A program made the position numbers and the translations under genes. Under the pieces are notes generated by a model, which saw only the letters and a list, made by a program, of their open reading frames with translations, was not told the DNA's origin and ran no database searches. Shown piece by piece: positions 1-56,293 of a stretch of DNA of 56,293 bases. The DNA comes from Siphonobacter sp. BAB-5405 (GTDB lineage: Bacteria; Bacteroidota; Bacteroidia; Cytophagales; Spirosomataceae). The stretch lies in the NCBI RefSeq assembly GCF_002872335.1, contig NZ_NJAG01000017.1, positions 1 through 56,293 on the forward strand, written 5' to 3'. Within the stretch, counting starts at the first letter, position 1. Each line of letters begins with the position of its first letter.

Positions 1-118
1 AGAAAAAGTTGAAATTTATTTTTTCAAGCTTTCCGTTGAAAACCAAACCCCTCATCCAACTTCTCACTTCCTTTCTCTCTTCGCTTTTACTGCCGACCCT
101 ACTTTCAAAACCGGACTG

Positions 119-150
119 CAAAGGTAAGTCATTTCTAAGCCGCTTGTCAA
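119..150 (-). promoter_or_regulatory. Bacteroidota-type promoter, inner copy of a tandem pair
   Basis: On the minus strand TTGACA (145-150) is followed after 18 bases by TACCTTTG (119-126), a full match to the Bacteroidota -7 consensus TAnnTTTG. An A/T-rich stretch at 151-178 lies upstream, like an UP element. It fires leftward out of the window. The same arrangement is repeated at 274-305. Confidence 0.75.
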
Positions 151-273
151 GAAAAAAGTGAAAATTTATTTTCAGCTTCTTCGCTTCTTTCCACCGCCTC
201 ATCCCTCGCTTAACTGCCTTTGCCTCAAGTGTTTACACCGTCTTTCCAGTGCCTTTCCCGTCGTTTGGGAGTG

Positions 274-305
274 CAAAGATAAGCTAAGAAAATCCCCCTT
301 GTCAA
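274..305 (-). promoter_or_regulatory. Bacteroidota-type promoter, outer copy of a tandem pair
   Basis: On the minus strand TTGACA (300-305), an 18-base spacer and TATCTTTG (274-281) repeat the design of the copy at 119-150, about 155 bases upstream of it. An A/T-rich tract follows at 306-330. No gene lies downstream inside the window, so the target is off the left edge. Tandem strong promoters of this kind are typical of rRNA operons; the target itself cannot be seen. Confidence 0.75.
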
Positions 306-480
306 GTGTGAAATCAAAGTTTTTTTAAAATCCTCTAACTCATTACTGATTATCAGAATTTTAAGTCCAAAAAAAGTTGCGATGCGATTCAAAAAATCCA
401 CATCCACTGCCCCTTTTACCTCAGTATCTTCGTCAAAACATTCCTTACGGGTAGCTAGTTTCTACGGTTTGGGCCTTTAC

Positions 481-517
481 GAAAGGAGCGACTGTTTGAT
501 GAACAGTCGCTCCTTTC
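481..517 (-). terminator. Long hairpin downstream of trpA
   Basis: A perfect 16-bp inverted repeat (481-496 with 502-517) encloses a 5-base loop. It lies about 117 bases beyond the trpA stop and before the outward promoters, so it probably ends trpBA transcription. There is no clean U-run on either strand, so it is not a textbook intrinsic terminator. Confidence 0.5.
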
Positions 518-633
518 AAGTTCTATAATCGTAATCTCGCTTCTAAGTCAGGTTACTCAGGTCCTATAAATCGTTTCGGTACCTTAAGCTCGTTTACTAG
601 ATCCCTTCTATTTATATATATAGTATACTCTAT

Positions 634-1422
634 TTATATAATAGTAACAGGACCTTTGATTCCCTGTACGAATGTTTGAATGGTACTGGGTAAATCGCTG
701 CCTTGACTAATGGCTTTGATAAAGGCACTTCCGATAATAGCTCCGTTAGCATTTTTGCTGGCCTGCTCGAAAGACTGATTATCGGAGATACCGAATCCGA
801 TCAGACGCGGATTTTTCAGGTTCAGGCTGGCAATGCGGTCGAAGTAGGCTTCCTGTTCGGCACTGATGCCCGTCTTGGCTCCGGTGATACTGGCCGACGA
901 TACCATATAAATAAAGCCCTGCGATACCTCATCGATATACTGGATTCGTTTTTCCGTGGTTTGCGGCGTAATCAGGAAGATGTTGAGCAGACCGTATTTT
1001 TCAAACGTAGGTTTGAATTCTTCTTCATAGACATCCGCCGGAATATCGGGTAGGATTAGCCCATCTACACCTACCTCCTGACACTTCTGACAAAAGGCCT
1101 CCACACCGAACTGAAGTACAGGATTGATATAACCCATCAATAATACAGGAACGTGGATCTCGTCCCGCATGCCTTCCAGCTGACTAAACAAGACTTTCAG
1201 CGACATGCCATTTTCCAGAGCCCGTTGATTGGAAGCCTGAATGGTTTCCCCATCCGCTACCGGATCCGAGTACGGCATTCCGATTTCAACTAAGTCGGCC
1301 CCTGCTTCCTGCAGATTCTTTAAAATGGTACGCGTATCGTTGAGCTGGGGGTAACCCGCCGTAAAATAGACATTGAGCAACTTTTGCGATTGCTGCTGAA
1401 AAAGTTGAGTAATGCGATTCAT
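634..1422 (-). CDS. trpA: Tryptophan synthase alpha subunit
   Basis: TrpA splits indole-3-glycerol phosphate into glyceraldehyde 3-phosphate and indole, which is channelled to TrpB in the cytoplasmic alpha2-beta2 complex. The 262 residues match the usual family length. The catalytic acids are visible: Glu46 in LVEIG and Asp57 in SDPVADG. Near the C-terminus GFGISDNQ and GSAFIK form the phosphate-binding loops. It starts with ATG 27 bases after the trpB stop, so both are translated from one message controlled by the attenuator in front of trpB. The last codons run into an A/T-rich repeat but the C-terminus has a normal length. Confidence 0.97.
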   Translation of the reverse strand: MNRITQLFQQQSQKLLNVYFTAGYPQLNDTRTILKNLQEAGADLVEIGMPYSDPVADGETIQASNQRALENGMSLKVLFSQLEGMRDEIHVPVLLMGYINPVLQFGVEAFCQKCQEVGVDGLILPDIPADVYEEEFKPTFEKYGLLNIFLITPQTTEKRIQYIDEVSQGFIYMVSSASITGAKTGISAEQEAYFDRIASLNLKNPRLIGFGISDNQSFEQASKNANGAIIGSAFIKAISQGSDLPSTIQTFVQGIKGPVTII

Positions 1423-1449
1423 CGATTGCTTCGGTTTGATGGTTGGGGC

Positions 1450-2664
1450 TTACAGGTATTTCATATAGGTAGCTAAATCCTTATCACCGCGACCGGACAG
1501 ATTCACTACGACTACTTCATCGGGCGAAGCATTCAGGGTTTTCAGGCACGCCAGAGCATGGGCGGATTCCAACGCCGGAATGATTCCCTCCAGTTTAGCC
1601 AGCTGAAAGCCGGACGCCAGGGCTTCTTCATCCGTAATGGCCTTGAAGATGCCGCGACCGCTCGTCGCCAGGTTGGCGTGCATGGGACCGATTCCCGGAT
1701 AATCCAGACCCGCCGAAATCGAGAAGGGTTCTACGACCTGGCCATCTTCCGTTTGCATGAGGATACTGCGACTTCCGTGTAAAACACCGGGTTTCCCTAG
1801 GAAAGTAGTCGCTGCCGAATGGCCCGATTCCACGCCCTTACCCGCTGCCTCTGCCACTACTAATTTCACCGATGCATCGTTCAGGAAGTGATAGAAAGCA
1901 CCTGCCGCATTGGAACCGCCGCCAACGCAGGCAATTACATAATCGGGCAACTCAGAACCCGTTTTTTCGGCGAGCTGATTGCGTACCTCTTCCGAGATGA
2001 CCGACTGGAAGCGGGCTACCATATCCGGATACGGGTGCGGACCTACGACACTACCTATTATATAATGCGTATCGACGGGGTTATTAATCCAGTGACGCAT
2101 GGCTTCGTTGGTCGCATCTTTCAGCGTACGCGAACCGCTCGTGGCGGGTCGTACTTCCGCACCCAGCATTTTCATCCGGGCTACATTGGGAGCCTGCCGT
2201 TCGATGTCGATTTCGCCCATGTATACAATACATTCGATACCCATCAAAGCACAAACCGTCGCCGTTGCTACGCCGTGCTGACCAGCTCCGGTTTCGGCTA
2301 CGATTTTGTTTTTACCCAAACGCTTTGCCAGCAGAATCTGACCGATGGTATTGTTGACTTTGTGAGCACCGGTATGACAGAGGTCTTCCCGCTTGAGATA
2401 GATTTTCGTGTTGTACACTTCCGAAAGACGTTCGGCAAAGTACAAGGGCGTTGGGCGACCGACGTAATCCCGTAACAGGTATTCAAATTCAGCCTGAAAC
2501 GAAGGATCAGCCATGATCGTTAAATAGTTCTCCCGTAACTCTTCTACGTTCGGGTACAACATTTCAGGAATGAAGGCTCCACCGTAAGGTCCGTAATATC
2601 CCCGCTCGTTCACCTGAAAAGCACTGGTAACCTGGTCTGCAATTTTCATACGATTCGAATGCAT
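1450..2664 (-). CDS. trpB: Tryptophan synthase beta subunit
   Basis: TrpB is the PLP enzyme that condenses indole with serine to make tryptophan. The 404 residues hold the PLP lysine in HTGAHKVNN (Lys102) and the phosphate-binding GGGSN motif near residue 245. The N-terminal [13 protein letters not shown] segment is typical of TrpB1, the partner of TrpA. The ATG at 2664 lies 9 bases past the U-run of an intrinsic terminator, and a second in-frame ATG lies five codons further on. The gene is therefore expressed only when transcription reads through the attenuator. Biosynthetic genes trpC and trpF are 8 kb upstream, beyond a Sus-type locus. Confidence 0.97.
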
Positions 2665-2678
2665 TGGCTAATAAAAAA

Positions 2679-2702
2679 CCCGCTGTTCGGCTGAACAGCG
2701 GG
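2679..2702 (-). terminator. trpBA attenuator terminator
   Basis: On the minus strand a perfect 10-bp stem (2693-2702 with 2679-2688) closes a 4-base loop and is followed by six U (2673-2678), then the trpB ATG at 2664. Its left arm plus loop (2689-2698) can instead pair over 10 bases, two of them G-U, with 2741-2750, which spans the last codon and stop of the leader peptide. That is the terminator/antiterminator switch of classical ribosome-mediated attenuation. Confidence 0.88.
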
Positions 2703-2744
2703 CGTGTATATAAGGACTAGTCCATGTACGCAAAAGAGGGCTGC
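2703..2744 (-). promoter_or_regulatory. trp leader region between leader peptide and terminator
   Basis: Contains the antiterminator strand start (2741-2744), the 8-base strand 2729-2736 that pairs with 2777-2784 inside trpL, and a GGACTAGTCC palindrome (2714-2723). Together these set up the alternative folds of the attenuator. Confidence 0.6.
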
Positions 2745-2798
2745 TCAACCGAGATTTCTCAGCTGCCACCACCATGCTTTTGCGAATGAATTGTTCAT
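2745..2798 (-). CDS. trpL: trp operon leader peptide (17 aa, three tandem Trp codons)
   Basis: A short frame from ATG (2796-2798) to TGA (2745-2747) encodes MNNSFAKAWWWQLRNLG. Three consecutive Trp codons lie at 2766-2774. A ribosome stalled there leaves 2741-2750 free to pair with 2689-2698, which blocks the terminator at 2679-2702. A ribosome that reaches the stop codon covers 2741-2750 and lets the terminator form. A further 8-bp pairing (2777-2784 with 2729-2736) brackets the Trp codons and could fold when no ribosome is present. The peptide is too short for ordinary gene finders. Role inferred from layout; the family logic is that of enterobacterial trpL. Confidence 0.88.
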   Translation of the reverse strand: MNNSFAKAWWWQLRNLG

Positions 2799-2824
2799 GT
2801 TTCGTTTGAAATACATTGATAAGG

Positions 2825-2832
2825 CAAACTTA
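2825..2832 (-). promoter_or_regulatory. Probable -7 element of the trpL-trpBA promoter
   Basis: TAAGTTTG on the minus strand matches TAnnTTTG exactly and would start RNA near 2818, about 20 bases before trpL. It lies after the susD stop at 2911, so trpBA would have its own promoter. No good -33 TTG is visible at the right distance, so the call rests on the -7 box and position. Confidence 0.5.
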
Positions 2833-2910
2833 AAAGTTTTTTGTTTTCTACCCTATTACTTACTTCATAATTTTCATAGGAGTAGTTTAGAAATCCCATT
2901 CGCCGCCTTC

Positions 2911-4725
2911 CTATTCAATCTTCGTCAAAGCCGGAACGTTTTCCTCGTAACCCGAGTACCCTTTGTTCTGATTGATTCGTCCCTGTGTATTGGAGCGAAT
3001 GGCGTTGCGGGGAATCGGCCAGAGCACGTGATACGGACTCATGGTATAGCGATCGCCATGGTTGGTTACGACGCCTTTGTTGTAAAACTCATTCTTCTCC
3101 ATGATCCGATCGTAGAAAAAATTGTTTTCCGAAAAGTTCTCCAGATTGTACGTTTTCCCATTGTAGGCCGCCTTTCCGGTCAGGGCAAAGAGATACGCCA
3201 TACGGGTTAGCTCCGTTTTACGACCTTCTTCGTAGTACAGCTCCCGAGCACGCTCATCGAGAATGGTACCGATGTTGACATCCGCCGGAGCCATTTCCTT
3301 CGCTCCCGCCCGCGTCCGTACGGCATTCAGGTCCATTGCGGCACTAGCGAGATTACCTTTCCAGTAATAGGCTTCCGCTCGTAGTAGATAGGTTTCGGCC
3401 AGGCGGAATACGTACCAATCCGAGTTACCGCCACGAGCAGGTTTGGTCTGCGGATCGGGTACGTATAGCTTATAATGCGGCCAGCCAAACCAGCTTCGGA
3501 TGGTATCTGTACTCAGGCGTACGCCAGTGGCGTTGTAGAGTTGCAGGGGTTTCCCGTAATAGGGATCGTTGTTCTTTTTCAGGTCCGGATGGTTGTACAC
3601 CAGATCTTCCATCGTCATCCAGTTGCCCTTCACGTGGCGTAAGTCCTTGGGGTCCGTCCAGATGTTTTGGGTACTGTAGCGAGTTCCCCGGCAACGGCCC
3701 AGGCCGCGACCGTAGATGGTCGACTGGTCCAGTTCAATGTCGGCGGCGTCGCTGGTGCCTTTGCGACCACTGGGCGTATTGATCGTGTTGTACCACTGCG
3801 GTACGGTTTGCCGCATAATCTGCATGCCGCCTTCAAAGTTTCCATCCATATTGATGCGGTCGATGACCAGCATCAGAGCTTCGCGGTTTTCGGCCAGTGA
3901 TTTGTTTTCTGGACGGTGCAAATCCCAGATCACGTTGCGGGAGGCGTTATTCCGGTCCACGCCAAAACGGTTTTTCATTAACGTGTACACGCCTCCGTCG
4001 ATCACGTTACTAGCCGACTTGATGGCATCGTCGAATTTGCCGAGAGCCAGATTTACTTTCGTCAGCAAGTGACTAACGGCCCCTTTGGTTACTTCGCCCT
4101 TGTCCACATTGTCGGGTACCCACTGCTCGGCAAACTCCAGGTCTTCTTTCATTTGCTGTAAGATGACCTCGCGTTTGGTGGAATAGAAATCCAGCTTGGG
4201 TTCCGTAATTTCTTTCAGGATCAAAGGAACGTCCCCGAATTGCTGGGTCAGTTTGTAGTACCGATACGCCCGGTGAAAATAAGCTTTCCCAAGTACCGCA
4301 TTCCGTTCCACTTCCGAGGCATACTTGGCATCATCAATCCGGGAAATGACTACGTTGGCGTACTTTATGCCCTTAAATCCTTCATACCAGTACCAGCCAA
4401 TCTTATTGTAGTCCGTCGAATTCAGGTTCGCGTCGGGCGTAATCATCAGGTTCAGGTCCTGAGCCGGACCTGATTTATCGGTCGTTCCTTCGATGGCTAC
4501 TTCCGAAAATATGGTTTCCGTGATGATCGGGGCTCCGTCGCCGTACCATTCGTACCGCATGTTCCGAAGGCAGGCCACCAGGGCTCCTTCCATGCCATTG
4601 GCATCGATGAACGTGTTTTCGGGAGCGTAAAAAGAGAGCGGTTTGGGGGTCAGCCAGTCTTTGGCACACCCACTACCCAGGGCCAGCAAAGCCGCCAGCA
4701 GTACGCCATTGGTATATTTTTTCAT
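2911..4725 (-). CDS. SusD/RagB family nutrient-binding outer-membrane lipoprotein
   Basis: SusD-type proteins are surface lipoproteins that cap a SusC barrel and capture the substrate. The 604 residues begin with a lipoprotein signal whose lipobox ends in LGSGC (Cys20), followed by an acidic/Pro-containing tether. Helical TPR-like regions with the conserved [19 protein letters not shown] stretch near residue 150 and the C-terminal RagB part ([13 protein letters not shown], then [12 protein letters not shown]) are clear. It starts 21 bases after the susC stop, a normal SusC-SusD pair. No glycosidase, protease or other degradative enzyme lies nearby, so the substrate cannot be named. The gene stands between trpF and trpB, which is unusual. 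Confidence 0.93.
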
Positions 4726-4746
4726 ACGTGTTTCGTCTAGAGGCTT

Positions 4747-7700
4747 TTACAAAGTCAGATTTAATCCCAGCGTATAAGTTCGTGGGGTAGGTCCGGTGAT
4801 GGCGTTGTTATCCGAATCCCGTAAGCCGTTTTCCGGATCCCAGTAATTCCATTCGGGAGCGTAGAAGCCTACGTTCCGAACCGAGAAATAAGCCCGTACC
4901 CGTTGCATATTCACTTTCTGAATCAGTGCTTTCGGGAGGTTGTAGGACATGGAAATATTGTCCAGTCGAACGAATGACTTCTTGCGGTAGACGCTGAAGT
5001 TGGCACTTCCATTGCTGGAGGCCAGTCGGGCGTAGTCGTTGGTAGGGTTCTCCGCGGTCCAATACGGAAACACATACGAAGACGTTCGATCGGCTAAACC
5101 CTGATTTTTCGCCATATTGTACGAACTCACGTGTCCCCAGTACGAGTACATCATAAAGGAGATGTCGAAGTTTTTGAACAACGTAAATTCATTACGTAAC
5201 GTCCAGCGGAATCGCGGTGCCGTGTACCCCAGAAACTGTCGATCGGCATCGGTGTACTTATAATCGCCGTTGACATCCTGTACTTTGAAATCACCGGGTC
5301 GTACGCCGTACTTCGCTGCTTCCTCGGATTCGGAGGTTTGCCAGACGCCAACCACTTTCTGATCCCATACGCGGTCCAGAGCCTGGCCGATGAACCAGCG
5401 GTTCGAAATATCATCGGCTTCCCGCTGACCCGTTACATTGCCGTTCGCATCGGTTACATTGATTTTATCGCCGTAGAGATGTACTACCTTATTACGGTTA
5501 AGCGAGAAGTTGACACTAGCCCGCCAGGAGAAATTCTGCTGCTGGAGAATACGACCGTTCAGGTTCACTTCCATCCCTTTGTTCTGTACTTCACCCAAGT
5601 TATCCCAGACGTAACTGAAGCCCAGAATGTCGGGCAGCGTCCGTTGCACCAGCAAATCCTGGGTAGACATGCGGTACATTTCCAGCGAACCGTCCAGCTT
5701 TCCGTTGAATAGTGAAAAATCCAGACCGAAGTTATAGGCTGTGGTTTTTTCCCATTTCAGGTTCTTATTATTCATCCGGTTCACGTAGAGCTGGGATACC
5801 TGATACACCGTTCCGTCGTTGCGAACCATCAGGTATTTACCCGTCGTCAGATCAGAAAGGGCGACGTACCGACCAATATCCCGGTTTCCGTTGATTCCCC
5901 AGGACAGACGAAGTTTTCCGTAATTGAGCCAGGAGCTTTTGGCGAAATTTTCATCGCTAAATACCCAGCCCCCCGCAATGGAAGGGAACCAGGCCCGTGG
6001 ATTGGCCTGCCCGAACGCCGAATAGCCATCCCGGCGTACGGATAAGGTCAGCAAGTATTTTTGCTTGAGTGAATAGAACAGTCGTCCCATCAGAGCATCG
6101 GCGGTACTGTACTCATCATTACTACTTACGATGGGATTGATACCAGCCTCCACGCGGTGATAGCCCAGGTTATCGCTGGGTTCGAAACCGTTATTGCGGA
6201 TGCTATTGTTCCAGCTCTGGAATTTCTCCGCGTTGATCAGCATCGTCACATCGAAGTTGTGGATGTCGGCAACCGTTTTATTCCACTTGAACAAGTTATC
6301 AACCTGCCAGTTGTACACCATATTCTGCTCCCGCGAAGCCCGTCCGCCCACATTAGCCCATTCGGGGTGTTTGGACGATTCGTGGTTGAAGTTCCGGTAC
6401 CACTCAAACCGGGGAGTGAAATTGACCTGATACGTAATCCCCAGCGGCAAGGTCACCTTGGCAAACAGCGTAGAGATCAGCGTATTGTATTTCCGAAGCC
6501 GATCGGTGTATGTCATGGACAAAAAGGGGTGGCGACTACCGCCGCCGGGATCGTCCTGCGGGCTCCAGCGGTAATTGCCCTGAGCATCGTATTCGGAACC
6601 GTAGGGCGAGGCTTTGGTAATCTGCGTCCAGTCGGCGGCTACCTGACTTTCATCCCGGTCGGAGAACTGGGCGTTGATCCCAGCAGAAAGGAAGGAAGCG
6701 ATTTTACCCTCTAAATTGAACCGGGAACGAATGGTCGAAAACTTATCGCCAGTGATGATCCCTTCATTATTCAGATACCCCAGCGAATAGTAGTACGAAA
6801 TGTCGTTTTTCTTTCCGGAAATGCTGACGTTGTAATCCTGCCGACGGGCCGCCTGAAACACTTTATCGTACCAGTTTACCGACCGTCCAGCCTTGTAGTT
6901 TTCAATCTCAATCGGTTGAAATTTCAGGCGGTTCAGCCAGACGTCCGTTGGGTTACCCGTTGATCCGTCGTAACCCAGCCATTGCTGTAAAGGCACGTCC
7001 GAAGGCAGGTTATCCGGATTGGAAAACTGGTACGGCTTGGCATTTACGTTCTGACTTCTCAGCACATCTTCCCGCCAGCGTACGTAGCCTTCCGGACTGT
7101 ACACGGGCTGATTGCGAGCGACTGTACTGATGCCCACATTTCCATCTACACTGATGGTCGGCTTTTCACTTTTGCCCCGTTTGGTCGTAATCAAAATGAC
7201 CCCACTGGCCGCTTTTGCTCCGAATACGGCGGCCGAACTGGCATCTTTCAGTACGTCGAGGGTTTCAATGTCATTCGGGTTGATGTCCGACAGGGCTCCG
7301 TAATAAATGACGCCATCGACGACTAACAAGGGCGAAGAACTGGCATTAAGCGAAGTCCGGCCGCGTACCTGCAAATCACCTCCACCTTTCGCCGAAGCAT
7401 CGTACCCTACGTTCAAACCGGCAGCATTGCCCCGGAGCATGTCCTGTACGGTATTCGGATTTTCGTTTTCAATCTGAGCCGCCTTGATTTGGGATACAGC
7501 CCCGGTTAGATCCCGCTTTTGCTGGGTTCCGTAACCGATGACCACTACTTCCGTAAGGGCCTGCGTCGTTTCCTTGATCGTAAAATCGACGACGGATCGG
7601 CTACCGACTTCCACTTCTCCTCCCTGGTACCCAATGGATGAAAACACCAGAATAGCACCCGATTCGGGTACGGAAAGCTTGTATTGCCCTTTGCTATCGG

Positions 7701-8190
7701 TCGTCGTACCGCGGTTCCGATCTTTGATCTGAACGTTTACGCCGGGAATGGCCTGCCCTTTCTCATCAACGACGGTACCACTGATGATCCGATCTTTCGG
7801 AGCTACGTCGACCAGCTCTTCCGTAGTGTTGACCCGCCGGAGAATCACCTGATGATCGATCAGTTCGTAGGTGAGGTTATTCGGACGCAGCAATCGTTCG
7901 AGTACCGTTAGCAGAACTTCTTCGTTGGCATTCAGAGAAATAAGTCGATTGGCCTGAATGAGCTGGGGACTGTACATGAACCGTATACCGGCCGTCTGTT
8001 CAATCTTTTCAAGTGCTTTTTCCATATTCAGATTGGAAACATGCACGGTAATCTTCTGATTAAGTACTTCCTGGGCACGGCCATCTTTCGCCAGCGAAAG
8101 CGTAGCAAAGACGGTGGCCAGAATGAATTGTGGTAGAGCGATTCGCATGATTTTCAGCAGAATCCGACAGGAATGTCTACGTTTTACCAT
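4747..8190 (-). CDS. SusC/RagA family TonB-dependent outer-membrane receptor with STN domain
   Basis: A 1147-residue TonB-dependent transporter. From the ATG at 8190 the order is signal peptide, STN domain (KITVHVSNLNMEKALEKIEQ), a CarboxypepD_reg-like beta sandwich (GTVVDEKGQAIPGVNVQI), plug domain beginning TEVVVIGYGTQQ, and a C-terminal barrel ending in aromatic/hydrophobic residues. The STN domain means it can signal inward through the FecR protein encoded next to it. An in-frame ATG at 8313 would add 41 residues in front of the signal peptide and its codon lies inside a hairpin, so the inner start is preferred. Cognate SusD follows directly. The substrate is unknown. Confidence 0.93.
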   Translation of the reverse strand: MVKRRHSCRILLKIMRIALPQFILATVFATLSLAKDGRAQEVLNQKITVHVSNLNMEKALEKIEQTAGIRFMYSPQLIQANRLISLNANEEVLLTVLERLLRPNNLTYELIDHQVILRRVNTTEELVDVAPKDRIISGTVVDEKGQAIPGVNVQIKDRNRGTTTDSKGQYKLSVPESGAILVFSSIGYQGGEVEVGSRSVVDFTIKETTQALTEVVVIGYGTQQKRDLTGAVSQIKAAQIENENPNTVQDMLRGNAAGLNVGYDASAKGGGDLQVRGRTSLNASSSPLLVVDGVIYYGALSDINPNDIETLDVLKDASSAAVFGAKAASGVILITTKRGKSEKPTISVDGNVGISTVARNQPVYSPEGYVRWREDVLRSQNVNAKPYQFSNPDNLPSDVPLQQWLGYDGSTGNPTDVWLNRLKFQPIEIENYKAGRSVNWYDKVFQAARRQDYNVSISGKKNDISYYYSLGYLNNEGIITGDKFSTIRSRFNLEGKIASFLSAGINAQFSDRDESQVAADWTQITKASPYGSEYDAQGNYRWSPQDDPGGGSRHPFLSMTYTDRLRKYNTLISTLFAKVTLPLGITYQVNFTPRFEWYRNFNHESSKHPEWANVGGRASREQNMVYNWQVDNLFKWNKTVADIHNFDVTMLINAEKFQSWNNSIRNNGFEPSDNLGYHRVEAGINPIVSSNDEYSTADALMGRLFYSLKQKYLLTLSVRRDGYSAFGQANPRAWFPSIAGGWVFSDENFAKSSWLNYGKLRLSWGINGNRDIGRYVALSDLTTGKYLMVRNDGTVYQVSQLYVNRMNNKNLKWEKTTAYNFGLDFSLFNGKLDGSLEMYRMSTQDLLVQRTLPDILGFSYVWDNLGEVQNKGMEVNLNGRILQQQNFSWRASVNFSLNRNKVVHLYGDKINVTDANGNVTGQREADDISNRWFIGQALDRVWDQKVVGVWQTSESEEAAKYGVRPGDFKVQDVNGDYKYTDADRQFLGYTAPRFRWTLRNEFTLFKNFDISFMMYSYWGHVSSYNMAKNQGLADRTSSYVFPYWTAENPTNDYARLASSNGSANFSVYRKKSFVRLDNISMSYNLPKALIQKVNMQRVRAYFSVRNVGFYAPEWNYWDPENGLRDSDNNAITGPTPRTYTLGLNLTL

Positions 8191-8241
8191 AAATTTGAAC
8201 GGGTTTGTTGGTTCTCCAGAATTAGCAAATACAATCCCTTC

Positions 8242-8259
8242 CATCCGTTCCAGCGGATG
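8242..8259 (-). other. Hairpin with CTGGAA loop upstream of susC
   Basis: A perfect 6-bp stem (8242-8247 with 8254-8259) encloses a 6-base loop that reads CTGGAA on the minus strand, the same loop as the larger hairpin at 8294-8321. It lies in the leader between fecR and the preferred susC start. Confidence 0.45.
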
Positions 8260-8293
8260 TTCCGGTCGACCGAAAAATGAAGGGGAAAAGACC

Positions 8294-8321
8294 ATCGGCG
8301 AATGTTCCAGCATTCGCCGAT
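8294..8321 (-). other. 11-bp hairpin between fecR and susC
   Basis: A perfect 11-bp stem (8294-8304 with 8311-8321) encloses the loop CTGGAA (minus strand). On the minus strand it is followed by GGTCTTTTCCCC, so it could act as a weak terminator after fecR that lowers readthrough to susC. On the plus strand six T follow, but no plus-strand gene needs ending here. Confidence 0.5.
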
Positions 8322-8407
8322 TTTTTGGTCAGGCAAGCAGCACTACTTCATAGATCAAGCAAGAGGTTTAGCGTATATAGGTTTAGAGATTAAGCAGAAA
8401 AGTTTCT

Positions 8408-9478
8408 TCAACGACAGCCCTGGCCTTTCACGGTAATCAGACTATCGGTCAGGGTATAACTAGCTTCTACGGTACGGCAGATTAAATTCATTTTTTCTGA
8501 AAGCGGCTCATCCCCAAGCAAAGCCGTCAGTTGGCAGTTACCCAGTGTTTCTTTATCGTAGCGAATGGTAACGCCGTAGGCCTTTTCCAAGGTGGCAAAC
8601 ACCTCCGATAAGGGCGTTCGCTTGAAATCAAAATTCAGTTTCTGAATGGGCAAGGGTAAATACTCGGGCGTTTGAACATTCGTAAACTTTAGTTGATCGG
8701 ATTGATACGTCAATTGCTGATTGGGTGTCAGTATTAGGCCGGTTAGCTCCGTACTCGCCTGGGCGGCTTCCTTATCCCGATCCGGGAACAAGGCTACGCG
8801 GCCTGTTTTTACAATCACCGTCACATTGCGGTTTCGAGCAATGATGTTGAAACTCGTCCCAAGTACCTTGGCTACCAGTCCCTGTGCATATACAAAAAAG
8901 GGTTGCTTCGGGTTTTTAGCGACTTCAAAGAAAGCCTCCCCTTCCAGTATAACTTCCCGGCGGGCCGGATCAAACGATTTAGGTACCCGAATCCGGCTCT
9001 GGGATTGTAGAAGTACGGTACTGCCATCGTCGAGCGAAAGTAATAAGGGCCTTGATCCGGTATTTTCCTTTTCCCAGAAAGGAACCTCCTCGAACCGTTG
9101 ACTGACCAGCGATACCGTTTCTTCTCGTCCAGATTGATAAAACAGCCAGCCTGCCACCCCTAAACTCAGCACCAGTACCGCCGCTACCCTGGAGACTATA
9201 CGCGGCCAGTTGATCAAGCGACGCGGCGTACGCTGCCGAGCGGTTTCGACTAATCGATTCATTTCTTCGTCCACCTCTTCTTCCGCCACGTCTTCATACG
9301 CTTCGTGCAACGAAAGAATCCAGTTACGGGCTTGCGTCATGGCCGCCTGCTGCTGGGGGTGCGTGGCATAATACGTTTCCCAGAAGGCTTGCTCTTCCGG
9401 CTGGGCCTTCTTCAGTATCCACTGCTGAAAGGAATAATCCTGGGCAAACGCGTTTGCTCCGTATGAAGAATAATCCAT
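8408..9478 (-). CDS. FecR family anti-sigma/signal transducer
   Basis: FecR proteins span the inner membrane, bind an ECF sigma factor in the cytoplasm and receive the ligand signal from the STN domain of a TonB receptor. This 356-residue protein has an N-terminal cytoplasmic part, one membrane segment at about 93-112 (VAAVLVLSLGVAGWLFY), a FecR domain at about 120-230 (LLLSLDDGSTVLLQSQSRI, VILEGEAFFEVAKN) and a C-terminal DUF4974 domain at about 285-353. It lies between its sigma factor (168 bases upstream) and susC. A small inverted repeat, TACTGT-5-ACAGTA, at 9490-9506 sits just in front of its start. Confidence 0.93.
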   Translation of the reverse strand: MDYSSYGANAFAQDYSFQQWILKKAQPEEQAFWETYYATHPQQQAAMTQARNWILSLHEAYEDVAEEEVDEEMNRLVETARQRTPRRLINWPRIVSRVAAVLVLSLGVAGWLFYQSGREETVSLVSQRFEEVPFWEKENTGSRPLLLSLDDGSTVLLQSQSRIRVPKSFDPARREVILEGEAFFEVAKNPKQPFFVYAQGLVAKVLGTSFNIIARNRNVTVIVKTGRVALFPDRDKEAAQASTELTGLILTPNQQLTYQSDQLKFTNVQTPEYLPLPIQKLNFDFKRTPLSEVFATLEKAYGVTIRYDKETLGNCQLTALLGDEPLSEKMNLICRTVEASYTLTDSLITVKGQGCR

Positions 9479-9646
9479 AGTTGAGGCGTTACTGTATGAA
9501 ACAGTACCTTCTCTCCTAGTTCTACTGATGTTTTTGTAAAAATTTTATAAAAAATAGTGAAATGCCCGCAAAGTCTTCACGGACGCTCCATTAGTCCTCG
9601 GTAAAAACCCGGTCTGTTAGGAAGAAGAGCTACTAGTTGGCAGCTG

Positions 9647-10261
9647 TCAATCCGCTGACAAAAGCTGGTACAGGGCCAGAAAGAAGAGATTAGACTCGGG
9701 TATCCAGGAAGTCTTTAATTGTTTGAGAGCCGAATGCAGCAGATTATAAACCGACTGCGGATTGATTTTCATGACCTCCGTAATTTCCTCCGCACTCAAG
9801 CCTTCGTAAAAGCGTAGGAAAATAATTTCCTGCTGACGGGGCGATAATTGAGCCAATGCTGCTTTAAGCCGATCCTGATTTTCCTGGGAAACCTCCCACT
9901 GAATCGTCTGACTTTCGGGCGTCAGCCAGTCGGATACATCCTGGCTTTCCACAGATTCAGCCTCCAGGAGCCATTTATCCTGCCGAAGTTTTCGCAGTAA
10001 ATTATTACGAAGGGCTTTCAGTAAGTAAATGGTCACGAAGGGTGATTCGCGGAGGCCTTCCCGTCGGCTCCATAATTCCAAGAATAAATCCTGAATCCCA
10101 TCTTTGATGAATTCCCGGTCTTTTGTAAACTGAAGACCATAGTTAAAAAGTAGCCTGAAGTGCGAACGTGCCAACACCCCTAATGCCTCGGCATCCCCGG
10201 TTTTAAAGCGTAGCCAAAGCTCGTTCTGCTCCTGTTCAGATAATTCCACTTTCTTTTTCAT
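9647..10261 (-). CDS. RNA polymerase ECF sigma factor (FecI-like)
   Basis: A 204-residue sigma-70 family protein with only regions 2 and 4, as in ECF factors. Region 2 is at about 28-95 (DREFIKDGIQDLFLELW) and region 4 at about 140-190 (LSPRQQEIIFLRFYEG, then a helix-turn-helix SAEEITEVMKINPQSVYN). It is followed by fecR and susCD, the standard order for surface-signalling uptake loci in Bacteroidota, so it probably drives susCD when the receptor is occupied. Starts with ATG. A terminator at 10372-10407 separates it from trpF, so it forms its own unit. Confidence 0.92.
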   Translation of the reverse strand: MKKKVELSEQEQNELWLRFKTGDAEALGVLARSHFRLLFNYGLQFTKDREFIKDGIQDLFLELWSRREGLRESPFVTIYLLKALRNNLLRKLRQDKWLLEAESVESQDVSDWLTPESQTIQWEVSQENQDRLKAALAQLSPRQQEIIFLRFYEGLSAEEITEVMKINPQSVYNLLHSALKQLKTSWIPESNLFFLALYQLLSAD

Positions 10262-10371
10262 GGGTAGAGCCGGGTAGTAATAGCCGATGGGTAGCTAATG
10301 CAGTTGCTAAAAAGACATTAAATATAACTATTTCACCTACGAATTGTACGAAACATTTTGACTTTTCACAA

Positions 10372-10407
10372 AAAACCGCCTTCCCGAATATACGAAAAGG
10401 CGGTTTT
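10372..10407 (-). terminator. Intrinsic terminator after trpF
   Basis: An 11-bp stem (10372-10382 with 10397-10407) with a 14-base loop. On the minus strand it ends in a run of six U. It lies 20 bases beyond the trpF stop and ends the trpC-trpF unit before the sigma factor gene. Confidence 0.85.
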
Positions 10408-10427
10408 CTAGTAATGACTAATCACGC

Positions 10428-11075
10428 TTATGCTTCAATCGCTTCCACTTTCAGTCGTTCGATGAATGCCCGAAGTGCTTCGATATTTTTAATACCGGGC
10501 TGCGTCTCGAATTTGCTATTGACATCAACGGCGTGAATCCGGAGGTTACTACGTTCTTTCAGTTCCAGAATCGTTTCGGCATCTTCCAGGCCAATACCGC
10601 CCGACAGGAAAAAAGGCTTTTCGTTATCGTATCGCTCCAGCAAACGCCAATCGAAGGAAAGACCTGTGCCTCCATACTCGGCCGCTTTGGTATCGAATAA
10701 AAAGTAATCGCAAACGGGTTTATAATTGTTCAGTTGTGTAAAATTGAATGTCTCATCTACCCGAAAAGCTTTAATAATGTTAATCCCTTTAAATTGAAGG
10801 CTCCGGCAAAAATCCGGCGTTTCCTCTCCGTGTAACTGCACAAAATCCAATCCGTATTTTTTCACCGTACGCAGAATCTGATCGATACTGGCGTTGACAA
10901 ATACACCCACTTTTCGACTGGACTTCGGCAGATCTTTGACCACCTCGGCGTCAAGCGTCTCCCCCATAAACCGGGGCGACTTTTCGTAAAAAATGAACCC
11001 TACGTAATCCGGTTGTAACTCGAGTACGTCCCGAAGGTTTTCCTCCTCTTTCATTCCGCATACTTTAATTCGCAT
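10428..11075 (-). CDS. trpF: Phosphoribosylanthranilate isomerase
   Basis: TrpF performs the Amadori rearrangement of phosphoribosylanthranilate to CdRP, the step before TrpC. The 215 residues fit the single-domain enzyme. The catalytic Cys is in the N-terminal KVCGM motif (Cys6) and the catalytic Asp region is probably LFDTKAAEYGGTG near residue 125. The phosphate-binding motifs are FLSGGIG and VDVNSKFE. It starts 49 bases after the trpC stop and is closed by its own terminator, so trpCF and trpBA are separate transcription units here. Confidence 0.96.
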   Translation of the reverse strand: MRIKVCGMKEEENLRDVLELQPDYVGFIFYEKSPRFMGETLDAEVVKDLPKSSRKVGVFVNASIDQILRTVKKYGLDFVQLHGEETPDFCRSLQFKGINIIKAFRVDETFNFTQLNNYKPVCDYFLFDTKAAEYGGTGLSFDWRLLERYDNEKPFFLSGGIGLEDAETILELKERSNLRIHAVDVNSKFETQPGIKNIEALRAFIERLKVEAIEA

Positions 11076-11124
11076 AGGTGTCTCGGATTTATAGGTTCAA
11101 CAAAGGGGAAAAACGGTACGTACG

Positions 11125-11925
11125 CTATAAGGTTACGTATTGCAAGCCTCCCACCAAGTCGGCCAGGGCGTTTCCGGGAACGGGCGTTTTCATGAAGTTT
11201 TCTCCAATCAAAAAGCCCCGGTATCCGGCTGCGTATAACTGATGAATCGTCTCCACACTGCTCAGGCCACTTTCTGACACTTTAACAAACTCATTGGGGA
11301 TTTGTTCAACCAGTTGCAGCGAGGTATCAACTGAAACCTGGAACGTTTTCAGGTCCCGGTTATTGACGCCCACCAGGTTCAGATGCGGGTTCAGGCTGCG
11401 TTCGAGTTCTTCCTGATCGTGTACTTCCAGCAGTACTTCCAGATTCAGGGATTGAGCAAACTGTCCTAAGTGCTTGATTTCTTCGGGACTGAGGCAGGCG
11501 GCAATCAACAGAATAACGTCGGCACCCCAGGCTTTGGCTTCCAGAATCTGGTACTCATCCACGATGAAATCCTTGCGTAGGATCGGCGTTTTAGGGTTCG
11601 ATTTACGGGCCAGCTTTAAATCGTCAGCATCTCCGCCGAAAAACTCTTCGTCCGTCAATACCGATAATCCCGCGGCTCCGGCCTGAGCGTAGGCCAGGGT
11701 CACTTCTTCTACCTGTACCCGATCGTTGATCGTACCTTTCGAGGGTGATTTACGTTTAAACTCGGCGATGATTCCCGTGGAGTTTTCTTTCCGTAACTGA
11801 CCGCTCAGCGAATTTCCGGTACGGCTAAAAGCGGGAAACAACTCCAGTTCGCGGGCTGCAATGTTGGCTTTGGCCTGGGAAATTTCTTTTCGTTTGTGCA
11901 GAACGATCTTTTCAAGAATATTCAT
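11125..11925 (-). CDS. trpC: Indole-3-glycerol phosphate synthase
   Basis: TrpC closes CdRP to indole-3-glycerol phosphate, the substrate of TrpA. The 266-residue (beta/alpha)8 enzyme shows the catalytic lysine motif IAEFKRKSPSKG near residue 54, a second lysine in ILRKDFIVDEYQI, the VNNRDLKTF strand and the C-terminal phosphate site SESGLSS and FLIGENFMK. It is not fused to trpF. Its ATG lies 24 bases after the pseudouridine synthase stop, with no promoter or leader peptide visible between, so it is probably cotranscribed with that gene. Confidence 0.96.
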   Translation of the reverse strand: MNILEKIVLHKRKEISQAKANIAARELELFPAFSRTGNSLSGQLRKENSTGIIAEFKRKSPSKGTINDRVQVEEVTLAYAQAGAAGLSVLTDEEFFGGDADDLKLARKSNPKTPILRKDFIVDEYQILEAKAWGADVILLIAACLSPEEIKHLGQFAQSLNLEVLLEVHDQEELERSLNPHLNLVGVNNRDLKTFQVSVDTSLQLVEQIPNEFVKVSESGLSSVETIHQLYAAGYRGFLIGENFMKTPVPGNALADLVGGLQYVTL

Positions 11926-11949
11926 AGGGGTAGATACGGTACTGACTGG

Positions 11950-12666
11950 TTATCCGTGAAAAATAGCTTCGTTTACTTCTTCATCAAATTCCAGGAATTC
12001 TTCCCAGAACGAATTTTGGGGTACGGCCGCTTTGCAGATAATCGGTTCATTCTTGATGGGATGAATGAAGTACAGGCGGCGAGCGTGCAGGTTAATACTG
12101 GCATCGGGGTTCGGCCGGGGGTACCCGTATTTCAGGTCCCCGCGAATGGGGCAACCCATGGAAGCCAATTGTACGCGAATCTGATGCGGACGACCCGTAA
12201 CCGGATTTACCTCCAGTAAAAAGTGGTGGTTCATCTCGCCAATCAGCTTGTACGTTAGCTCGGCTTTCTGCGAACCGGGCCGTTCGTAATCATACGCCGT
12301 TACAACGTTTCGGGCTTCGTCTTTTACGAGCCAGTGCGTTAGTTTACCGCTTTTCTGCTCGGGGCGTTTGCCCACTACCGCCCAGTAGGTTTTCTGAATA
12401 TCCCGACGACGGAAGAGTTCGTTCATCCGTTCGAGTCCTTTCGAGGTACGGGCAAACACGACCAGACCACTCACCGGGCGGTCCAGACGGTGTACCGTGC
12501 CCAGAAATACGGCTCCGGGTTTATTGTATTTTACGCTGATGTAGTCTTTAACGTAATCGGAAAGAGTCTTGTCACCCGTTTGATCCCCCTGCACCAACAC
12601 GCCGGCGGCTTTGTTGACGATAATCAGGTGGTTGTCTTCGTAGACGACATTAAATGGTTTTGCCAT
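11950..12666 (-). CDS. RluA-family RNA pseudouridine synthase
   Basis: A 238-residue enzyme that isomerises uridine in rRNA or tRNA. The catalytic motif HRLDRPVSGLVVFA holds the essential Asp near residue 75, and HQIRVQL is the usual C-terminal motif. The S4 domain found in RluD is absent; the length suggests the RluA/RluC-like or TruC-like branch, so the target base cannot be named. The ATG at 12666 is preferred over an upstream TTG at 12690, because a TAACTTTG promoter box lies at 12688-12695. It leads the trpC-trpF unit. Confidence 0.9.
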   Translation of the reverse strand: MAKPFNVVYEDNHLIIVNKAAGVLVQGDQTGDKTLSDYVKDYISVKYNKPGAVFLGTVHRLDRPVSGLVVFARTSKGLERMNELFRRRDIQKTYWAVVGKRPEQKSGKLTHWLVKDEARNVVTAYDYERPGSQKAELTYKLIGEMNHHFLLEVNPVTGRPHQIRVQLASMGCPIRGDLKYGYPRPNPDASINLHARRLYFIHPIKNEPIICKAAVPQNSFWEEFLEFDEEVNEAIFHG

Positions 12667-12687
12667 GGAGTGTACTTGGGAAAAGAA

Positions 12688-12695
12688 CAAAGTTA
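12688..12695 (-). promoter_or_regulatory. Probable -7 element before the pseudouridine synthase
   Basis: TAACTTTG on the minus strand matches TAnnTTTG and would start RNA about 15-20 bases before the ATG at 12666. No clear -33 TTG is seen. The 148-base gap to priA is divergent and probably also carries the priA promoter, which I could not define. Confidence 0.45.
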
Positions 12696-12814
12696 CACAT
12701 TCTCAGGTAGAAATGATACGATATGCGACGAATGGCCGAAGCGGTTTTCGCGGAGTGGGAATTAAAATTCGGCAATCCGCATGCCTCCACCGGCATTCGT
12801 CTTAACTTGGTAGT

Positions 12815-15310
12815 ATGAATCAACTCGATTTTCAGGAAGAAGTCACCCAGTTCGCCGACGTCATTCTGCCGATTCCTGTCCCCCGCTTATTTACGTACCG
12901 CGTTCCCCGCGAATTTGCCGGACAAATTCAGATTGGTGCCCGCGTCATTGTTCAGTTTGGTAAAACGAAAATTGTTACCGCCCTGGTTGCCCGGGTGCAC
13001 ACCCAGCCGCCCAAGCAGTATCAGGCTAAATATATTCTGGAAGTACTCGATGAAACGCCGCTAGTCACCCGCTGGCAGCTGGAATTATTCAGCTGGATTT
13101 CAGAGTACTACATGTGCCACATTGGCGAAGTGATGAACGTAGCTTTGCCTTCGGGCTTGAAAATTTCCAGCCAGTCGAAAGTACAATACAACCCGGACTT
13201 CGAACACCCCGATTTACTGACGCCCCGGGAAAAGGAAATTGTGGAGGAAATCAAGGCCAAGCAATCGCTGACCTACGACGAACTCGCTCGCTTTGCCGAT
13301 GTTAAAAATGTGTATCACCTCATCAAGTCACTGATTGGCAAACGGGCCATCATTGTCTTTGAAGAAGTACGCGAAAAATATACGCCCAAGGTCGTTCGCA
13401 AAATCCGACTGACGTCGTTCTATGCCGATCCGGGCAACCTAAAGGCCCTTATTGGGCAGCTCGAAAAGTCACCCAAGCAACTGGATATTCTGCTGGAATA
13501 CCTCCGCTACGTACCGGCCTTACGCGAGCCGGAAAAGAATACGGAAGGCACGCCCAAATCCACGTTTTCCCGGAACGATGAACTTTCAGATTCTTCGCTA
13601 GAAACCTTACTCAAGAAGGGCATCTTTGAAAGTTTTGATGTGGTCGTCAGTCGCTTTGCGGAGGATACCGGCACCATCGCTACCATGCCTACGCTGTCCG
13701 AGCCGCAGCAACGAGCCGTACAGGAAGTAACGCAGGCTTTTCAGGAAAAAGATACGGTGTTGCTGCACGGCGTTACGGGAGCGGGAAAAACGGAAGTATA
13801 CATTCACCTGATCGAACAGGCTCTGGAAAGTGGTTCGCAGGTGCTATATCTGCTGCCCGAAATTGCGTTGACCACGCAGATTGTCATTCGCCTGAAGAAA
13901 ATTTTTGGGGAACGGGTGGGCATTTACCACTCCAAATTTTCGGATAATGAACGCGTGGAAGTCTGGAAAGGCGTACTATCCGGGCGTTTTCAGTTTGTCA
14001 TTGGGGTTCGTTCAGCCATTTTCCTTCCCTTCGACAGCCTGGGTCTGATCATTGTGGACGAAGAACACGAAGCCAGCTACAAACAGTATGATCCCGCTCC
14101 CCGCTACCACGCCCGCGATTCGGCTCTGGTTATTGCCCGGATGCAGGGAGCTAAAGTACTACTGGGCTCGGCCACGCCTTCCATCGAAAGCTTTTACCAC
14201 GCTCAGCAGGGTCGGTACGGACTGGTACAGTTGAAGGAACGGTTTGGCAATGCGGCTTTACCCGCCATTGAACTCATTGACATCAGACAGGCCCGCAAAA
14301 ACCGGGAAATGAAAGGTGATTTTTCGGGTGAATTATTACGTCAACTGGAACAAAACCTGGAGAAAAAAGAGCAGACCATTCTGTTTCAGAACCGACGCGG
14401 CTATTCGCCTTACCTGACCTGCGACGATTGTAGCTGGATTTCTAAATGCGATAACTGCGATGTAAGCCTGACGTACCACCAACGCGACGGCGAACTTCGC
14501 TGCCATTACTGCGGCCATAAAGAACACCTGCCCCGTACCTGCCCGGCTTGCGGCAGTACGAAAATTAGAACGCAGGGCTTTGGTACCGAAAAGCTGGAAG
14601 AAGATTTACAGTTGCATTTCCCTGCCGCCCGTATTCAACGCATGGATTTGGATACGACGCGTTCGAAAACGGCTTTTCAACAAATGATCACCGATTTTGA
14701 ACAGGGTGAAACGGATATGCTGGTGGGTACGCAGATGGTTTCGAAGGGTCTGGATTTCGATAAGGTTAGTCTGGTCGCCATTTTTGACGCGGACCGGATG
14801 ATCAATTTCCCTGATTTTCGCTCTACCGAACGTTCATTTCAGCTGCTTACTCAGGTATCCGGACGAGCTGGACGACGTAAAGAACGAACCGGGCGAGTAC
14901 TCATCCAAACCAACAATACCCAGCATCCCATCCTGGCCAAGATCATTCACAACGATTACGAAGGTTTTTACGCCGAAGAAATTGAGGAACGGCAGGCTTA
15001 CGGCTATCCGCCCTTTACCCGCATTATTCGGCTGACCACTCGCCATCTCGAACAGCAAACGGCTCAGGCCGCAGCTCAGAAACTGGCAGCCTTGTTACTG
15101 CAAAAAGTAGGTACTGACCGGGTGAAAGGTCCGGAATCACCGCTGGTTGAGCGAATTCGGAATCAGTTTCTGTTCGACGTACTGCTAAAGTTCGAGCGAA
15201 ATCTGAATTTGAAAGCCATTAAGGAATTTGTAAAAGAAACGATTGAGGAGGTTATAACGACGAAGGAGTTTAAAGGGATTAGTATTGTCATAGATGTAGA
15301 CCCCGTGTAA
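12815..15310 (+). CDS. priA: Primosomal protein N' (replication restart helicase PriA)
   Basis: PriA recognises stalled forks and reloads the replicative helicase. The 831 residues contain the N-terminal 3'-DNA-binding domain (VILPIPVPRLFTYRVP), Walker A in GVTGAGKTEVY near residue 320, the DEEH box in IIVDEEHEASYKQYD, and helicase motif III LLGSATPS. The zinc region has paired cysteines from CDDCSWISKCDNCD to CPACGSTK, and the C-terminal helicase lobe has VSGRAGRR. Length is slightly above the E. coli protein because of a linker near residues 200-270. Plus strand, divergent from the pseudouridine synthase. Confidence 0.96.
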   Translation: MNQLDFQEEVTQFADVILPIPVPRLFTYRVPREFAGQIQIGARVIVQFGKTKIVTALVARVHTQPPKQYQAKYILEVLDETPLVTRWQLELFSWISEYYMCHIGEVMNVALPSGLKISSQSKVQYNPDFEHPDLLTPREKEIVEEIKAKQSLTYDELARFADVKNVYHLIKSLIGKRAIIVFEEVREKYTPKVVRKIRLTSFYADPGNLKALIGQLEKSPKQLDILLEYLRYVPALREPEKNTEGTPKSTFSRNDELSDSSLETLLKKGIFESFDVVVSRFAEDTGTIATMPTLSEPQQRAVQEVTQAFQEKDTVLLHGVTGAGKTEVYIHLIEQALESGSQVLYLLPEIALTTQIVIRLKKIFGERVGIYHSKFSDNERVEVWKGVLSGRFQFVIGVRSAIFLPFDSLGLIIVDEEHEASYKQYDPAPRYHARDSALVIARMQGAKVLLGSATPSIESFYHAQQGRYGLVQLKERFGNAALPAIELIDIRQARKNREMKGDFSGELLRQLEQNLEKKEQTILFQNRRGYSPYLTCDDCSWISKCDNCDVSLTYHQRDGELRCHYCGHKEHLPRTCPACGSTKIRTQGFGTEKLEEDLQLHFPAARIQRMDLDTTRSKTAFQQMITDFEQGETDMLVGTQMVSKGLDFDKVSLVAIFDADRMINFPDFRSTERSFQLLTQVSGRAGRRKERTGRVLIQTNNTQHPILAKIIHNDYEGFYAEEIEERQAYGYPPFTRIIRLTTRHLEQQTAQAAAQKLAALLLQKVGTDRVKGPESPLVERIRNQFLFDVLLKFERNLNLKAIKEFVKETIEEVITTKEFKGISIVIDVDPV

Positions 15311-15364
15311 GGGATGTACCTTGACAATCAGGATTATACTGAATAGTTACTTGACCGTCTACCT

Positions 15365-16540
15365 ATGTCAGCCTTACCTTTATCCCGCGTTCGTATCGAA
15401 AGCATTGATGTGGTTCGGGGCCTGATCATGATACTCATGGCCCTGGATCATACGCGTGAATATTTGCACGTTAATGCCTTTTTTTCCAACCCACTGGATT
15501 TAAATCAGCCTTCTTATTTTCTATACTTTACCCGCTGGGTTACGCATTTCTGTGCTCCCAATTTCATTCTGTTGGCTGGTCTATCCGCCTACCTTTCCGG
15601 GCAGAAGAAAACGCGGGCTCAGCAACGCTGGTTTTTATTTAGTCGCGGGCTGTGGTTAATTTTTCTGGAACTGACGGTTATTACCTTCGGACTCTGGTTC
15701 GATGTGAAGTTTTCGTTCCTCACGTTACAGGTGATTTGGGCGACGGGCATGGGGTTTATCCTCCTGAGTGCCCTTCTGAGCTTGCCGCTTTGGGCAATAG
15801 CGGGCCTGGGGATAGGCATTGTTGGGGGGCATAACGCACTCGACGGCTTAACTTTCCCCAAAGGTTCTACTGCGGAAGCCGTTCTTTTTCTGCTGCACCA
15901 ACCGGGGCCTATTCCCCTATCGTCGGAACGACTCATTCTGAATCTGTATCCATTTCTGGCCTGGGTCGGCATTATGCTTTGCGGGTATGCGTTGGGGAGC
16001 TGGTATCGAAGAGACGTTTCCGCGACAGAACGGCAAAAAAAGCTGTTATATCTGGGTTTCGGATTGGTTTTGAGCTTCATTCTACTACGTATGGTGAATA
16101 CGTATGGCGACCCCACTCCCTGGCGGCCGCAGACCTCGCCGAGTGTTACCTTGCTTTCGTTTCTTAATACGACCAAGTATCCGCCTTCGCTGCTGTACGC
16201 ACTCATGACGACAGGGCCGGCTTTATTATTACTGGCTTTTCTGGAGCGAAAACCTCGCTGGAGCTGGATGAGCATTTACGGCAAAGTGCCGCTTTTTTAT
16301 TACCTCATCCACTTTTATATTCTTCATTCGCTCGCCATTCTGGTGCATCTGTACCAGGGAATACCCTGGGCGAAGATTAACTTTCAGAATGGCACCGCAG
16401 GTATTGAACCGAATATTGGACTTTCGTTAGCAGGCGTATATCTGGTTTGGCTGGGCGTGGTTGCTTTTTTCTATCCCCTCTGTAAGCGTTACGCCGCATT
16501 TAAGCAACGGCAAACGCAAGCGATCTGGAGTTATTTGTAA
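15365..16540 (+). CDS. DUF1624 / heparan-alpha-glucosaminide N-acetyltransferase-like membrane protein
   Basis: A 391-residue inner-membrane protein with about ten hydrophobic segments. The N-terminal motif SIDVVRGLIMILMALDHTREY is characteristic of the DUF1624/HGSNAT catalytic family, with the Asp-His pair that in the human lysosomal enzyme takes part in acetyl transfer across the membrane. Conserved FTRWVTHFCAPNFILLAGLSAYL follows. The bacterial substrate is unknown; a cell-envelope sugar acetylation role is only inference. It starts 54 bases after priA on the same strand and may be cotranscribed. Confidence 0.85.
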   Translation: MSALPLSRVRIESIDVVRGLIMILMALDHTREYLHVNAFFSNPLDLNQPSYFLYFTRWVTHFCAPNFILLAGLSAYLSGQKKTRAQQRWFLFSRGLWLIFLELTVITFGLWFDVKFSFLTLQVIWATGMGFILLSALLSLPLWAIAGLGIGIVGGHNALDGLTFPKGSTAEAVLFLLHQPGPIPLSSERLILNLYPFLAWVGIMLCGYALGSWYRRDVSATERQKKLLYLGFGLVLSFILLRMVNTYGDPTPWRPQTSPSVTLLSFLNTTKYPPSLLYALMTTGPALLLLAFLERKPRWSWMSIYGKVPLFYYLIHFYILHSLAILVHLYQGIPWAKINFQNGTAGIEPNIGLSLAGVYLVWLGVVAFFYPLCKRYAAFKQRQTQAIWSYL

Positions 16541-16637
16541 CTCATAATCCCGCCTCGATTGCCTCATTCCTACTGGGGAAAAGCGTACTTTGGAACGACC
16601 TTTTTACGGATGAGGGCTCAACCAACCACGAAAAACC

Positions 16638-16889
16638 ATGAGCCGTCATTCAGCGAATACGAAAGATCCTAATGTAGAATCAGTGCCAACGGCTGAGTTG
16701 CCCGAAGGAACGCCCGAATTAACGGAAGTAGAGCGTACGGGTGAAATGCCGATTGTAGATACTGTTGCCGATGGAGAAGGCGATGCCACCCACGAAACCA
16801 AAGCATCTACGCTGGAAAAGCAAAAAGTAGATGAGATTCTGGATGAAGAGGAAGCCCGCGAACGGGAAAAACATACCAAGAAAAAATAG
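16638..16889 (+). CDS. Small acidic hypothetical protein
   Basis: An 83-residue, strongly charged and probably disordered protein, rich in Glu, Thr and Pro, with a C-terminal basic/acidic helix (KVDEILDEEEAREREKHTKKK region). It has no signal peptide, membrane segment or known domain. I do not recognise it. An ATG start, the position after the DUF1624 gene and a strong terminator behind it support a real gene; the antisense frame of similar length has low-complexity Ser-rich content and is rejected. Confidence 0.65.
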   Translation: MSRHSANTKDPNVESVPTAELPEGTPELTEVERTGEMPIVDTVADGEGDATHETKASTLEKQKVDEILDEEEAREREKHTKKK

Positions 16890-16964
16890 TTGTTTGTTGT
16901 TTGTACGAATATTTTTTACTTAAGATTTCTGTTAACTTGACTAACAACAATTGACAATCAAAAA

Positions 16965-17004
16965 CTAAAAAACCCCGACTGGTCAGACCAATCGGGGTTT
17001 TTAG
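16965..17004. terminator. Bidirectional terminator between the acidic protein gene and rpoC
   Basis: A long hairpin with ACCCCG/CGGGGT core pairs 16968-16978 with 16992-17002 and TGGT/ACCA inside, flanked by A-run on the left and T-run on the right. It can end both the plus-strand acidic protein gene and the minus-strand rpoC message, whose stop is 18 bases away. Confidence 0.88.
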
Positions 17005-17021
17005 TTTATCGATTATTCAGC

Positions 17022-20000
17022 TTACGCCAGTTCTTTCCGCTTGCGGGAAGACGTCTTGGTTTCGGTGAATTTTTCGCCTTCTTCGGGATTCGTTACTAAC
17101 AGATCCTGGTAGCGACGTACACCCGTACCGGCCGGGATGAGGTGACCTACGATCACGTTCTCTTTCAGACCTTCGAGTCGGTCGGCCTTCGCCCGTACGG
17201 CTGCTTCGGAAAGTACTTTCGTCGTTTCCTGGAACGAAGCCGCAGAGATGAAGGATTCCGTACCCAAAGACGCCTGCGTGATACCCATCAACGTCGGACG
17301 GGATACGGCTGGCATGGCATCGCGAACGAGTACCAGAGCTTTATCCTGACGTTTCAGTGAGGAGTTTTCATCGCGTAGCTGACGAGCCGTGATGATCTGA
17401 CCAACTTTTACGTTAGCTGAATCACCCGCGTCGATAACTACTTTACGATCCAGGATCGCATCATTTTCGCTACGGAACGTCCACTTATCTACACCCTGGT
17501 TTTCCAGGAAGTTCGTGTCACCAGAGTCGATAATCTCCACTTTCTGCATCATCTGACGAACGATACATTCAATGTGCTTATCGTTGATTTTTACCCCTTG
17601 CAGACGGTATACTTCCTGAATCTCATTCACCAGATACTCCTGAACGGCGGTCGGTCCTTTGATGGACAGAATGTCGGCCGGAGTGATGGCTCCATCCGAA
17701 AGCGGCAGACCCGCCTTGATGAAGTCATTATTCTGAACAAGAATGTGTTTCGAGGTAGATACGAGGTATTTTTTCTCGGTTTCATCCTTACCACGAACGA
17801 AGATTTCGCGGTTACCGCGTTTTACGGCTCCCAGCGTTACTACGCCGTCGATTTCAGAAACAACCGCCGGGTTCGACGGGTTACGAGCTTCGAACAATTC
17901 CGTTACCCGGGGCAGACCACCCGTAATGTCACGGGTCTTACCTACCGAACGAGGAATCTTGGCCAGGATGTGACCTGGTTTGATTTCTGCTCCAACCTCT
18001 GCCGCCAGACGAGCACCTACGGGCATGTTATACCCACGTGAGCCATCTTCGGAATCATTTTTCACCCAAACCGTCGGGTTTTTCGTACGGTCACGGCTCT
18101 CTACGATTACCTTCTCTTTAAAGCCCGTCGTTTCATCGAATTCTTCTTTGAACGTCAGACCATCTTCGATGGCTTCGTACTCTACCTTACCACTGATTTC
18201 ACTCAGGATGACGGCATTATACGGATCCCAGGCACAAAGCTCCTGACCTTTCGTTACCGTTTCGCCATCCTTCACGCTCAGGTATGCACCGTAAGGTACG
18301 TTATTGGCAATCAATACCTGACCCGCATACGTCGTTCCGGGAGCTCCAACGATTTGAAGTTCGCCTGAGCGGCCCATTACTACCAGGGTATCTTCGCCCG
18401 TCGGACGTTGCGTTTCCAGCGTCCGCAATTCTTCGAATCGTACGATACCGTCGAACTTGGCCCGGATGCTGGCATCCAAAGCAATGTTTTGAGCAGTACC
18501 CCCTACGTGGAACGTACGAAGCGTCAGCTGCGTACCGGGTTCCCCGATGGATTGCGAAGCAATAACCCCAACGGCTTCACCAATGTTGACCAGACGGCCC
18601 GTTGCCAGGTTTCGTCCGTAACACTTGGCACAAACACCATTACGGGTTTCGCAAGTCAGTACCGAACGAATTTCCACACTTTCGATGCTCGTTTCGTCGA
18701 TATGCTTGGCTTTATCTTCATCGATGAGTTCACCCGCCTGCACAATGGTTTCACCCGTCAACGGATCGACTACATCATACGTAGTTACCCGACCGAGAAT
18801 ACGTTCCGACAGCGGTTCAACGACGTCATCATTTTCTTTCAATGCTGAAATCGTAATACCCCGCAGCGTCTCGCAATCCTCTTCGTTGATAACCACATCC
18901 TGAGCTACATCATGGAGACGACGGGTCAGGTAACCAGCATCGGCCGTTTTCAAAGCCGTATCCGCCAGACCTTTCCGGGCACCGTGCGTAGAGATGAAGT
19001 ACTCCAGTACGTCCAGACCTTCTTTAAAGTTTGAACGGATCGGGTTTTCGATGATTTCCCCAACCGAACCCTGTAAGTTCTTCTGAGGTTTCGCCATCAG
19101 ACCCCGCATACCACCCAACTGACGAATCTGCTCGCGAGAACCACGGGCACCGGAGTGCATCATCATGTAGATGGAGTTGAATCCACCCTGATCGGTCTCG
19201 AGTTGCTTCATCAGCGTATCGGTGATTTTCGAGTTCACCCGCGTCCAGATATCGATGATCTGGTTGTAACGCTCGTTATCCGTGATCAGACCCATGTAGT
19301 AGTTGTCCCACACGCCCTGAACTTCACCTTCCGCACCAACGAGTAATTCGTCTTTTACTTCCGGAATTTTAATATCATTCAGACCGATCGACAGACCACC
19401 TTTGAATGCCATCCGGAAACCTAATTCCTTAATGTCATCCAGGAACTGAGCCGTACGAGCTACACCAGCGATCTTGAAGACGTGTGAAATGATTTGTTGC
19501 AGTTTCTTCTTCGTCAACAACTCATTCAGGTAACCTACTTCTTCAGGAACGGCCTGGTTAAAGAGTACACGACCCGCTACGGTTTCAATGATTTTGGTTT
19601 CGAACGTACCATCTTCATTACGAACCCGTACCTTACACTTGATATTGGCGTGTTTCGAAATGCGTCCTTCGTTCACGGCGATGATTACTTCTTCCGCACC
19701 GTAGAACGTCATGCCTTCGCCAGCGATTGGATACTCTGGCGTATGCACACGGCCTTTAGTTACGTAGTACAGACCAAGAACCATGTCTTGAGAAGGTACC
19801 GTAATCGGAGCACCGTTAGCCGGGTTCAGAATATTGTGCGAAGCCAGCATTAACAGAGAGGCTTCCAGAACGGCTTCATGTCCCAGAGGAACGTGAACGG
19901 CCATCTGGTCACCGTCAAAGTCAGCGTTGAATGCCGTACAAACCAGCGGGTGCAACTGAATCGCTTTACCTTCGATCAGCTTGGGCTGGAAGGCCTGAAT

Positions 20001-21341
20001 ACCTAAACGGTGCAGCGTTGGAGCCCGGTTCAGCAGTACCGGGTGCCCTTTCAGTACGTTTTCCAGAATGTCCCAAACGACGGGGTCTTTCCGGTCTACG
20101 ATTTTCTTCGCTGATTTTACCGTTTTTACGATACCACGCTCGATCAGTTTCCGGATGATAAACGGCTTGAATAACTCAGCCGCCATATCTTTAGGAAGAC
20201 CGCATTCGTGCAGTTTCAGCTCAGGACCTACCACGATTACCGAACGACCGGAGTAATCCACCCGCTTACCTAACAAGTTCTGACGGAAACGACCCTGCTT
20301 CCCTTTCAGCATGTCTGAAAGTGATTTCAAAGCACGGTTACCTTCGGAACGAACGGCATTTACTTTCCGTGAGTTATCGAAGAGCGAATCCACGGCTTCC
20401 TGCAACATCCGTTTTTCATTCCGGAGAATTACTTCGGGAGCCTTGATTTCGATCAGACGTTTCAGACGGTTGTTACGAATGATTACCCGACGGTATAAGT
20501 CGTTCAAATCAGACGTAGCAAAACGACCTCCGTCCAGAGGGACGAGCGGACGCAGTTCGGGAGGAATTACCGGTACCATACGGATTACCATCCACTCGGG
20601 ACGGTTTTCGATACGGGTCTTCGCGTCACGAAGGGCTTCTACTACCTTCAGACGTTTCAGGGCTTCCTGTTTCCGTTGTTGTGACGTATCGTTAGCAGCG
20701 GAGTGACGCAGTTCGTATGAAAGCTCATCCAGCTGAATACGTGACAGTAACATTTCCAGGGCTTCGGCACCCATTTTCGCGATAAACTTGTTCGCGTCGG
20801 TGTCGGGCAGCAACTGGTTTTCGCGGGGCAGCTTGTCAATGATGTCCAGGTATTCGTCTTCCGTTAAGAAGTCGAGCGTCTGAACGCCATCTTCGGCTTT
20901 AGCACCCGGTTGAACGACCACGTACCGTTCGTAGTAAATAATTTGGTCGAGCTTCTTGGAAGAGATACCGAGCAGGTAGCCAATTTTGTTAGGCAAGCTG
21001 CGGAAGTACCAGATGTGAGCAACGGGAACCACCAGTTCGATGTGACCCATCCGCTCGCGACGTACTTTCTTCTCGGTTACTTCCACTCCGCAACGGTCGC
21101 AGATGATGCCTTTGTAGCGAATCCGCTTGTATTTGCCACAGTGACACTCCCAGTCTTTTACGGGACCGAAGATCCGCTCGCAGAACAAACCACCCATTTC
21201 GGGTTTGTAAGTCCGGTAGTTGATCGTTTCGGGCTGGGTCACTTCACCGAACGAATTCTCAAGAATCGATTCGGGAGACGCCAAACTAATAGTGATCTTC
21301 GAGAAGTCGCTATTTAGTTTTTTGTTTTTCTTTAATGACAT
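17022..21341 (-). CDS. rpoC: DNA-directed RNA polymerase beta' subunit
   Basis: The 1439-residue beta' subunit forms the catalytic cleft with RpoB. It contains the zinc-ribbon CHCG...CDRCG near residue 65, the active-site [12 protein letters not shown] with three Mg-binding Asp, the bridge/trigger region with QLGGMRG and [15 protein letters not shown], and the second zinc site ([13 protein letters not shown]). The ATG at 21341 is two codons inside a possible TTG start and is preferred. Normally rpoC directly follows rpoB; here an acyltransferase gene and 172 bases of spacer stand between them, and no promoter is evident just before rpoC. Confidence 0.98.
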
Positions 21342-21519
21342 TTTCAAATATGGTTTTGGAATGAAAATGATGCTGTATTAGGCTTTTCAAAGGAATCAAT
21401 CAGCCTTTAACCATCGGGATCAGAAAGCGGTTTTACCAACTTTCAAATCGCTAGGGATATCCCTTATTCCAATGCTATTTTACTGGTAACGTGAACCGAC
21501 TGCTTTAGATTTCAAACGA

Positions 21520-22617
21520 TTACATTTTAAAGTACTTCTTTAAATCCGTAAATCGTTTTTCGAACAGGTACCAGGATAAACTGGCTAGTACCAGTAAGAA
21601 AATAAAGCAAAACGTAACGTAAACACTCTGACTACTGGTAATGAGTTGCGTAATTCTGGCTGGCGTATACGTCAAAAACTTGGGAACAAATACACTGGGA
21701 ATAAGCATGTGAAACACGTAGAGTCCGTAACTTATTTTACCAATGTAAATCAACACTTCACTGTTTAAGATCCGGCCGAATATTCCTTTAAATTCCAGAC
21801 AAGCCCCGCTAACCAAATACATCGAAATAGCCGCAATTGAAAAACGTTTAAATACCAGCACGAACCAGGAGCCTGAATCCAAGGCCAGACAGGCCGCAAA
21901 CAGTACCAGACCAATGGCTAACGTCCAGTTATTCTTTTTTCGAATTGCTTCATGCGAATCACTACTATTCGTGAACAAGTAGGCAAACAAGGCTCCAATT
22001 CCGAAAGCATCTAAGCAGTACACGGTTGCCAATCCGTCCTGACCACTTCCGGATAAAGCCAACAGCACTCTTGATCCCAGCCCAATACCGATGGCTGCCA
22101 GTATGAAATAGGGCTGTCGTTTGGCCGGAGACAGCAACAACATCAGCGGCCAGAAAATATAAAACTGTTCTTCCACGGATAAACTCCAGAAGGGCGACAG
22201 TAAGTCCGACCAGTTTCCGGTGGAGTCCAGGTAATGATTGTATAAATAGAAAAAGTAATACAGCGGCTGTTTAAAAAGGTCCGTTTCAATCGTGATATGG
22301 GCAAACTTGCGTAAGGCAAAAACGCCGAATAAGATCCCGTAATACAGGGGGAAAATTCGTAACGCTCTCCGCACAAAGAAGTTCTTGTACTCAGTTTTGA
22401 AACTTCGTTCATTCCGCTCTATCCGGTTTCTCGCCATCATCAAAATACGAGAAACCAAAAAACCGCTAATTACAAAAAATAGAGTAACTCCAATGGTGCC
22501 GTTCGGTAATGCATTAATCCAACTATCTTTCGAAAACCAGTGAAAAACAATTACTGATAATACTGCGTAGGCACGTAGGGAATCTATTTGTTTGAAATAC
22601 CCGGTTTTTAATTCCAT
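21520..22617 (-). CDS. Acyltransferase 3 family (OafA/YrhL-like) membrane protein
   Basis: A 365-residue polytopic protein with about ten membrane segments and the family motifs IDSLRAYAVLSVIVFHWF (conserved His26), GVTLFFVISGFLVSRIL, RRALRIFPLYY and SLSVEEQFYIFWPLM. Such enzymes O-acylate polysaccharides, LPS or peptidoglycan at the membrane. It is placed between rpoB and rpoC on the same strand, so it is probably transcribed with them. Hand counts of four 60-base lines average about 40% GC against about 52% in one rpoB line, and codon use looks A/T-rich, both suggesting later insertion. The substrate is unknown. Confidence 0.9.
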   Translation of the reverse strand: MELKTGYFKQIDSLRAYAVLSVIVFHWFSKDSWINALPNGTIGVTLFFVISGFLVSRILMMARNRIERNERSFKTEYKNFFVRRALRIFPLYYGILFGVFALRKFAHITIETDLFKQPLYYFFYLYNHYLDSTGNWSDLLSPFWSLSVEEQFYIFWPLMLLLSPAKRQPYFILAAIGIGLGSRVLLALSGSGQDGLATVYCLDAFGIGALFAYLFTNSSDSHEAIRKKNNWTLAIGLVLFAACLALDSGSWFVLVFKRFSIAAISMYLVSGACLEFKGIFGRILNSEVLIYIGKISYGLYVFHMLIPSVFVPKFLTYTPARITQLITSSQSVYVTFCFIFLLVLASLSWYLFEKRFTDLKKYFKM

Positions 22618-22648
22618 TTATTGGGGTAATTATCACGAGAAGAATGAA

Positions 22649-22672
22649 TCAGGGAAGAAGCTTCTTCCCTGA
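22649..22672. repeat. 24-base perfect palindrome between rpoB and the acyltransferase gene
   Basis: Bases 22649-22660 are the exact reverse complement of 22661-22672, with AAGCTT at the centre. In RNA it gives a long hairpin 17 bases after the rpoB stop. It lacks a U-run on the minus strand, so it may be a processing or stabilising structure or a weak terminator. Confidence 0.6.
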
Positions 22673-22688
22673 CTAATTCCGCATTTTA

Positions 22689-25600
22689 TTAATCGAGTGT
22701 GATCTCTAAAGCCAGACCACGTAATTCGTGAATCAATACATTGAATGATTCCGGAATGTTCGGCTTGGGCAGATTTTCACCTTTCACGATAGCTTCGTAC
22801 GCTTTCGCACGACCCTGCACGTCATCCGACTTCACGGTCAGGATTTCCTGCAGAATGTGCGAGGCTCCGAAGGCTTCAAGTGCCCATACCTCCATCTCTC
22901 CAAAACGCTGACCCCCAAACTGAGCTTTACCACCCAGCGGCTGTTGCGTAATGAGCGAGTAAGGTCCAATCGAACGGGCGTGCATCTTGTCATCAACTAA
23001 GTGACCCAGCTTCAGCATGTACATCAGACCTACCGTTACGGGTTGATCGAAACGATCCCCTGATAAACCATCGTAGAGGTACGTACGACCGAACGGAGGC
23101 AGACCTGCCGCGTTCAATTCCGTTACTACTTCTTCTTCGGTAGCACCATCGAAGATCGGCGTTGCGTATTTCTTACCCAGCTTTAAACCAGCCCAGGCTA
23201 ATACGGTTTCGTAGATCTGACCGATGTTCATCCGTGAAGGTACCCCTAGTGGGTTGAGGACGATGTTAACGGGCGTACCATCTTCGAGGAACGGCATATC
23301 TTCTTCACGTACAATCCGGGCTACTACCCCTTTGTTACCGTGACGACCAGCCATTTTATCCCCTACCTTCAGCTTACGCTTCTTGGCGATGTATACTTTC
23401 GCTAACTGTACGATACCGGCAGGTAATTCATCGCCTACTTCCAGAGCGAAACGTTCCCGTTTGAAGTGACCCGCTACTTCACTACGATTCTTGATGTAGT
23501 TTTTCACCAGGGTTACCAGCAATTCATTGAGGTGAGCGTCATCCGTCCAGCCGTTCAGGTCAAGATCCGTCAGCATGTTCACCTCTTCAGGAACGGCATA
23601 GTTACTTTCGTCACGGTACGGGTTCTTCTCAGGGAACAAGTACGTTTCGATGTTCGCACGCGTGAAACGAGTCGTTTTCGGCATTACTTCTTCACCGAAT
23701 TTGTGTTTCACCCCTTGTGAAGCTTTACCTTCCAGCAACGTAGCCAGCTTGTCAATCATCGTGTCCTTGATTTTATTCAGGTCACGGCTGTACTGCTTCA
23801 TCAGTACTTTGAGGTCCGCTTTCGCTTTCTCGCGTACTTCTTTCTCTTTGCTTGGACGTTTGAAGAGCTTCGTATCAATAACTACCCCTTTGAGTGATGG
23901 GGGTGCTTTTTTGGAAGCATCCTTCACGTCACCAGCTTTGTCACCAAAGATGGCACGGAGCAGTTTTTCTTCCGGAGTCGGATCGGTTTCTCCTTTGGGC
24001 GTAATCTTACCGATCAGGATGTCACCTTCTTTTACTTCAGAACCGATGCGGATGATACCCGTTTCATCGAGGTTTTTCACCATGTCTTCGGATACGTTCG
24101 GAATTTCAGAAGTCAATTCTTCTTCACCCCGTTTGGTATCACGAACTTCCAGGTCAAACTCTTCGATGTGGATCGACGTAAATACGTCATCACGAACGAT
24201 TTTCTCCGAGATTACAATAGCATCCTCAAAGTTGTATCCTTGCCAAGGCATGAAAGCCACCAGCAGGTTACGACCGAGTGCCAGCTCACCTTGCTGCGTA
24301 GCGTAACCTTCCGTCAAGATTTGACCTTTCACTACCCGCTCGCCTTTGAATACAATCGGCTTGAGGTTGATACAGGTATCCTGGTTGGTCCGGCGGAATT
24401 TCACCAGATTATAGGTACGTACTTCGCTGTCGAAGCTCACCAGTTTCTCTTCATCCGTCAGGTCGTAGCGAACCACTACTTTCGTAGCATCCACGAACTC
24501 GATCACCCCGTCGCCTTCTGCTGCCACCATGGCACGTGAATCTTCAGCTACACGAGCTTCCAGACCCGTACCTACGATAGGAGCTTCCGGACGCAACAGC
24601 GGTACCGCCTGACGTTGCATGTTCGATCCCATCAAAGCCCGGTTGGCATCATCGTGCTCCAGGAACGGAATCAACGAGGCAGCTACCGATACAATCTGGT
24701 TCGAAGCAATATCCATTAACTGCGTTTCAGCAGGGGCTGCCATCGGGAAGTCACCTTCGAAACGCGTTTTAATCTTGTCAACTTTGAAGTTACCCTTGTC
24801 GTCAATCGCGGCATTCGCCTGAGCGATGTACTGGCCATCTTCTTCTTCAGCCGTCAGGAAACGTAACTCGTCCGTTACTTTTCCGTCCTTGATCACCCGA
24901 TACGGCGTTTCAATAAAGCCCATCGAGTTGATTTTCGCGTGCACGCACAACGAAGAAATCAGACCAATGTTCGGACCTTCCGGAGTCTCGATGGTACACA
25001 AACGACCGTAGTGCGTATAGTGAACGTCACGAACCTCGAAACCGGCACGCTCGCGAGACAGACCACCAGGTCCCAGAGCTGACATCCGACGCTTGTGCGT
25101 GATTTCAGCCAGCGGGTTGGTCTGGTCCATGAACTGAGACAGCTGGTTGGTACCGAAGAACGAGTTGATGACCGAAGACAGCGTACGAGCGTTGATCAAG
25201 TCAACGGGTTTGAAATCTTCGTTATCACGTACGTTCATCCGCTCCTTGATGGTACGAGCCATCCGGGAGAGACCGACACCAAACTGAGCATATAACTGCT
25301 CCCCTACGGTACGTACCCGACGGTTTGACAAGTGGTCAATATCATCGACTACCGCTTTGGAGTTGATCAGTCCGATCAGATACTTCACGATGGATACGAT
25401 ATCTTCGGTCGTCAGGACCTTCGTATCCATTGAGATATCCAGTTGCAGCTTCTTGTTGATCCGGTACCGACCTACGTCACCTAAATCGTAACGTTTATCG
25501 GAGAAGAACAGGCTTTGGATAATATCCCGGGCCGTTTGTTCATCCGGAGCTTCCGTATTCCGCAACTGCCGATAAATCTGCTCAACGGCTTCTTTTTCGG

Positions 25601-26552
25601 AGTTCGCAGAATCTTTCTGCAAGGTGTTATAAATGATGTTGTAATCGGCGATGTTCATATCTTCCTTATGCAGGATGATCGATTTTACGCCGCTTTCCAA
25701 GATCATATCTACGTCTTCGGCCGATACTACGGAATCGCGTTCCATCAGGATTTCGTTCCGGTCGATCGACATTACCTCTCCTGTATCTTCATCTACGAAA
25801 TCTTCCTGCCAGGTACGCAACACACGAGCGGCCAGCTTACGACCCAACGCTCTTTTCAGAGCAGCAGGCGTAGCGGGAAGTTCTTCTGATAAGCCGAAGA
25901 GGTCAAGAATTTCTTTATCAGAACCGAAACCAATCGCCCGTAACAGCGTCGTAACCGGGAATTTCTTCTTCCGGTCAATGTACGCGTACATGACGTTATT
26001 GATGTCGGTTGAGAATTCTATCCAGGATCCTTTGAAAGGAATAATCCGGGCTGAATACAGTTTAGAACCGTTCGTGTGCTTGCTCATCGAGAAGAACACA
26101 CCCGGTGAACGGTGTAATTGTGATACGATAACCCGCTCGGCTCCATTGATTACAAAGGAACCACGCTCGGTCATGTAAGGAATATTTCCTAAGAAAACTT
26201 CCTGTTCAATCGTTTCGAAATCTTCGTTGTCCGGATCTTCACTCCGTAAACGCAGCTTCGCCTTCAGGGGCAATGCATACGTTAAACCCCGGTCGATACT
26301 TTCATCAACGGAGTATTTAGGAGGATCAATCGAGAAGTCAACGAATTCGAGAATGTAATTTTCCCGTGAATCAGTAATCGGGAAGTTTTCAGCAAAAACT
26401 TTGAAAAGTCCTTCGTTTTTGCGGCGATCCGCCGGAGTTTCCAATTGGAAAAACTCCTTGAAAGACTTGACCTGCAGGTCCAGAAAGTCAGGATAATCGA
26501 TGACGGCCTGGATGCGGGCAAAGTTGTGTCTGGAAGTTTTGTTTGTTGCCAA
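22689..26552 (-). CDS. rpoB: DNA-directed RNA polymerase beta subunit
   Basis: The 1287-residue beta subunit. The rifampicin pocket is visible ([11 protein letters not shown], then [15 protein letters not shown]) with the Asp, His and Ser positions of the sensitive form. Later motifs are [22 protein letters not shown] and the C-terminal [18 protein letters not shown]. The reading frame begins with TTG at 26552; there is no in-frame ATG until after residue 100, and MATNKTS is a normal start for this family in Bacteroidota, so a TTG start is likely. A 401-base leader separates it from rplL. Confidence 0.97.
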
Positions 26553-26593
26553 GGCACTACGGTTTTAAAGTCCGAATCTGACTATTTGTTACT

Positions 26594-26620
26594 GAATAAA
26601 GAGCGATCGCTGCTTTATTC
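26594..26620 (-). other. Hairpin in the rpoB leader
   Basis: Eight bases (26594-26601) pair with 26613-26620, and inside lies the palindrome AGCGATCGCT (602-611 of this kilobase), with one bulged base. It ends about 40 bases before the TTG start of rpoB. Confidence 0.5.
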
Positions 26621-26887
26621 TCAAATAAGTACCTCGTAGTTGACAGAATTACTTCCCTTTGCGATTCCCCTACGAATGGAATCGTGTTTCAGCAGTAATT
26701 CTCGGGGGTAAGAACGCTTGGGATAGACCCTTAGATCATATCAGGCGTGTTGCCTGTATAAGATAGAACGCAATACGTACGCAGTTAGTTTCCAGCCAAA
26801 GACTTTTGTAGGTGATGAACTTAGTACTGGGTATCAGTCCATTAGCTACAAAAGAACGAGTTACTGAAAACTTTAACCTTTTAACGC

Positions 26888-26921
26888 AGGAAAGACCCAG
26901 CCAAATGACCGGGTCTATCCT
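26888..26921 (-). terminator. Terminator-like hairpin after rplL
   Basis: Ten of 11 bases pair between 26888-26898 and 26911-26921 with a 12-base loop and a single A-A mismatch. The minus-strand tail is not U-rich, so it may be a partial terminator that sets the ratio of ribosomal protein to RNA polymerase transcripts. Confidence 0.5.
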
Positions 26922-26953
26922 GTGATAGAATGAATCTTCTATCGTAGCGTGAA

Positions 26954-27337
26954 TTACTTCACTTCTACTTCAGCACCAGCTTCTTCCAAAGATTTCTTCA
27001 GAGCTTCAGCTTCGTCTTTGCTTACGCCTTCTTTAACGGCTTTAGGAGCACCGTCAACGAGTTCTTTCGCTTCTTTCAGGCCCAGACCGGTCAGGTCTTT
27101 CACCACTTTCACCACTTGAAGTTTACCAGCACCAGCTGACTTCAGGATTACGTCGAAAGAAGTTTTTTCTTCAGCTGCAGGAGTAGCGTCTCCACCAGCA
27201 GCACCACCAGCTACCATTACGGGAGCAGCAGCAGCAGGCTCGATGCCATACTCATCCTTCAGGATTTGTGCCAGTTCGTTAACTTCTTTAACCGTCAGGT
27301 TTACAAGCTGCTCAGCGAATGCTTTTAAATCTGCCAT
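26954..27337 (-). CDS. rplL: Ribosomal protein bL12 (L7/L12)
   Basis: The 127-residue stalk protein that recruits elongation factors. N-terminal dimerisation domain ([16 protein letters not shown]), an Ala/Gly-rich hinge at about 38-55 and the C-terminal domain ending in [10 protein letters not shown] are all present. It follows rplJ after 121 bases and precedes the long rpoB leader. Confidence 0.97.
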
Positions 27338-27458
27338 TTTATTATGCTTTAAATTTTTTCGAAATGATTAAAAACAGAGTGATATATATTCAGGCTTGGA
27401 AGCCAAATCAATGTTCAGGGCCAGCTTCGGAAATGGTTTCTTCAACCGACTTACTGAA

Positions 27459-27995
27459 TTACTCAGGACGCTCAGAAAGCGTTTTGAGGATACCAGCCAG
27501 TTTGTTGCCGCCACTCTGCAGACCGCTGATAACGTTCTTGGCAGGTGATTGTAACAGACCGATGATTTCGCCAACGAGTTCTTGTTTCGATTTCAGAGAA
27601 ATCAGGGTTTCGAGTTGGTCTTCACCAGCGAATACGCTGTAATCAACCGAAGCACCTTTGAACTTAAGTTTGTTGGCTTTACCAGATTCCTTAATGAAAT
27701 CCTTGATCAGTTTCGCAGGTACTTTACCTGATTCCGTGTGGAACATGATTCCACTGAAACCTTTCAGTACGCCTTCGTTAAAGGCCGAATAGTCCGTATC
27801 TAATTGCTCAAGAGCTTTTGCAATCAGCGTATTTTTTACTACCCGGTACTCAACGCCAGCCTGGAAACATTTCCGACGAAGGTCGTTTGTCTGAGCTACA
27901 GACATGCCAGCCGCGTCGGTGATATAGAAGTAAGGAGTAGACTTGAACTTTTCAGCCAGCTCCTCAATGATCGCACCTTTTTCTTCTCTCGTCAT
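27459..27995 (-). CDS. rplJ: Ribosomal protein uL10
   Basis: The 178-residue L10 anchors L12 dimers on the ribosome. The N-terminal rRNA/L11-binding domain (MTREEKGAIIEELAEKF) and the C-terminal helix that binds L12 are present. It starts only 3 bases after the rplA stop, so the long L10 leader known from E. coli and Bacillus does not exist as a separate spacer here; any autoregulatory structure would have to lie within rplA. Confidence 0.96.
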   Translation of the reverse strand: MTREEKGAIIEELAEKFKSTPYFYITDAAGMSVAQTNDLRRKCFQAGVEYRVVKNTLIAKALEQLDTDYSAFNEGVLKGFSGIMFHTESGKVPAKLIKDFIKESGKANKLKFKGASVDYSVFAGEDQLETLISLKSKQELVGEIIGLLQSPAKNVISGLQSGGNKLAGILKTLSERPE

Positions 27996-27998
27996 GAC

Positions 27999-28697
27999 TT
28001 ACAGACCGTTTACAGTGTTTTTATCGATTTCTACACTCGGGCTCATGGTACTAGACAGGAAGATGCTCTTCACATAGGTACCTTTGGCCGAAGAAGGCTT
28101 CAGTTTAACCAGGGTATTGATTACTTCCTGGGCATTCTCAGCCAACTTATTCGCATCAAAAGATACTTTACCAATCGAAGTATGGATGATACCTGTTTTG
28201 TCTACTTTGAAGTCGATTTTACCAGCTTTCACCTCGCGAACGGCGTTACCTACTTCCAGCGTAACGGTACCAGATTTAGGGTTAGGCATCAAACCACGGG
28301 GACCGAGGATTTTACCTAAACGACCGATTTTAGCCATTACCGTAGGCATCGTGATGATTACATCGATGTCCGTCCAACCACCCATGATCTTTTCGATATA
28401 CTCGTCCAGACCTACGTAGTCAGCACCGGCAGCCTTCGCTTCTTCCACTTTGTCGGGAGTACAAAGAACCAGTACCCGAACGTCTTTACCCGTTCCGTGG
28501 GGAAGGGCAACTACGCCACGTACCATTTGATCCGCTTTACGGGGATCTACACCTAAACGCACATCAATGTCAATTGAAGCGTCGAATTTGGTGTAAGAAA
28601 TCTCTTTCAAAATCGCCGCAGCTTTCTCCAGTTCATATGCCTGAGCCTGGTCGAATTTTGAACGAGCTTCTTTTTGCTTTTTAGTTAACTTTGCCAT
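27999..28697 (-). CDS. rplA: Ribosomal protein uL1
   Basis: The 232-residue L1 stalk protein binds 23S rRNA near the E site and often represses its own message. The conserved [18 protein letters not shown] segment near residue 125 (here [18 protein letters not shown]) and the C-terminal [18 protein letters not shown] are clear. It lies 69 bases after rplK and abuts rplJ. Confidence 0.97.
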
Positions 28698-28766
28698 GTT
28701 TATGGACTATTTTGGGGTGATGACGAGCTTTCCTACAAGTAGGTCTGCTCTCCCCCGTTGGGAAAA

Positions 28767-29210
28767 TTATTCTTGCCAGGGAGCGTTACCTGAAACCGTG
28801 ATACCCATACTGCGAGCCGTTCCAGCAACCATTTTCATGGCAGCTTCGATCGTAAAGCAGTTCAAATCGGGCATTTTCGTTTCAGCAATCGTTTTCACCT
28901 GATCCCAGCTTACTGAACCCACTTTCTTCAGGTTAGGCTGAGCAGAACCCAGTTTCACTTTAGAAGCTTCGAGCAGCAGGTTAGCAGCAGGAGGCGTTTT
29001 GATTACGAAATCAAACGACTTATCTGAATAGTAGGTAATCAGTACAGGCAATACCTGACCCATTTTATCTTGGGTACGAGCATTGAACTGCTTGCAGAAT
29101 TCCATGATGTTCAGACCTTTGGAACCCAGTGCCGGCCCGATTGGGGGCGATGGGTTAGCCTGTCCACCTTTCACTTGCAATTTGACGTATCCGGTGATTT
29201 GCTTAGCCAT
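28767..29210 (-). CDS. rplK: Ribosomal protein uL11
   Basis: The 147-residue L11 of the GTPase-associated centre. [20 protein letters not shown] and [19 protein letters not shown] are diagnostic. The ATG at 29210 gives the normal length; an upstream in-frame start at 29252 would add 14 residues not found in the family. The 145-base gap to nusG contains a 6-bp hairpin (29228-29243) 17 bases before the start, a possible site for L1 repression, unproven. Confidence 0.97.
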
Positions 29211-29355
29211 TGTTTGGATAAAATTTTGGGCTGTATCCAGCCCACGTTGCATCTATCGAAAGAAGCAGAAACGAAACTTGGGCAACTCTTTGGAAGCTTG
29301 AACTGCCATCTACCCCGGTGGCTCACAACACCCTGGGATAAGCTACGTGTTCGTC

Positions 29356-29916
29356 TTAGCTTTCTTTTTCTACTTGAGCGTAACTTAACTCGACGGGGGT
29401 ATTACGGCCGAAGATTTTAACCGTTACGTGAAGTTTCTTCTTATCGTCGAAGATCTCTTCAATCGTTCCTGTAAAGCCGCTGAAAGGACCATCCATTACT
29501 TTAACCGATTCGCCTTTCAGGAAGGATACCGATGAAGCAGAAGTCTCTTCGACGACCTCATCCACCTGACCCAGCATTCGTTTTACTTCAGAAGCTCGCA
29601 GGGGAACAGGAATTTTGGAATTCTTGTCTTTATCATTACTACCCAGAAACCCAATTACGCCGGGCATACTGGTAATCAAGTGCATTACTTCTCCGTTGGA
29701 CAAGTCCGCTGAAATCATGATATAACCGGGGAAAAATGCTTTTTCACGGATGCGTTTTTTACCATTCCGCATTTCCACAATTTTCTCCGACGGAATCAGA
29801 ATTTGCGGTACAGAGTCCTGTAATTCCTGTCTGGCTACTTCATTCTCCAGATAAGATTTTACTTTCTTCTCCTGACCGGAAACGGCCCGCAAAACATACC
29901 AATTCACGTTACTCAT
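29356..29916 (-). CDS. nusG: Transcription termination/antitermination factor NusG
   Basis: The 186-residue protein binds the RNA polymerase clamp through its NGN domain (WYVLRAVSGQEKKVKSYLE to about residue 120) and Rho or S10 through the C-terminal KOW domain (VKVMDGPFSGFTGTIEEI). The insert-free layout is normal for Bacteroidota. It lies between secE and rplK, the conserved order. The 98-base gap to secE carries a heptad-repeat sequence. Confidence 0.96.
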   Translation of the reverse strand: MSNVNWYVLRAVSGQEKKVKSYLENEVARQELQDSVPQILIPSEKIVEMRNGKKRIREKAFFPGYIMISADLSNGEVMHLITSMPGVIGFLGSNDKDKNSKIPVPLRASEVKRMLGQVDEVVEETSASSVSFLKGESVKVMDGPFSGFTGTIEEIFDDKKKLHVTVKIFGRNTPVELSYAQVEKES

Positions 29917-29924
29917 ATTCTTCT

Positions 29925-30007
29925 CAGTTTTCAGTTTCCAATTTTCAGTTTTCAGTAAACGCTGCTTGGATGTACCAACTGTAAACTGTAAACTGCCAAC
30001 CGTAAAC
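29925..30007 (-). repeat. Heptad-repeat spacer between secE and nusG
   Basis: Two runs of 7-base units fill the gap: CAGTTTT-like units at 29925-29956 and AACTGTA-like units at 29977-30007. The two runs are complementary with about one mismatch per seven bases, so the RNA can fold into an imperfect hairpin. Confidence 0.6.
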
Positions 30008-30014
30008 GCGTTAC

Positions 30015-30209
30015 TTACTTGGAGAGGCTATAGAAAAGATCCAGCAAATTCTGGAAACCGGCATCCATCAGTCCTACCACGATCGCGAAGATCAATGAAG
30101 CAATCAGTACTAACCAGGAGCTTGATTGGAGATCTTTGAACGGAGGCCAGGTGATATGCTGCGTCACTTCGTCCCAGGAAGCTTTAAACAAAGACGTTAC
30201 CTTTTCCAT
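30015..30209 (-). CDS. secE: Preprotein translocase subunit SecE
   Basis: A 64-residue single-span SecE that clamps SecY in the inner membrane. An amphipathic N-terminal helix with SWDEVTQHITWPPFKDLQ precedes the membrane segment at about 30-52 (WLVLIASLIFAIVVGLMDAG). The position between tRNA-Trp and nusG is the conserved one. Confidence 0.93.
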   Translation of the reverse strand: MEKVTSLFKASWDEVTQHITWPPFKDLQSSSWLVLIASLIFAIVVGLMDAGFQNLLDLFYSLSK

Positions 30210-30223
30210 GTGTTTAGTTTAAA

Positions 30224-30296
30224 GTTTTCAGGTTTAAAGTTTAAAGTCTGATGAAGAGCTTTCATCAAGGGGTACTTTAAACTTTAAACCTGAAAC
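30224..30296 (-). repeat. Heptad-repeat hairpin between tRNA-Trp and secE
   Basis: A perfect 21-bp stem pairs 30227-30247 with 30274-30294. Each arm is built from the 7-base unit TTTAAAG or its complement. The loop holds a further 7-bp stem (30249-30255 with 30261-30267). It is the cleanest of three heptad spacers in the window. Confidence 0.75.
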
Positions 30297-30303
30297 TTAG
30301 TTG

Positions 30304-30374
30304 CACGGGCACCAGGATTCGAACCCAGACCGAAGGTTTTGGAGACCTCTGTACTACCCTTATACTATGCCCGT
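30304..30374 (-). tRNA. tRNA-Trp (anticodon CCA)
   Basis: A 71-base cloverleaf: acceptor ACGGGCA/TGCCCGT, D stem GTAT/GTAC, anticodon arm GAGGT-CTCCAAA-ACCTT with anticodon CCA, T arm CTGGG-TTCGAAT-CCTGG, discriminator G. The 3' CCA is not encoded. It lies between tuf and secE and is the first gene after the promoter at 30403-30433. Confidence 0.95.
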
Positions 30375-30402
30375 GTGTGCATGTACTCTTATTTTGGGAC
30401 TG

Positions 30403-30433
30403 CAAAAATAGAGTTTTGTTTTGAGTTCGTCAA
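30403..30433 (-). promoter_or_regulatory. Promoter of the tRNA-Trp-secE-nusG-rpl-rpo unit
   Basis: On the minus strand TTGACG (30428-30433), a 17-base spacer and TATTTTTG (30403-30410) match the Bacteroidota consensus. It lies just after the tuf terminator and would start RNA about 20-25 bases before tRNA-Trp. Confidence 0.8.
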
Positions 30434-30483
30434 CTATCTGGACAATTATTTTCCAGTAAACTGAAAACTTTTTCTCTATAAAT

Positions 30484-30516
30484 AAAGAAAGCGTCCCGAA
30501 ACGAGACGCTTTCTTT
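30484..30516 (-). terminator. Intrinsic terminator after tuf
   Basis: A perfect 12-bp stem (30484-30495 with 30505-30516) with a 9-base loop, followed on the minus strand by CTTTATTTATA. It lies 16 bases beyond the tuf stop and ends the tRNA-tuf unit. Confidence 0.85.
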
Positions 30517-30531
30517 ACGAGTATACTAAAA

Positions 30532-31716
30532 TTACAGGATTTCAGTAACCTGACCAGCACCTACAGTACGGCCACCTTCGCGAATTGCGAAACGCAGACC
30601 TTTATCCATAGCAATGGGGTTAATCAGGGTTACGTCGATCGTGATGTTATCACCAGGCATAACCATTTCTACGTTCTCAGGTAACATGATCTCGCCCGTT
30701 ACGTCCGTGGTACGGAAGTAGAACTGAGGACGGTATTTGTTAAAGAACGGCGTGTGACGACCACCTTCTTCTTTAGAGAGGATATACACCTCAGCTTTGA
30801 AGTGGTTGTGAGGCTTCACTGAACCAGGCTTACAGATAACCATACCACGACGGATATCAGTTTTCTCAACACCACGGAGGAGCAGACCTACGTTGTCACC
30901 AGCTTCTCCACGGTCAAGGATTTTGCGGAACATTTCCACACCCGTTACCGTAGATTTCAGGTTTTCAGCACCCATACCCAGGATCTCAACAGGATCACCA
31001 GAGTTGATTACACCCGTTTCGATACGACCGGTAGCTACCGTTCCACGACCCGTGATTGAGAATACGTCCTCAACAGGCATCAGGAAGGGTTTGTCGGTTT
31101 CACGAGCAGGCGTTGGGATCCAGCTATCAACTGCGTCCATCAGTTGGTCGATGGTTTCAACCCATTTGGGTTCGCCATTCAAGCCACCCAGAGCAGAACC
31201 TTGGATTACAGGAATGTTATCACCGTCGAACTGGTAGAAGCTCAGCAGGTCACGGATTTCCATTTCAACGAGTTCCAATAATTCTGGATCGTCTACCATG
31301 TCAACCTTGTTCATGAATACAACCAGCTGGGGTACACCAACCTGACGAGCGAGCAGGATGTGCTCACGAGTCTGGGGCATTGGACCATCCGTAGCAGCTA
31401 CTACGATGATTGCACCATCCATCTGGGCAGCACCCGTTACCATGTTCTTCACATAATCCGCGTGACCAGGGCAGTCAACGTGAGCGTAGTGACGATTTTC
31501 AGTTTGGTATTCTACGTGTGCCGTATTGATCGTGATACCACGTTCACGTTCTTCAGGAGCGTTGTCAATTTGGGAGAAGTCTCTCTTCTCGGCCAGACCT
31601 TTCTCAGAAAGAACTTTAGTGATCGCAGCAGTCAAAGTCGTCTTACCGTGGTCAACGTGACCAATTGTACCAATGTTGACGTGCGGTTTCGAGCGGTCAA
31701 AAGTCTCCTTTGCCAT
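30532..31716 (-). CDS. tuf: Elongation factor Tu
   Basis: The 394-residue GTPase that delivers aminoacyl-tRNA. P-loop [10 protein letters not shown] at about 19, [17 protein letters not shown] and SALGG (G1, G3-G5 motifs) are complete, followed by the two beta-barrel domains ending [13 protein letters not shown]. It lies after three tRNA genes, as in many bacteria, and has its own terminator. A hairpin with a U6 tail sits in its leader (31811-31832). Confidence 0.98.
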
Positions 31717-31810
31717 TTTTTAAGAGAATTATCGGTTTCGCGATTGGGTTTAATATTGATGAAAGTGTACTTGCGAAATGAGTCACTTGCACCTTTCCTT
31801 ACGAAAAAAG

Positions 31811-31832
31811 TCCCTCTCTATGCGGAGAGGGA
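31811..31832 (-). terminator. Terminator-like hairpin between tRNA-Thr and tuf
   Basis: An 8-bp stem (31811-31818 with 31825-31832) is followed on the minus strand by six U (31804-31809). It precedes tuf by about 95 bases, and no separate tuf promoter was found, so it may act as an attenuating or RNA 3'-processing site. Confidence 0.6.
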
Positions 31833-31881
31833 TTTCGCAATGCCTGATCTTTCAACCTAAACTACGGAAAGAAAGTTTCAG

Positions 31882-31953
<72 letters not shown>

Positions 31954-32045
31954 AATAATCTTTACTTACGTTTGAGATTTACAAGTAAGCGGCAAATCTC
32001 CGTTGTAATGGGTAAATCTTACGAGCGTAACTGAAACTTTACACA

Positions 32046-32073
32046 AAAATTCTTCCCGAATGGAAAGAATTTT
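32046..32073 (-). other. Hairpin between tRNA-Gly and tRNA-Thr
   Basis: Bases 32046-32054 pair perfectly with 32065-32073 and two G-C pairs close a 4-base loop. A U-rich tail follows on the minus strand. It may be a processing signal or partial terminator between the tRNAs. Confidence 0.5.
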
Positions 32074-32097
32074 AAAAACTAAACGCTCAAATGTTTG

Positions 32098-32170
32098 AGC
32101 GGGCGACGAGGCTCGAACCCGCGACCTGCAGCTTGGAAGGCTGCCGCTCTACCAACTGAGCTACGCCCGC
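32098..32170 (-). tRNA. tRNA-Gly (anticodon TCC)
   Basis: A 73-base cloverleaf with acceptor GCGGGCG/CGCCCGC, D arm GCTC...GAGC, anticodon arm GCAGC-CTTCCAA-GCTGC (TCC) and T arm GCGGG-TTCGAGC-CTCGT, discriminator U. CCA is not encoded. Its 3' end overlaps a small palindrome (32084-32101). Confidence 0.95.
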
Positions 32171-32188
32171 ATACGACTAAACTAAAAT

Positions 32189-32212
32189 AAGAACCCGACC
32201 CAACGGGTTCTT
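32189..32212 (-). other. Hairpin between tRNA-Tyr and tRNA-Gly
   Basis: A perfect 9-bp stem (32189-32197 with 32204-32212) encloses a 6-base loop and is followed by U-rich sequence on the minus strand. One of four terminator-like hairpins spaced through the tRNA-tuf unit. Confidence 0.5.
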
Positions 32213-32220
32213 ATCAATTG

Positions 32221-32303
32221 TGGGGCGAGATGGATTCGAACCACCGTAAGCATACGCTAGCAGATTTACAGTCTGCCCCATTTGGCCACTCTGGTATCGC
32301 CCC
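32221..32303 (-). tRNA. tRNA-Tyr (anticodon GTA)
   Basis: An 83-base class II tRNA with a long variable arm. Acceptor GGGGCGA/TCGCCCC, anticodon loop CTGTAAA (GTA), T arm GGTGG-TTCGAAT-CCATC, discriminator A. CCA is not encoded. First gene of the unit; the promoter lies 65 bases upstream. Confidence 0.95.
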
Positions 32304-32367
32304 AAATGGTAATTCTTTTAATCTTGTATCAGAGAACTTTTTCCCTTTACCTTCCGGTTTGGAGTTG

Positions 32368-32398
32368 CAAAAGTATAGTGTTCTTTAGCCCATGTCAA
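32368..32398 (-). promoter_or_regulatory. Promoter of the tRNA-Tyr-Gly-Thr-tuf unit
   Basis: On the minus strand TTGACA (32393-32398), a 17-base spacer and TACTTTTG (32368-32375) match the consensus fully. It has the same form as the tandem promoters at the left edge and the tRNA-Trp promoter, as expected for stable RNA genes. Confidence 0.85.
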
Positions 32399-32520
32399 GC
32401 CCCTGCTTAAAAAAAGTTCGTCTCCCCCTCTCTGTGTTCAGCTTTACTACAAGCTAAGCCTTTCATTGTCAAACGCTTCACACTTTTGATTCCACTCAAA
32501 AAAAAAATTTATTCTTTATG

Positions 32521-32554
32521 AAAAAAGAGCAGCCGACTCGTCGACTGCTCTTTT
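32521..32554 (-). terminator. Intrinsic terminator after the beta-barrel gene
   Basis: A 10-bp stem (32523-32532 with 32545-32554), extended by an inner CGA/TCG pairing, is followed on the minus strand by six U. It lies 19 bases after the stop of the outer-membrane protein gene and ends the sigma/anti-sigma/barrel unit. Confidence 0.85.
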
Positions 32555-32572
32555 CCTTGATTCTGATGAGCC

Positions 32573-33547
32573 TTAGTTTAGACGAACACCAAAGCTAACG
32601 GCCTGTACACGGGGACCACGTGCTTCCTGATACAACTCATTAAGGTCATATTGGAAAAACAGATCGACAGAGTTACGGAATCCAATTTCTGCCATCAGTC
32701 CGTACCGAAAATCGTTCAACCAGTAGCCAGCGTGATTATGGTCTTTCTTGTTATTCTGCGTTTTAGTTTTCGTATAGCTATCCAACCGATAGCCGACGTA
32801 GCCCCCCGCCCCAATATGTGAAACGGCTCCTTTGCGGATGGCAATGGTTGGCATTACGGGTACGGTCACGTAACACACGGTAAGTTTACTCTTTTTCAGA
32901 GGTTCCGTAAACTCAGTAAATTCAATGCGTTCAGGCCCTTTCCTGGCTACATTATTCCCTTCGAACATAAAGTTATACCAGGTGAACTCAAAGCCCAGTC
33001 GCATTCGCAATGCTACGTCTTCACCTTTGATGAGCGTTGGATTCCGGTAAAACCCGAGCGAGAAAAAGCGTGATCCCAGCGGACGTAAATCGTAGTCTTC
33101 CGGATTATAATTCAGATCTTCTTTTTTACCGTAAGCGTTTAAGCCAAAAGAAATTACGAAGTTATCCTGATCGTTTTGCCACCACGGACGCGTACGCTTT
33201 ACTCGTTTACTGCCTTTGTAGTAAACGGTATCTCCACTCGAAGTAATCCGGTAACCATTCAGCTCAATTCCTACTTTCTCCAGGTACTTCTCTCCGTCTA
33301 TCTCACCCAACGTGATCCGAGTAGTACTCCGCTGTGAAGTGGAATCAATCTTACCGCCGACATCCTTCAGCAAACGATTTACGTCGTAGTTGAGTAGCTT
33401 TTTTAATTCCTCCTTATTCTCTCCGTAAATGATAATGCGGGACTTATCTCCCATCACTACAATAATCGAATCCCGAACAATATCACTGGCAGAAGCCATG
33501 CCCAGCGTCCCTAGAAAGGCCAGCAAAGCGGTAACGATGCGTTTCAT
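32573..33547 (-). CDS. Outer-membrane beta-barrel protein, function unknown
   Basis: A 324-residue secreted protein. It has a signal peptide (MKRIVTALLAFLGTLGMASA), a short N-terminal part with alternating charged residues (DKSRIIIYGENKEELKKLL), and from about residue 115 alternating polar/aromatic strands typical of small porin-like barrels, ending in VQAVSFGVRLN. No named family recognised. It lies 53 bases after an anti-sigma-like gene and shares its operon and terminator, so it may be a target or sensor partner of that sigma system. Confidence 0.8.
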   Translation of the reverse strand: MKRIVTALLAFLGTLGMASASDIVRDSIIVVMGDKSRIIIYGENKEELKKLLNYDVNRLLKDVGGKIDSTSQRSTTRITLGEIDGEKYLEKVGIELNGYRITSSGDTVYYKGSKRVKRTRPWWQNDQDNFVISFGLNAYGKKEDLNYNPEDYDLRPLGSRFFSLGFYRNPTLIKGEDVALRMRLGFEFTWYNFMFEGNNVARKGPERIEFTEFTEPLKKSKLTVCYVTVPVMPTIAIRKGAVSHIGAGGYVGYRLDSYTKTKTQNNKKDHNHAGYWLNDFRYGLMAEIGFRNSVDLFFQYDLNELYQEARGPRVQAVSFGVRLN

Positions 33548-33600
33548 AAGATATTTCTAACGATTTAACTTCCAGATGTCCAATACGTACGAAAGGTTGC

Positions 33601-34380
33601 TTAATTCTTTTTAAAAAGATTGTCCTCAGTCCGGGCCATAATCATTTTTCCGTCCAGACCCACTTCTTTCCACTCTCCTTCCTGAATGTGTTTGATACCT
33701 TTGGCCAGACGAGAGAAGAACTTACCCTTCGAACGTTTCCCCATCGCTTCGTCTCTGGCTTCACCTGGAGCAGCTTCACTGGTTTCCGTTACTTTGACTA
33801 TAAAAACTTTGGGTTCTACCGCTTCCTGAGTTTTTGTAACTGCCCGAGCAACCATTTCTTCAGGTGCATTTGTGGCGACGTTTACAGACGGCTTAGTCTC
33901 TGCCATTTGTGGCGTAGGACTCACTGTAGGGGTAGCGACGGCGAGCTGTTCTTCAACCGGTACTGGTCGCGTCTTGGGCTCCACAACTTTTGCTGGCTGT
34001 GCTTTTCTTTTTGTGATAGCCAGTTCTGCCTGCGGTGTCCGTTCAATAGTTGTCTCGACTGCATTGGGCGTAACCTCAGGTTTTGCTTCTTGCTGAGGAG
34101 TAGCGATGGGCTGTACCACTTGAGGTTTTTCTACTGCTAACTCCGGCCCCCTGGATGTAGTAGATGGTTGAATCATCCACCAACCCGCTAGTAGCAATAC
34201 GCCTACGGAAGCCGCTGCCGAGTACCTAGCCCATAAAGGCAATCCTTTCCGCTGCGTATGGCTATTGTTCAGCCGTGACTCCAGCTTATTCCAGGCTTCA
34301 GATCGGGGTACTTGCTCGTGATTCTTTAATTTTCCGGCGAACAAGTGGTCAATCGGATGATTTTCTTTCGGTTCTTTCAT
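33601..34380 (-). CDS. Anti-sigma-like single-span membrane protein
   Basis: A 259-residue protein with a cytoplasmic N-terminus (DHLFAGKLKNHEQVPRSEAW, WNKLESRL), one membrane segment at about 50-68, a Pro/Thr/Val/Glu-rich extended periplasmic region to about residue 200 and a conserved basic C-terminal block (KFFSRLAKGIKHIQEGEW). The N-terminal pattern is common in Bacteroidota proteins encoded next to ECF sigma factors. It starts 4 bases after the sigma gene, so the two are translationally coupled. Role as anti-sigma is inference from context. Confidence 0.7.
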   Translation of the reverse strand: MKEPKENHPIDHLFAGKLKNHEQVPRSEAWNKLESRLNNSHTQRKGLPLWARYSAAASVGVLLLAGWWMIQPSTTSRGPELAVEKPQVVQPIATPQQEAKPEVTPNAVETTIERTPQAELAITKRKAQPAKVVEPKTRPVPVEEQLAVATPTVSPTPQMAETKPSVNVATNAPEEMVARAVTKTQEAVEPKVFIVKVTETSEAAPGEARDEAMGKRSKGKFFSRLAKGIKHIQEGEWKEVGLDGKMIMARTEDNLFKKN

Positions 34381-34384
34381 ACGA

Positions 34385-34951
34385 TTAATAATTTATTGAC
34401 AACCGGGCATCGGTTTCGGTAATGAGCCGTTGTAACAACGCTCTAGCCCGGTGTAATTGCGATTTGGATGTACTCTCGGTTATTTGCAAGGTACGAGCAA
34501 TTTCTTCATGGCTGTACCCATCAATAGCGTATAAGTTAAATACTGTTCGGTAACCCGTAGGCAGCTGATCTACCAGCTTGAGTAAATCAGCTACTTCGAG
34601 CGATGTCTCAGGTAGCTGCGGATCGGGTTCATACAGGATTTCATCATAACTCGTTTGCCAGCCCAGCTGTTTTTTCGAACGCAACGCCATCAGACATTCA
34701 TTGACTACAATTCGACGAATCCAACCCTCAAAACTTCCCTCCAGCTTAAACTGACTGATGCGTTCAAACACTTTCACAAACCCTTCCACCATGCATTCTT
34801 CAGCTTCGTACTCATCTTTGAAATATCTTCGGCAAACGGCTAGCATCCGGGCCGAGTACTTTTCGTACACCCGTCGCTGGGCTTTAGGGTCGGCCTTCTG
34901 ACAGGCTTTCACCAATTGCTCTTCCGTTTGAAATAAAGATAAAAGTTTCAC
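34385..34951 (-). CDS. RNA polymerase ECF sigma factor
   Basis: A 188-residue sigma-70 factor with regions 2 (EKYSARMLAVCRRYF, DEYEAEECMVEGFVKVF) and 4 (LPTGYRTVFNLYAIDGYSHE, then the helix-turn-helix IARTLQITESTSKSQLHR). The start codon is GTG at 34951; the first ATG would remove part of region 2. An inverted repeat (34982-34988 with 34995-35001) lies 31 bases upstream. It is followed by the membrane protein and the barrel gene. Stimulus and regulon are unknown. Confidence 0.92.
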   Translation of the reverse strand: MKLLSLFQTEEQLVKACQKADPKAQRRVYEKYSARMLAVCRRYFKDEYEAEECMVEGFVKVFERISQFKLEGSFEGWIRRIVVNECLMALRSKKQLGWQTSYDEILYEPDPQLPETSLEVADLLKLVDQLPTGYRTVFNLYAIDGYSHEEIARTLQITESTSKSQLHRARALLQRLITETDARLSINY

Positions 34952-35053
34952 AAGACGGGATAAGGGTGGTTCTACTGACTCGTAGATGCTGAGCCATCTA
35001 CAAAGGTTGCAGGGCTTCTTAAAATTTATTGTAAAGTAATAGAAAAATAAAAA

Positions 35054-35076
35054 CCTTCCAGTCAGGGACCGGAAGG
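35054..35076 (-). terminator. Intrinsic terminator at the end of the respiratory operon
   Basis: CCTTCC (35054-35059) pairs with GGAAGG (35071-35076), with GTC/GAC inside, and the minus-strand tail reads TTTTTATTTTT. It lies 37 bases beyond the last gene of the act-cta-sco cluster. Confidence 0.85.
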
Positions 35077-35112
35077 CTATCTATCGGCAATAAATCAATC
35101 ACTATAATTCAA

Positions 35113-35385
35113 CTACTGTTGGGTAATGCCTTTCATGCGTTGCCAAAGAGCTATTTTCTGAGCGTATTCCTTACGGCTGCTACGGTACCAGAAGTAAGCA
35201 ATCAAAGCCACAATTAAATAAGGCATGACTAGCAGATATAAAATTCCCGTATTCAGGCCAGAACCACTCAGATAATGACCATCACTATACGTACTTTCTA
35301 CGGAAGCCCGACACATAGCACATTGGGCGAACGTAAGGGTACAGGAAAGCAGTACCAATACACCGGAAGCCAGCAAACGTTTCAT
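35113..35385 (-). CDS. Small CxxC membrane protein of the oxidase cluster
   Basis: A 90-residue protein with a signal peptide (about 1-20, ending TFAQ), a CAMC motif directly after it, one membrane segment at about 46-67 and a basic C-terminus. I know no named family. The exported CxxC and position after sco and DUF420 suggest a part in copper or heme delivery to the oxidase, which is inference only. It begins 15 bases before the DUF420 stop in transcript order and ends at the operon terminator. Confidence 0.75.
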   Translation of the reverse strand: MKRLLASGVLVLLSCTLTFAQCAMCRASVESTYSDGHYLSGSGLNTGILYLLVMPYLIVALIAYFWYRSSRKEYAQKIALWQRMKGITQQ

Positions 35386-35400
35386 TGGTTATGGAAAACT

Positions 35401-35952
35401 TTATTGGTAATACGGACTAATCATCAAATAAGCAATCACACCTGTTACAGATACATATAGCCATAAAGGATACGTCACTTTCACAATTCGCTTATGCCGT
35501 GGGATCTGGTTACTCCAGGCATAATATACCGCCAGTAATACAAAGGGAACAACGATGATGGACAGTACAATATGGCTAACTAAGATAACGTAATAAAAAG
35601 TTCGTACGCTTACGCCCGCTCCACCAAAAGCAGTCGATTCGTTGGTCAGGTGGTATAAGACATAAGAAACCAGAAAAAACGAACCGAGTACAAAAGCCGT
35701 TTGCATGGCCCGTCGGTGAGCCGTAATGTTCCCCCGCTTGATCATCAAATATCCTATAACCAGCAGAACAGAAGTAGCCGTATTGATAAGGGCATTCAGA
35801 TGGGGCAAAAGTTTCGTCCATTCACCGAGTTGTAACTTCGGTACCCGTGGATTGAGAAGCACCGCTACCGCCAGGGGGATAGCAACAGATAAAATGCGAA
35901 TGAGTCGCAGGTAGCTCTTTTGCTTTTTCTGCGGTATCGTCAACGGACTCAT
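35401..35952 (-). CDS. DUF420 membrane protein (CtaM-like)
   Basis: A 183-residue protein with five predicted membrane segments and two conserved His-containing helices (LLPHLNALINTATSVLLV and ILVSHIVLSIIVVPFVL). DUF420 proteins such as CtaM of Gram-positive bacteria are needed to mature aa3-type oxidases. It overlaps the sco stop by 4 bases (ATGA type), indicating translational coupling. Confidence 0.88.
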   Translation of the reverse strand: MSPLTIPQKKQKSYLRLIRILSVAIPLAVAVLLNPRVPKLQLGEWTKLLPHLNALINTATSVLLVIGYLMIKRGNITAHRRAMQTAFVLGSFFLVSYVLYHLTNESTAFGGAGVSVRTFYYVILVSHIVLSIIVVPFVLLAVYYAWSNQIPRHKRIVKVTYPLWLYVSVTGVIAYLMISPYYQ

Positions 35953-36665
35953 TTGGATTCTCGTTTTTTATAAATATCCAGTAATACCCTAATCTCAAGG
36001 ATTAACCGATCAATTTCTTCTTTATCCTCACCATCATAGTAGCCCCGAATAACGCCCTCTTTATCTACTAGTACCAGTTTGCTGTCATGCGTAAAAGCAT
36101 CTGCAGTTTGGGCGTTGTCATCCTGTACAGCCAGCTTGTACCCTTTGATAGCCAGTTGATAGATCTGGGGCTTGTCACCCGTTAGAAATACCCACTTGCC
36201 AGGTTCAGCATCATAACGTTTGCCGTACGAACGTAGAACTGATGGAGTATCGTGCGTAGGATCAATCGAATGGGAAACGATCAACACATTTGGATTATTG
36301 ATAAACACATCCTGAATGCGGTTTAATTGCGTTGCCATCTTCGGACAAATCGTTGGACAACGACTAAAGAAAAAATCAGCTACTACGATTTTCCCTTTCA
36401 GCAGGTCCTGATTTACCCAAGTACTATCCTGATTAAGCAAATGAAACGCCGGAATCGTATGATAAAGTGTATCCTGCTCGGGCTCCCACCAGGCTTTATT
36501 TGGGCCATTTTTCTTAATGATCACCTGGTTGGTCAGTGTATCTCGTAACGGAAAATACCGGGGCAGTGAATAGTGATTGACACCCCCAAAGCGAATCCAC
36601 AAAAAGAATAAAACCGGAATCACTAACATCAAGATTAGGATTCCGGCTTTTTTAATATTCCACAT
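35949..36665 (-). CDS. SCO1/SenC copper chaperone for cytochrome oxidase
   Basis: A 238-residue thioredoxin-fold protein anchored by an N-terminal membrane segment (6-25). The copper ligands are the CPTIC pair in FFFSRCPTICPKM and the His in FTHDSKLVLVD. Sco proteins load the CuA centre of subunit II, encoded in the same cluster. A small palindrome (36682-36699) lies in the gap to the subunit IV gene. Confidence 0.94.
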   Translation of the reverse strand: MWNIKKAGILILMLVIPVLFFLWIRFGGVNHYSLPRYFPLRDTLTNQVIIKKNGPNKAWWEPEQDTLYHTIPAFHLLNQDSTWVNQDLLKGKIVVADFFFSRCPTICPKMATQLNRIQDVFINNPNVLIVSHSIDPTHDTPSVLRSYGKRYDAEPGKWVFLTGDKPQIYQLAIKGYKLAVQDDNAQTADAFTHDSKLVLVDKEGVIRGYYDGEDKEEIDRLILEIRVLLDIYKKRESK

Positions 36666-36721
36666 AGCTATTGCTCCTCATGAAGCGTACATACGCTTCT
36701 GAATCGTTCCAGACTAAACGC

Positions 36722-37054
36722 TTAGTAAGAAGAGATGAAACCACCTTCCAGCAACAAAGCCAGTACTAACCACGCAATGAAAACGAGCGGGACAATAATG
36801 GTCCAGAATAAACTCTTGGTTTCACCCGACAAGTGCATGAATTCACCCATGATGTATGCAGCCTTTACAATGGTCATAATCACGAAGATGGATACCTTCA
36901 ACAAGTGCATGTTGTGGGGCAAGGTAAACGCTACGACGAATTCGAGAACCGTAATGAGTAATAGAATCCAAAAAGTACGCCAAATCTTTTTCGTTTGCGG
37001 CTTGGCTACCATCTTGCCATCCTTCTCTACATATTCATTGTATTCCGATGCCAT
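36722..37054 (-). CDS. Cytochrome c oxidase subunit IV
   Basis: A 110-residue protein with three membrane segments and the family sequence FVIMTIVKAAYIMGEFMHL in the second, as in bacterial CtaF/CyoD-like small subunits. It follows the first-listed subunit III gene after 12 bases on the same strand. Confidence 0.88.
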   Translation of the reverse strand: MASEYNEYVEKDGKMVAKPQTKKIWRTFWILLLITVLEFVVAFTLPHNMHLLKVSIFVIMTIVKAAYIMGEFMHLSGETKSLFWTIIVPLVFIAWLVLALLLEGGFISSY

Positions 37055-37066
37055 ATTTCTTTTCGA

Positions 37067-37828
37067 TTATACCAGGTAAAAAAATGTAAATACAAAGACC
37101 CAGACGAGATCCACAAAGTGCCAGTACAGACCAACTTTTTCGACCATTTCGTAATGTCCGCGACGCTCGTAAAGCCCCATGCAAACATTAAAGAATACGA
37201 TGATGTTCAAAACAACGCCAGAGGTTACGTGCGTACCGTGGAAACCCGTAATAAAGAAGAAGAAATCAGCAAAAGGTTGCGGACCATACTGGTTCACATG
37301 CAGGTTAGCTCCGAATACATCTTTCGTTACCTGTACACCATTGATTACGTCCGTTAAAGTAGTAGGCGTATCAGTACCCGTAATGAAGTGACCCCACTCC
37401 CAGGCTTGTGAGCCCAAAAAGGTGATACCACCCAAGATCGTCCACAGCATCCATTTTTCAACATCAGCTTTGTCTTTCCGGTGACCAGCTTCAACCGCTA
37501 ATACCATCGTTACTGAACTAAAAATCAAAATGAAGGTCATCAATCCTACGAAAACCAGAGGTAACTGATACCCGTGGAAGAAAGGAACCGCTTCAAATAC
37601 GCGTTCTGGAATTGGCCAGTACTGATTCGAAAAAACGAATTTGTCAATTTCTCCGTCGTATGCTGGGTGGGCATAACGCACCAGTCCATATGCAATTAAC
37701 AGGCCGGAGAAAGAAAAGGCATCTGATAAGAGGAACAACCACATCATCAGTTTACCATAGCTGGCTTTCATCGGTTCGGCACCGCCCAGCCATAGTTGTT
37801 TCGGTTCAGCAGCAGCATGTGTTGCCAT
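37067..37828 (-). CDS. Cytochrome c oxidase subunit III
   Basis: A 253-residue subunit III with seven predicted membrane segments. Conserved positions include WLFLLSDAFSFSGLLIAYG near the start, HGTHVTSGVVLN and the final YWHFVDLVWVFVFTFFYLV. It is the longer of two adjacent subunit III genes; the other lies 73 bases upstream. Confidence 0.94.
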   Translation of the reverse strand: MATHAAAEPKQLWLGGAEPMKASYGKLMMWLFLLSDAFSFSGLLIAYGLVRYAHPAYDGEIDKFVFSNQYWPIPERVFEAVPFFHGYQLPLVFVGLMTFILIFSSVTMVLAVEAGHRKDKADVEKWMLWTILGGITFLGSQAWEWGHFITGTDTPTTLTDVINGVQVTKDVFGANLHVNQYGPQPFADFFFFITGFHGTHVTSGVVLNIIVFFNVCMGLYERRGHYEMVEKVGLYWHFVDLVWVFVFTFFYLV

Positions 37829-37901
37829 GTACGCTAATTCAGTTTACAGTTAATAATTTCGTTTTTCGCTCCGTTGAGAGGCGTAATATCGTGGCTTTTT
37901 A

Positions 37902-38495
37902 CTAGCGGAAATTCAGCAAGAAGATGAAAAGGTAGAGCCACAAAGCATCTAAAAAGTGCCAGTACATCGCTGCCATTTCAATACGGTCTCTTTTTTTCGC
38001 GTGGATTTGCATTCGCCAGGCTGCCACAAAAGCAAAGATTAAAACAATCAGACCACTAATGATGTGCAGGCCGTGAATAAAAATCAATACGTCAAAAAAA
38101 GAAACAGCTGGATTACCAACCAGGAATAATTTCTGATGAACTAACTCGTAGAAACCTTCTACTTGCAGGTACAGAAATACCAAGCCGAGTGCAAAAGTAA
38201 TCGAAATCGCTGTTTTGAGTTGGCCAAATTGGTCTTTTTTTGCAGCTCGTACCGATAAATGCATAAAAAGACTACTGATCAACAGAACACCAGTACTATA
38301 CCAGAAAATCATTGGTATTTCAAACTCAAGCCAGTTCCCTTCAGCCCGGCGTACCAAATACGCACTCGTCCAGCCCGCAAAGGACATGGTGATGGCGGCA
38401 ATCGTTAGCCAGAGCATGAATTTCTTAGGATGAAAAGAAAAGGTGGGTTTGGCTTCTTCCATCAAACTTGGGGCAGATGTTATTTCAGTATTCAT
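37902..38495 (-). CDS. Cytochrome c oxidase subunit III (second copy)
   Basis: A 197-residue five-helix member of the same family, with IFIHGLHIISGLIVLIFAF and the terminal MYWHFLDALWLYLFIFLLNF. Two subunit III genes in tandem are known in Bacteroidota caa3 clusters; whether both enter one complex cannot be told from sequence. It follows ctaB after 38 bases. Confidence 0.92.
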   Translation of the reverse strand: MNTEITSAPSLMEEAKPTFSFHPKKFMLWLTIAAITMSFAGWTSAYLVRRAEGNWLEFEIPMIFWYSTGVLLISSLFMHLSVRAAKKDQFGQLKTAISITFALGLVFLYLQVEGFYELVHQKLFLVGNPAVSFFDVLIFIHGLHIISGLIVLIFAFVAAWRMQIHAKKRDRIEMAAMYWHFLDALWLYLFIFLLNFR

Positions 38496-38533
38496 GACGA
38501 TGTAAATGCTGCGATTACGTTAAAAAAGCTACG

Positions 38534-39424
38534 TTAAGCTTTATCCAGTAAAAATACGATTTGGAGAATCGGCAGATAGGTAATGGAAACGAAAAACAAA
38601 CGACGGGCGGCGGCATCACTGATTTCCCGCTTTAAATAGAACGCATGACCCAGGAAAAGAAGTCCACCAATGGTAGCGATAATCGCTGAAGTCATACCTG
38701 TAATGCCTAACTCATAGGGAATCCAGCCTAACGGTACCAGGAATAAGGTATAACCAATGATAGCCCGGGCGGTTTTTGCTCCTTTGTCTCCTTTGTAGGG
38801 TAATAACTGGATTCCCGCCTGTTTGTAATCTTCATCGATCATCCAGGCCAATGCCCAGAAATGTGGGAACTGCCAGAAAAACTGGATGGCAAATAATACG
38901 CCAGGCTCCCAACCAAACTGATTCGTAGCAGCTACCCATCCAATCATGGGAGGCAAGGCTCCGGGAATGGCTCCTACAAATACGGCAATCGGTCCTGAAC
39001 GTTTTAACGGCGTGTAAACAAACCCGTATAAGATGACCGAAAGAATGGCTACGATAGCCGAACGAAAATTGAAGAAATGGACAAACAGAAAAAGGCTGAA
39101 TACGGTCAGCAACAAACAGTAGATAGTGGCTTCGCGTACCGTCAGTCGTCCTGAAGGTAAAGGCCGATTCCGCGTACGTTTCATCAACGCATCGCTATCC
39201 TTTTCATAAATCTGATTAATGATGTTCGAAGCTGCTGTAATGAAAAATCCGGCAATTGTAATCAGAATCAGTTTCGCCCAGTCTACTTCTTTAACAGCCA
39301 GATAATAACCAAAGGCTCCGGATAAAGCAACAAAGCTACTCAGGCGATGCTTGAGTAATTCAACATATGCTTTCGCTTTTTCCTGCCAGGTAAGTTCTAA
39401 TACACTCGTTTTTACTTCAGACAT
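38534..39424 (-). CDS. ctaB: Protoheme IX farnesyltransferase (heme O synthase)
   Basis: A 296-residue UbiA-superfamily membrane enzyme that farnesylates heme B to heme O. The first Asp-rich site is in NIINQIYEKDSDALMKRT and the NRPLPSGR motif follows; the second site is WALAWMIDEDYKQAG. It overlaps the heme A synthase gene by 8 bases. Product feeds that enzyme and then subunit I. Confidence 0.95.
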   Translation of the reverse strand: MSEVKTSVLELTWQEKAKAYVELLKHRLSSFVALSGAFGYYLAVKEVDWAKLILITIAGFFITAASNIINQIYEKDSDALMKRTRNRPLPSGRLTVREATIYCLLLTVFSLFLFVHFFNFRSAIVAILSVILYGFVYTPLKRSGPIAVFVGAIPGALPPMIGWVAATNQFGWEPGVLFAIQFFWQFPHFWALAWMIDEDYKQAGIQLLPYKGDKGAKTARAIIGYTLFLVPLGWIPYELGITGMTSAIIATIGGLLFLGHAFYLKREISDAAARRLFFVSITYLPILQIVFLLDKA

Positions 39425-40430
39425 TGCTCGTTCCTAAGGCCGCTGAATAGGGATCAGTCGATGCCGCTTTAATGGTACCGAACACACGTTCGGCATTCAA
39501 CAGTAAATAAGCTACAAATTGGACGCCCAGCATGATCAATGCCAGCGTAAGGTGTACGGGTTGTAAGTAAGCCGGAATGGAGAAATACGCCATGCCGATA
39601 CCCGTCAGAATTTCAATAACTACCAAAGCCAGCATCGCTTTAGCGTATGATTTTAGCAATCCATCCTGACGAGTGTGTTGCCACAGGGCTTTAATAAACC
39701 AGCCATGAACGAAAAGCACAACCAAAGAAAAGGACCGGTGTACATAAAACCAGAGTCCGGATTGACTAGCCTGTTCAATCCATTGGCTACGATTCTCATA
39801 ACCAATCCTGAAGATGACTTCATCAATTGCTTCGCGTACCTGCGTCCCCATTAACACCTGAACTACCGAAAGAGCAATAGCCCAGCCCAGTAATCGGTTT
39901 AATAAAGGTTTATTCCGTACCTTCTCCACTTCCGTTACTCTCGAATAAGCTTTGGCTACGGCGTAAATCAGTACAAAGATAATAACAATTGCCACCAGCA
40001 TGTGTAGCGTAACCATCAGAGGTTTCAATTCCGTGGAAACAACTTTGGAGCCTAACCAGCCCTGGAAACCCATCAGTATGAACCCTACAAGCGAAAGCCA
40101 GACTAGTGAACGATCCTGTTTCCAGTATTTGAATGAAGCCAGTAAAGTGGCAAACACGAACAGTCCGGCTAGTACACCAACCAGTCGGTTCACGTATTCC
40201 GTCCAGGTTTTCACTGGATTAAATAGTACCTCTCCTTTCAGTTTGGCTCCAAAAATTTCCTGATAATTGGCAGGTAATTGTGAGATATCGGTAGGTGGTA
40301 CCCACGTTCCAAAACATCGGGGCCAGTCGGGGCAACCCATACCCGCTCCCGTACTTCGCACTACGCCACCTGCTACGACGACTAAGTAAACAACGGCAAT
40401 CGTAGCAATGCCTAATTTTCTAAAGTTCAT
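39417..40430 (-). CDS. ctaA: Heme A synthase (COX15/CtaA family)
   Basis: A 337-residue eight-helix enzyme that oxidises heme O to heme A. Heme-ligand histidines lie in VTLHMLVAIVII, FYVHRSFSLVVLFVHGW and PVHLTLALIMLG; the N-terminal VVRSTGAGMGCPDWPRC carries a conserved Cys pair. The ATG at 40430 is preferred to a TTG at 40460, because the promoter box at 40458-40465 would otherwise lie in the gene. A terminator separates it from ctaD. Confidence 0.94.
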   Translation of the reverse strand: MNFRKLGIATIAVVYLVVVAGGVVRSTGAGMGCPDWPRCFGTWVPPTDISQLPANYQEIFGAKLKGEVLFNPVKTWTEYVNRLVGVLAGLFVFATLLASFKYWKQDRSLVWLSLVGFILMGFQGWLGSKVVSTELKPLMVTLHMLVAIVIIFVLIYAVAKAYSRVTEVEKVRNKPLLNRLLGWAIALSVVQVLMGTQVREAIDEVIFRIGYENRSQWIEQASQSGLWFYVHRSFSLVVLFVHGWFIKALWQHTRQDGLLKSYAKAMLALVVIEILTGIGMAYFSIPAYLQPVHLTLALIMLGVQFVAYLLLNAERVFGTIKAASTDPYSAALGTSNV

Positions 40431-40457
40431 AGCGGCACTGTTCCTTCTACTGGGTAA

Positions 40458-40465
40458 CAAAGATA
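40458..40465 (-). promoter_or_regulatory. Probable -7 element for the ctaA-ctaB-coxIII unit
   Basis: TATCTTTG on the minus strand matches TAnnTTTG, lies 28 bases before the ctaA ATG and follows the ctaD terminator. No -33 TTG at the usual distance is visible, so the call is moderate. Confidence 0.5.
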
Positions 40466-40537
40466 CGACCGAAATTATTCCCCCGATAAAAAGATTTCAA
40501 TCCATTCTTTCACTTGAATTTCAGAAACTATCAAAAC

Positions 40538-40569
40538 AAAGAAAGGGCTCTTTGGGGAGCCCTTTCTTT
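40538..40569 (-). terminator. Intrinsic terminator after ctaD
   Basis: A perfect 13-bp stem (40538-40550 with 40557-40569) with a 6-base loop; on the minus strand TTTCTTTGTTTTG follows. It divides the respiratory cluster into act-ctaC-ctaD and ctaA-ctaB-coxIII-sco parts. Confidence 0.85.
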
Positions 40570-40594
40570 CCAATGTATTTGGTCAGCCTCAAAA

Positions 40595-42490
40595 TTAATG
40601 ACCGCCTGACTTGGCAGACACTTCTTTCTGGAAAACGTGCAACTCTTCAATAGCTTTCTCTAAAGCAATTTGCTCCGTTTCTTCCGGTAAGTTAGACTCA
40701 GGAGTCGAAGAGAAAGGTACCGTTTGAGGAATGTAATCTTCTACTGCACCTGGTTTCGAATAATCGTAGGGCCAACGGTAGACCGCAGGAATAGGTCCTT
40801 CCCAGTTTCCGTGACCTGGTACTACCGGAGCCGTCCATTCGATCGTATTTGAACGCCAGGGGTTTTGAACGGATTTCTTACCCTTGAACATTGAGTAGAA
40901 GAAGTTCCAGGCAAACAGACCCTGCGAAGCGAACGTGACGATAGCTGCAATACTGATGAACATGTTCAAATCAGCAAAAGAGTTCGTTAGATCGTACGTT
41001 GAGAACGAGTAGTAACGACGGGGGAATCCAGCAATACCGATATAGTGCATGGGGAAGAACACGCAGAATACCCCAATAAATGAAAGCCAGAAGTGAATAT
41101 AACCCAGCGTATCATTCATCATACGACCATACATTTTAGGGAACCAGTGGTAAACCCCAGCCATCAATCCAAAGAATGAGGCAGAACCCATTACTAAGTG
41201 GAAGTGAGCTACTACAAAATACGTATCGTGTAATTGGATATCCAGAGCAGCGTTACCCAGGATAATACCCGTTACCCCACCTGCGACGAAAAGCGATACC
41301 AGACCGATCGAGAACAACATAGCTGGCGTAAAGACGATATTACCTTTCCACAGCGTAGTGATGTAGTTAAAGGCTTTTACAGCAGAAGGTACCGCAATGA
41401 TCAGCGTCAGGAACATAAAGACCGAACCAAGGAACGGGTTCATACCTGATACGAACATATGGTGAGCCCATACGATAAAGGCCAGCAACGTAATACCTAA
41501 CATGGAACCAATCATGGCACGGTAACCGAAGATAGGTTTACGAGAATTCGTAGCAATAACTTCAGAAGTAATACCAAGAGCTGGTAACAATACGATGTAT
41601 ACCTCGGGGTGACCTAAGAACCAGAATAAGTGCTGGAATAAAACCGCCGATCCACCTTGTTGTGGTAAAGCTTCACCACCAATATAGATTTCGGAAATAT
41701 AGAAGCTCGTACCGAAGCTACGGTCAAAAATCAATAACAGAGCTGCCGCTAATAATACTGGGAATGAAAGCAAACCCAATACCGCTGTCAGGAAGAATGA
41801 CCAAATTGTCAAAGGAAGCTTACTAAAAGACATTCCCCGAGTCCGCAGGTTGATAATGGTCGTAATGTAATTCAAACCTCCCATCAACTGAGAAACAATG
41901 AACAACGCCATTGAAATCAACCAAAGCGTCATCCCCATACCTGAACCATTAGAAGCCGTTGGAATAGCTGATAAAGGCGGATAAATTACCCAACCACCTG
42001 CGGCAGGTCCCGTTGAAATGAACAGGGAAGCAAACATAATCAAACCGGCTACCAGGAAGAACCAGAACGAAAGCATATTCAGGAATCCGGAAGCCATGTC
42101 ACGTGCTCCAATTTGTAAGGGAATCAGGAAGTTTGAGAACGTACCGCTCAAACCTGCCGTCAGTACGAAGAATACCATGATGGTACCGTGCATCGTAACC
42201 AGAGCCAGATAGAATTCCGTTTCCAGCTTACCTTCTGCATTGATCCAGTTGCCTAAAAGCCAACGCAGTCCATCCAGTTTCAAATCAGGAAAACCTAATT
42301 GAAGACGGAACAAAATAGAAAGCAATCCACCAATGAAAGCCCAGATAATACCCGTTACCAGGTACTGCTTAGCAATCATTTTATGGTCTTCCGAGAAGAC
42401 GTACTTCTGGATGAAATTTTGCTCGTGATGCTCATGCTCGTGCTCATGAACGCCATGAACGTCGTGATGATCGTCGTGAGTCAGTGCCAT
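40595..42490 (-). CDS. ctaD: Cytochrome c oxidase subunit I
   Basis: The 631-residue catalytic subunit with 12 or more membrane helices. Heme and CuB ligands are visible: His in MHGTIMVFF, WFLGHPEVYIVLLP (CuB His and cross-linked Tyr, with the Glu of A1-type oxidases), AHHMFVSGMNP and HDTYFVVAHFHLVMG. The N-terminus carries a His/Asp/Glu-rich tail (about residues 5-24) not needed for the fold. It starts 30 bases after ctaC and ends at a terminator. Confidence 0.97.
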   Translation of the reverse strand: MALTHDDHHDVHGVHEHEHEHHEQNFIQKYVFSEDHKMIAKQYLVTGIIWAFIGGLLSILFRLQLGFPDLKLDGLRWLLGNWINAEGKLETEFYLALVTMHGTIMVFFVLTAGLSGTFSNFLIPLQIGARDMASGFLNMLSFWFFLVAGLIMFASLFISTGPAAGGWVIYPPLSAIPTASNGSGMGMTLWLISMALFIVSQLMGGLNYITTIINLRTRGMSFSKLPLTIWSFFLTAVLGLLSFPVLLAAALLLIFDRSFGTSFYISEIYIGGEALPQQGGSAVLFQHLFWFLGHPEVYIVLLPALGITSEVIATNSRKPIFGYRAMIGSMLGITLLAFIVWAHHMFVSGMNPFLGSVFMFLTLIIAVPSAVKAFNYITTLWKGNIVFTPAMLFSIGLVSLFVAGGVTGIILGNAALDIQLHDTYFVVAHFHLVMGSASFFGLMAGVYHWFPKMYGRMMNDTLGYIHFWLSFIGVFCVFFPMHYIGIAGFPRRYYSFSTYDLTNSFADLNMFISIAAIVTFASQGLFAWNFFYSMFKGKKSVQNPWRSNTIEWTAPVVPGHGNWEGPIPAVYRWPYDYSKPGAVEDYIPQTVPFSSTPESNLPEETEQIALEKAIEELHVFQKEVSAKSGGH

Positions 42491-42520
42491 ATCTTCTTTT
42501 TTAGTTTTTAAGATGCAGAA

Positions 42521-43648
42521 TTAACGTAGGGAAGCGGTAGCACCCGAAGCCGCAGCCGTACTATCAGCCGGAGCTTCACCTTCAGGGGCAGACTCACCCG
42601 CAGGAGCTTCTTCAGCTGACTCCGTATACTTCATAGCTTTCGCTTTCAACCGAGCCGGTACGCGATCCAGATAACTAGTGTTGGTAGCCAGGAATGATTT
42701 TTGGGTTTTCAACCAAGCTTTGAAATCATCTTCTTCCAATACTACTACGTTCATTTTCATAGAGAAGTGACCCTGGCCACAAATCTCCGTACAATTGAGA
42801 CGATACTCAAACTTAGGATCGTTCGTCTCGGCTTTCATCTCATCTGTAGTTTTCGTTGCCGTAAACCAGAATTTAGTAGGCATACCCGGCACAGCATCCA
42901 TTTTCACCCGTAAGTGAGGAAGGAATACGCTATGCAATACGTCACGAGCACGAATTTTCAATAATACAGGTACTCCTTTAGGGAGATACAAGGTATTACT
43001 GATTACATCATCAAATGCAGCTTCATCCGACAGATCGATACCTACTTCGTTTGTAGCATCAATCAGTTTGTAGTTGTAGCTCCCCAACTTGTTATCATCT
43101 ACGCCAGGATAGCGGGCAATCCAGTTAAATTGCTTTCCCGTTACTTCAATCACGTAAGCATCCGCAGGTGCTTCCGTAGTGATGTCACGCCATACACGCC
43201 AGCCCATGAATACCATGATAGCCATGATAATAGCCGGGATTACCGTCCAGGCTAACTCCAACCGGTGGTTAACCGGATAGAACGTTGCCCGACGTTTCGG
43301 ATCATACTGGTACTTAAAAGCGAACGCAAACAAGAGAACGCTCGTAAGGAAGAAAGCAACCGTAACGATTCCCATGAACCACCAGAACATTGTATCGATC
43401 TCTTTACCATGAGTCGACGACGGATCAGGCAGGAAGTTAGGAGTTGCTTCAATAAAAGACCATACCCCTGCAATGCTACCCACTACGAACACAATCGGCA
43501 GTAAAGCCGCATTGATTTTGTTTGCTAATCCCGGTTCATTGCTTGACGAAGTCGAAGCGAAACCTTTGGTGAATACGGACATTCGGTTGAGTACTACCAC
43601 CGTAAGCACCAACAGAACGGCCGCCAGCAAACCAACGATATAAACCAT
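42521..43648 (-). CDS. ctaC: Cytochrome c oxidase subunit II
   Basis: A 375-residue subunit with an extra N-terminal membrane segment, two more spans (about 50-70 and 90-115) and a periplasmic cupredoxin domain. The CuA site reads CTEICGQGHFSM with the upstream His in DVLHSVFLPHLRVKMDA. There is no fused cytochrome c. The C-terminus ends in an Ala/Pro/Glu-rich low-complexity tail of about 35 residues. Electrons probably arrive from ActA/ActE hemes of complex III encoded upstream. Confidence 0.95.
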   Translation of the reverse strand: MVYIVGLLAAVLLVLTVVVLNRMSVFTKGFASTSSSNEPGLANKINAALLPIVFVVGSIAGVWSFIEATPNFLPDPSSTHGKEIDTMFWWFMGIVTVAFFLTSVLLFAFAFKYQYDPKRRATFYPVNHRLELAWTVIPAIIMAIMVFMGWRVWRDITTEAPADAYVIEVTGKQFNWIARYPGVDDNKLGSYNYKLIDATNEVGIDLSDEAAFDDVISNTLYLPKGVPVLLKIRARDVLHSVFLPHLRVKMDAVPGMPTKFWFTATKTTDEMKAETNDPKFEYRLNCTEICGQGHFSMKMNVVVLEEDDFKAWLKTQKSFLATNTSYLDRVPARLKAKAMKYTESAEEAPAGESAPEGEAPADSTAAASGATASLR

Positions 43649-43717
43649 GACAATCTTTGTTTTTGATACTTTTCTATTTCAGAACACCTATCGCAAATGC
43701 AACGTTCGATCCGATTA

Positions 43718-45037
43718 CTAAATATCGTGATGAACGGCTTCTTCCAGCATGGGGTGGTTTTTCGCCACTAACGAAGCTTTTGTCAACTGAGCCGAGATCA
43801 CGTAGATAAAGGCACAGGCAAAGAATAACGTCGTACCCCATTCAATCAGTCCAAATCCTCCGTTTGCTCCTACCAGACCCGGCATCATCATTTGATAGAA
43901 ATCAAAATAGTGAGCAATGATAATGGCAAAGGATCCTACTTTCAGGAATGTGAAGTTCCGTTTTGCATCACGCGTCATGAACCACAGGAAGGGTACCAGG
44001 AAGCCCATGAACAGGTTGATGAAGAAAGGAGCTTTGTAGATACCACCGTATCCGCCGAAACGCTCTTTGTAGTAGATCGTCTCTTCTGGAAGGTTAGCAT
44101 AGTAGATCAACAGGAATTGAGCAAACCACACGTAGGTCCAGAAAATTGAGAAGGCAAACATGAATTTACCTAAATCGTGTAAATGGTTTTCGTTTACAGC
44201 GGGCAGGTAACCTTTTTCTTTCAGGAAGATTACGCTTAACGTCGTAACAGCCAGACCAGTTACGTGCCAGGAAGCAAAGTGATACCAACCGAACATAGTT
44301 GAGAACCAGTGCGTATCAATGGACATCGCCCAATCCCAGGCACAAGTAGAAGACGTTACGGCAAAAACAAGGATGAAGATCCGGGATAGATACTTCATTT
44401 TATACCACCATTCCGTACCTCCAATAGCATCTTCCTGTTTTGAAAGATTACGCAGGTATACCCACAATCCATACCATGAACCTAAATAAAGAACGGTACG
44501 GATTAAGAAGAAAGCATTATTCAAATACCAGCTTTTACCGGCAATGATTGCATCATAATGTTCGCTTTCAGGATCCATGATTCCTTCGTGACGCCAGTGG
44601 AAAATCTCATGTCCAAAGGCAACATAAAGAACCAGCATGATCGCTCCCGAAAAGGGAATGAAAGCCGGGAAAGCTTCAGGAATACGTTTGATGATCGAAG
44701 ACCATCCAGCCCACGACAGGTACTGGATAGCCACAAAAAACATACCGATAACTGAAATACCAGTAAAGAATTCTGCATTCATCCAGAGGTTGCCTACTAC
44801 ACGTTTACCCCAGGCGGGCAAGCCGTGATGAGCTTCGTGTCCATGAGCGGCGTGTTCTGCGTGCTCATGTACGTGATTAAGTCCAATTCCCCAACCTTTT
44901 GCTACTAAAAACGCACCAATCAAAAGAGTAGCCAGACCTGCCAGCATACCGATAATCAGCTTACGCTTTGAAGAGGAGGTAAAGTCATACCATTCTTCCA
45001 TCTCCGCTGGATCAAAATGGTGATTGTGCTCTGCCAT
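43718..45037 (-). CDS. actF: Alternative complex III subunit ActF (NrfD-like quinol subunit)
   Basis: A 439-residue polytopic membrane protein with about ten helices, one of the two NrfD-related subunits of alternative complex III. Recognisable stretches are KRVVGNLWMNAEFFTG, DWAMSIDTHWFSTMFGWY and WFAQFLLIYYANLPEETIYY. A His-rich loop (HVHEHAEHAAHGHEAHHG) follows the first helix. The ATG at 45037 is preferred over a TTG at 45079. A heptad-repeat spacer lies in front of it. Confidence 0.92.
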   Translation of the reverse strand: MAEHNHHFDPAEMEEWYDFTSSSKRKLIIGMLAGLATLLIGAFLVAKGWGIGLNHVHEHAEHAAHGHEAHHGLPAWGKRVVGNLWMNAEFFTGISVIGMFFVAIQYLSWAGWSSIIKRIPEAFPAFIPFSGAIMLVLYVAFGHEIFHWRHEGIMDPESEHYDAIIAGKSWYLNNAFFLIRTVLYLGSWYGLWVYLRNLSKQEDAIGGTEWWYKMKYLSRIFILVFAVTSSTCAWDWAMSIDTHWFSTMFGWYHFASWHVTGLAVTTLSVIFLKEKGYLPAVNENHLHDLGKFMFAFSIFWTYVWFAQFLLIYYANLPEETIYYKERFGGYGGIYKAPFFINLFMGFLVPFLWFMTRDAKRNFTFLKVGSFAIIIAHYFDFYQMMMPGLVGANGGFGLIEWGTTLFFACAFIYVISAQLTKASLVAKNHPMLEEAVHHDI

Positions 45038-45044
45038 TATACTT

Positions 45045-45107
45045 TCGTTATTCGTTATCAGTTGTTCGCTAATCGTCAATAAACCATTAACGATTCCCAG
45101 TTAACTC
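45045..45107 (-). repeat. Heptad-periodic spacer between actE and actF
   Basis: Nine consecutive 7-base units fill the gap, beginning TCGTTAT TCGTTAT on the plus strand and drifting to TTAACGA and TTAACTC. The two ends are partly complementary. Same class of spacer as at 29925-30007 and 30224-30296. Confidence 0.5.
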
Positions 45108-45116
45108 TTTAATAGA

Positions 45117-45743
45117 TTAGGGTTGTTGCTGAAGTTTGTGCACGTACTGAACGATTTTCCAGCGATCTTCAGGTGATACCTGCGAACCATGAGGCCACAT
45201 CCGGCCTTTTCCGTAGGTAATGACGTGATAGATATGTCCGTCGTTCAGATCTTTCAGGGCGTCGCTTGAATACACGGGTACCCCGCCGTATTTTTTTCCT
45301 ACAATACCATCGCCTTTACCCGTACCACCGTGGCAGTGCAGACAATAACGACCGTAGAGCAACTCGCCCTGCTTCAATGATTTGTCAGTAGTAGGAATCG
45401 GGTTCGAAAGAACTGCTTCTGACATGGCAATACTATCAGCCGGAACGTTCCGTGCGATCAGATCCATCCGTTCCAAAGCCGACACCGTCGTATCGCCGAG
45501 CGTCGTCGTATAGCTTTGCTGAGGAATAGTGCCTTTTACGGGTACCCGCATGTTCAGGTTACCTTTTCCCGTTGCACTATTGATGGGGTTCGCATCAATC
45601 TGTGACAGGGGTTCGTAGCCTACGGGATAGTACATGTTAGGAGCAAATTCCCAGGCCTGGTGTTGAGGATCACGTTTCAGGGACGCCAGCAGAACCACCA
45701 CAAGGGAAGCTGCAATCCACACAAACGGTAGGTATTTTTTCAT
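45117..45743 (-). CDS. actE: Alternative complex III subunit ActE (monoheme cytochrome c)
   Basis: A 208-residue membrane-anchored cytochrome c. An N-terminal hydrophobic segment (about 5-22) is followed by a linker with the conserved NMYYPVGYEPLSQ and a class I cytochrome domain with CLHCH near residue 134 and a Met ligand in GRMWPHG. It probably passes electrons from the ActA hemes to the oxidase. Confidence 0.92.
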   Translation of the reverse strand: MKKYLPFVWIAASLVVVLLASLKRDPQHQAWEFAPNMYYPVGYEPLSQIDANPINSATGKGNLNMRVPVKGTIPQQSYTTTLGDTTVSALERMDLIARNVPADSIAMSEAVLSNPIPTTDKSLKQGELLYGRYCLHCHGGTGKGDGIVGKKYGGVPVYSSDALKDLNDGHIYHVITYGKGRMWPHGSQVSPEDRWKIVQYVHKLQQQP

Positions 45744-45810
45744 TGTCCAATCAAGTTGATATTAACGCTCGATAGAATGGCACCTGCAAACAGGTACCCT
45801 ATCCTTTCAC

Positions 45811-46350
45811 TTAGTCTTCTTCCTCAACGATTTCTTTTACGTTGATTTCAATGGCACCGGTTTCCCGAAGAGCCTTCTCAATCTCAGCTTCTGATTTCTG
45901 GTTGGAAGCCGTATCAATCGCCATTACGAACTTATCGTCAGTACTACGCAAATCGAAAATTACCGCCTTGTTACCCCACCACAATCCATTGGTAATGAAG
46001 AAGGTAAATACCATACCAAAGGCCGTAAACAATACCGTAAACTCAAACATGGGTGGAATAAAATCCGGCAAAGCATAATAATCTTTACCCCCAATGTTCA
46101 TAGGCCAATCTAAACGCATGGTATACAGCGTAAAGACAAACATCGTTATCAAACCCAGCGTACCGAACATGAATGCAACCATCGGAATCCGGGTCCGTGG
46201 GTGACCAATCGCCTTGTCCAGACCGTGTACAGGGAACGGAGTATAGACGTCATGAATCTTGATGCCGCTGGCCCGTACCGTTTTCACGGCGGCCATCACC
46301 TCGTCATCATCATCGTACACTCCTACTAAAAATCTCTTGTTGGTATCCAT
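45811..46350 (-). CDS. actD: Alternative complex III subunit ActD (DUF3341)
   Basis: A 179-residue protein with an N-terminal soluble alpha/beta part (FLVGVYDDDDEVMAAVKTV), two membrane helices at about 58-78 and 98-120 and a C-terminal soluble segment, the DUF3341 layout. It has no cofactor motif and acts as a structural subunit beside ActC and ActF. Confidence 0.92.
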   Translation of the reverse strand: MDTNKRFLVGVYDDDDEVMAAVKTVRASGIKIHDVYTPFPVHGLDKAIGHPRTRIPMVAFMFGTLGLITMFVFTLYTMRLDWPMNIGGKDYYALPDFIPPMFEFTVLFTAFGMVFTFFITNGLWWGNKAVIFDLRSTDDKFVMAIDTASNQKSEAEIEKALRETGAIEINVKEIVEEED

Positions 46351-46381
46351 GAGGATTGAATGCTTTTTCCTTGAATTAAGC

Positions 46382-47794
46382 TTATTCGGTTACGTGTTGA
46401 CCAGGTTTTTTCGAGCTGGGTTTCACTTTGTAAGGGAAACGCTCGGAAGAACTCTTCATGACTGCTTTTACTTCCGCCATGTTGATTACGGGCAAGTATT
46501 TGGCAAACAACAGGAACAGGACGAAGAACAGACCAAAGGTGAAAACGTAATCCCCGATGTCAATCAGCGTCGGTGAGAACATAGCCCAGCTGGAAGGGAT
46601 ATAATCACGGTGCAGAGAGGTTACGATAATTACGAAACGCTCAAACCACATACCGATGTTTACCACTACAGCTAAAGCAAATGTCCAGGTGATACTCCGG
46701 CGAATGCTACGAATCCAGAACAGCTGAGGCGTAACTACGTTACAGGTCATCATCGCCCAGTAAGCCCACCAGTAAGGTCCGGTAGCCCGGTTAATGAACG
46801 CATACTGTTCGTAACTAACCCCTGAATACGCCGCAATAAAGAACTCCGTGATGTAAGCGATACCTACGATAGAACCCGTAACGGTGATGATTTTATTCAT
46901 CGTCTCGATGTGCTCAATCGTAATGTAATCCTGCAGTTTAAACGTCCAGCGTACAATCAGCAACAGGTTGTTTACCATGGCAAAACCTGAGAAAATAGCA
47001 CCTGCTACGAAGTACGGAGGGAAAATCGTCGTGTGCCAGCCTGGAATAACAGACGTAGCAAAGTCAAAAGATACGATCGTGTGTACCGAAAGTACCAGCG
47101 GTGTAGAGATACCTGCCAGGATCAGCGATACATATTCGTAACGAGCCCAAGTTTTCGTATTTCCATTCCAGCCCATAGAAAGCAAGCCGTAAATGTATTT
47201 GGAAACTTTGCTTTTGGCACGGTCACGAATGGTTGCTAAGTCCGGAATCAAACCTGCGTACCAGAACAGGCAGGATACGGAGAAGTACGTTGAAATAGCA
47301 AATACGTCCCAAACCAGGGGTGAGTTAAAGTTTACCCACAACGAACCATACGTATTAGGAATAGGGATACACCAGTAAGCTAACCAAGCCCGACCGGCGT
47401 GCATTAAAATGAAGCTAGCGGCACAAATAACGGCGAAAATCGTCATGGCCTCTGCTGCCCGGTTAACGGACGTCCGCCACTTTTGACGGAACAGCAGAAG
47501 AATCGCCGAAATCAGCGTACCTGCGTGACCAATACCTACCCACCATACGAAGTTGGTAATGTCCCAGGCCCAACCAACGGTTTTATTCAAACCCCAGTTA
47601 CCCAAACCATCCCACCAAGTCCAGAATACCGAAACCGTACCCACGGCTAGAACCAGCGAGGAAATAGCGAAAACGATCTTCCACGAGGTAGTCGGTTTTC
47701 CTTCTACCTGCCGACATACGTCCTCGGTAATGTCGTGGTAGGATTTTCCACCTGTCACCAAAGGAGGCCTTACAACAGCACTGACGTGTGACAT
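46382..47794 (-). CDS. actC: Alternative complex III subunit ActC (NrfD/PsrC-like)
   Basis: A 470-residue integral membrane protein with ten helices that, with ActF, provides the quinol-binding face. Conserved parts include WWVGIGHAGTLISAILLLF, RAWLAYWCIPIPN and the middle VLSVHTIVSFDFATSVIPGWH. It lies between actB and actD; a 13-bp hairpin (47831-47866) lies in the actB-actC gap. Confidence 0.94.
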   Translation of the reverse strand: MSHVSAVVRPPLVTGGKSYHDITEDVCRQVEGKPTTSWKIVFAISSLVLAVGTVSVFWTWWDGLGNWGLNKTVGWAWDITNFVWWVGIGHAGTLISAILLLFRQKWRTSVNRAAEAMTIFAVICAASFILMHAGRAWLAYWCIPIPNTYGSLWVNFNSPLVWDVFAISTYFSVSCLFWYAGLIPDLATIRDRAKSKVSKYIYGLLSMGWNGNTKTWARYEYVSLILAGISTPLVLSVHTIVSFDFATSVIPGWHTTIFPPYFVAGAIFSGFAMVNNLLLIVRWTFKLQDYITIEHIETMNKIITVTGSIVGIAYITEFFIAAYSGVSYEQYAFINRATGPYWWAYWAMMTCNVVTPQLFWIRSIRRSITWTFALAVVVNIGMWFERFVIIVTSLHRDYIPSSWAMFSPTLIDIGDYVFTFGLFFVLFLLFAKYLPVINMAEVKAVMKSSSERFPYKVKPSSKKPGQHVTE

Positions 47795-47830
47795 ATTTCT
47801 AAATTTTCAGAGTTTCTATTGAATAATATG

Positions 47831-47866
47831 ATCCCTTCTGACGGGCCGAAACTCGTCAGAAGGGAT
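47831..47866 (-). other. Intercistronic hairpin actB-actC
   Basis: A perfect 13-bp stem (47831-47843 with 47854-47866) and 10-base loop. No U-run follows, so an mRNA processing or stability element is more likely than a terminator. Confidence 0.55.
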
Positions 47867-47876
47867 GAGAAATCGG

Positions 47877-50800
47877 TTACGCGTGTTCTTTTACTTGCTT
47901 ATGCTCGTGACCTTCTCCGTGACCCAGCTCTTTTTTGTTGGGAGCTACGGAATCGGCGAAATCTTTGTTACGTACTTTCGTCAGATAGCTGATCTGGGGC
48001 AGTACGTTGATTTCTTCCAGCATGGTAAAGGCACGTCCTTCTTTTTCTACCGCCAGCAGTTGAGAAATGTTACTTTCCGGATTGTTCATGTCACCAAAAA
48101 CAATCGCTCCTGTGGGGCAAGATTGCGAACAAGCCACCTGTACTTCATTCGCGTAAGGTCTGCGACGCTCTTTCTTTGCTGCCAGTTTGGTAGCTTGGAT
48201 ACGTTGTACGCAGAACGAACATTTTTCCATTACCCCACGGCTACGAACCGTAACTTCAGGGTTGATGACCATTTTACCCAGGTCATTGTTGAAGTGGTAA
48301 GGGAAACGATCTTCATCAAAATATTTGAACCAGTTAAACCGGCGTACTTTATACGGACAGTTGTTGGCACAGTAACGCGTACCGATACAACGGTTGTAAG
48401 TCATTTGGTTCAGACCCTCGTTGCTGTGCGTGGTAGCCAATACCGGACATACCGTTTCGCAGGGAGCATTCGAACAGTGCTGGCACAACATGGGCTGGAA
48501 TACGACTTCCGGATTCTCAGCCGCTGATTCCAGCGTCTTCAATTCCTGGAATACGCCTTCGTCTTCCGTGGGTTGTACAGATGAATAGTAACGGTCAATG
48601 CGAATCCAGTGCATTTCACGACGCATTACTACTTCTTTACGACCGACTACGGGCACGTTGTTTTCCGCCTGGCAACTTACTACGCAGGAACCACAACCTG
48701 TACACAGGTTCAGGTCAATGACCATTCCCCAACTGTGATTTTGTTTTTCGTGACCATTCCAGAGGGAAATGTCGCCAGGACTTTTGCTTCCTTCAGAGGT
48801 AGCAATTTTCGGTTGGAACCGTCCTGCTTTAACATTCTCCTGGTATTGAGCCAGTACTGTTTCCTGTACGACAGACTCACGAGCCATAACGGTGTTGTGC
48901 GTCTGCGTCTGAGCAATACCCCACTTATAGGTTTTACCCGTTGGCGTTACTTTGATTTCAGCACCCGCTGAGTTGATCCAGGGATAGATGTTTTTACCTA
49001 CACCATCCGCTGCTTTACCCGCTTTCTGACGACCGTATCCAATCGCGATACCGACCGTGTCAACCGTCTGACCGGGTTGGATCAATACCGGAAGTTCGAT
49101 GGCTTCTTTACCAGCGATTTCCAGCGTTACCATATCATTCTGAGCTACACCCAGTTTATCCGCCGTTTTCTGAGAAATCGCAGCGTAGTTATCCCACGTG
49201 GCTTTCGAAATCGGATCGGGACATTCCTGTAACCAGGGGTTGTTCGCTTGTGAGCCTGTACCCATGGAAACTTTTTCGTACGGCATGAATTCAATAACCG
49301 TAGAAGAAGCTTTATACGTACCACTAATTTTACCCAGGGCCGTCAGCAGATCGGTCGTTGCAACCGGAGCCGCAGGGGTAGTTCCTTTACCAGGTTCAAA
49401 TACCCCTTCGTACAAGGCTTTGTTCCAGGCCTCTTTACTTCCTGTTTTCAGGATGTTGGCAGCCCAGTATTTCGTCAGGAATTCGTAATAATCAGCGTTC
49501 TGACCAGCCCAGGTTAATAAAGAAGACTGAGCCTGACGCGTACTGAAGATCGTTGAAATCGTCGGCTGGATGATCGAGTAGAAACCAGGTTTCGGTTCGG
49601 CATCACCCCATGATTCCAGGAAATGAGAATCTGGAGCCACGTACTGACACAGAGCAGCCGTTTCATCAGCCCGATCCGCAAACGATACGCTTACCTTCGC
49701 CCGTGAAAGAGCATCGGCGATTTCTTTACCGCGGGGGCTATCGTATACGGGGTTAGCACCGTAGAAGATTACCGCGTCAACCTGTCCACCTTTCAATTCA
49801 TTAACGAACGTATTGAAAGCGGCATCGTCACCTTGTTTGTAGTTGCTCGTGCCGGCAATCGTCGTACCGTAGTTACCTAAAACCTTGTTGATTTCAGCTA
49901 CTACTGTTTGTACGTTCGGATCATTTGAACCTGATACCACTAGAGTCGTACCCGGAGCAGCAGCTTTCAGATCTTTCGCTGCTTTTTCAAGGAATTCGAT
50001 TTTTACATCAGCCGTGCTGGCAGAACCACCCACCAGACGCAGCAGCGTAGAAGCTACTAATCCGGATTGAGAAGGTTTCACCCGTCCACGGTAATCAGCA
50101 TTGGAAGCCGTCAACGTCATCAGCGTACTGAAATCGTAGTGACGTGACATTTGCTTATTGCCATTTTTCGCCGAAGAAAGACGACGACCTACGGCCCACT
50201 GCTTCGAGAATTCATCCGGAGAAATCCAGCTTCCCAGGAAGTCAGCGTCTAAGCTTACGATTACTTTCGCTTTGCTGAAATCAAAAGCGGGTAATTGGCC
50301 ACCGTGTACCTGCGTGAGTCCGTATGCCGAATTCGGATCATACGACACGTGTACCGTCGAAGGGTATTTCGCCTTGAACGTTTCGATAACGGCTTTCGTA
50401 GTCGGACTTAAAATCGTATTGGATACAATCCGAACATTGCGAGCAGAGGCCAGAGCCGCTACTACTTCTTTATCCAGAGCTTCCCATTCGATTTTCTTGC
50501 CACCCTTTTGAGCTTCTTTCAGCTTCTCATTGTCGTACAAACTCAATACGGAAGCCTGCACACGCGTACCGGTTCCGCCTTGAGATACACTTGAATTCGG
50601 GTTACCTTCAATCTTGATGGGTCGTCCTTCGCGGGTTTTCACCAGGATGGCACTATAATCACCTCCATCTACATACGTTGAAGCGTACCAGTTTGCAATA
50701 CCTGGCTCAACGTCTGAAGGTTTATTTAAGTAAGGAATGACTTTCCGTACCGGAGCCTCGCAGGCAGCCAGCGAAACCGCTGCTACACCAAAGCCCAACA

Positions 50801-50945
50801 TTTTCAGGAAGTCACGGCGGTAGGTTCCACCTCCGTCGGTAATGTCTGATGAATCAGCAAATTCGCGATGAGCGTTTTTTACGAACTCGGGATCGTTTCG
50901 TAACTCCTCAATTCCTCGCCAGTATCGCTTCGTAGTATTTTCCAT
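47877..50945 (-). CDS. actB: Alternative complex III subunit ActB (molybdopterin-oxidoreductase-like, four Fe-S clusters)
   Basis: A 1022-residue periplasmic subunit. A Tat-like signal (YRRDFLKMLGFGVAAVSLAAC) lies near residue 50, followed by a large molybdopterin-type domain, which in this family does not carry the cofactor, and a C-terminal ferredoxin domain from about residue 745 with four Cys clusters: CTGCGSCVVSC, CQHCSNAPCETVC, CIGTRYCANNC and CSFC...CSQSC. The ATG at 50945 is preferred to TTG at 50984, which lies inside an intercistronic hairpin. Confidence 0.94.
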   Translation of the reverse strand: MENTTKRYWRGIEELRNDPEFVKNAHREFADSSDITDGGGTYRRDFLKMLGFGVAAVSLAACEAPVRKVIPYLNKPSDVEPGIANWYASTYVDGGDYSAILVKTREGRPIKIEGNPNSSVSQGGTGTRVQASVLSLYDNEKLKEAQKGGKKIEWEALDKEVVAALASARNVRIVSNTILSPTTKAVIETFKAKYPSTVHVSYDPNSAYGLTQVHGGQLPAFDFSKAKVIVSLDADFLGSWISPDEFSKQWAVGRRLSSAKNGNKQMSRHYDFSTLMTLTASNADYRGRVKPSQSGLVASTLLRLVGGSASTADVKIEFLEKAAKDLKAAAPGTTLVVSGSNDPNVQTVVAEINKVLGNYGTTIAGTSNYKQGDDAAFNTFVNELKGGQVDAVIFYGANPVYDSPRGKEIADALSRAKVSVSFADRADETAALCQYVAPDSHFLESWGDAEPKPGFYSIIQPTISTIFSTRQAQSSLLTWAGQNADYYEFLTKYWAANILKTGSKEAWNKALYEGVFEPGKGTTPAAPVATTDLLTALGKISGTYKASSTVIEFMPYEKVSMGTGSQANNPWLQECPDPISKATWDNYAAISQKTADKLGVAQNDMVTLEIAGKEAIELPVLIQPGQTVDTVGIAIGYGRQKAGKAADGVGKNIYPWINSAGAEIKVTPTGKTYKWGIAQTQTHNTVMARESVVQETVLAQYQENVKAGRFQPKIATSEGSKSPGDISLWNGHEKQNHSWGMVIDLNLCTGCGSCVVSCQAENNVPVVGRKEVVMRREMHWIRIDRYYSSVQPTEDEGVFQELKTLESAAENPEVVFQPMLCQHCSNAPCETVCPVLATTHSNEGLNQMTYNRCIGTRYCANNCPYKVRRFNWFKYFDEDRFPYHFNNDLGKMVINPEVTVRSRGVMEKCSFCVQRIQATKLAAKKERRRPYANEVQVACSQSCPTGAIVFGDMNNPESNISQLLAVEKEGRAFTMLEEINVLPQISYLTKVRNKDFADSVAPNKKELGHGEGHEHKQVKEHA

Positions 50946-50972
50946 TCTCTTAGAAAAACTCGTGTTGGGAAA

Positions 50973-50995
50973 GGCGGCTTCCAAAGAAAGCCGCC
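50973..50995 (-). other. Intercistronic hairpin actA-actB
   Basis: An 8-bp G/C-rich stem (50973-50980 with 50988-50995) with a 7-base loop, between the actA stop and the actB ATG. No U-run. Similar in place to the actB-actC hairpin. Confidence 0.5.
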
Positions 50996-51003
50996 CTGTT
51001 ATA

Positions 51004-52233
51004 TTAATAGTGGCACTTCGAGCATTCCAGCCCTCCGATGTCAGCCACTTTCATGTCTTTCACACCTTCTTTTTTGTGAATCTCAACCAGTTTGTCGTAG
51101 TACTGGTTGTCTTTCGCATTCACACTGGTTTTCCGGTGACAATCGATACACCAGCCCATCGTCAGCGTAGAGCGTTGCTCAATCACTTCCATTTTTTCCA
51201 CTTCACCGTGGCACTGCTGACATTGCAGACCGCCTACGTTTACGTGTTGAGAGTGATTGAAGTAGGCCAGATCAGGCAGGTTATGCACGCGAATCCACTC
51301 GATAGGTTGATCTTTCTCGATAGCCCGGTAAATTTTTTGAATTTCAGGGGAAGAAGTTTTGATAGCGTTGTGGCAGTTCATACAAATATTCGGGGAAGGA
51401 ATATTTGCCTGCTTACCTTTATTAACGCCGGTATGGCAATAGTTACAGTCAATCTTATACTCGCCTGCGTGTAGCTTGTGCGAGAATGCGATCGGCTGCT
51501 TAGGAGCATACCCCTGGTGAATACCAATACCATACATACCATCGATGCTAACCTTACCCGCTAAAAGGACGAATAAAAGCAGAGCTCCTGTACGGAAGGC
51601 CGGGCTGTTACCCAGTTTACCCGTGCTTTCTTTCAGACGAGCGAAGAAAGGAATCTTCTGAGCTTCGGGTGAAGAAGGATCTACCGTAGCCAGACGACTC
51701 AGTACGGTCAGAATACCGAACAGAGCAATCAGCATCAGAATCATGACTACCAGCAGAGCAACCAGTACCACACCAAAGAAACCGGATGACTGCTCGCCAC
51801 CACCACTTTGGGCTACTTGTTGCGGAGCACCATCGCCAGTTCCGCCAGTTTTTGCTTCACCACCTTTGTTCTTTTGATCTACATAGGCCAGAATGCTCTT
51901 GATGTCGTCGTCGGAAAGACTTCCGAAAGCCGTCATCATGATAGGCTTGTACTGATCGTAAAGTTTAGTGGCTTGTTCATCACCACTGGCCACCATACCG
52001 GCCGGGTTCTTAATCCATTTAATCAACCAGGCTTCGTCATGCCGTTCGTTGACACCTTTTAAACCGGGGCCGATTAGCTTATCCGCTCCCACACTGTGAC
52101 AGGATGCACAGTTGTTGGTGAAGAGCTGTTCGCCTTTTGCGGGATCCTGTGCAAAGCCGGACGTGCTACCCCACAGCGTCAGGACGATAGCTGTTGCGGT
52201 CCCGAAGAAGTAGCTAAGTGCTCGTTTGATCAT
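51004..52233 (-). CDS. actA: Alternative complex III subunit ActA with fused N-terminal cytochrome c
   Basis: A 409-residue protein with six CxxCH motifs. After the signal peptide comes a class I cytochrome c domain with CASCH near residue 45, a Gly-rich linker, membrane segments at about 155-185 and 215-232, then the pentaheme ActA part with CNYCH, CMNCH, CQQCH, CIDCH and CSKCH at the C-terminus. ActA of Rhodothermus marinus is pentaheme, so the extra domain is an addition. The ATG at 52233 follows a strong promoter at 52293-52322 and opens the operon. Confidence 0.93.
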   Translation of the reverse strand: MIKRALSYFFGTATAIVLTLWGSTSGFAQDPAKGEQLFTNNCASCHSVGADKLIGPGLKGVNERHDEAWLIKWIKNPAGMVASGDEQATKLYDQYKPIMMTAFGSLSDDDIKSILAYVDQKNKGGEAKTGGTGDGAPQQVAQSGGGEQSSGFFGVVLVALLVVMILMLIALFGILTVLSRLATVDPSSPEAQKIPFFARLKESTGKLGNSPAFRTGALLLFVLLAGKVSIDGMYGIGIHQGYAPKQPIAFSHKLHAGEYKIDCNYCHTGVNKGKQANIPSPNICMNCHNAIKTSSPEIQKIYRAIEKDQPIEWIRVHNLPDLAYFNHSQHVNVGGLQCQQCHGEVEKMEVIEQRSTLTMGWCIDCHRKTSVNAKDNQYYDKLVEIHKKEGVKDMKVADIGGLECSKCHY

Positions 52234-52292
52234 AATACTTTTCAACTTTTATTTTCAGTACGGTATGCCCGTATAGACCCATTCCGGGCTCA

Positions 52293-52322
52293 CAAAACTA
52301 CAATCGGATCGTTGTTCTTCAA
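52293..52322 (-). promoter_or_regulatory. Promoter of the act-cta respiratory operon
   Basis: On the minus strand TTG (52320-52322), within TTTG, is followed after 19 bases by TAGTTTTG (52293-52300), a full consensus. The start lies about 55 bases before the actA ATG. A short GCCCG/CGGGC hairpin falls in the leader. Confidence 0.78.
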
Positions 52323-52553
52323 ACTCAAGAATTTTCCCGAACGTCAAAACAAGGAGAAAAATATTTATTTAAATTCTTTCTAAATAACCCGAAAAACCTG
52401 TGAGTGGCTTTTCATACTTTCCGCACTTCCCATTGACAGTCAATCTTCAGCTTCAAAAAAACTATTCTAGCTTCTTATTTGATTATCAATTACTTGCAAG
52501 GTTTTAATCAAGCAATTTCTAGCTTATGGCCAACTTATTCTCCGAATAAAACA

Positions 52554-52582
52554 AATACTCCCGGCTTTTGGCCGGGAGTATT
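52554..52582 (-). terminator. Intrinsic terminator after the Fur-family gene
   Basis: A perfect 12-bp stem (52554-52565 with 52571-52582) with a 5-base loop; the minus-strand tail is TTTGTTTTATT. It lies 20 bases beyond the regulator stop. Confidence 0.88.
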
Positions 52583-52601
52583 GAGCATACCGTTTAAGAA
52601 A

Positions 52602-53027
52602 TTAAGATTTGCAAGCTGGGCAGGTACCCTGTACTAGAAGATTGATTTCCTGACGTTTATATCCTTCGGGTAAATCCAAACTCGGAATTCGGACTTCATC
52701 CAGACAAGTCGTTTGTCCACAGTCCAAGCACTTGAAGTGTACGTGGTCATGATGGTGTTCATGATCTTCCGCCTGACAGTCAGATCGACACATGGCGTAC
52801 TTCACGGTACCTTCATCATCGAGTACTTTATGAATGATTCCCTTATCCAGAAATGTCTTTAATGTTCGGTAAATGGTTACCCGATCAAATCGTTCCTGTA
52901 ATTCGCTTTCCAGACCTCCGTGCGAAAGGGCAAAATTCTTAGTATAAAACAAATCCAGTACTTCTTCCCGAGCTTCTGTATGGCGAAGGCCATGCTGCTT
53001 GAGCGTAATCGGCACGAGTCTATTCAT
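52602..53027 (-). CDS. Fur-family metal-dependent transcriptional regulator
   Basis: A 141-residue repressor. Winged-helix domain at about 10-85 (HTEAREEVLDLFY, RVTIYRTLKTFLDKG), then a His-rich stretch (EDHEHHHDHVHF) and zinc cysteines CLDC and CPAC that form the structural site. The sequence does not settle whether it is Fur, Zur or PerR; the His-rich hinge favours a zinc or iron sensor. It follows an ABC exporter gene after 48 bases and has its own terminator. Confidence 0.9.
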   Translation of the reverse strand: MNRLVPITLKQHGLRHTEAREEVLDLFYTKNFALSHGGLESELQERFDRVTIYRTLKTFLDKGIIHKVLDDEGTVKYAMCRSDCQAEDHEHHHDHVHFKCLDCGQTTCLDEVRIPSLDLPEGYKRQEINLLVQGTCPACKS

Positions 53028-53075
53028 ACGAATGTATTAGTAGAGTTTCAAAGACCGGATTTCCAGCCCGAAACG

Positions 53076-54892
53076 TTAATTCGAATTTACGGCATTTTCA
53101 AACTGCAACTTCACGAGTCCGCTGTATAAACCCTCTTCCATCAGCGATAATTCCTCGTGCGTTCCCTGTTCAATGATTTCGCCCTGCTGGAGTACATAAA
53201 TCTGATCGACGTTGCGAATCGTAGCCAACCGGTGAGCAATGATGATGGTCGTGCGATTTTCCATCAATCGATCCAACGCATCCTGTACGAGTTTTCTGAT
53301 TCAGCATCGAGCGAGGAAGTCGCTTCATCCAGAATCAGAATGGCCGGATCTTTCAAAATGGCCCGGGCAATGGCGATCCGTTGCCGCTGTCCACCCGAAA
53401 GCTTCACGCCCCGCTCCCCAACGAGGGTGTTAAAACCTTCGGGGAATGAGGTGATGAAATCATAGGCATTGGCCTTCCGGGCTGCATCCACAATTTCCTG
53501 GTCCGTAGCTCCGGGACGACCGTACTCGATGTTTTCCCGAATGGTTCCGCCAAACAGCATCACTTCCTGTGGTACAACCGCCATGTGGCTCCGGTAACCT
53601 GGAATGGAATACTGCTGAATGGGCTGGCCATCCACCAGGATCTGACCGTTCTGCGGGGTGTAGTAACGCATCAATAACTGTACAATCGTTGATTTACCAG
53701 CTCCGGAATAGCCTACCAAAGCAATTTTCTCCCCACGGTGTACCTGTAAGTTGATCTTCTTCAATACCTGAATATCGGGGCGGGACGGATAGTTGAACTC
53801 TACGTTCCGGAATTCAATGGTACCTTCCAGATCTACTTTCGTCAGGGCTCCCGTCTGTTCCGTTTCTACTTCCGACTTCTCTTCGAGAATTTCCAGAATC
53901 CGTTCCGAGGCACCAATCGTTTTCTGTACCTGAGCGTACATATCGCCTAGTCCACCCACCGATCCACCAATAAAGGCGGTATACAATACAAAGCCGAAGA
54001 GATCGGCCATAATCATCTCACCGTTGAGTACCAGCGTTGCTCCGTACCATACTACCCCGATGATTCCACCAAACAGCGTAAAAATCAGAAAGGATACAAA
54101 CCCACCGCGGTACATGGATGCTTTCAGAGCAATGGCAACGCCCCGGTCCAGAGCCGTTGTATACCGTTTTACTTCCAGGGGTTCGTTTGTAAAGGCTTTT
54201 ACGATATTAATGGACTGTAACGTTTCCTCAACCACTACATTCGCCGCCGCCAATTGATCCTGGGCCTGCTTGGACATCTTACGAATGAACTTGCCAAAGA
54301 CCATCGCCGCTACAATCAGAATGGGGAACGTCGCCAGCATAAATAAGGTAAGCTTCCAGGAAATCGTAACAATAATAAAGATACCGATCACCAGCGTGGC
54401 TACACCCCGCAGTAATTCAGCCAGTGTAATGGTTAGTACATCCTGCAACTGCGAAACATCGGAAGTCATGCGGCTCATCAACTCCCCTACCCGACGCTGT
54501 TCGAAGAAACGAATGGGTAAGGTAACCACCTTCGAGTACAGATTCTTGCGTACATCAGCCATTGATCGCTCACTGACGCGGGTAAAGAAGTAAATACGGG
54601 CAAACGAAAAAATCGCCTGTCCTACCAGCACCGCAAACAAAGCCAGCAATACCTGATTGAGCGTAAACTGTGATTTCTTCTCCAGTACTGCCACAATTTC
54701 CCGAATCATCAGCGGGAAAGCCATCATTGTCAGCTGCGACAGGGCCAGGAAAATCAATCCAATGATGAACAGGCCCTTGTAGGGCTTGACAAAACGGAAT
54801 ACGTGTAATGTTTTATTTAAACCCGCCCGGTTTACTTTTTTCTTGTCTTCAGCAGCGGGCTCTTCGCCAAAGGAACTTTGCCGTTTAGCCAT
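53076..54892 (-). pseudogene. MsbA-like ABC exporter, frameshifted near the end of the ATPase domain
   Basis: A half-transporter with six membrane helices (about 30-300) and an ATPase domain with Walker A GYSGAGKST, signature LSGGQRQRIA and Walker B ILILDEATSSLD. At 53292-53295 the frame breaks after DAESE: one A is missing from a short A-run, so translation ends at 53264 with an unrelated tail. The expected continuation, including the H-loop in [11 protein letters not shown], is intact in the next frame to 53076. Restoring one base gives about 605 residues, the normal length. It is a sequencing error in a homopolymer, a recent mutation or, less likely, a recoding site. The ATG at 54892 is preferred to a TTG at 54940. 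Probable lipid or drug exporter. Confidence 0.85.
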
Positions 54893-54979
54893 AAGGAGTA
54901 GTGATGCAAAATGCCAGGAACAGCCGAAGCCTCTCAGCAATCTATAGAGTATGTGTAAATGAGACGGTGGTAATCGTTC

Positions 54980-55423
54980 TTAACGGTTAGTCGCAAAGCG
55001 GAGCATGTTTTCCAGCACTGCTACGGGAGCTTTCCCCGTACGCTGTTCCCAGGCGGCCCAGTCGGCCATGAGCGGACGCCGGCCCTGTACCTGAGCAAAA
55101 AGCCGTTCAATCAAATCTTTGACGTTTTCACTCGGCATCCAGTAATCTTTTTCGGCATTGTCGGAAGGGTTCAGTCCAAAGCCAGGGTGTTCGGATAAAT
55201 ACCAACCTAATTCTGAGTACAGTTTTCGAACCAGCGATTCATCGTAACCCCGATTCACCAGGTCCTGTATAAAAGAAGCCTCATCGAGTGACGGGCGTTC
55301 GGCCGTTAACTTTTTCAGGCGACCTTCCCGCATGGACTCTCCCTGCGAAAGCGTAACGATAAAGAAGACAATACCGCCCAGTCCTAATAATACAACAAAA
55401 GCAAAAACAAACAGTATAACCAT
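54980..55423 (-). CDS. Hypothetical single-span membrane protein
   Basis: A 147-residue protein with one N-terminal membrane segment (about 2-26) and a soluble acidic C-terminal domain with conserved-looking Trp and Pro residues (SELGWYLSEHPGFGLNP, ADWAAWEQRTGKAPV). I do not recognise a family. It lies 64 bases after the GldB-family gene and 87 bases before the ABC exporter start. Confidence 0.7.
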   Translation of the reverse strand: MVILFVFAFVVLLGLGGIVFFIVTLSQGESMREGRLKKLTAERPSLDEASFIQDLVNRGYDESLVRKLYSELGWYLSEHPGFGLNPSDNAEKDYWMPSENVKDLIERLFAQVQGRRPLMADWAAWEQRTGKAPVAVLENMLRFATNR

Positions 55424-55487
55424 ACATGTGGCTACTCATCCTTTCTGATGGAATAAATAGCTTTATTGGATAAGGTAAAAAAAAAAA

Positions 55488-56288
55488 TTATTGTTCCGTC
55501 TGGCCCCGGTATTTCGAAGCTTCCAGGATTTGCCGGGCGTTGGTATTCGTCATGAGTTCCTTCAGAGAAACGTCCGGGTTATTATCCTGATAATAGCGAA
55601 CGATTTTCCAGCCCAGCCAACGCCCGATACTGCCCGGGCAACGCGGCCCAATCTCCGGCGTTTGCGGGCGATCACCCAGGTAGCGGATTTTCTTATTTGG
55701 GTTGGTCTCGTACAAAAGTTTTTCGTCGATAAAATGTCCCCATACCAAATCCTGAGCTATTTCAGTTTCTGCGAGTTGCTTCCCAGTATACCCAATCAGC
55801 AAACTATCGGGCGTCTGGGGAAGCATTGTTTGAGCAAACAAGTATCCTTTTCCGTAGTTAATCATTTCTGCGAGCAGCGTACGGTCTTTCGGATCACTTT
55901 TCACGTAAGGTTCTGAAGCAATAAACAACATTTGCGGGACCAGAGCTTGGGGCGTGTATCGCCAGAGCTGGTAAGCGTATACGTCAGGCCGATACTTGGC
56001 TTTAGAACCCATGAAGTAATCAATGCCAATGACCAGTACGCTGTCACTGACCATCAGATCGGGGCCCATAAAACCGGTAAAAACCAGTTGCACGCGTGGC
56101 GTTCGGAACCTGGGATCGTAGGCCCTCATGTTCCGAAAAGCGGTACGCAGATCGGCCTGTAGGGGCTGGAAGTTTTGAAAACTTTCCTGAGCCTGTTTAT
56201 AAAATTCCCGTAGGCTTGGTTCGTTTACTCTCCGGTGCAGTTCGGTAACGAGCTGATTACGATCCTGGAACTCATTTTTCGGAATAGT
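55488..56288 (-). CDS. GldB-family gliding-motility-type lipoprotein, N-terminus missing
   Basis: The C-terminal 266 codons of a GldB-like protein. Recognisable features are VQLVFTGF, a VLVIGIDYFMG strand-turn, YLGDRPQTPEIGPRCPGSIG and the C-terminal GRWLGWKIVRYYQ, SLKELMTNTNARQILEASKY. The first ATG in this frame is at 56129, but the 53 codons upstream of it read as coding sequence of the same protein. An in-frame TAA at 56289-56291 lies at the window edge with no usable start between. So the gene is cut by the edge and either has a frameshift there or is broken. GldB is needed for gliding in Flavobacterium; many non-gliding relatives keep it. Confidence 0.75.
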   Translation of the reverse strand, partial: TIPKNEFQDRNQLVTELHRRVNEPSLREFYKQAQESFQNFQPLQADLRTAFRNMRAYDPRFRTPRVQLVFTGFMGPDLMVSDSVLVIGIDYFMGSKAKYRPDVYAYQLWRYTPQALVPQMLFIASEPYVKSDPKDRTLLAEMINYGKGYLFAQTMLPQTPDSLLIGYTGKQLAETEIAQDLVWGHFIDEKLLYETNPNKKIRYLGDRPQTPEIGPRCPGSIGRWLGWKIVRYYQDNNPDVSLKELMTNTNARQILEASKYRGQTEQ

Positions 56289-56293
56289 TTACA

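Follow-up and report, generated by a model that had tools for sequence, protein, structure and literature searches.

We have studied the leader of the trpB gene of Siphonobacter sp. BAB-5405, in a stretch of 56,293 nucleotides (contig NZ_NJAG01000017.1) that is referred to below as the window. The leader is very probably a ribosome-mediated transcription attenuator that controls trpBA via charged tRNA-Trp. The original prediction had claimed this function, and it is by far the best reading of the element, supported by its relatives and by co-adapted stems. The kind of leader is known; the novelty lies in a second copy, placed on a detached trpBA pair, for which there is a parallel in another phylum.

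The whole leader is encoded on the minus strand, in the gap that separates the SusD stop codon (2911) from the trpB ATG (2664), and its elements are collected in Table 1. A -7 box, a 17-codon frame containing three Trp codons (WWW), a terminator and two alternative pairings had been predicted here, and all of them were confirmed on this strand, coordinates included. The 8-mer TAAGTTTG, which we take to be the consensus -7 promoter box of the Bacteroidota type, is found upstream of all 11 Siphonobacter leaders. Within the family, TANNTTTG is present no more than 70 nt upstream of 77 of 97 leaders, compared with 389 of 11336 background windows. A promoter scan using an E. coli-type consensus listed no site that fits. 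The peptide might also be read as 23 codons from an ATG at 2816. This is possible in the window, and the codon is AAG in the closest relative (G002); the ATG at 2798, by contrast, is present in 11/11 Siphonobacter leaders.

Table 1. Positions of the leader elements and neighboring genes in the window
Feature	Position	Strand	Evidence
Promoter -7 box TAAGTTTG	2832-2825	minus	sequence
Leader peptide ORF, 17 codons, MNNSFAKAWWWQLRNLG, ATG to TGA	2798-2745	minus	sequence; start and Trp codons kept in 11/11 Siphonobacter leaders
Three consecutive Trp codons TGGTGGTGG, proposed sensor	2774-2766	minus	sequence; invariant in Siphonobacter leader alignment
Strand 1 of bracketing helix, CGCAAAAG	2784-2777	minus	pairs with 2736-2729; folds; co-adaptation across genera
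3' partner of bracketing helix, CTTTTGCG	2736-2729	minus	folds; co-adaptation across genera
Strand 2, antiterminator 5' strand, GGTTGAGCAG, contains leader stop	2750-2741	minus	pairs with 2698-2689
Strand 3, CTGTTCAGCC, common to antiterminator and terminator	2698-2689	minus	pairing tests, folds
Intrinsic terminator: 10-bp stem, loop of 4, U6	2702-2673	minus	terminator scan, shuffles, folds
trpB, tryptophan synthase beta chain	2664-1450	minus	Pfam PALP
trpA, tryptophan synthase alpha chain	1422-634	minus	Pfam Trp_syntA
Sigma factor, FecR, TonB-dependent receptor (SusC-like) and SusD genes	2911..10261	minus	Pfam; between trpF and trpB leader
trpF	11075-10428	minus	Pfam PRAI
trpC	11925-11125	minus	Pfam IGPS

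The helix that brackets the Trp codons comprises 8 pairs, and the antiterminator 10 pairs, two of which are G-U. The leader stop codon (TGA, 2747-2745) falls within strand 2. The terminator arms CCCGCTGTTC (2702-2693) and GAACAGCGGG (2688-2679) are followed by T6 at 2678-2673, and nine bases separate the end of this tract from the trpB ATG.

How would such a leader work? It has a short ORF with consecutive codons for the amino acid of the pathway, as is characteristic of the class, together with an antiterminator and an intrinsic terminator that are mutually exclusive by sequence and by calculation. Transcription would begin near the TAAGTTTG box, and a ribosome would start on the 17-codon leader. 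At low tryptophan the ribosome should stall on UGGUGGUGG, covering strand 1 (CGCAAAAG together with the bases just past the Trp codons). Strand 2, left uncovered by the stalled ribosome, would be able to pair with strand 3 when the latter emerges, so that no terminator would form and trpBA would be transcribed. With ample tryptophan the ribosome would reach the UGA and cover strand 2, whereupon the 3:4 hairpin could form and transcription would stop 9 nt before trpB. Where there is no translation the 1:2 helix would tie up strand 2, with termination by default. We infer that the leader is translated, that the hairpin terminates transcription in Siphonobacter, and that the system responds to tryptophan.

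The enterobacterial trp leader has a peptide with Trp codons, an antiterminator that competes with a terminator, and termination 5' of the first gene, and the full logic of trpL had been proposed for the Siphonobacter leader. As a statement about mechanism this likeness stands. The layout differs from the enterobacterial one, since in Siphonobacter strand 2 includes the stop codon, and strand 1 is located just 5' of the Trp codons. Homology to trpL was not detected, the Rfam Trp_leader model (RF00513) giving 14.7 bits (E 2.4) on 2600-2910 against a cut-off of 41.

To assess chance, positions 2665-2832 were shuffled 20,000 times with dinucleotide content preserved. A single shuffle gave a short frame that starts with ATG and encodes WWW; none gave a Watson-Crick hairpin of 10 bp followed by 6 or more T in 8, and none gave the two together. 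The frame and hairpin are thus not a joint product of chance. Folding of 2665-2816 gave z = -3.45, with one of 200 shuffles equally stable. A terminator scan of positions 1-12000 listed the hairpin of the trpB leader first among 7 sites, a total that is below the shuffle mean of 14.0.

Folds were also calculated with a ribosome footprint, holding unpaired the first base of the occupied codon together with the 18 nt upstream and the 13 nt downstream of it. With the ribosome at the first Trp codon the leader adopted the 2:3 antiterminator, even at full length. With the ribosome at the third Trp codon, 2:3 formed in the transcript that ends before strand 4, and the terminator was preferred in the full-length fold (-24.8 kcal/mol). 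The terminator was likewise obtained with the ribosome at the stop codon, or with no ribosome at all. The calculated fold therefore switches with the position of the ribosome.

The genus was sampled with six Siphonobacter genomes, including that of the window (G000). All six have the leader before trpB. The gene upstream of it is SusD in G000, trpF in G003, and one common other gene in G001, G002, G004 and G005; the leader is thus kept while the upstream gene varies, showing that leader and trpB travel together. A homologous leader is found before trpE in five of the six genomes; trpE itself is missing from the assembly of the other one, G003, which is 92% complete. In the genome of the window the trpE copy lies at G000:C91:56531-56675 and encodes MNVSFAKAWWWQLGSLR. 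All 11 leaders, of trpB and trpE together, encode WWW. A degenerate WWW pattern allowing at most one mismatch gave 11 matches in the six genomes, every one before trpB or trpE; with two mismatches there were 7 further matches at other places. The 2:3 pairing is conserved over the 11 leaders, with 97.3% of 110 cells paired as against 16-45% in six slid registers. Within the genus alone there is no both-sided change in the 2:3 helix (0/10 pairs), and its covariation is not above that of shuffles (402/500).

The two sets of copies differ in their hairpins. The U-tract has at least 6 residues in 6/6 trpB copies. In the trpE copies the stems have 16 to 20 pairs in four of the five, and the U-tract is poor in four of the five, the exception being G001 with U6. 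The trpE hairpin of the window's own genome is interrupted, and in the trpE copy of G001 a single base is deleted past the Trp codons, which shifts the stop downstream. Some further features of the trpE loci may be recorded. There is hardly any U-tract at the trpE attenuator hairpins of L097 (3532-3676), G002, G004 and G005. Between the trpE hairpin and trpE, at about 3695-3745 of L097 and also in G002, a tRNA-like stretch with a D-arm and a partial anticodon arm can be made out by eye; neither ARAGORN nor Rfam called a tRNA in it. The TrpE match L106 (G005:C8:2742-4172) has, by the search, one in-frame TAA.

A leader copy outside its usual place could be a decaying relic of rearrangement that no longer regulates, leaving trpBA to its promoter alone with partial read-through. 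Loss of such leaders is evidently tolerated, given that in genus g27 three of the six regions sampled have no trpE leader (see below). Against decay, all 6/6 trpB leaders retain WWW, the stop codon, strand 2, strand 3, the hairpin and the U-tract while identity over the whole element falls as low as 64%, and the trpB copies are the very ones with at least six U residues throughout. We therefore consider a decaying relic very unlikely, and favor a functional attenuator.

We extended the comparison to the family, searching 200 genomes; TrpE was found at E <= 1e-60 in 196. From the listed coordinates 100 trpE regions were picked for genus coverage, to which L097 was added, making 101. A leader frame precedes trpE in 97 of the 101, or 97 of the 100 that have upstream sequence (L199 has none). 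L239, L240 and L243, all of genus g27, have no trpE leader; L241, L242 and L244 of the same genus have one. WW or WWW is encoded in 94 of the 97 frames, and one of these 94 (L273) has a TTG start. Not all genera end the leader with the TGA of strand 2; in several of them TAA or TAG is used instead (46 of 94 leaders counted). In genus g13, L211, L213 and L214 have a trpE leader with a single Trp codon, NGWQG in place of the NWWQG of relatives, with the hairpin kept; these provide a natural series on the number of Trp codons needed.

A model built from the 11 Siphonobacter leaders (R1) matches 148 of the 200 genomes at E <= 1. Its best matches outside Siphonobacter are directly before trpE, and the weak ones include antisense and other places. 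Applied to 29 sources, R1 gave strong matches only in the window, L003 and L004. One match, before trpC of G024, is a hairpin with a T-run that lacks a Trp frame, and was rejected as a Trp leader.

Are the proposed pairings maintained as the leaders diverge? One leader was taken from each of 31 genera, and for every strand the calculated energy of pairing with its own partner was set against that for the partners of other genera, using 20,000 permutations. The energies depend on scripted placement of the hairpin; L097, L201 and L270 were left out beforehand because of that placement, and genus g7 is absent as its hairpin was not found. For the 1:2 helix, own partners gave -7.75 kcal/mol against -5.03 kcal/mol (z = -6.9), and for 2:3, -13.48 against -11.54 kcal/mol (z = -4.1). 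No permutation among the 20,000 was as good in either case. Two control pairings, 1:3 and 2b:3, had no own-partner advantage, with 8298 and 17441 of 20,000 permutations as good, respectively. The z values are not strict probabilities because the genera are related, a relatedness that the null pairings share. The 3:4 result (z = -12.1) is circular, because each hairpin was picked by its own pairing. When the region was shuffled with dinucleotides preserved, the terminator-like hairpin with its T-run nevertheless beat 100/100 shuffles in 31 genera out of the 32, the exception being g7. Both-sided differences in 2:3 can be seen directly, with GGTTGA/TCAACC in g1, g2 and g36 replaced by GGATGA/TCATCC in g19 and g34.

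The conclusion that emerges is that strands 1 and 2, and strands 2 and 3, are co-adapted across the family. Alignment of relatives, the check suggested with the original prediction, thus gave a positive answer for both the Trp-rich frame and the covarying stems. The covariation comes from the family-wide trpE leaders, there being none above shuffles within Siphonobacter alone.

These data bear on a simpler reading of the hairpin. It lies downstream of a SusD gene on the same strand, and could be merely the terminator of that gene, with the WWW frame beside it by chance. This is exceedingly improbable. The leader and its TAAGTTTG box remain with trpB where the upstream gene is a different one, a homologous leader stands before trpE, no shuffle produced both WWW and hairpin, and strand 2 and the 5' arm of the hairpin are co-adapted across the family.

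In Rfam, RF01692 is named Bacteroidete tryptophan peptide leader RNA, and Weinberg et al. (2010; PMC2864571) list Bacteroid-trp as a cis-regulatory motif of Bacteroidetes. The Siphonobacter element answers to this description, being a Bacteroidota leader before trp genes with a short Trp-rich peptide. At the gathering cut-off (49 bits) RF01692 has no match in the window, and up to E 10 there is no Siphonobacter match in either 2600-2910 or the whole genome. Within the family the model exceeds its cut-off in six of 200 genomes, at the trpE leaders of G088, G096, G032, G078, G067 and G055; its weak matches are not all at trpE. Since a leader is present in 97 of 100 regions, the published model misses most of those in the family. 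R1 matches the same six leaders at overlapping places, with E from 1.2e-10 to 8.3e-12. In a sample of the phylum 37 of 395 genomes pass the RF01692 cut-off, and 46 match at E <= 0.01. All of the best 30 loci encode WW or WWW, 27 being located before trpE and 3 before trpB. In the three trpB-first loci trpE follows directly after trpB, which differs from the detached trpBA with its second copy in Siphonobacter. By the Rfam rule the Siphonobacter leader is not a member of RF01692. It is a diverged relative, connected through the chain of homology provided by R1, and probably works alike. The leader is neither an isolated case nor of a new kind, in the light of the trpE homologue in the same genome, the near-universal trpE leaders of the family, and RF01692.

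Candidate attenuators were predicted in 2005 before trpB1EDGC and trpB2A of Corynebacterium diphtheriae (PMC1262725). There are, as in Siphonobacter, two candidate Trp attenuators per genome, one of them before a trpBA pair. C. diphtheriae is of another phylum, and trpB is named twice there, whereas Siphonobacter has one strong TrpB and an operon in three pieces. In the open-access literature of one library we found no description of this Siphonobacter trp arrangement.

The leader had been placed within the trp gene order, following a Sus locus. The second part is correct, with SusD and TonB-receptor genes upstream by Pfam. The first part must be revised, for there is no intact operon, and the leader heads the detached trpBA of a split trpEGD/trpCF/trpBA set. 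The trpE, trpG and trpD genes were confirmed by Pfam at a second locus of the genome, so that the Siphonobacter trp genes are in three pieces, leader-trpEGD, trpCF and leader-trpBA. In G003 trpCF and leader-trpBA are neighbors, the distance from trpF to the leader being about 290 nt. There is a single strong TrpB match in the whole Siphonobacter sp. BAB-5405 genome; the protein is closest to those of uncultured Siphonobacter MAGs (91% identity, in a comparison from which own-genome records may be excluded). The sigma factor, FecR, TonB-receptor and SusD genes are outside the attenuator. The leader is expected to control only trpBA, which is consistent with the gene order. The trpCF piece has no WW frame within 450 nt upstream, and so no Trp leader.

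This absence of a leader from trpCF leaves room for control in trans, as in the split trp regulon of Sinorhizobium where a leader RNA acts in trans. The leader RNA might act similarly on other trp genes in Siphonobacter, or control might be exerted on the translation of trpB, whose start is only 9 nt from the end of the U-tract, rather than on termination. A U6 tract right after a 10-bp hairpin does however provide what intrinsic termination requires, and we regard control by either of these other means as quite improbable. Termination in cis remains our preferred mechanism.

How widespread is the second copy? In the regions fetched, trpEGDCFB or trpEGDCFBA is in one piece in 19 of 32 leader-bearing genera. 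The operon is split in g1, g8, g15, g20, g21, g22, g31, g33 and g34, the remaining genera being cut by contig ends or unclear. No trpE-type leader was found on 21 detached trp pieces of other family genera, 15 of them trpC-first and 6 trpD-first. The trpC-first pieces come from 24 non-Siphonobacter trpC places. In seven trpC is not the first gene (it is preceded by trpD in six g31 genomes, and by trpG and trpD in G034), and G032 and G062 were dropped, having only 192 nt and no upstream sequence, respectively. None of the 15 true starts has WWW; a 29-amino-acid WW frame 431 nt upstream of trpC in G038 was taken as chance. There is no leader upstream of trpD in the six g31 genomes. At 78 non-Siphonobacter loci, where trpB is often inside the operon, no frame with WW starts from ATG in the 450 nt upstream of trpB; L061 has one that starts from GTG, which was taken as chance. 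In thirteen of these loci the sequence ahead of the trpB block extends for 150 nt or more, counted from the first gene of the block, and none of them has WW; the other 65 are cut or short, and some of the 13 duplicate contigs of the G-numbered genomes.

In a tree of the leaders, the 11 from Siphonobacter and the trpE leader of G037 (genus g33) form one clade (100/99), with no branching order among the Siphonobacter leaders. The simplest account of the distribution and the tree is that trpBA acquired its leader in the Siphonobacter lineage, as a copy of the one that precedes trpE. We infer the direction and date of the duplication, because the tree leaves the order within Siphonobacter open. 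Both leader copies of G001 have AAATTGTTT(T)ATAAGTTTG around the promoter box, and this shared sequence suggests that the promoter came along with the copy.

The surroundings of the two loci offer a possible route. Positions 1-306 of the window, downstream of trpA, are repeated at 98% at the end of the trpEGD contig (G000:C91:60918-61223) and at two more contig ends (the repeat-bearing loci are L360, L361 and L365). In C227 a full-length 16S rRNA gene has a copy of the repeat adjoining its 5' side; the trpBA contig of G003 ends within the 5' part of a 16S gene. G001 and G004 have weaker repeats at the ends of both of their trp contigs. A first Rfam search for rRNA in this neighborhood was negative; positive results came from the repeat search and from a second search with Rfam. 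From the repeat and the 16S positions, it appears that both leader-bearing trp pieces are directly followed by rRNA operons, where the assemblies break. Recombination between such operons may have given rise to the split and the copy, but taken alone it does not explain how the leader arrived between trpF and trpB. We tentatively propose, at somewhat less than an even chance, that in an ancestor of Siphonobacter a complete cassette of promoter box, leader and terminator was copied from trpE to the detached trpBA, perhaps by such recombination, restoring joint control by tryptophan, and that the copies have since been tuned differently.

The Siphonobacter leader provides an example of regulation following genes as an operon breaks up. 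Several genera of the family have split their trp genes, and among the pieces checked only the trpBA of Siphonobacter bears a copy of the trpE leader. With two paralogous attenuators presumably responding to one signal in one cell, their set points would be directly comparable.
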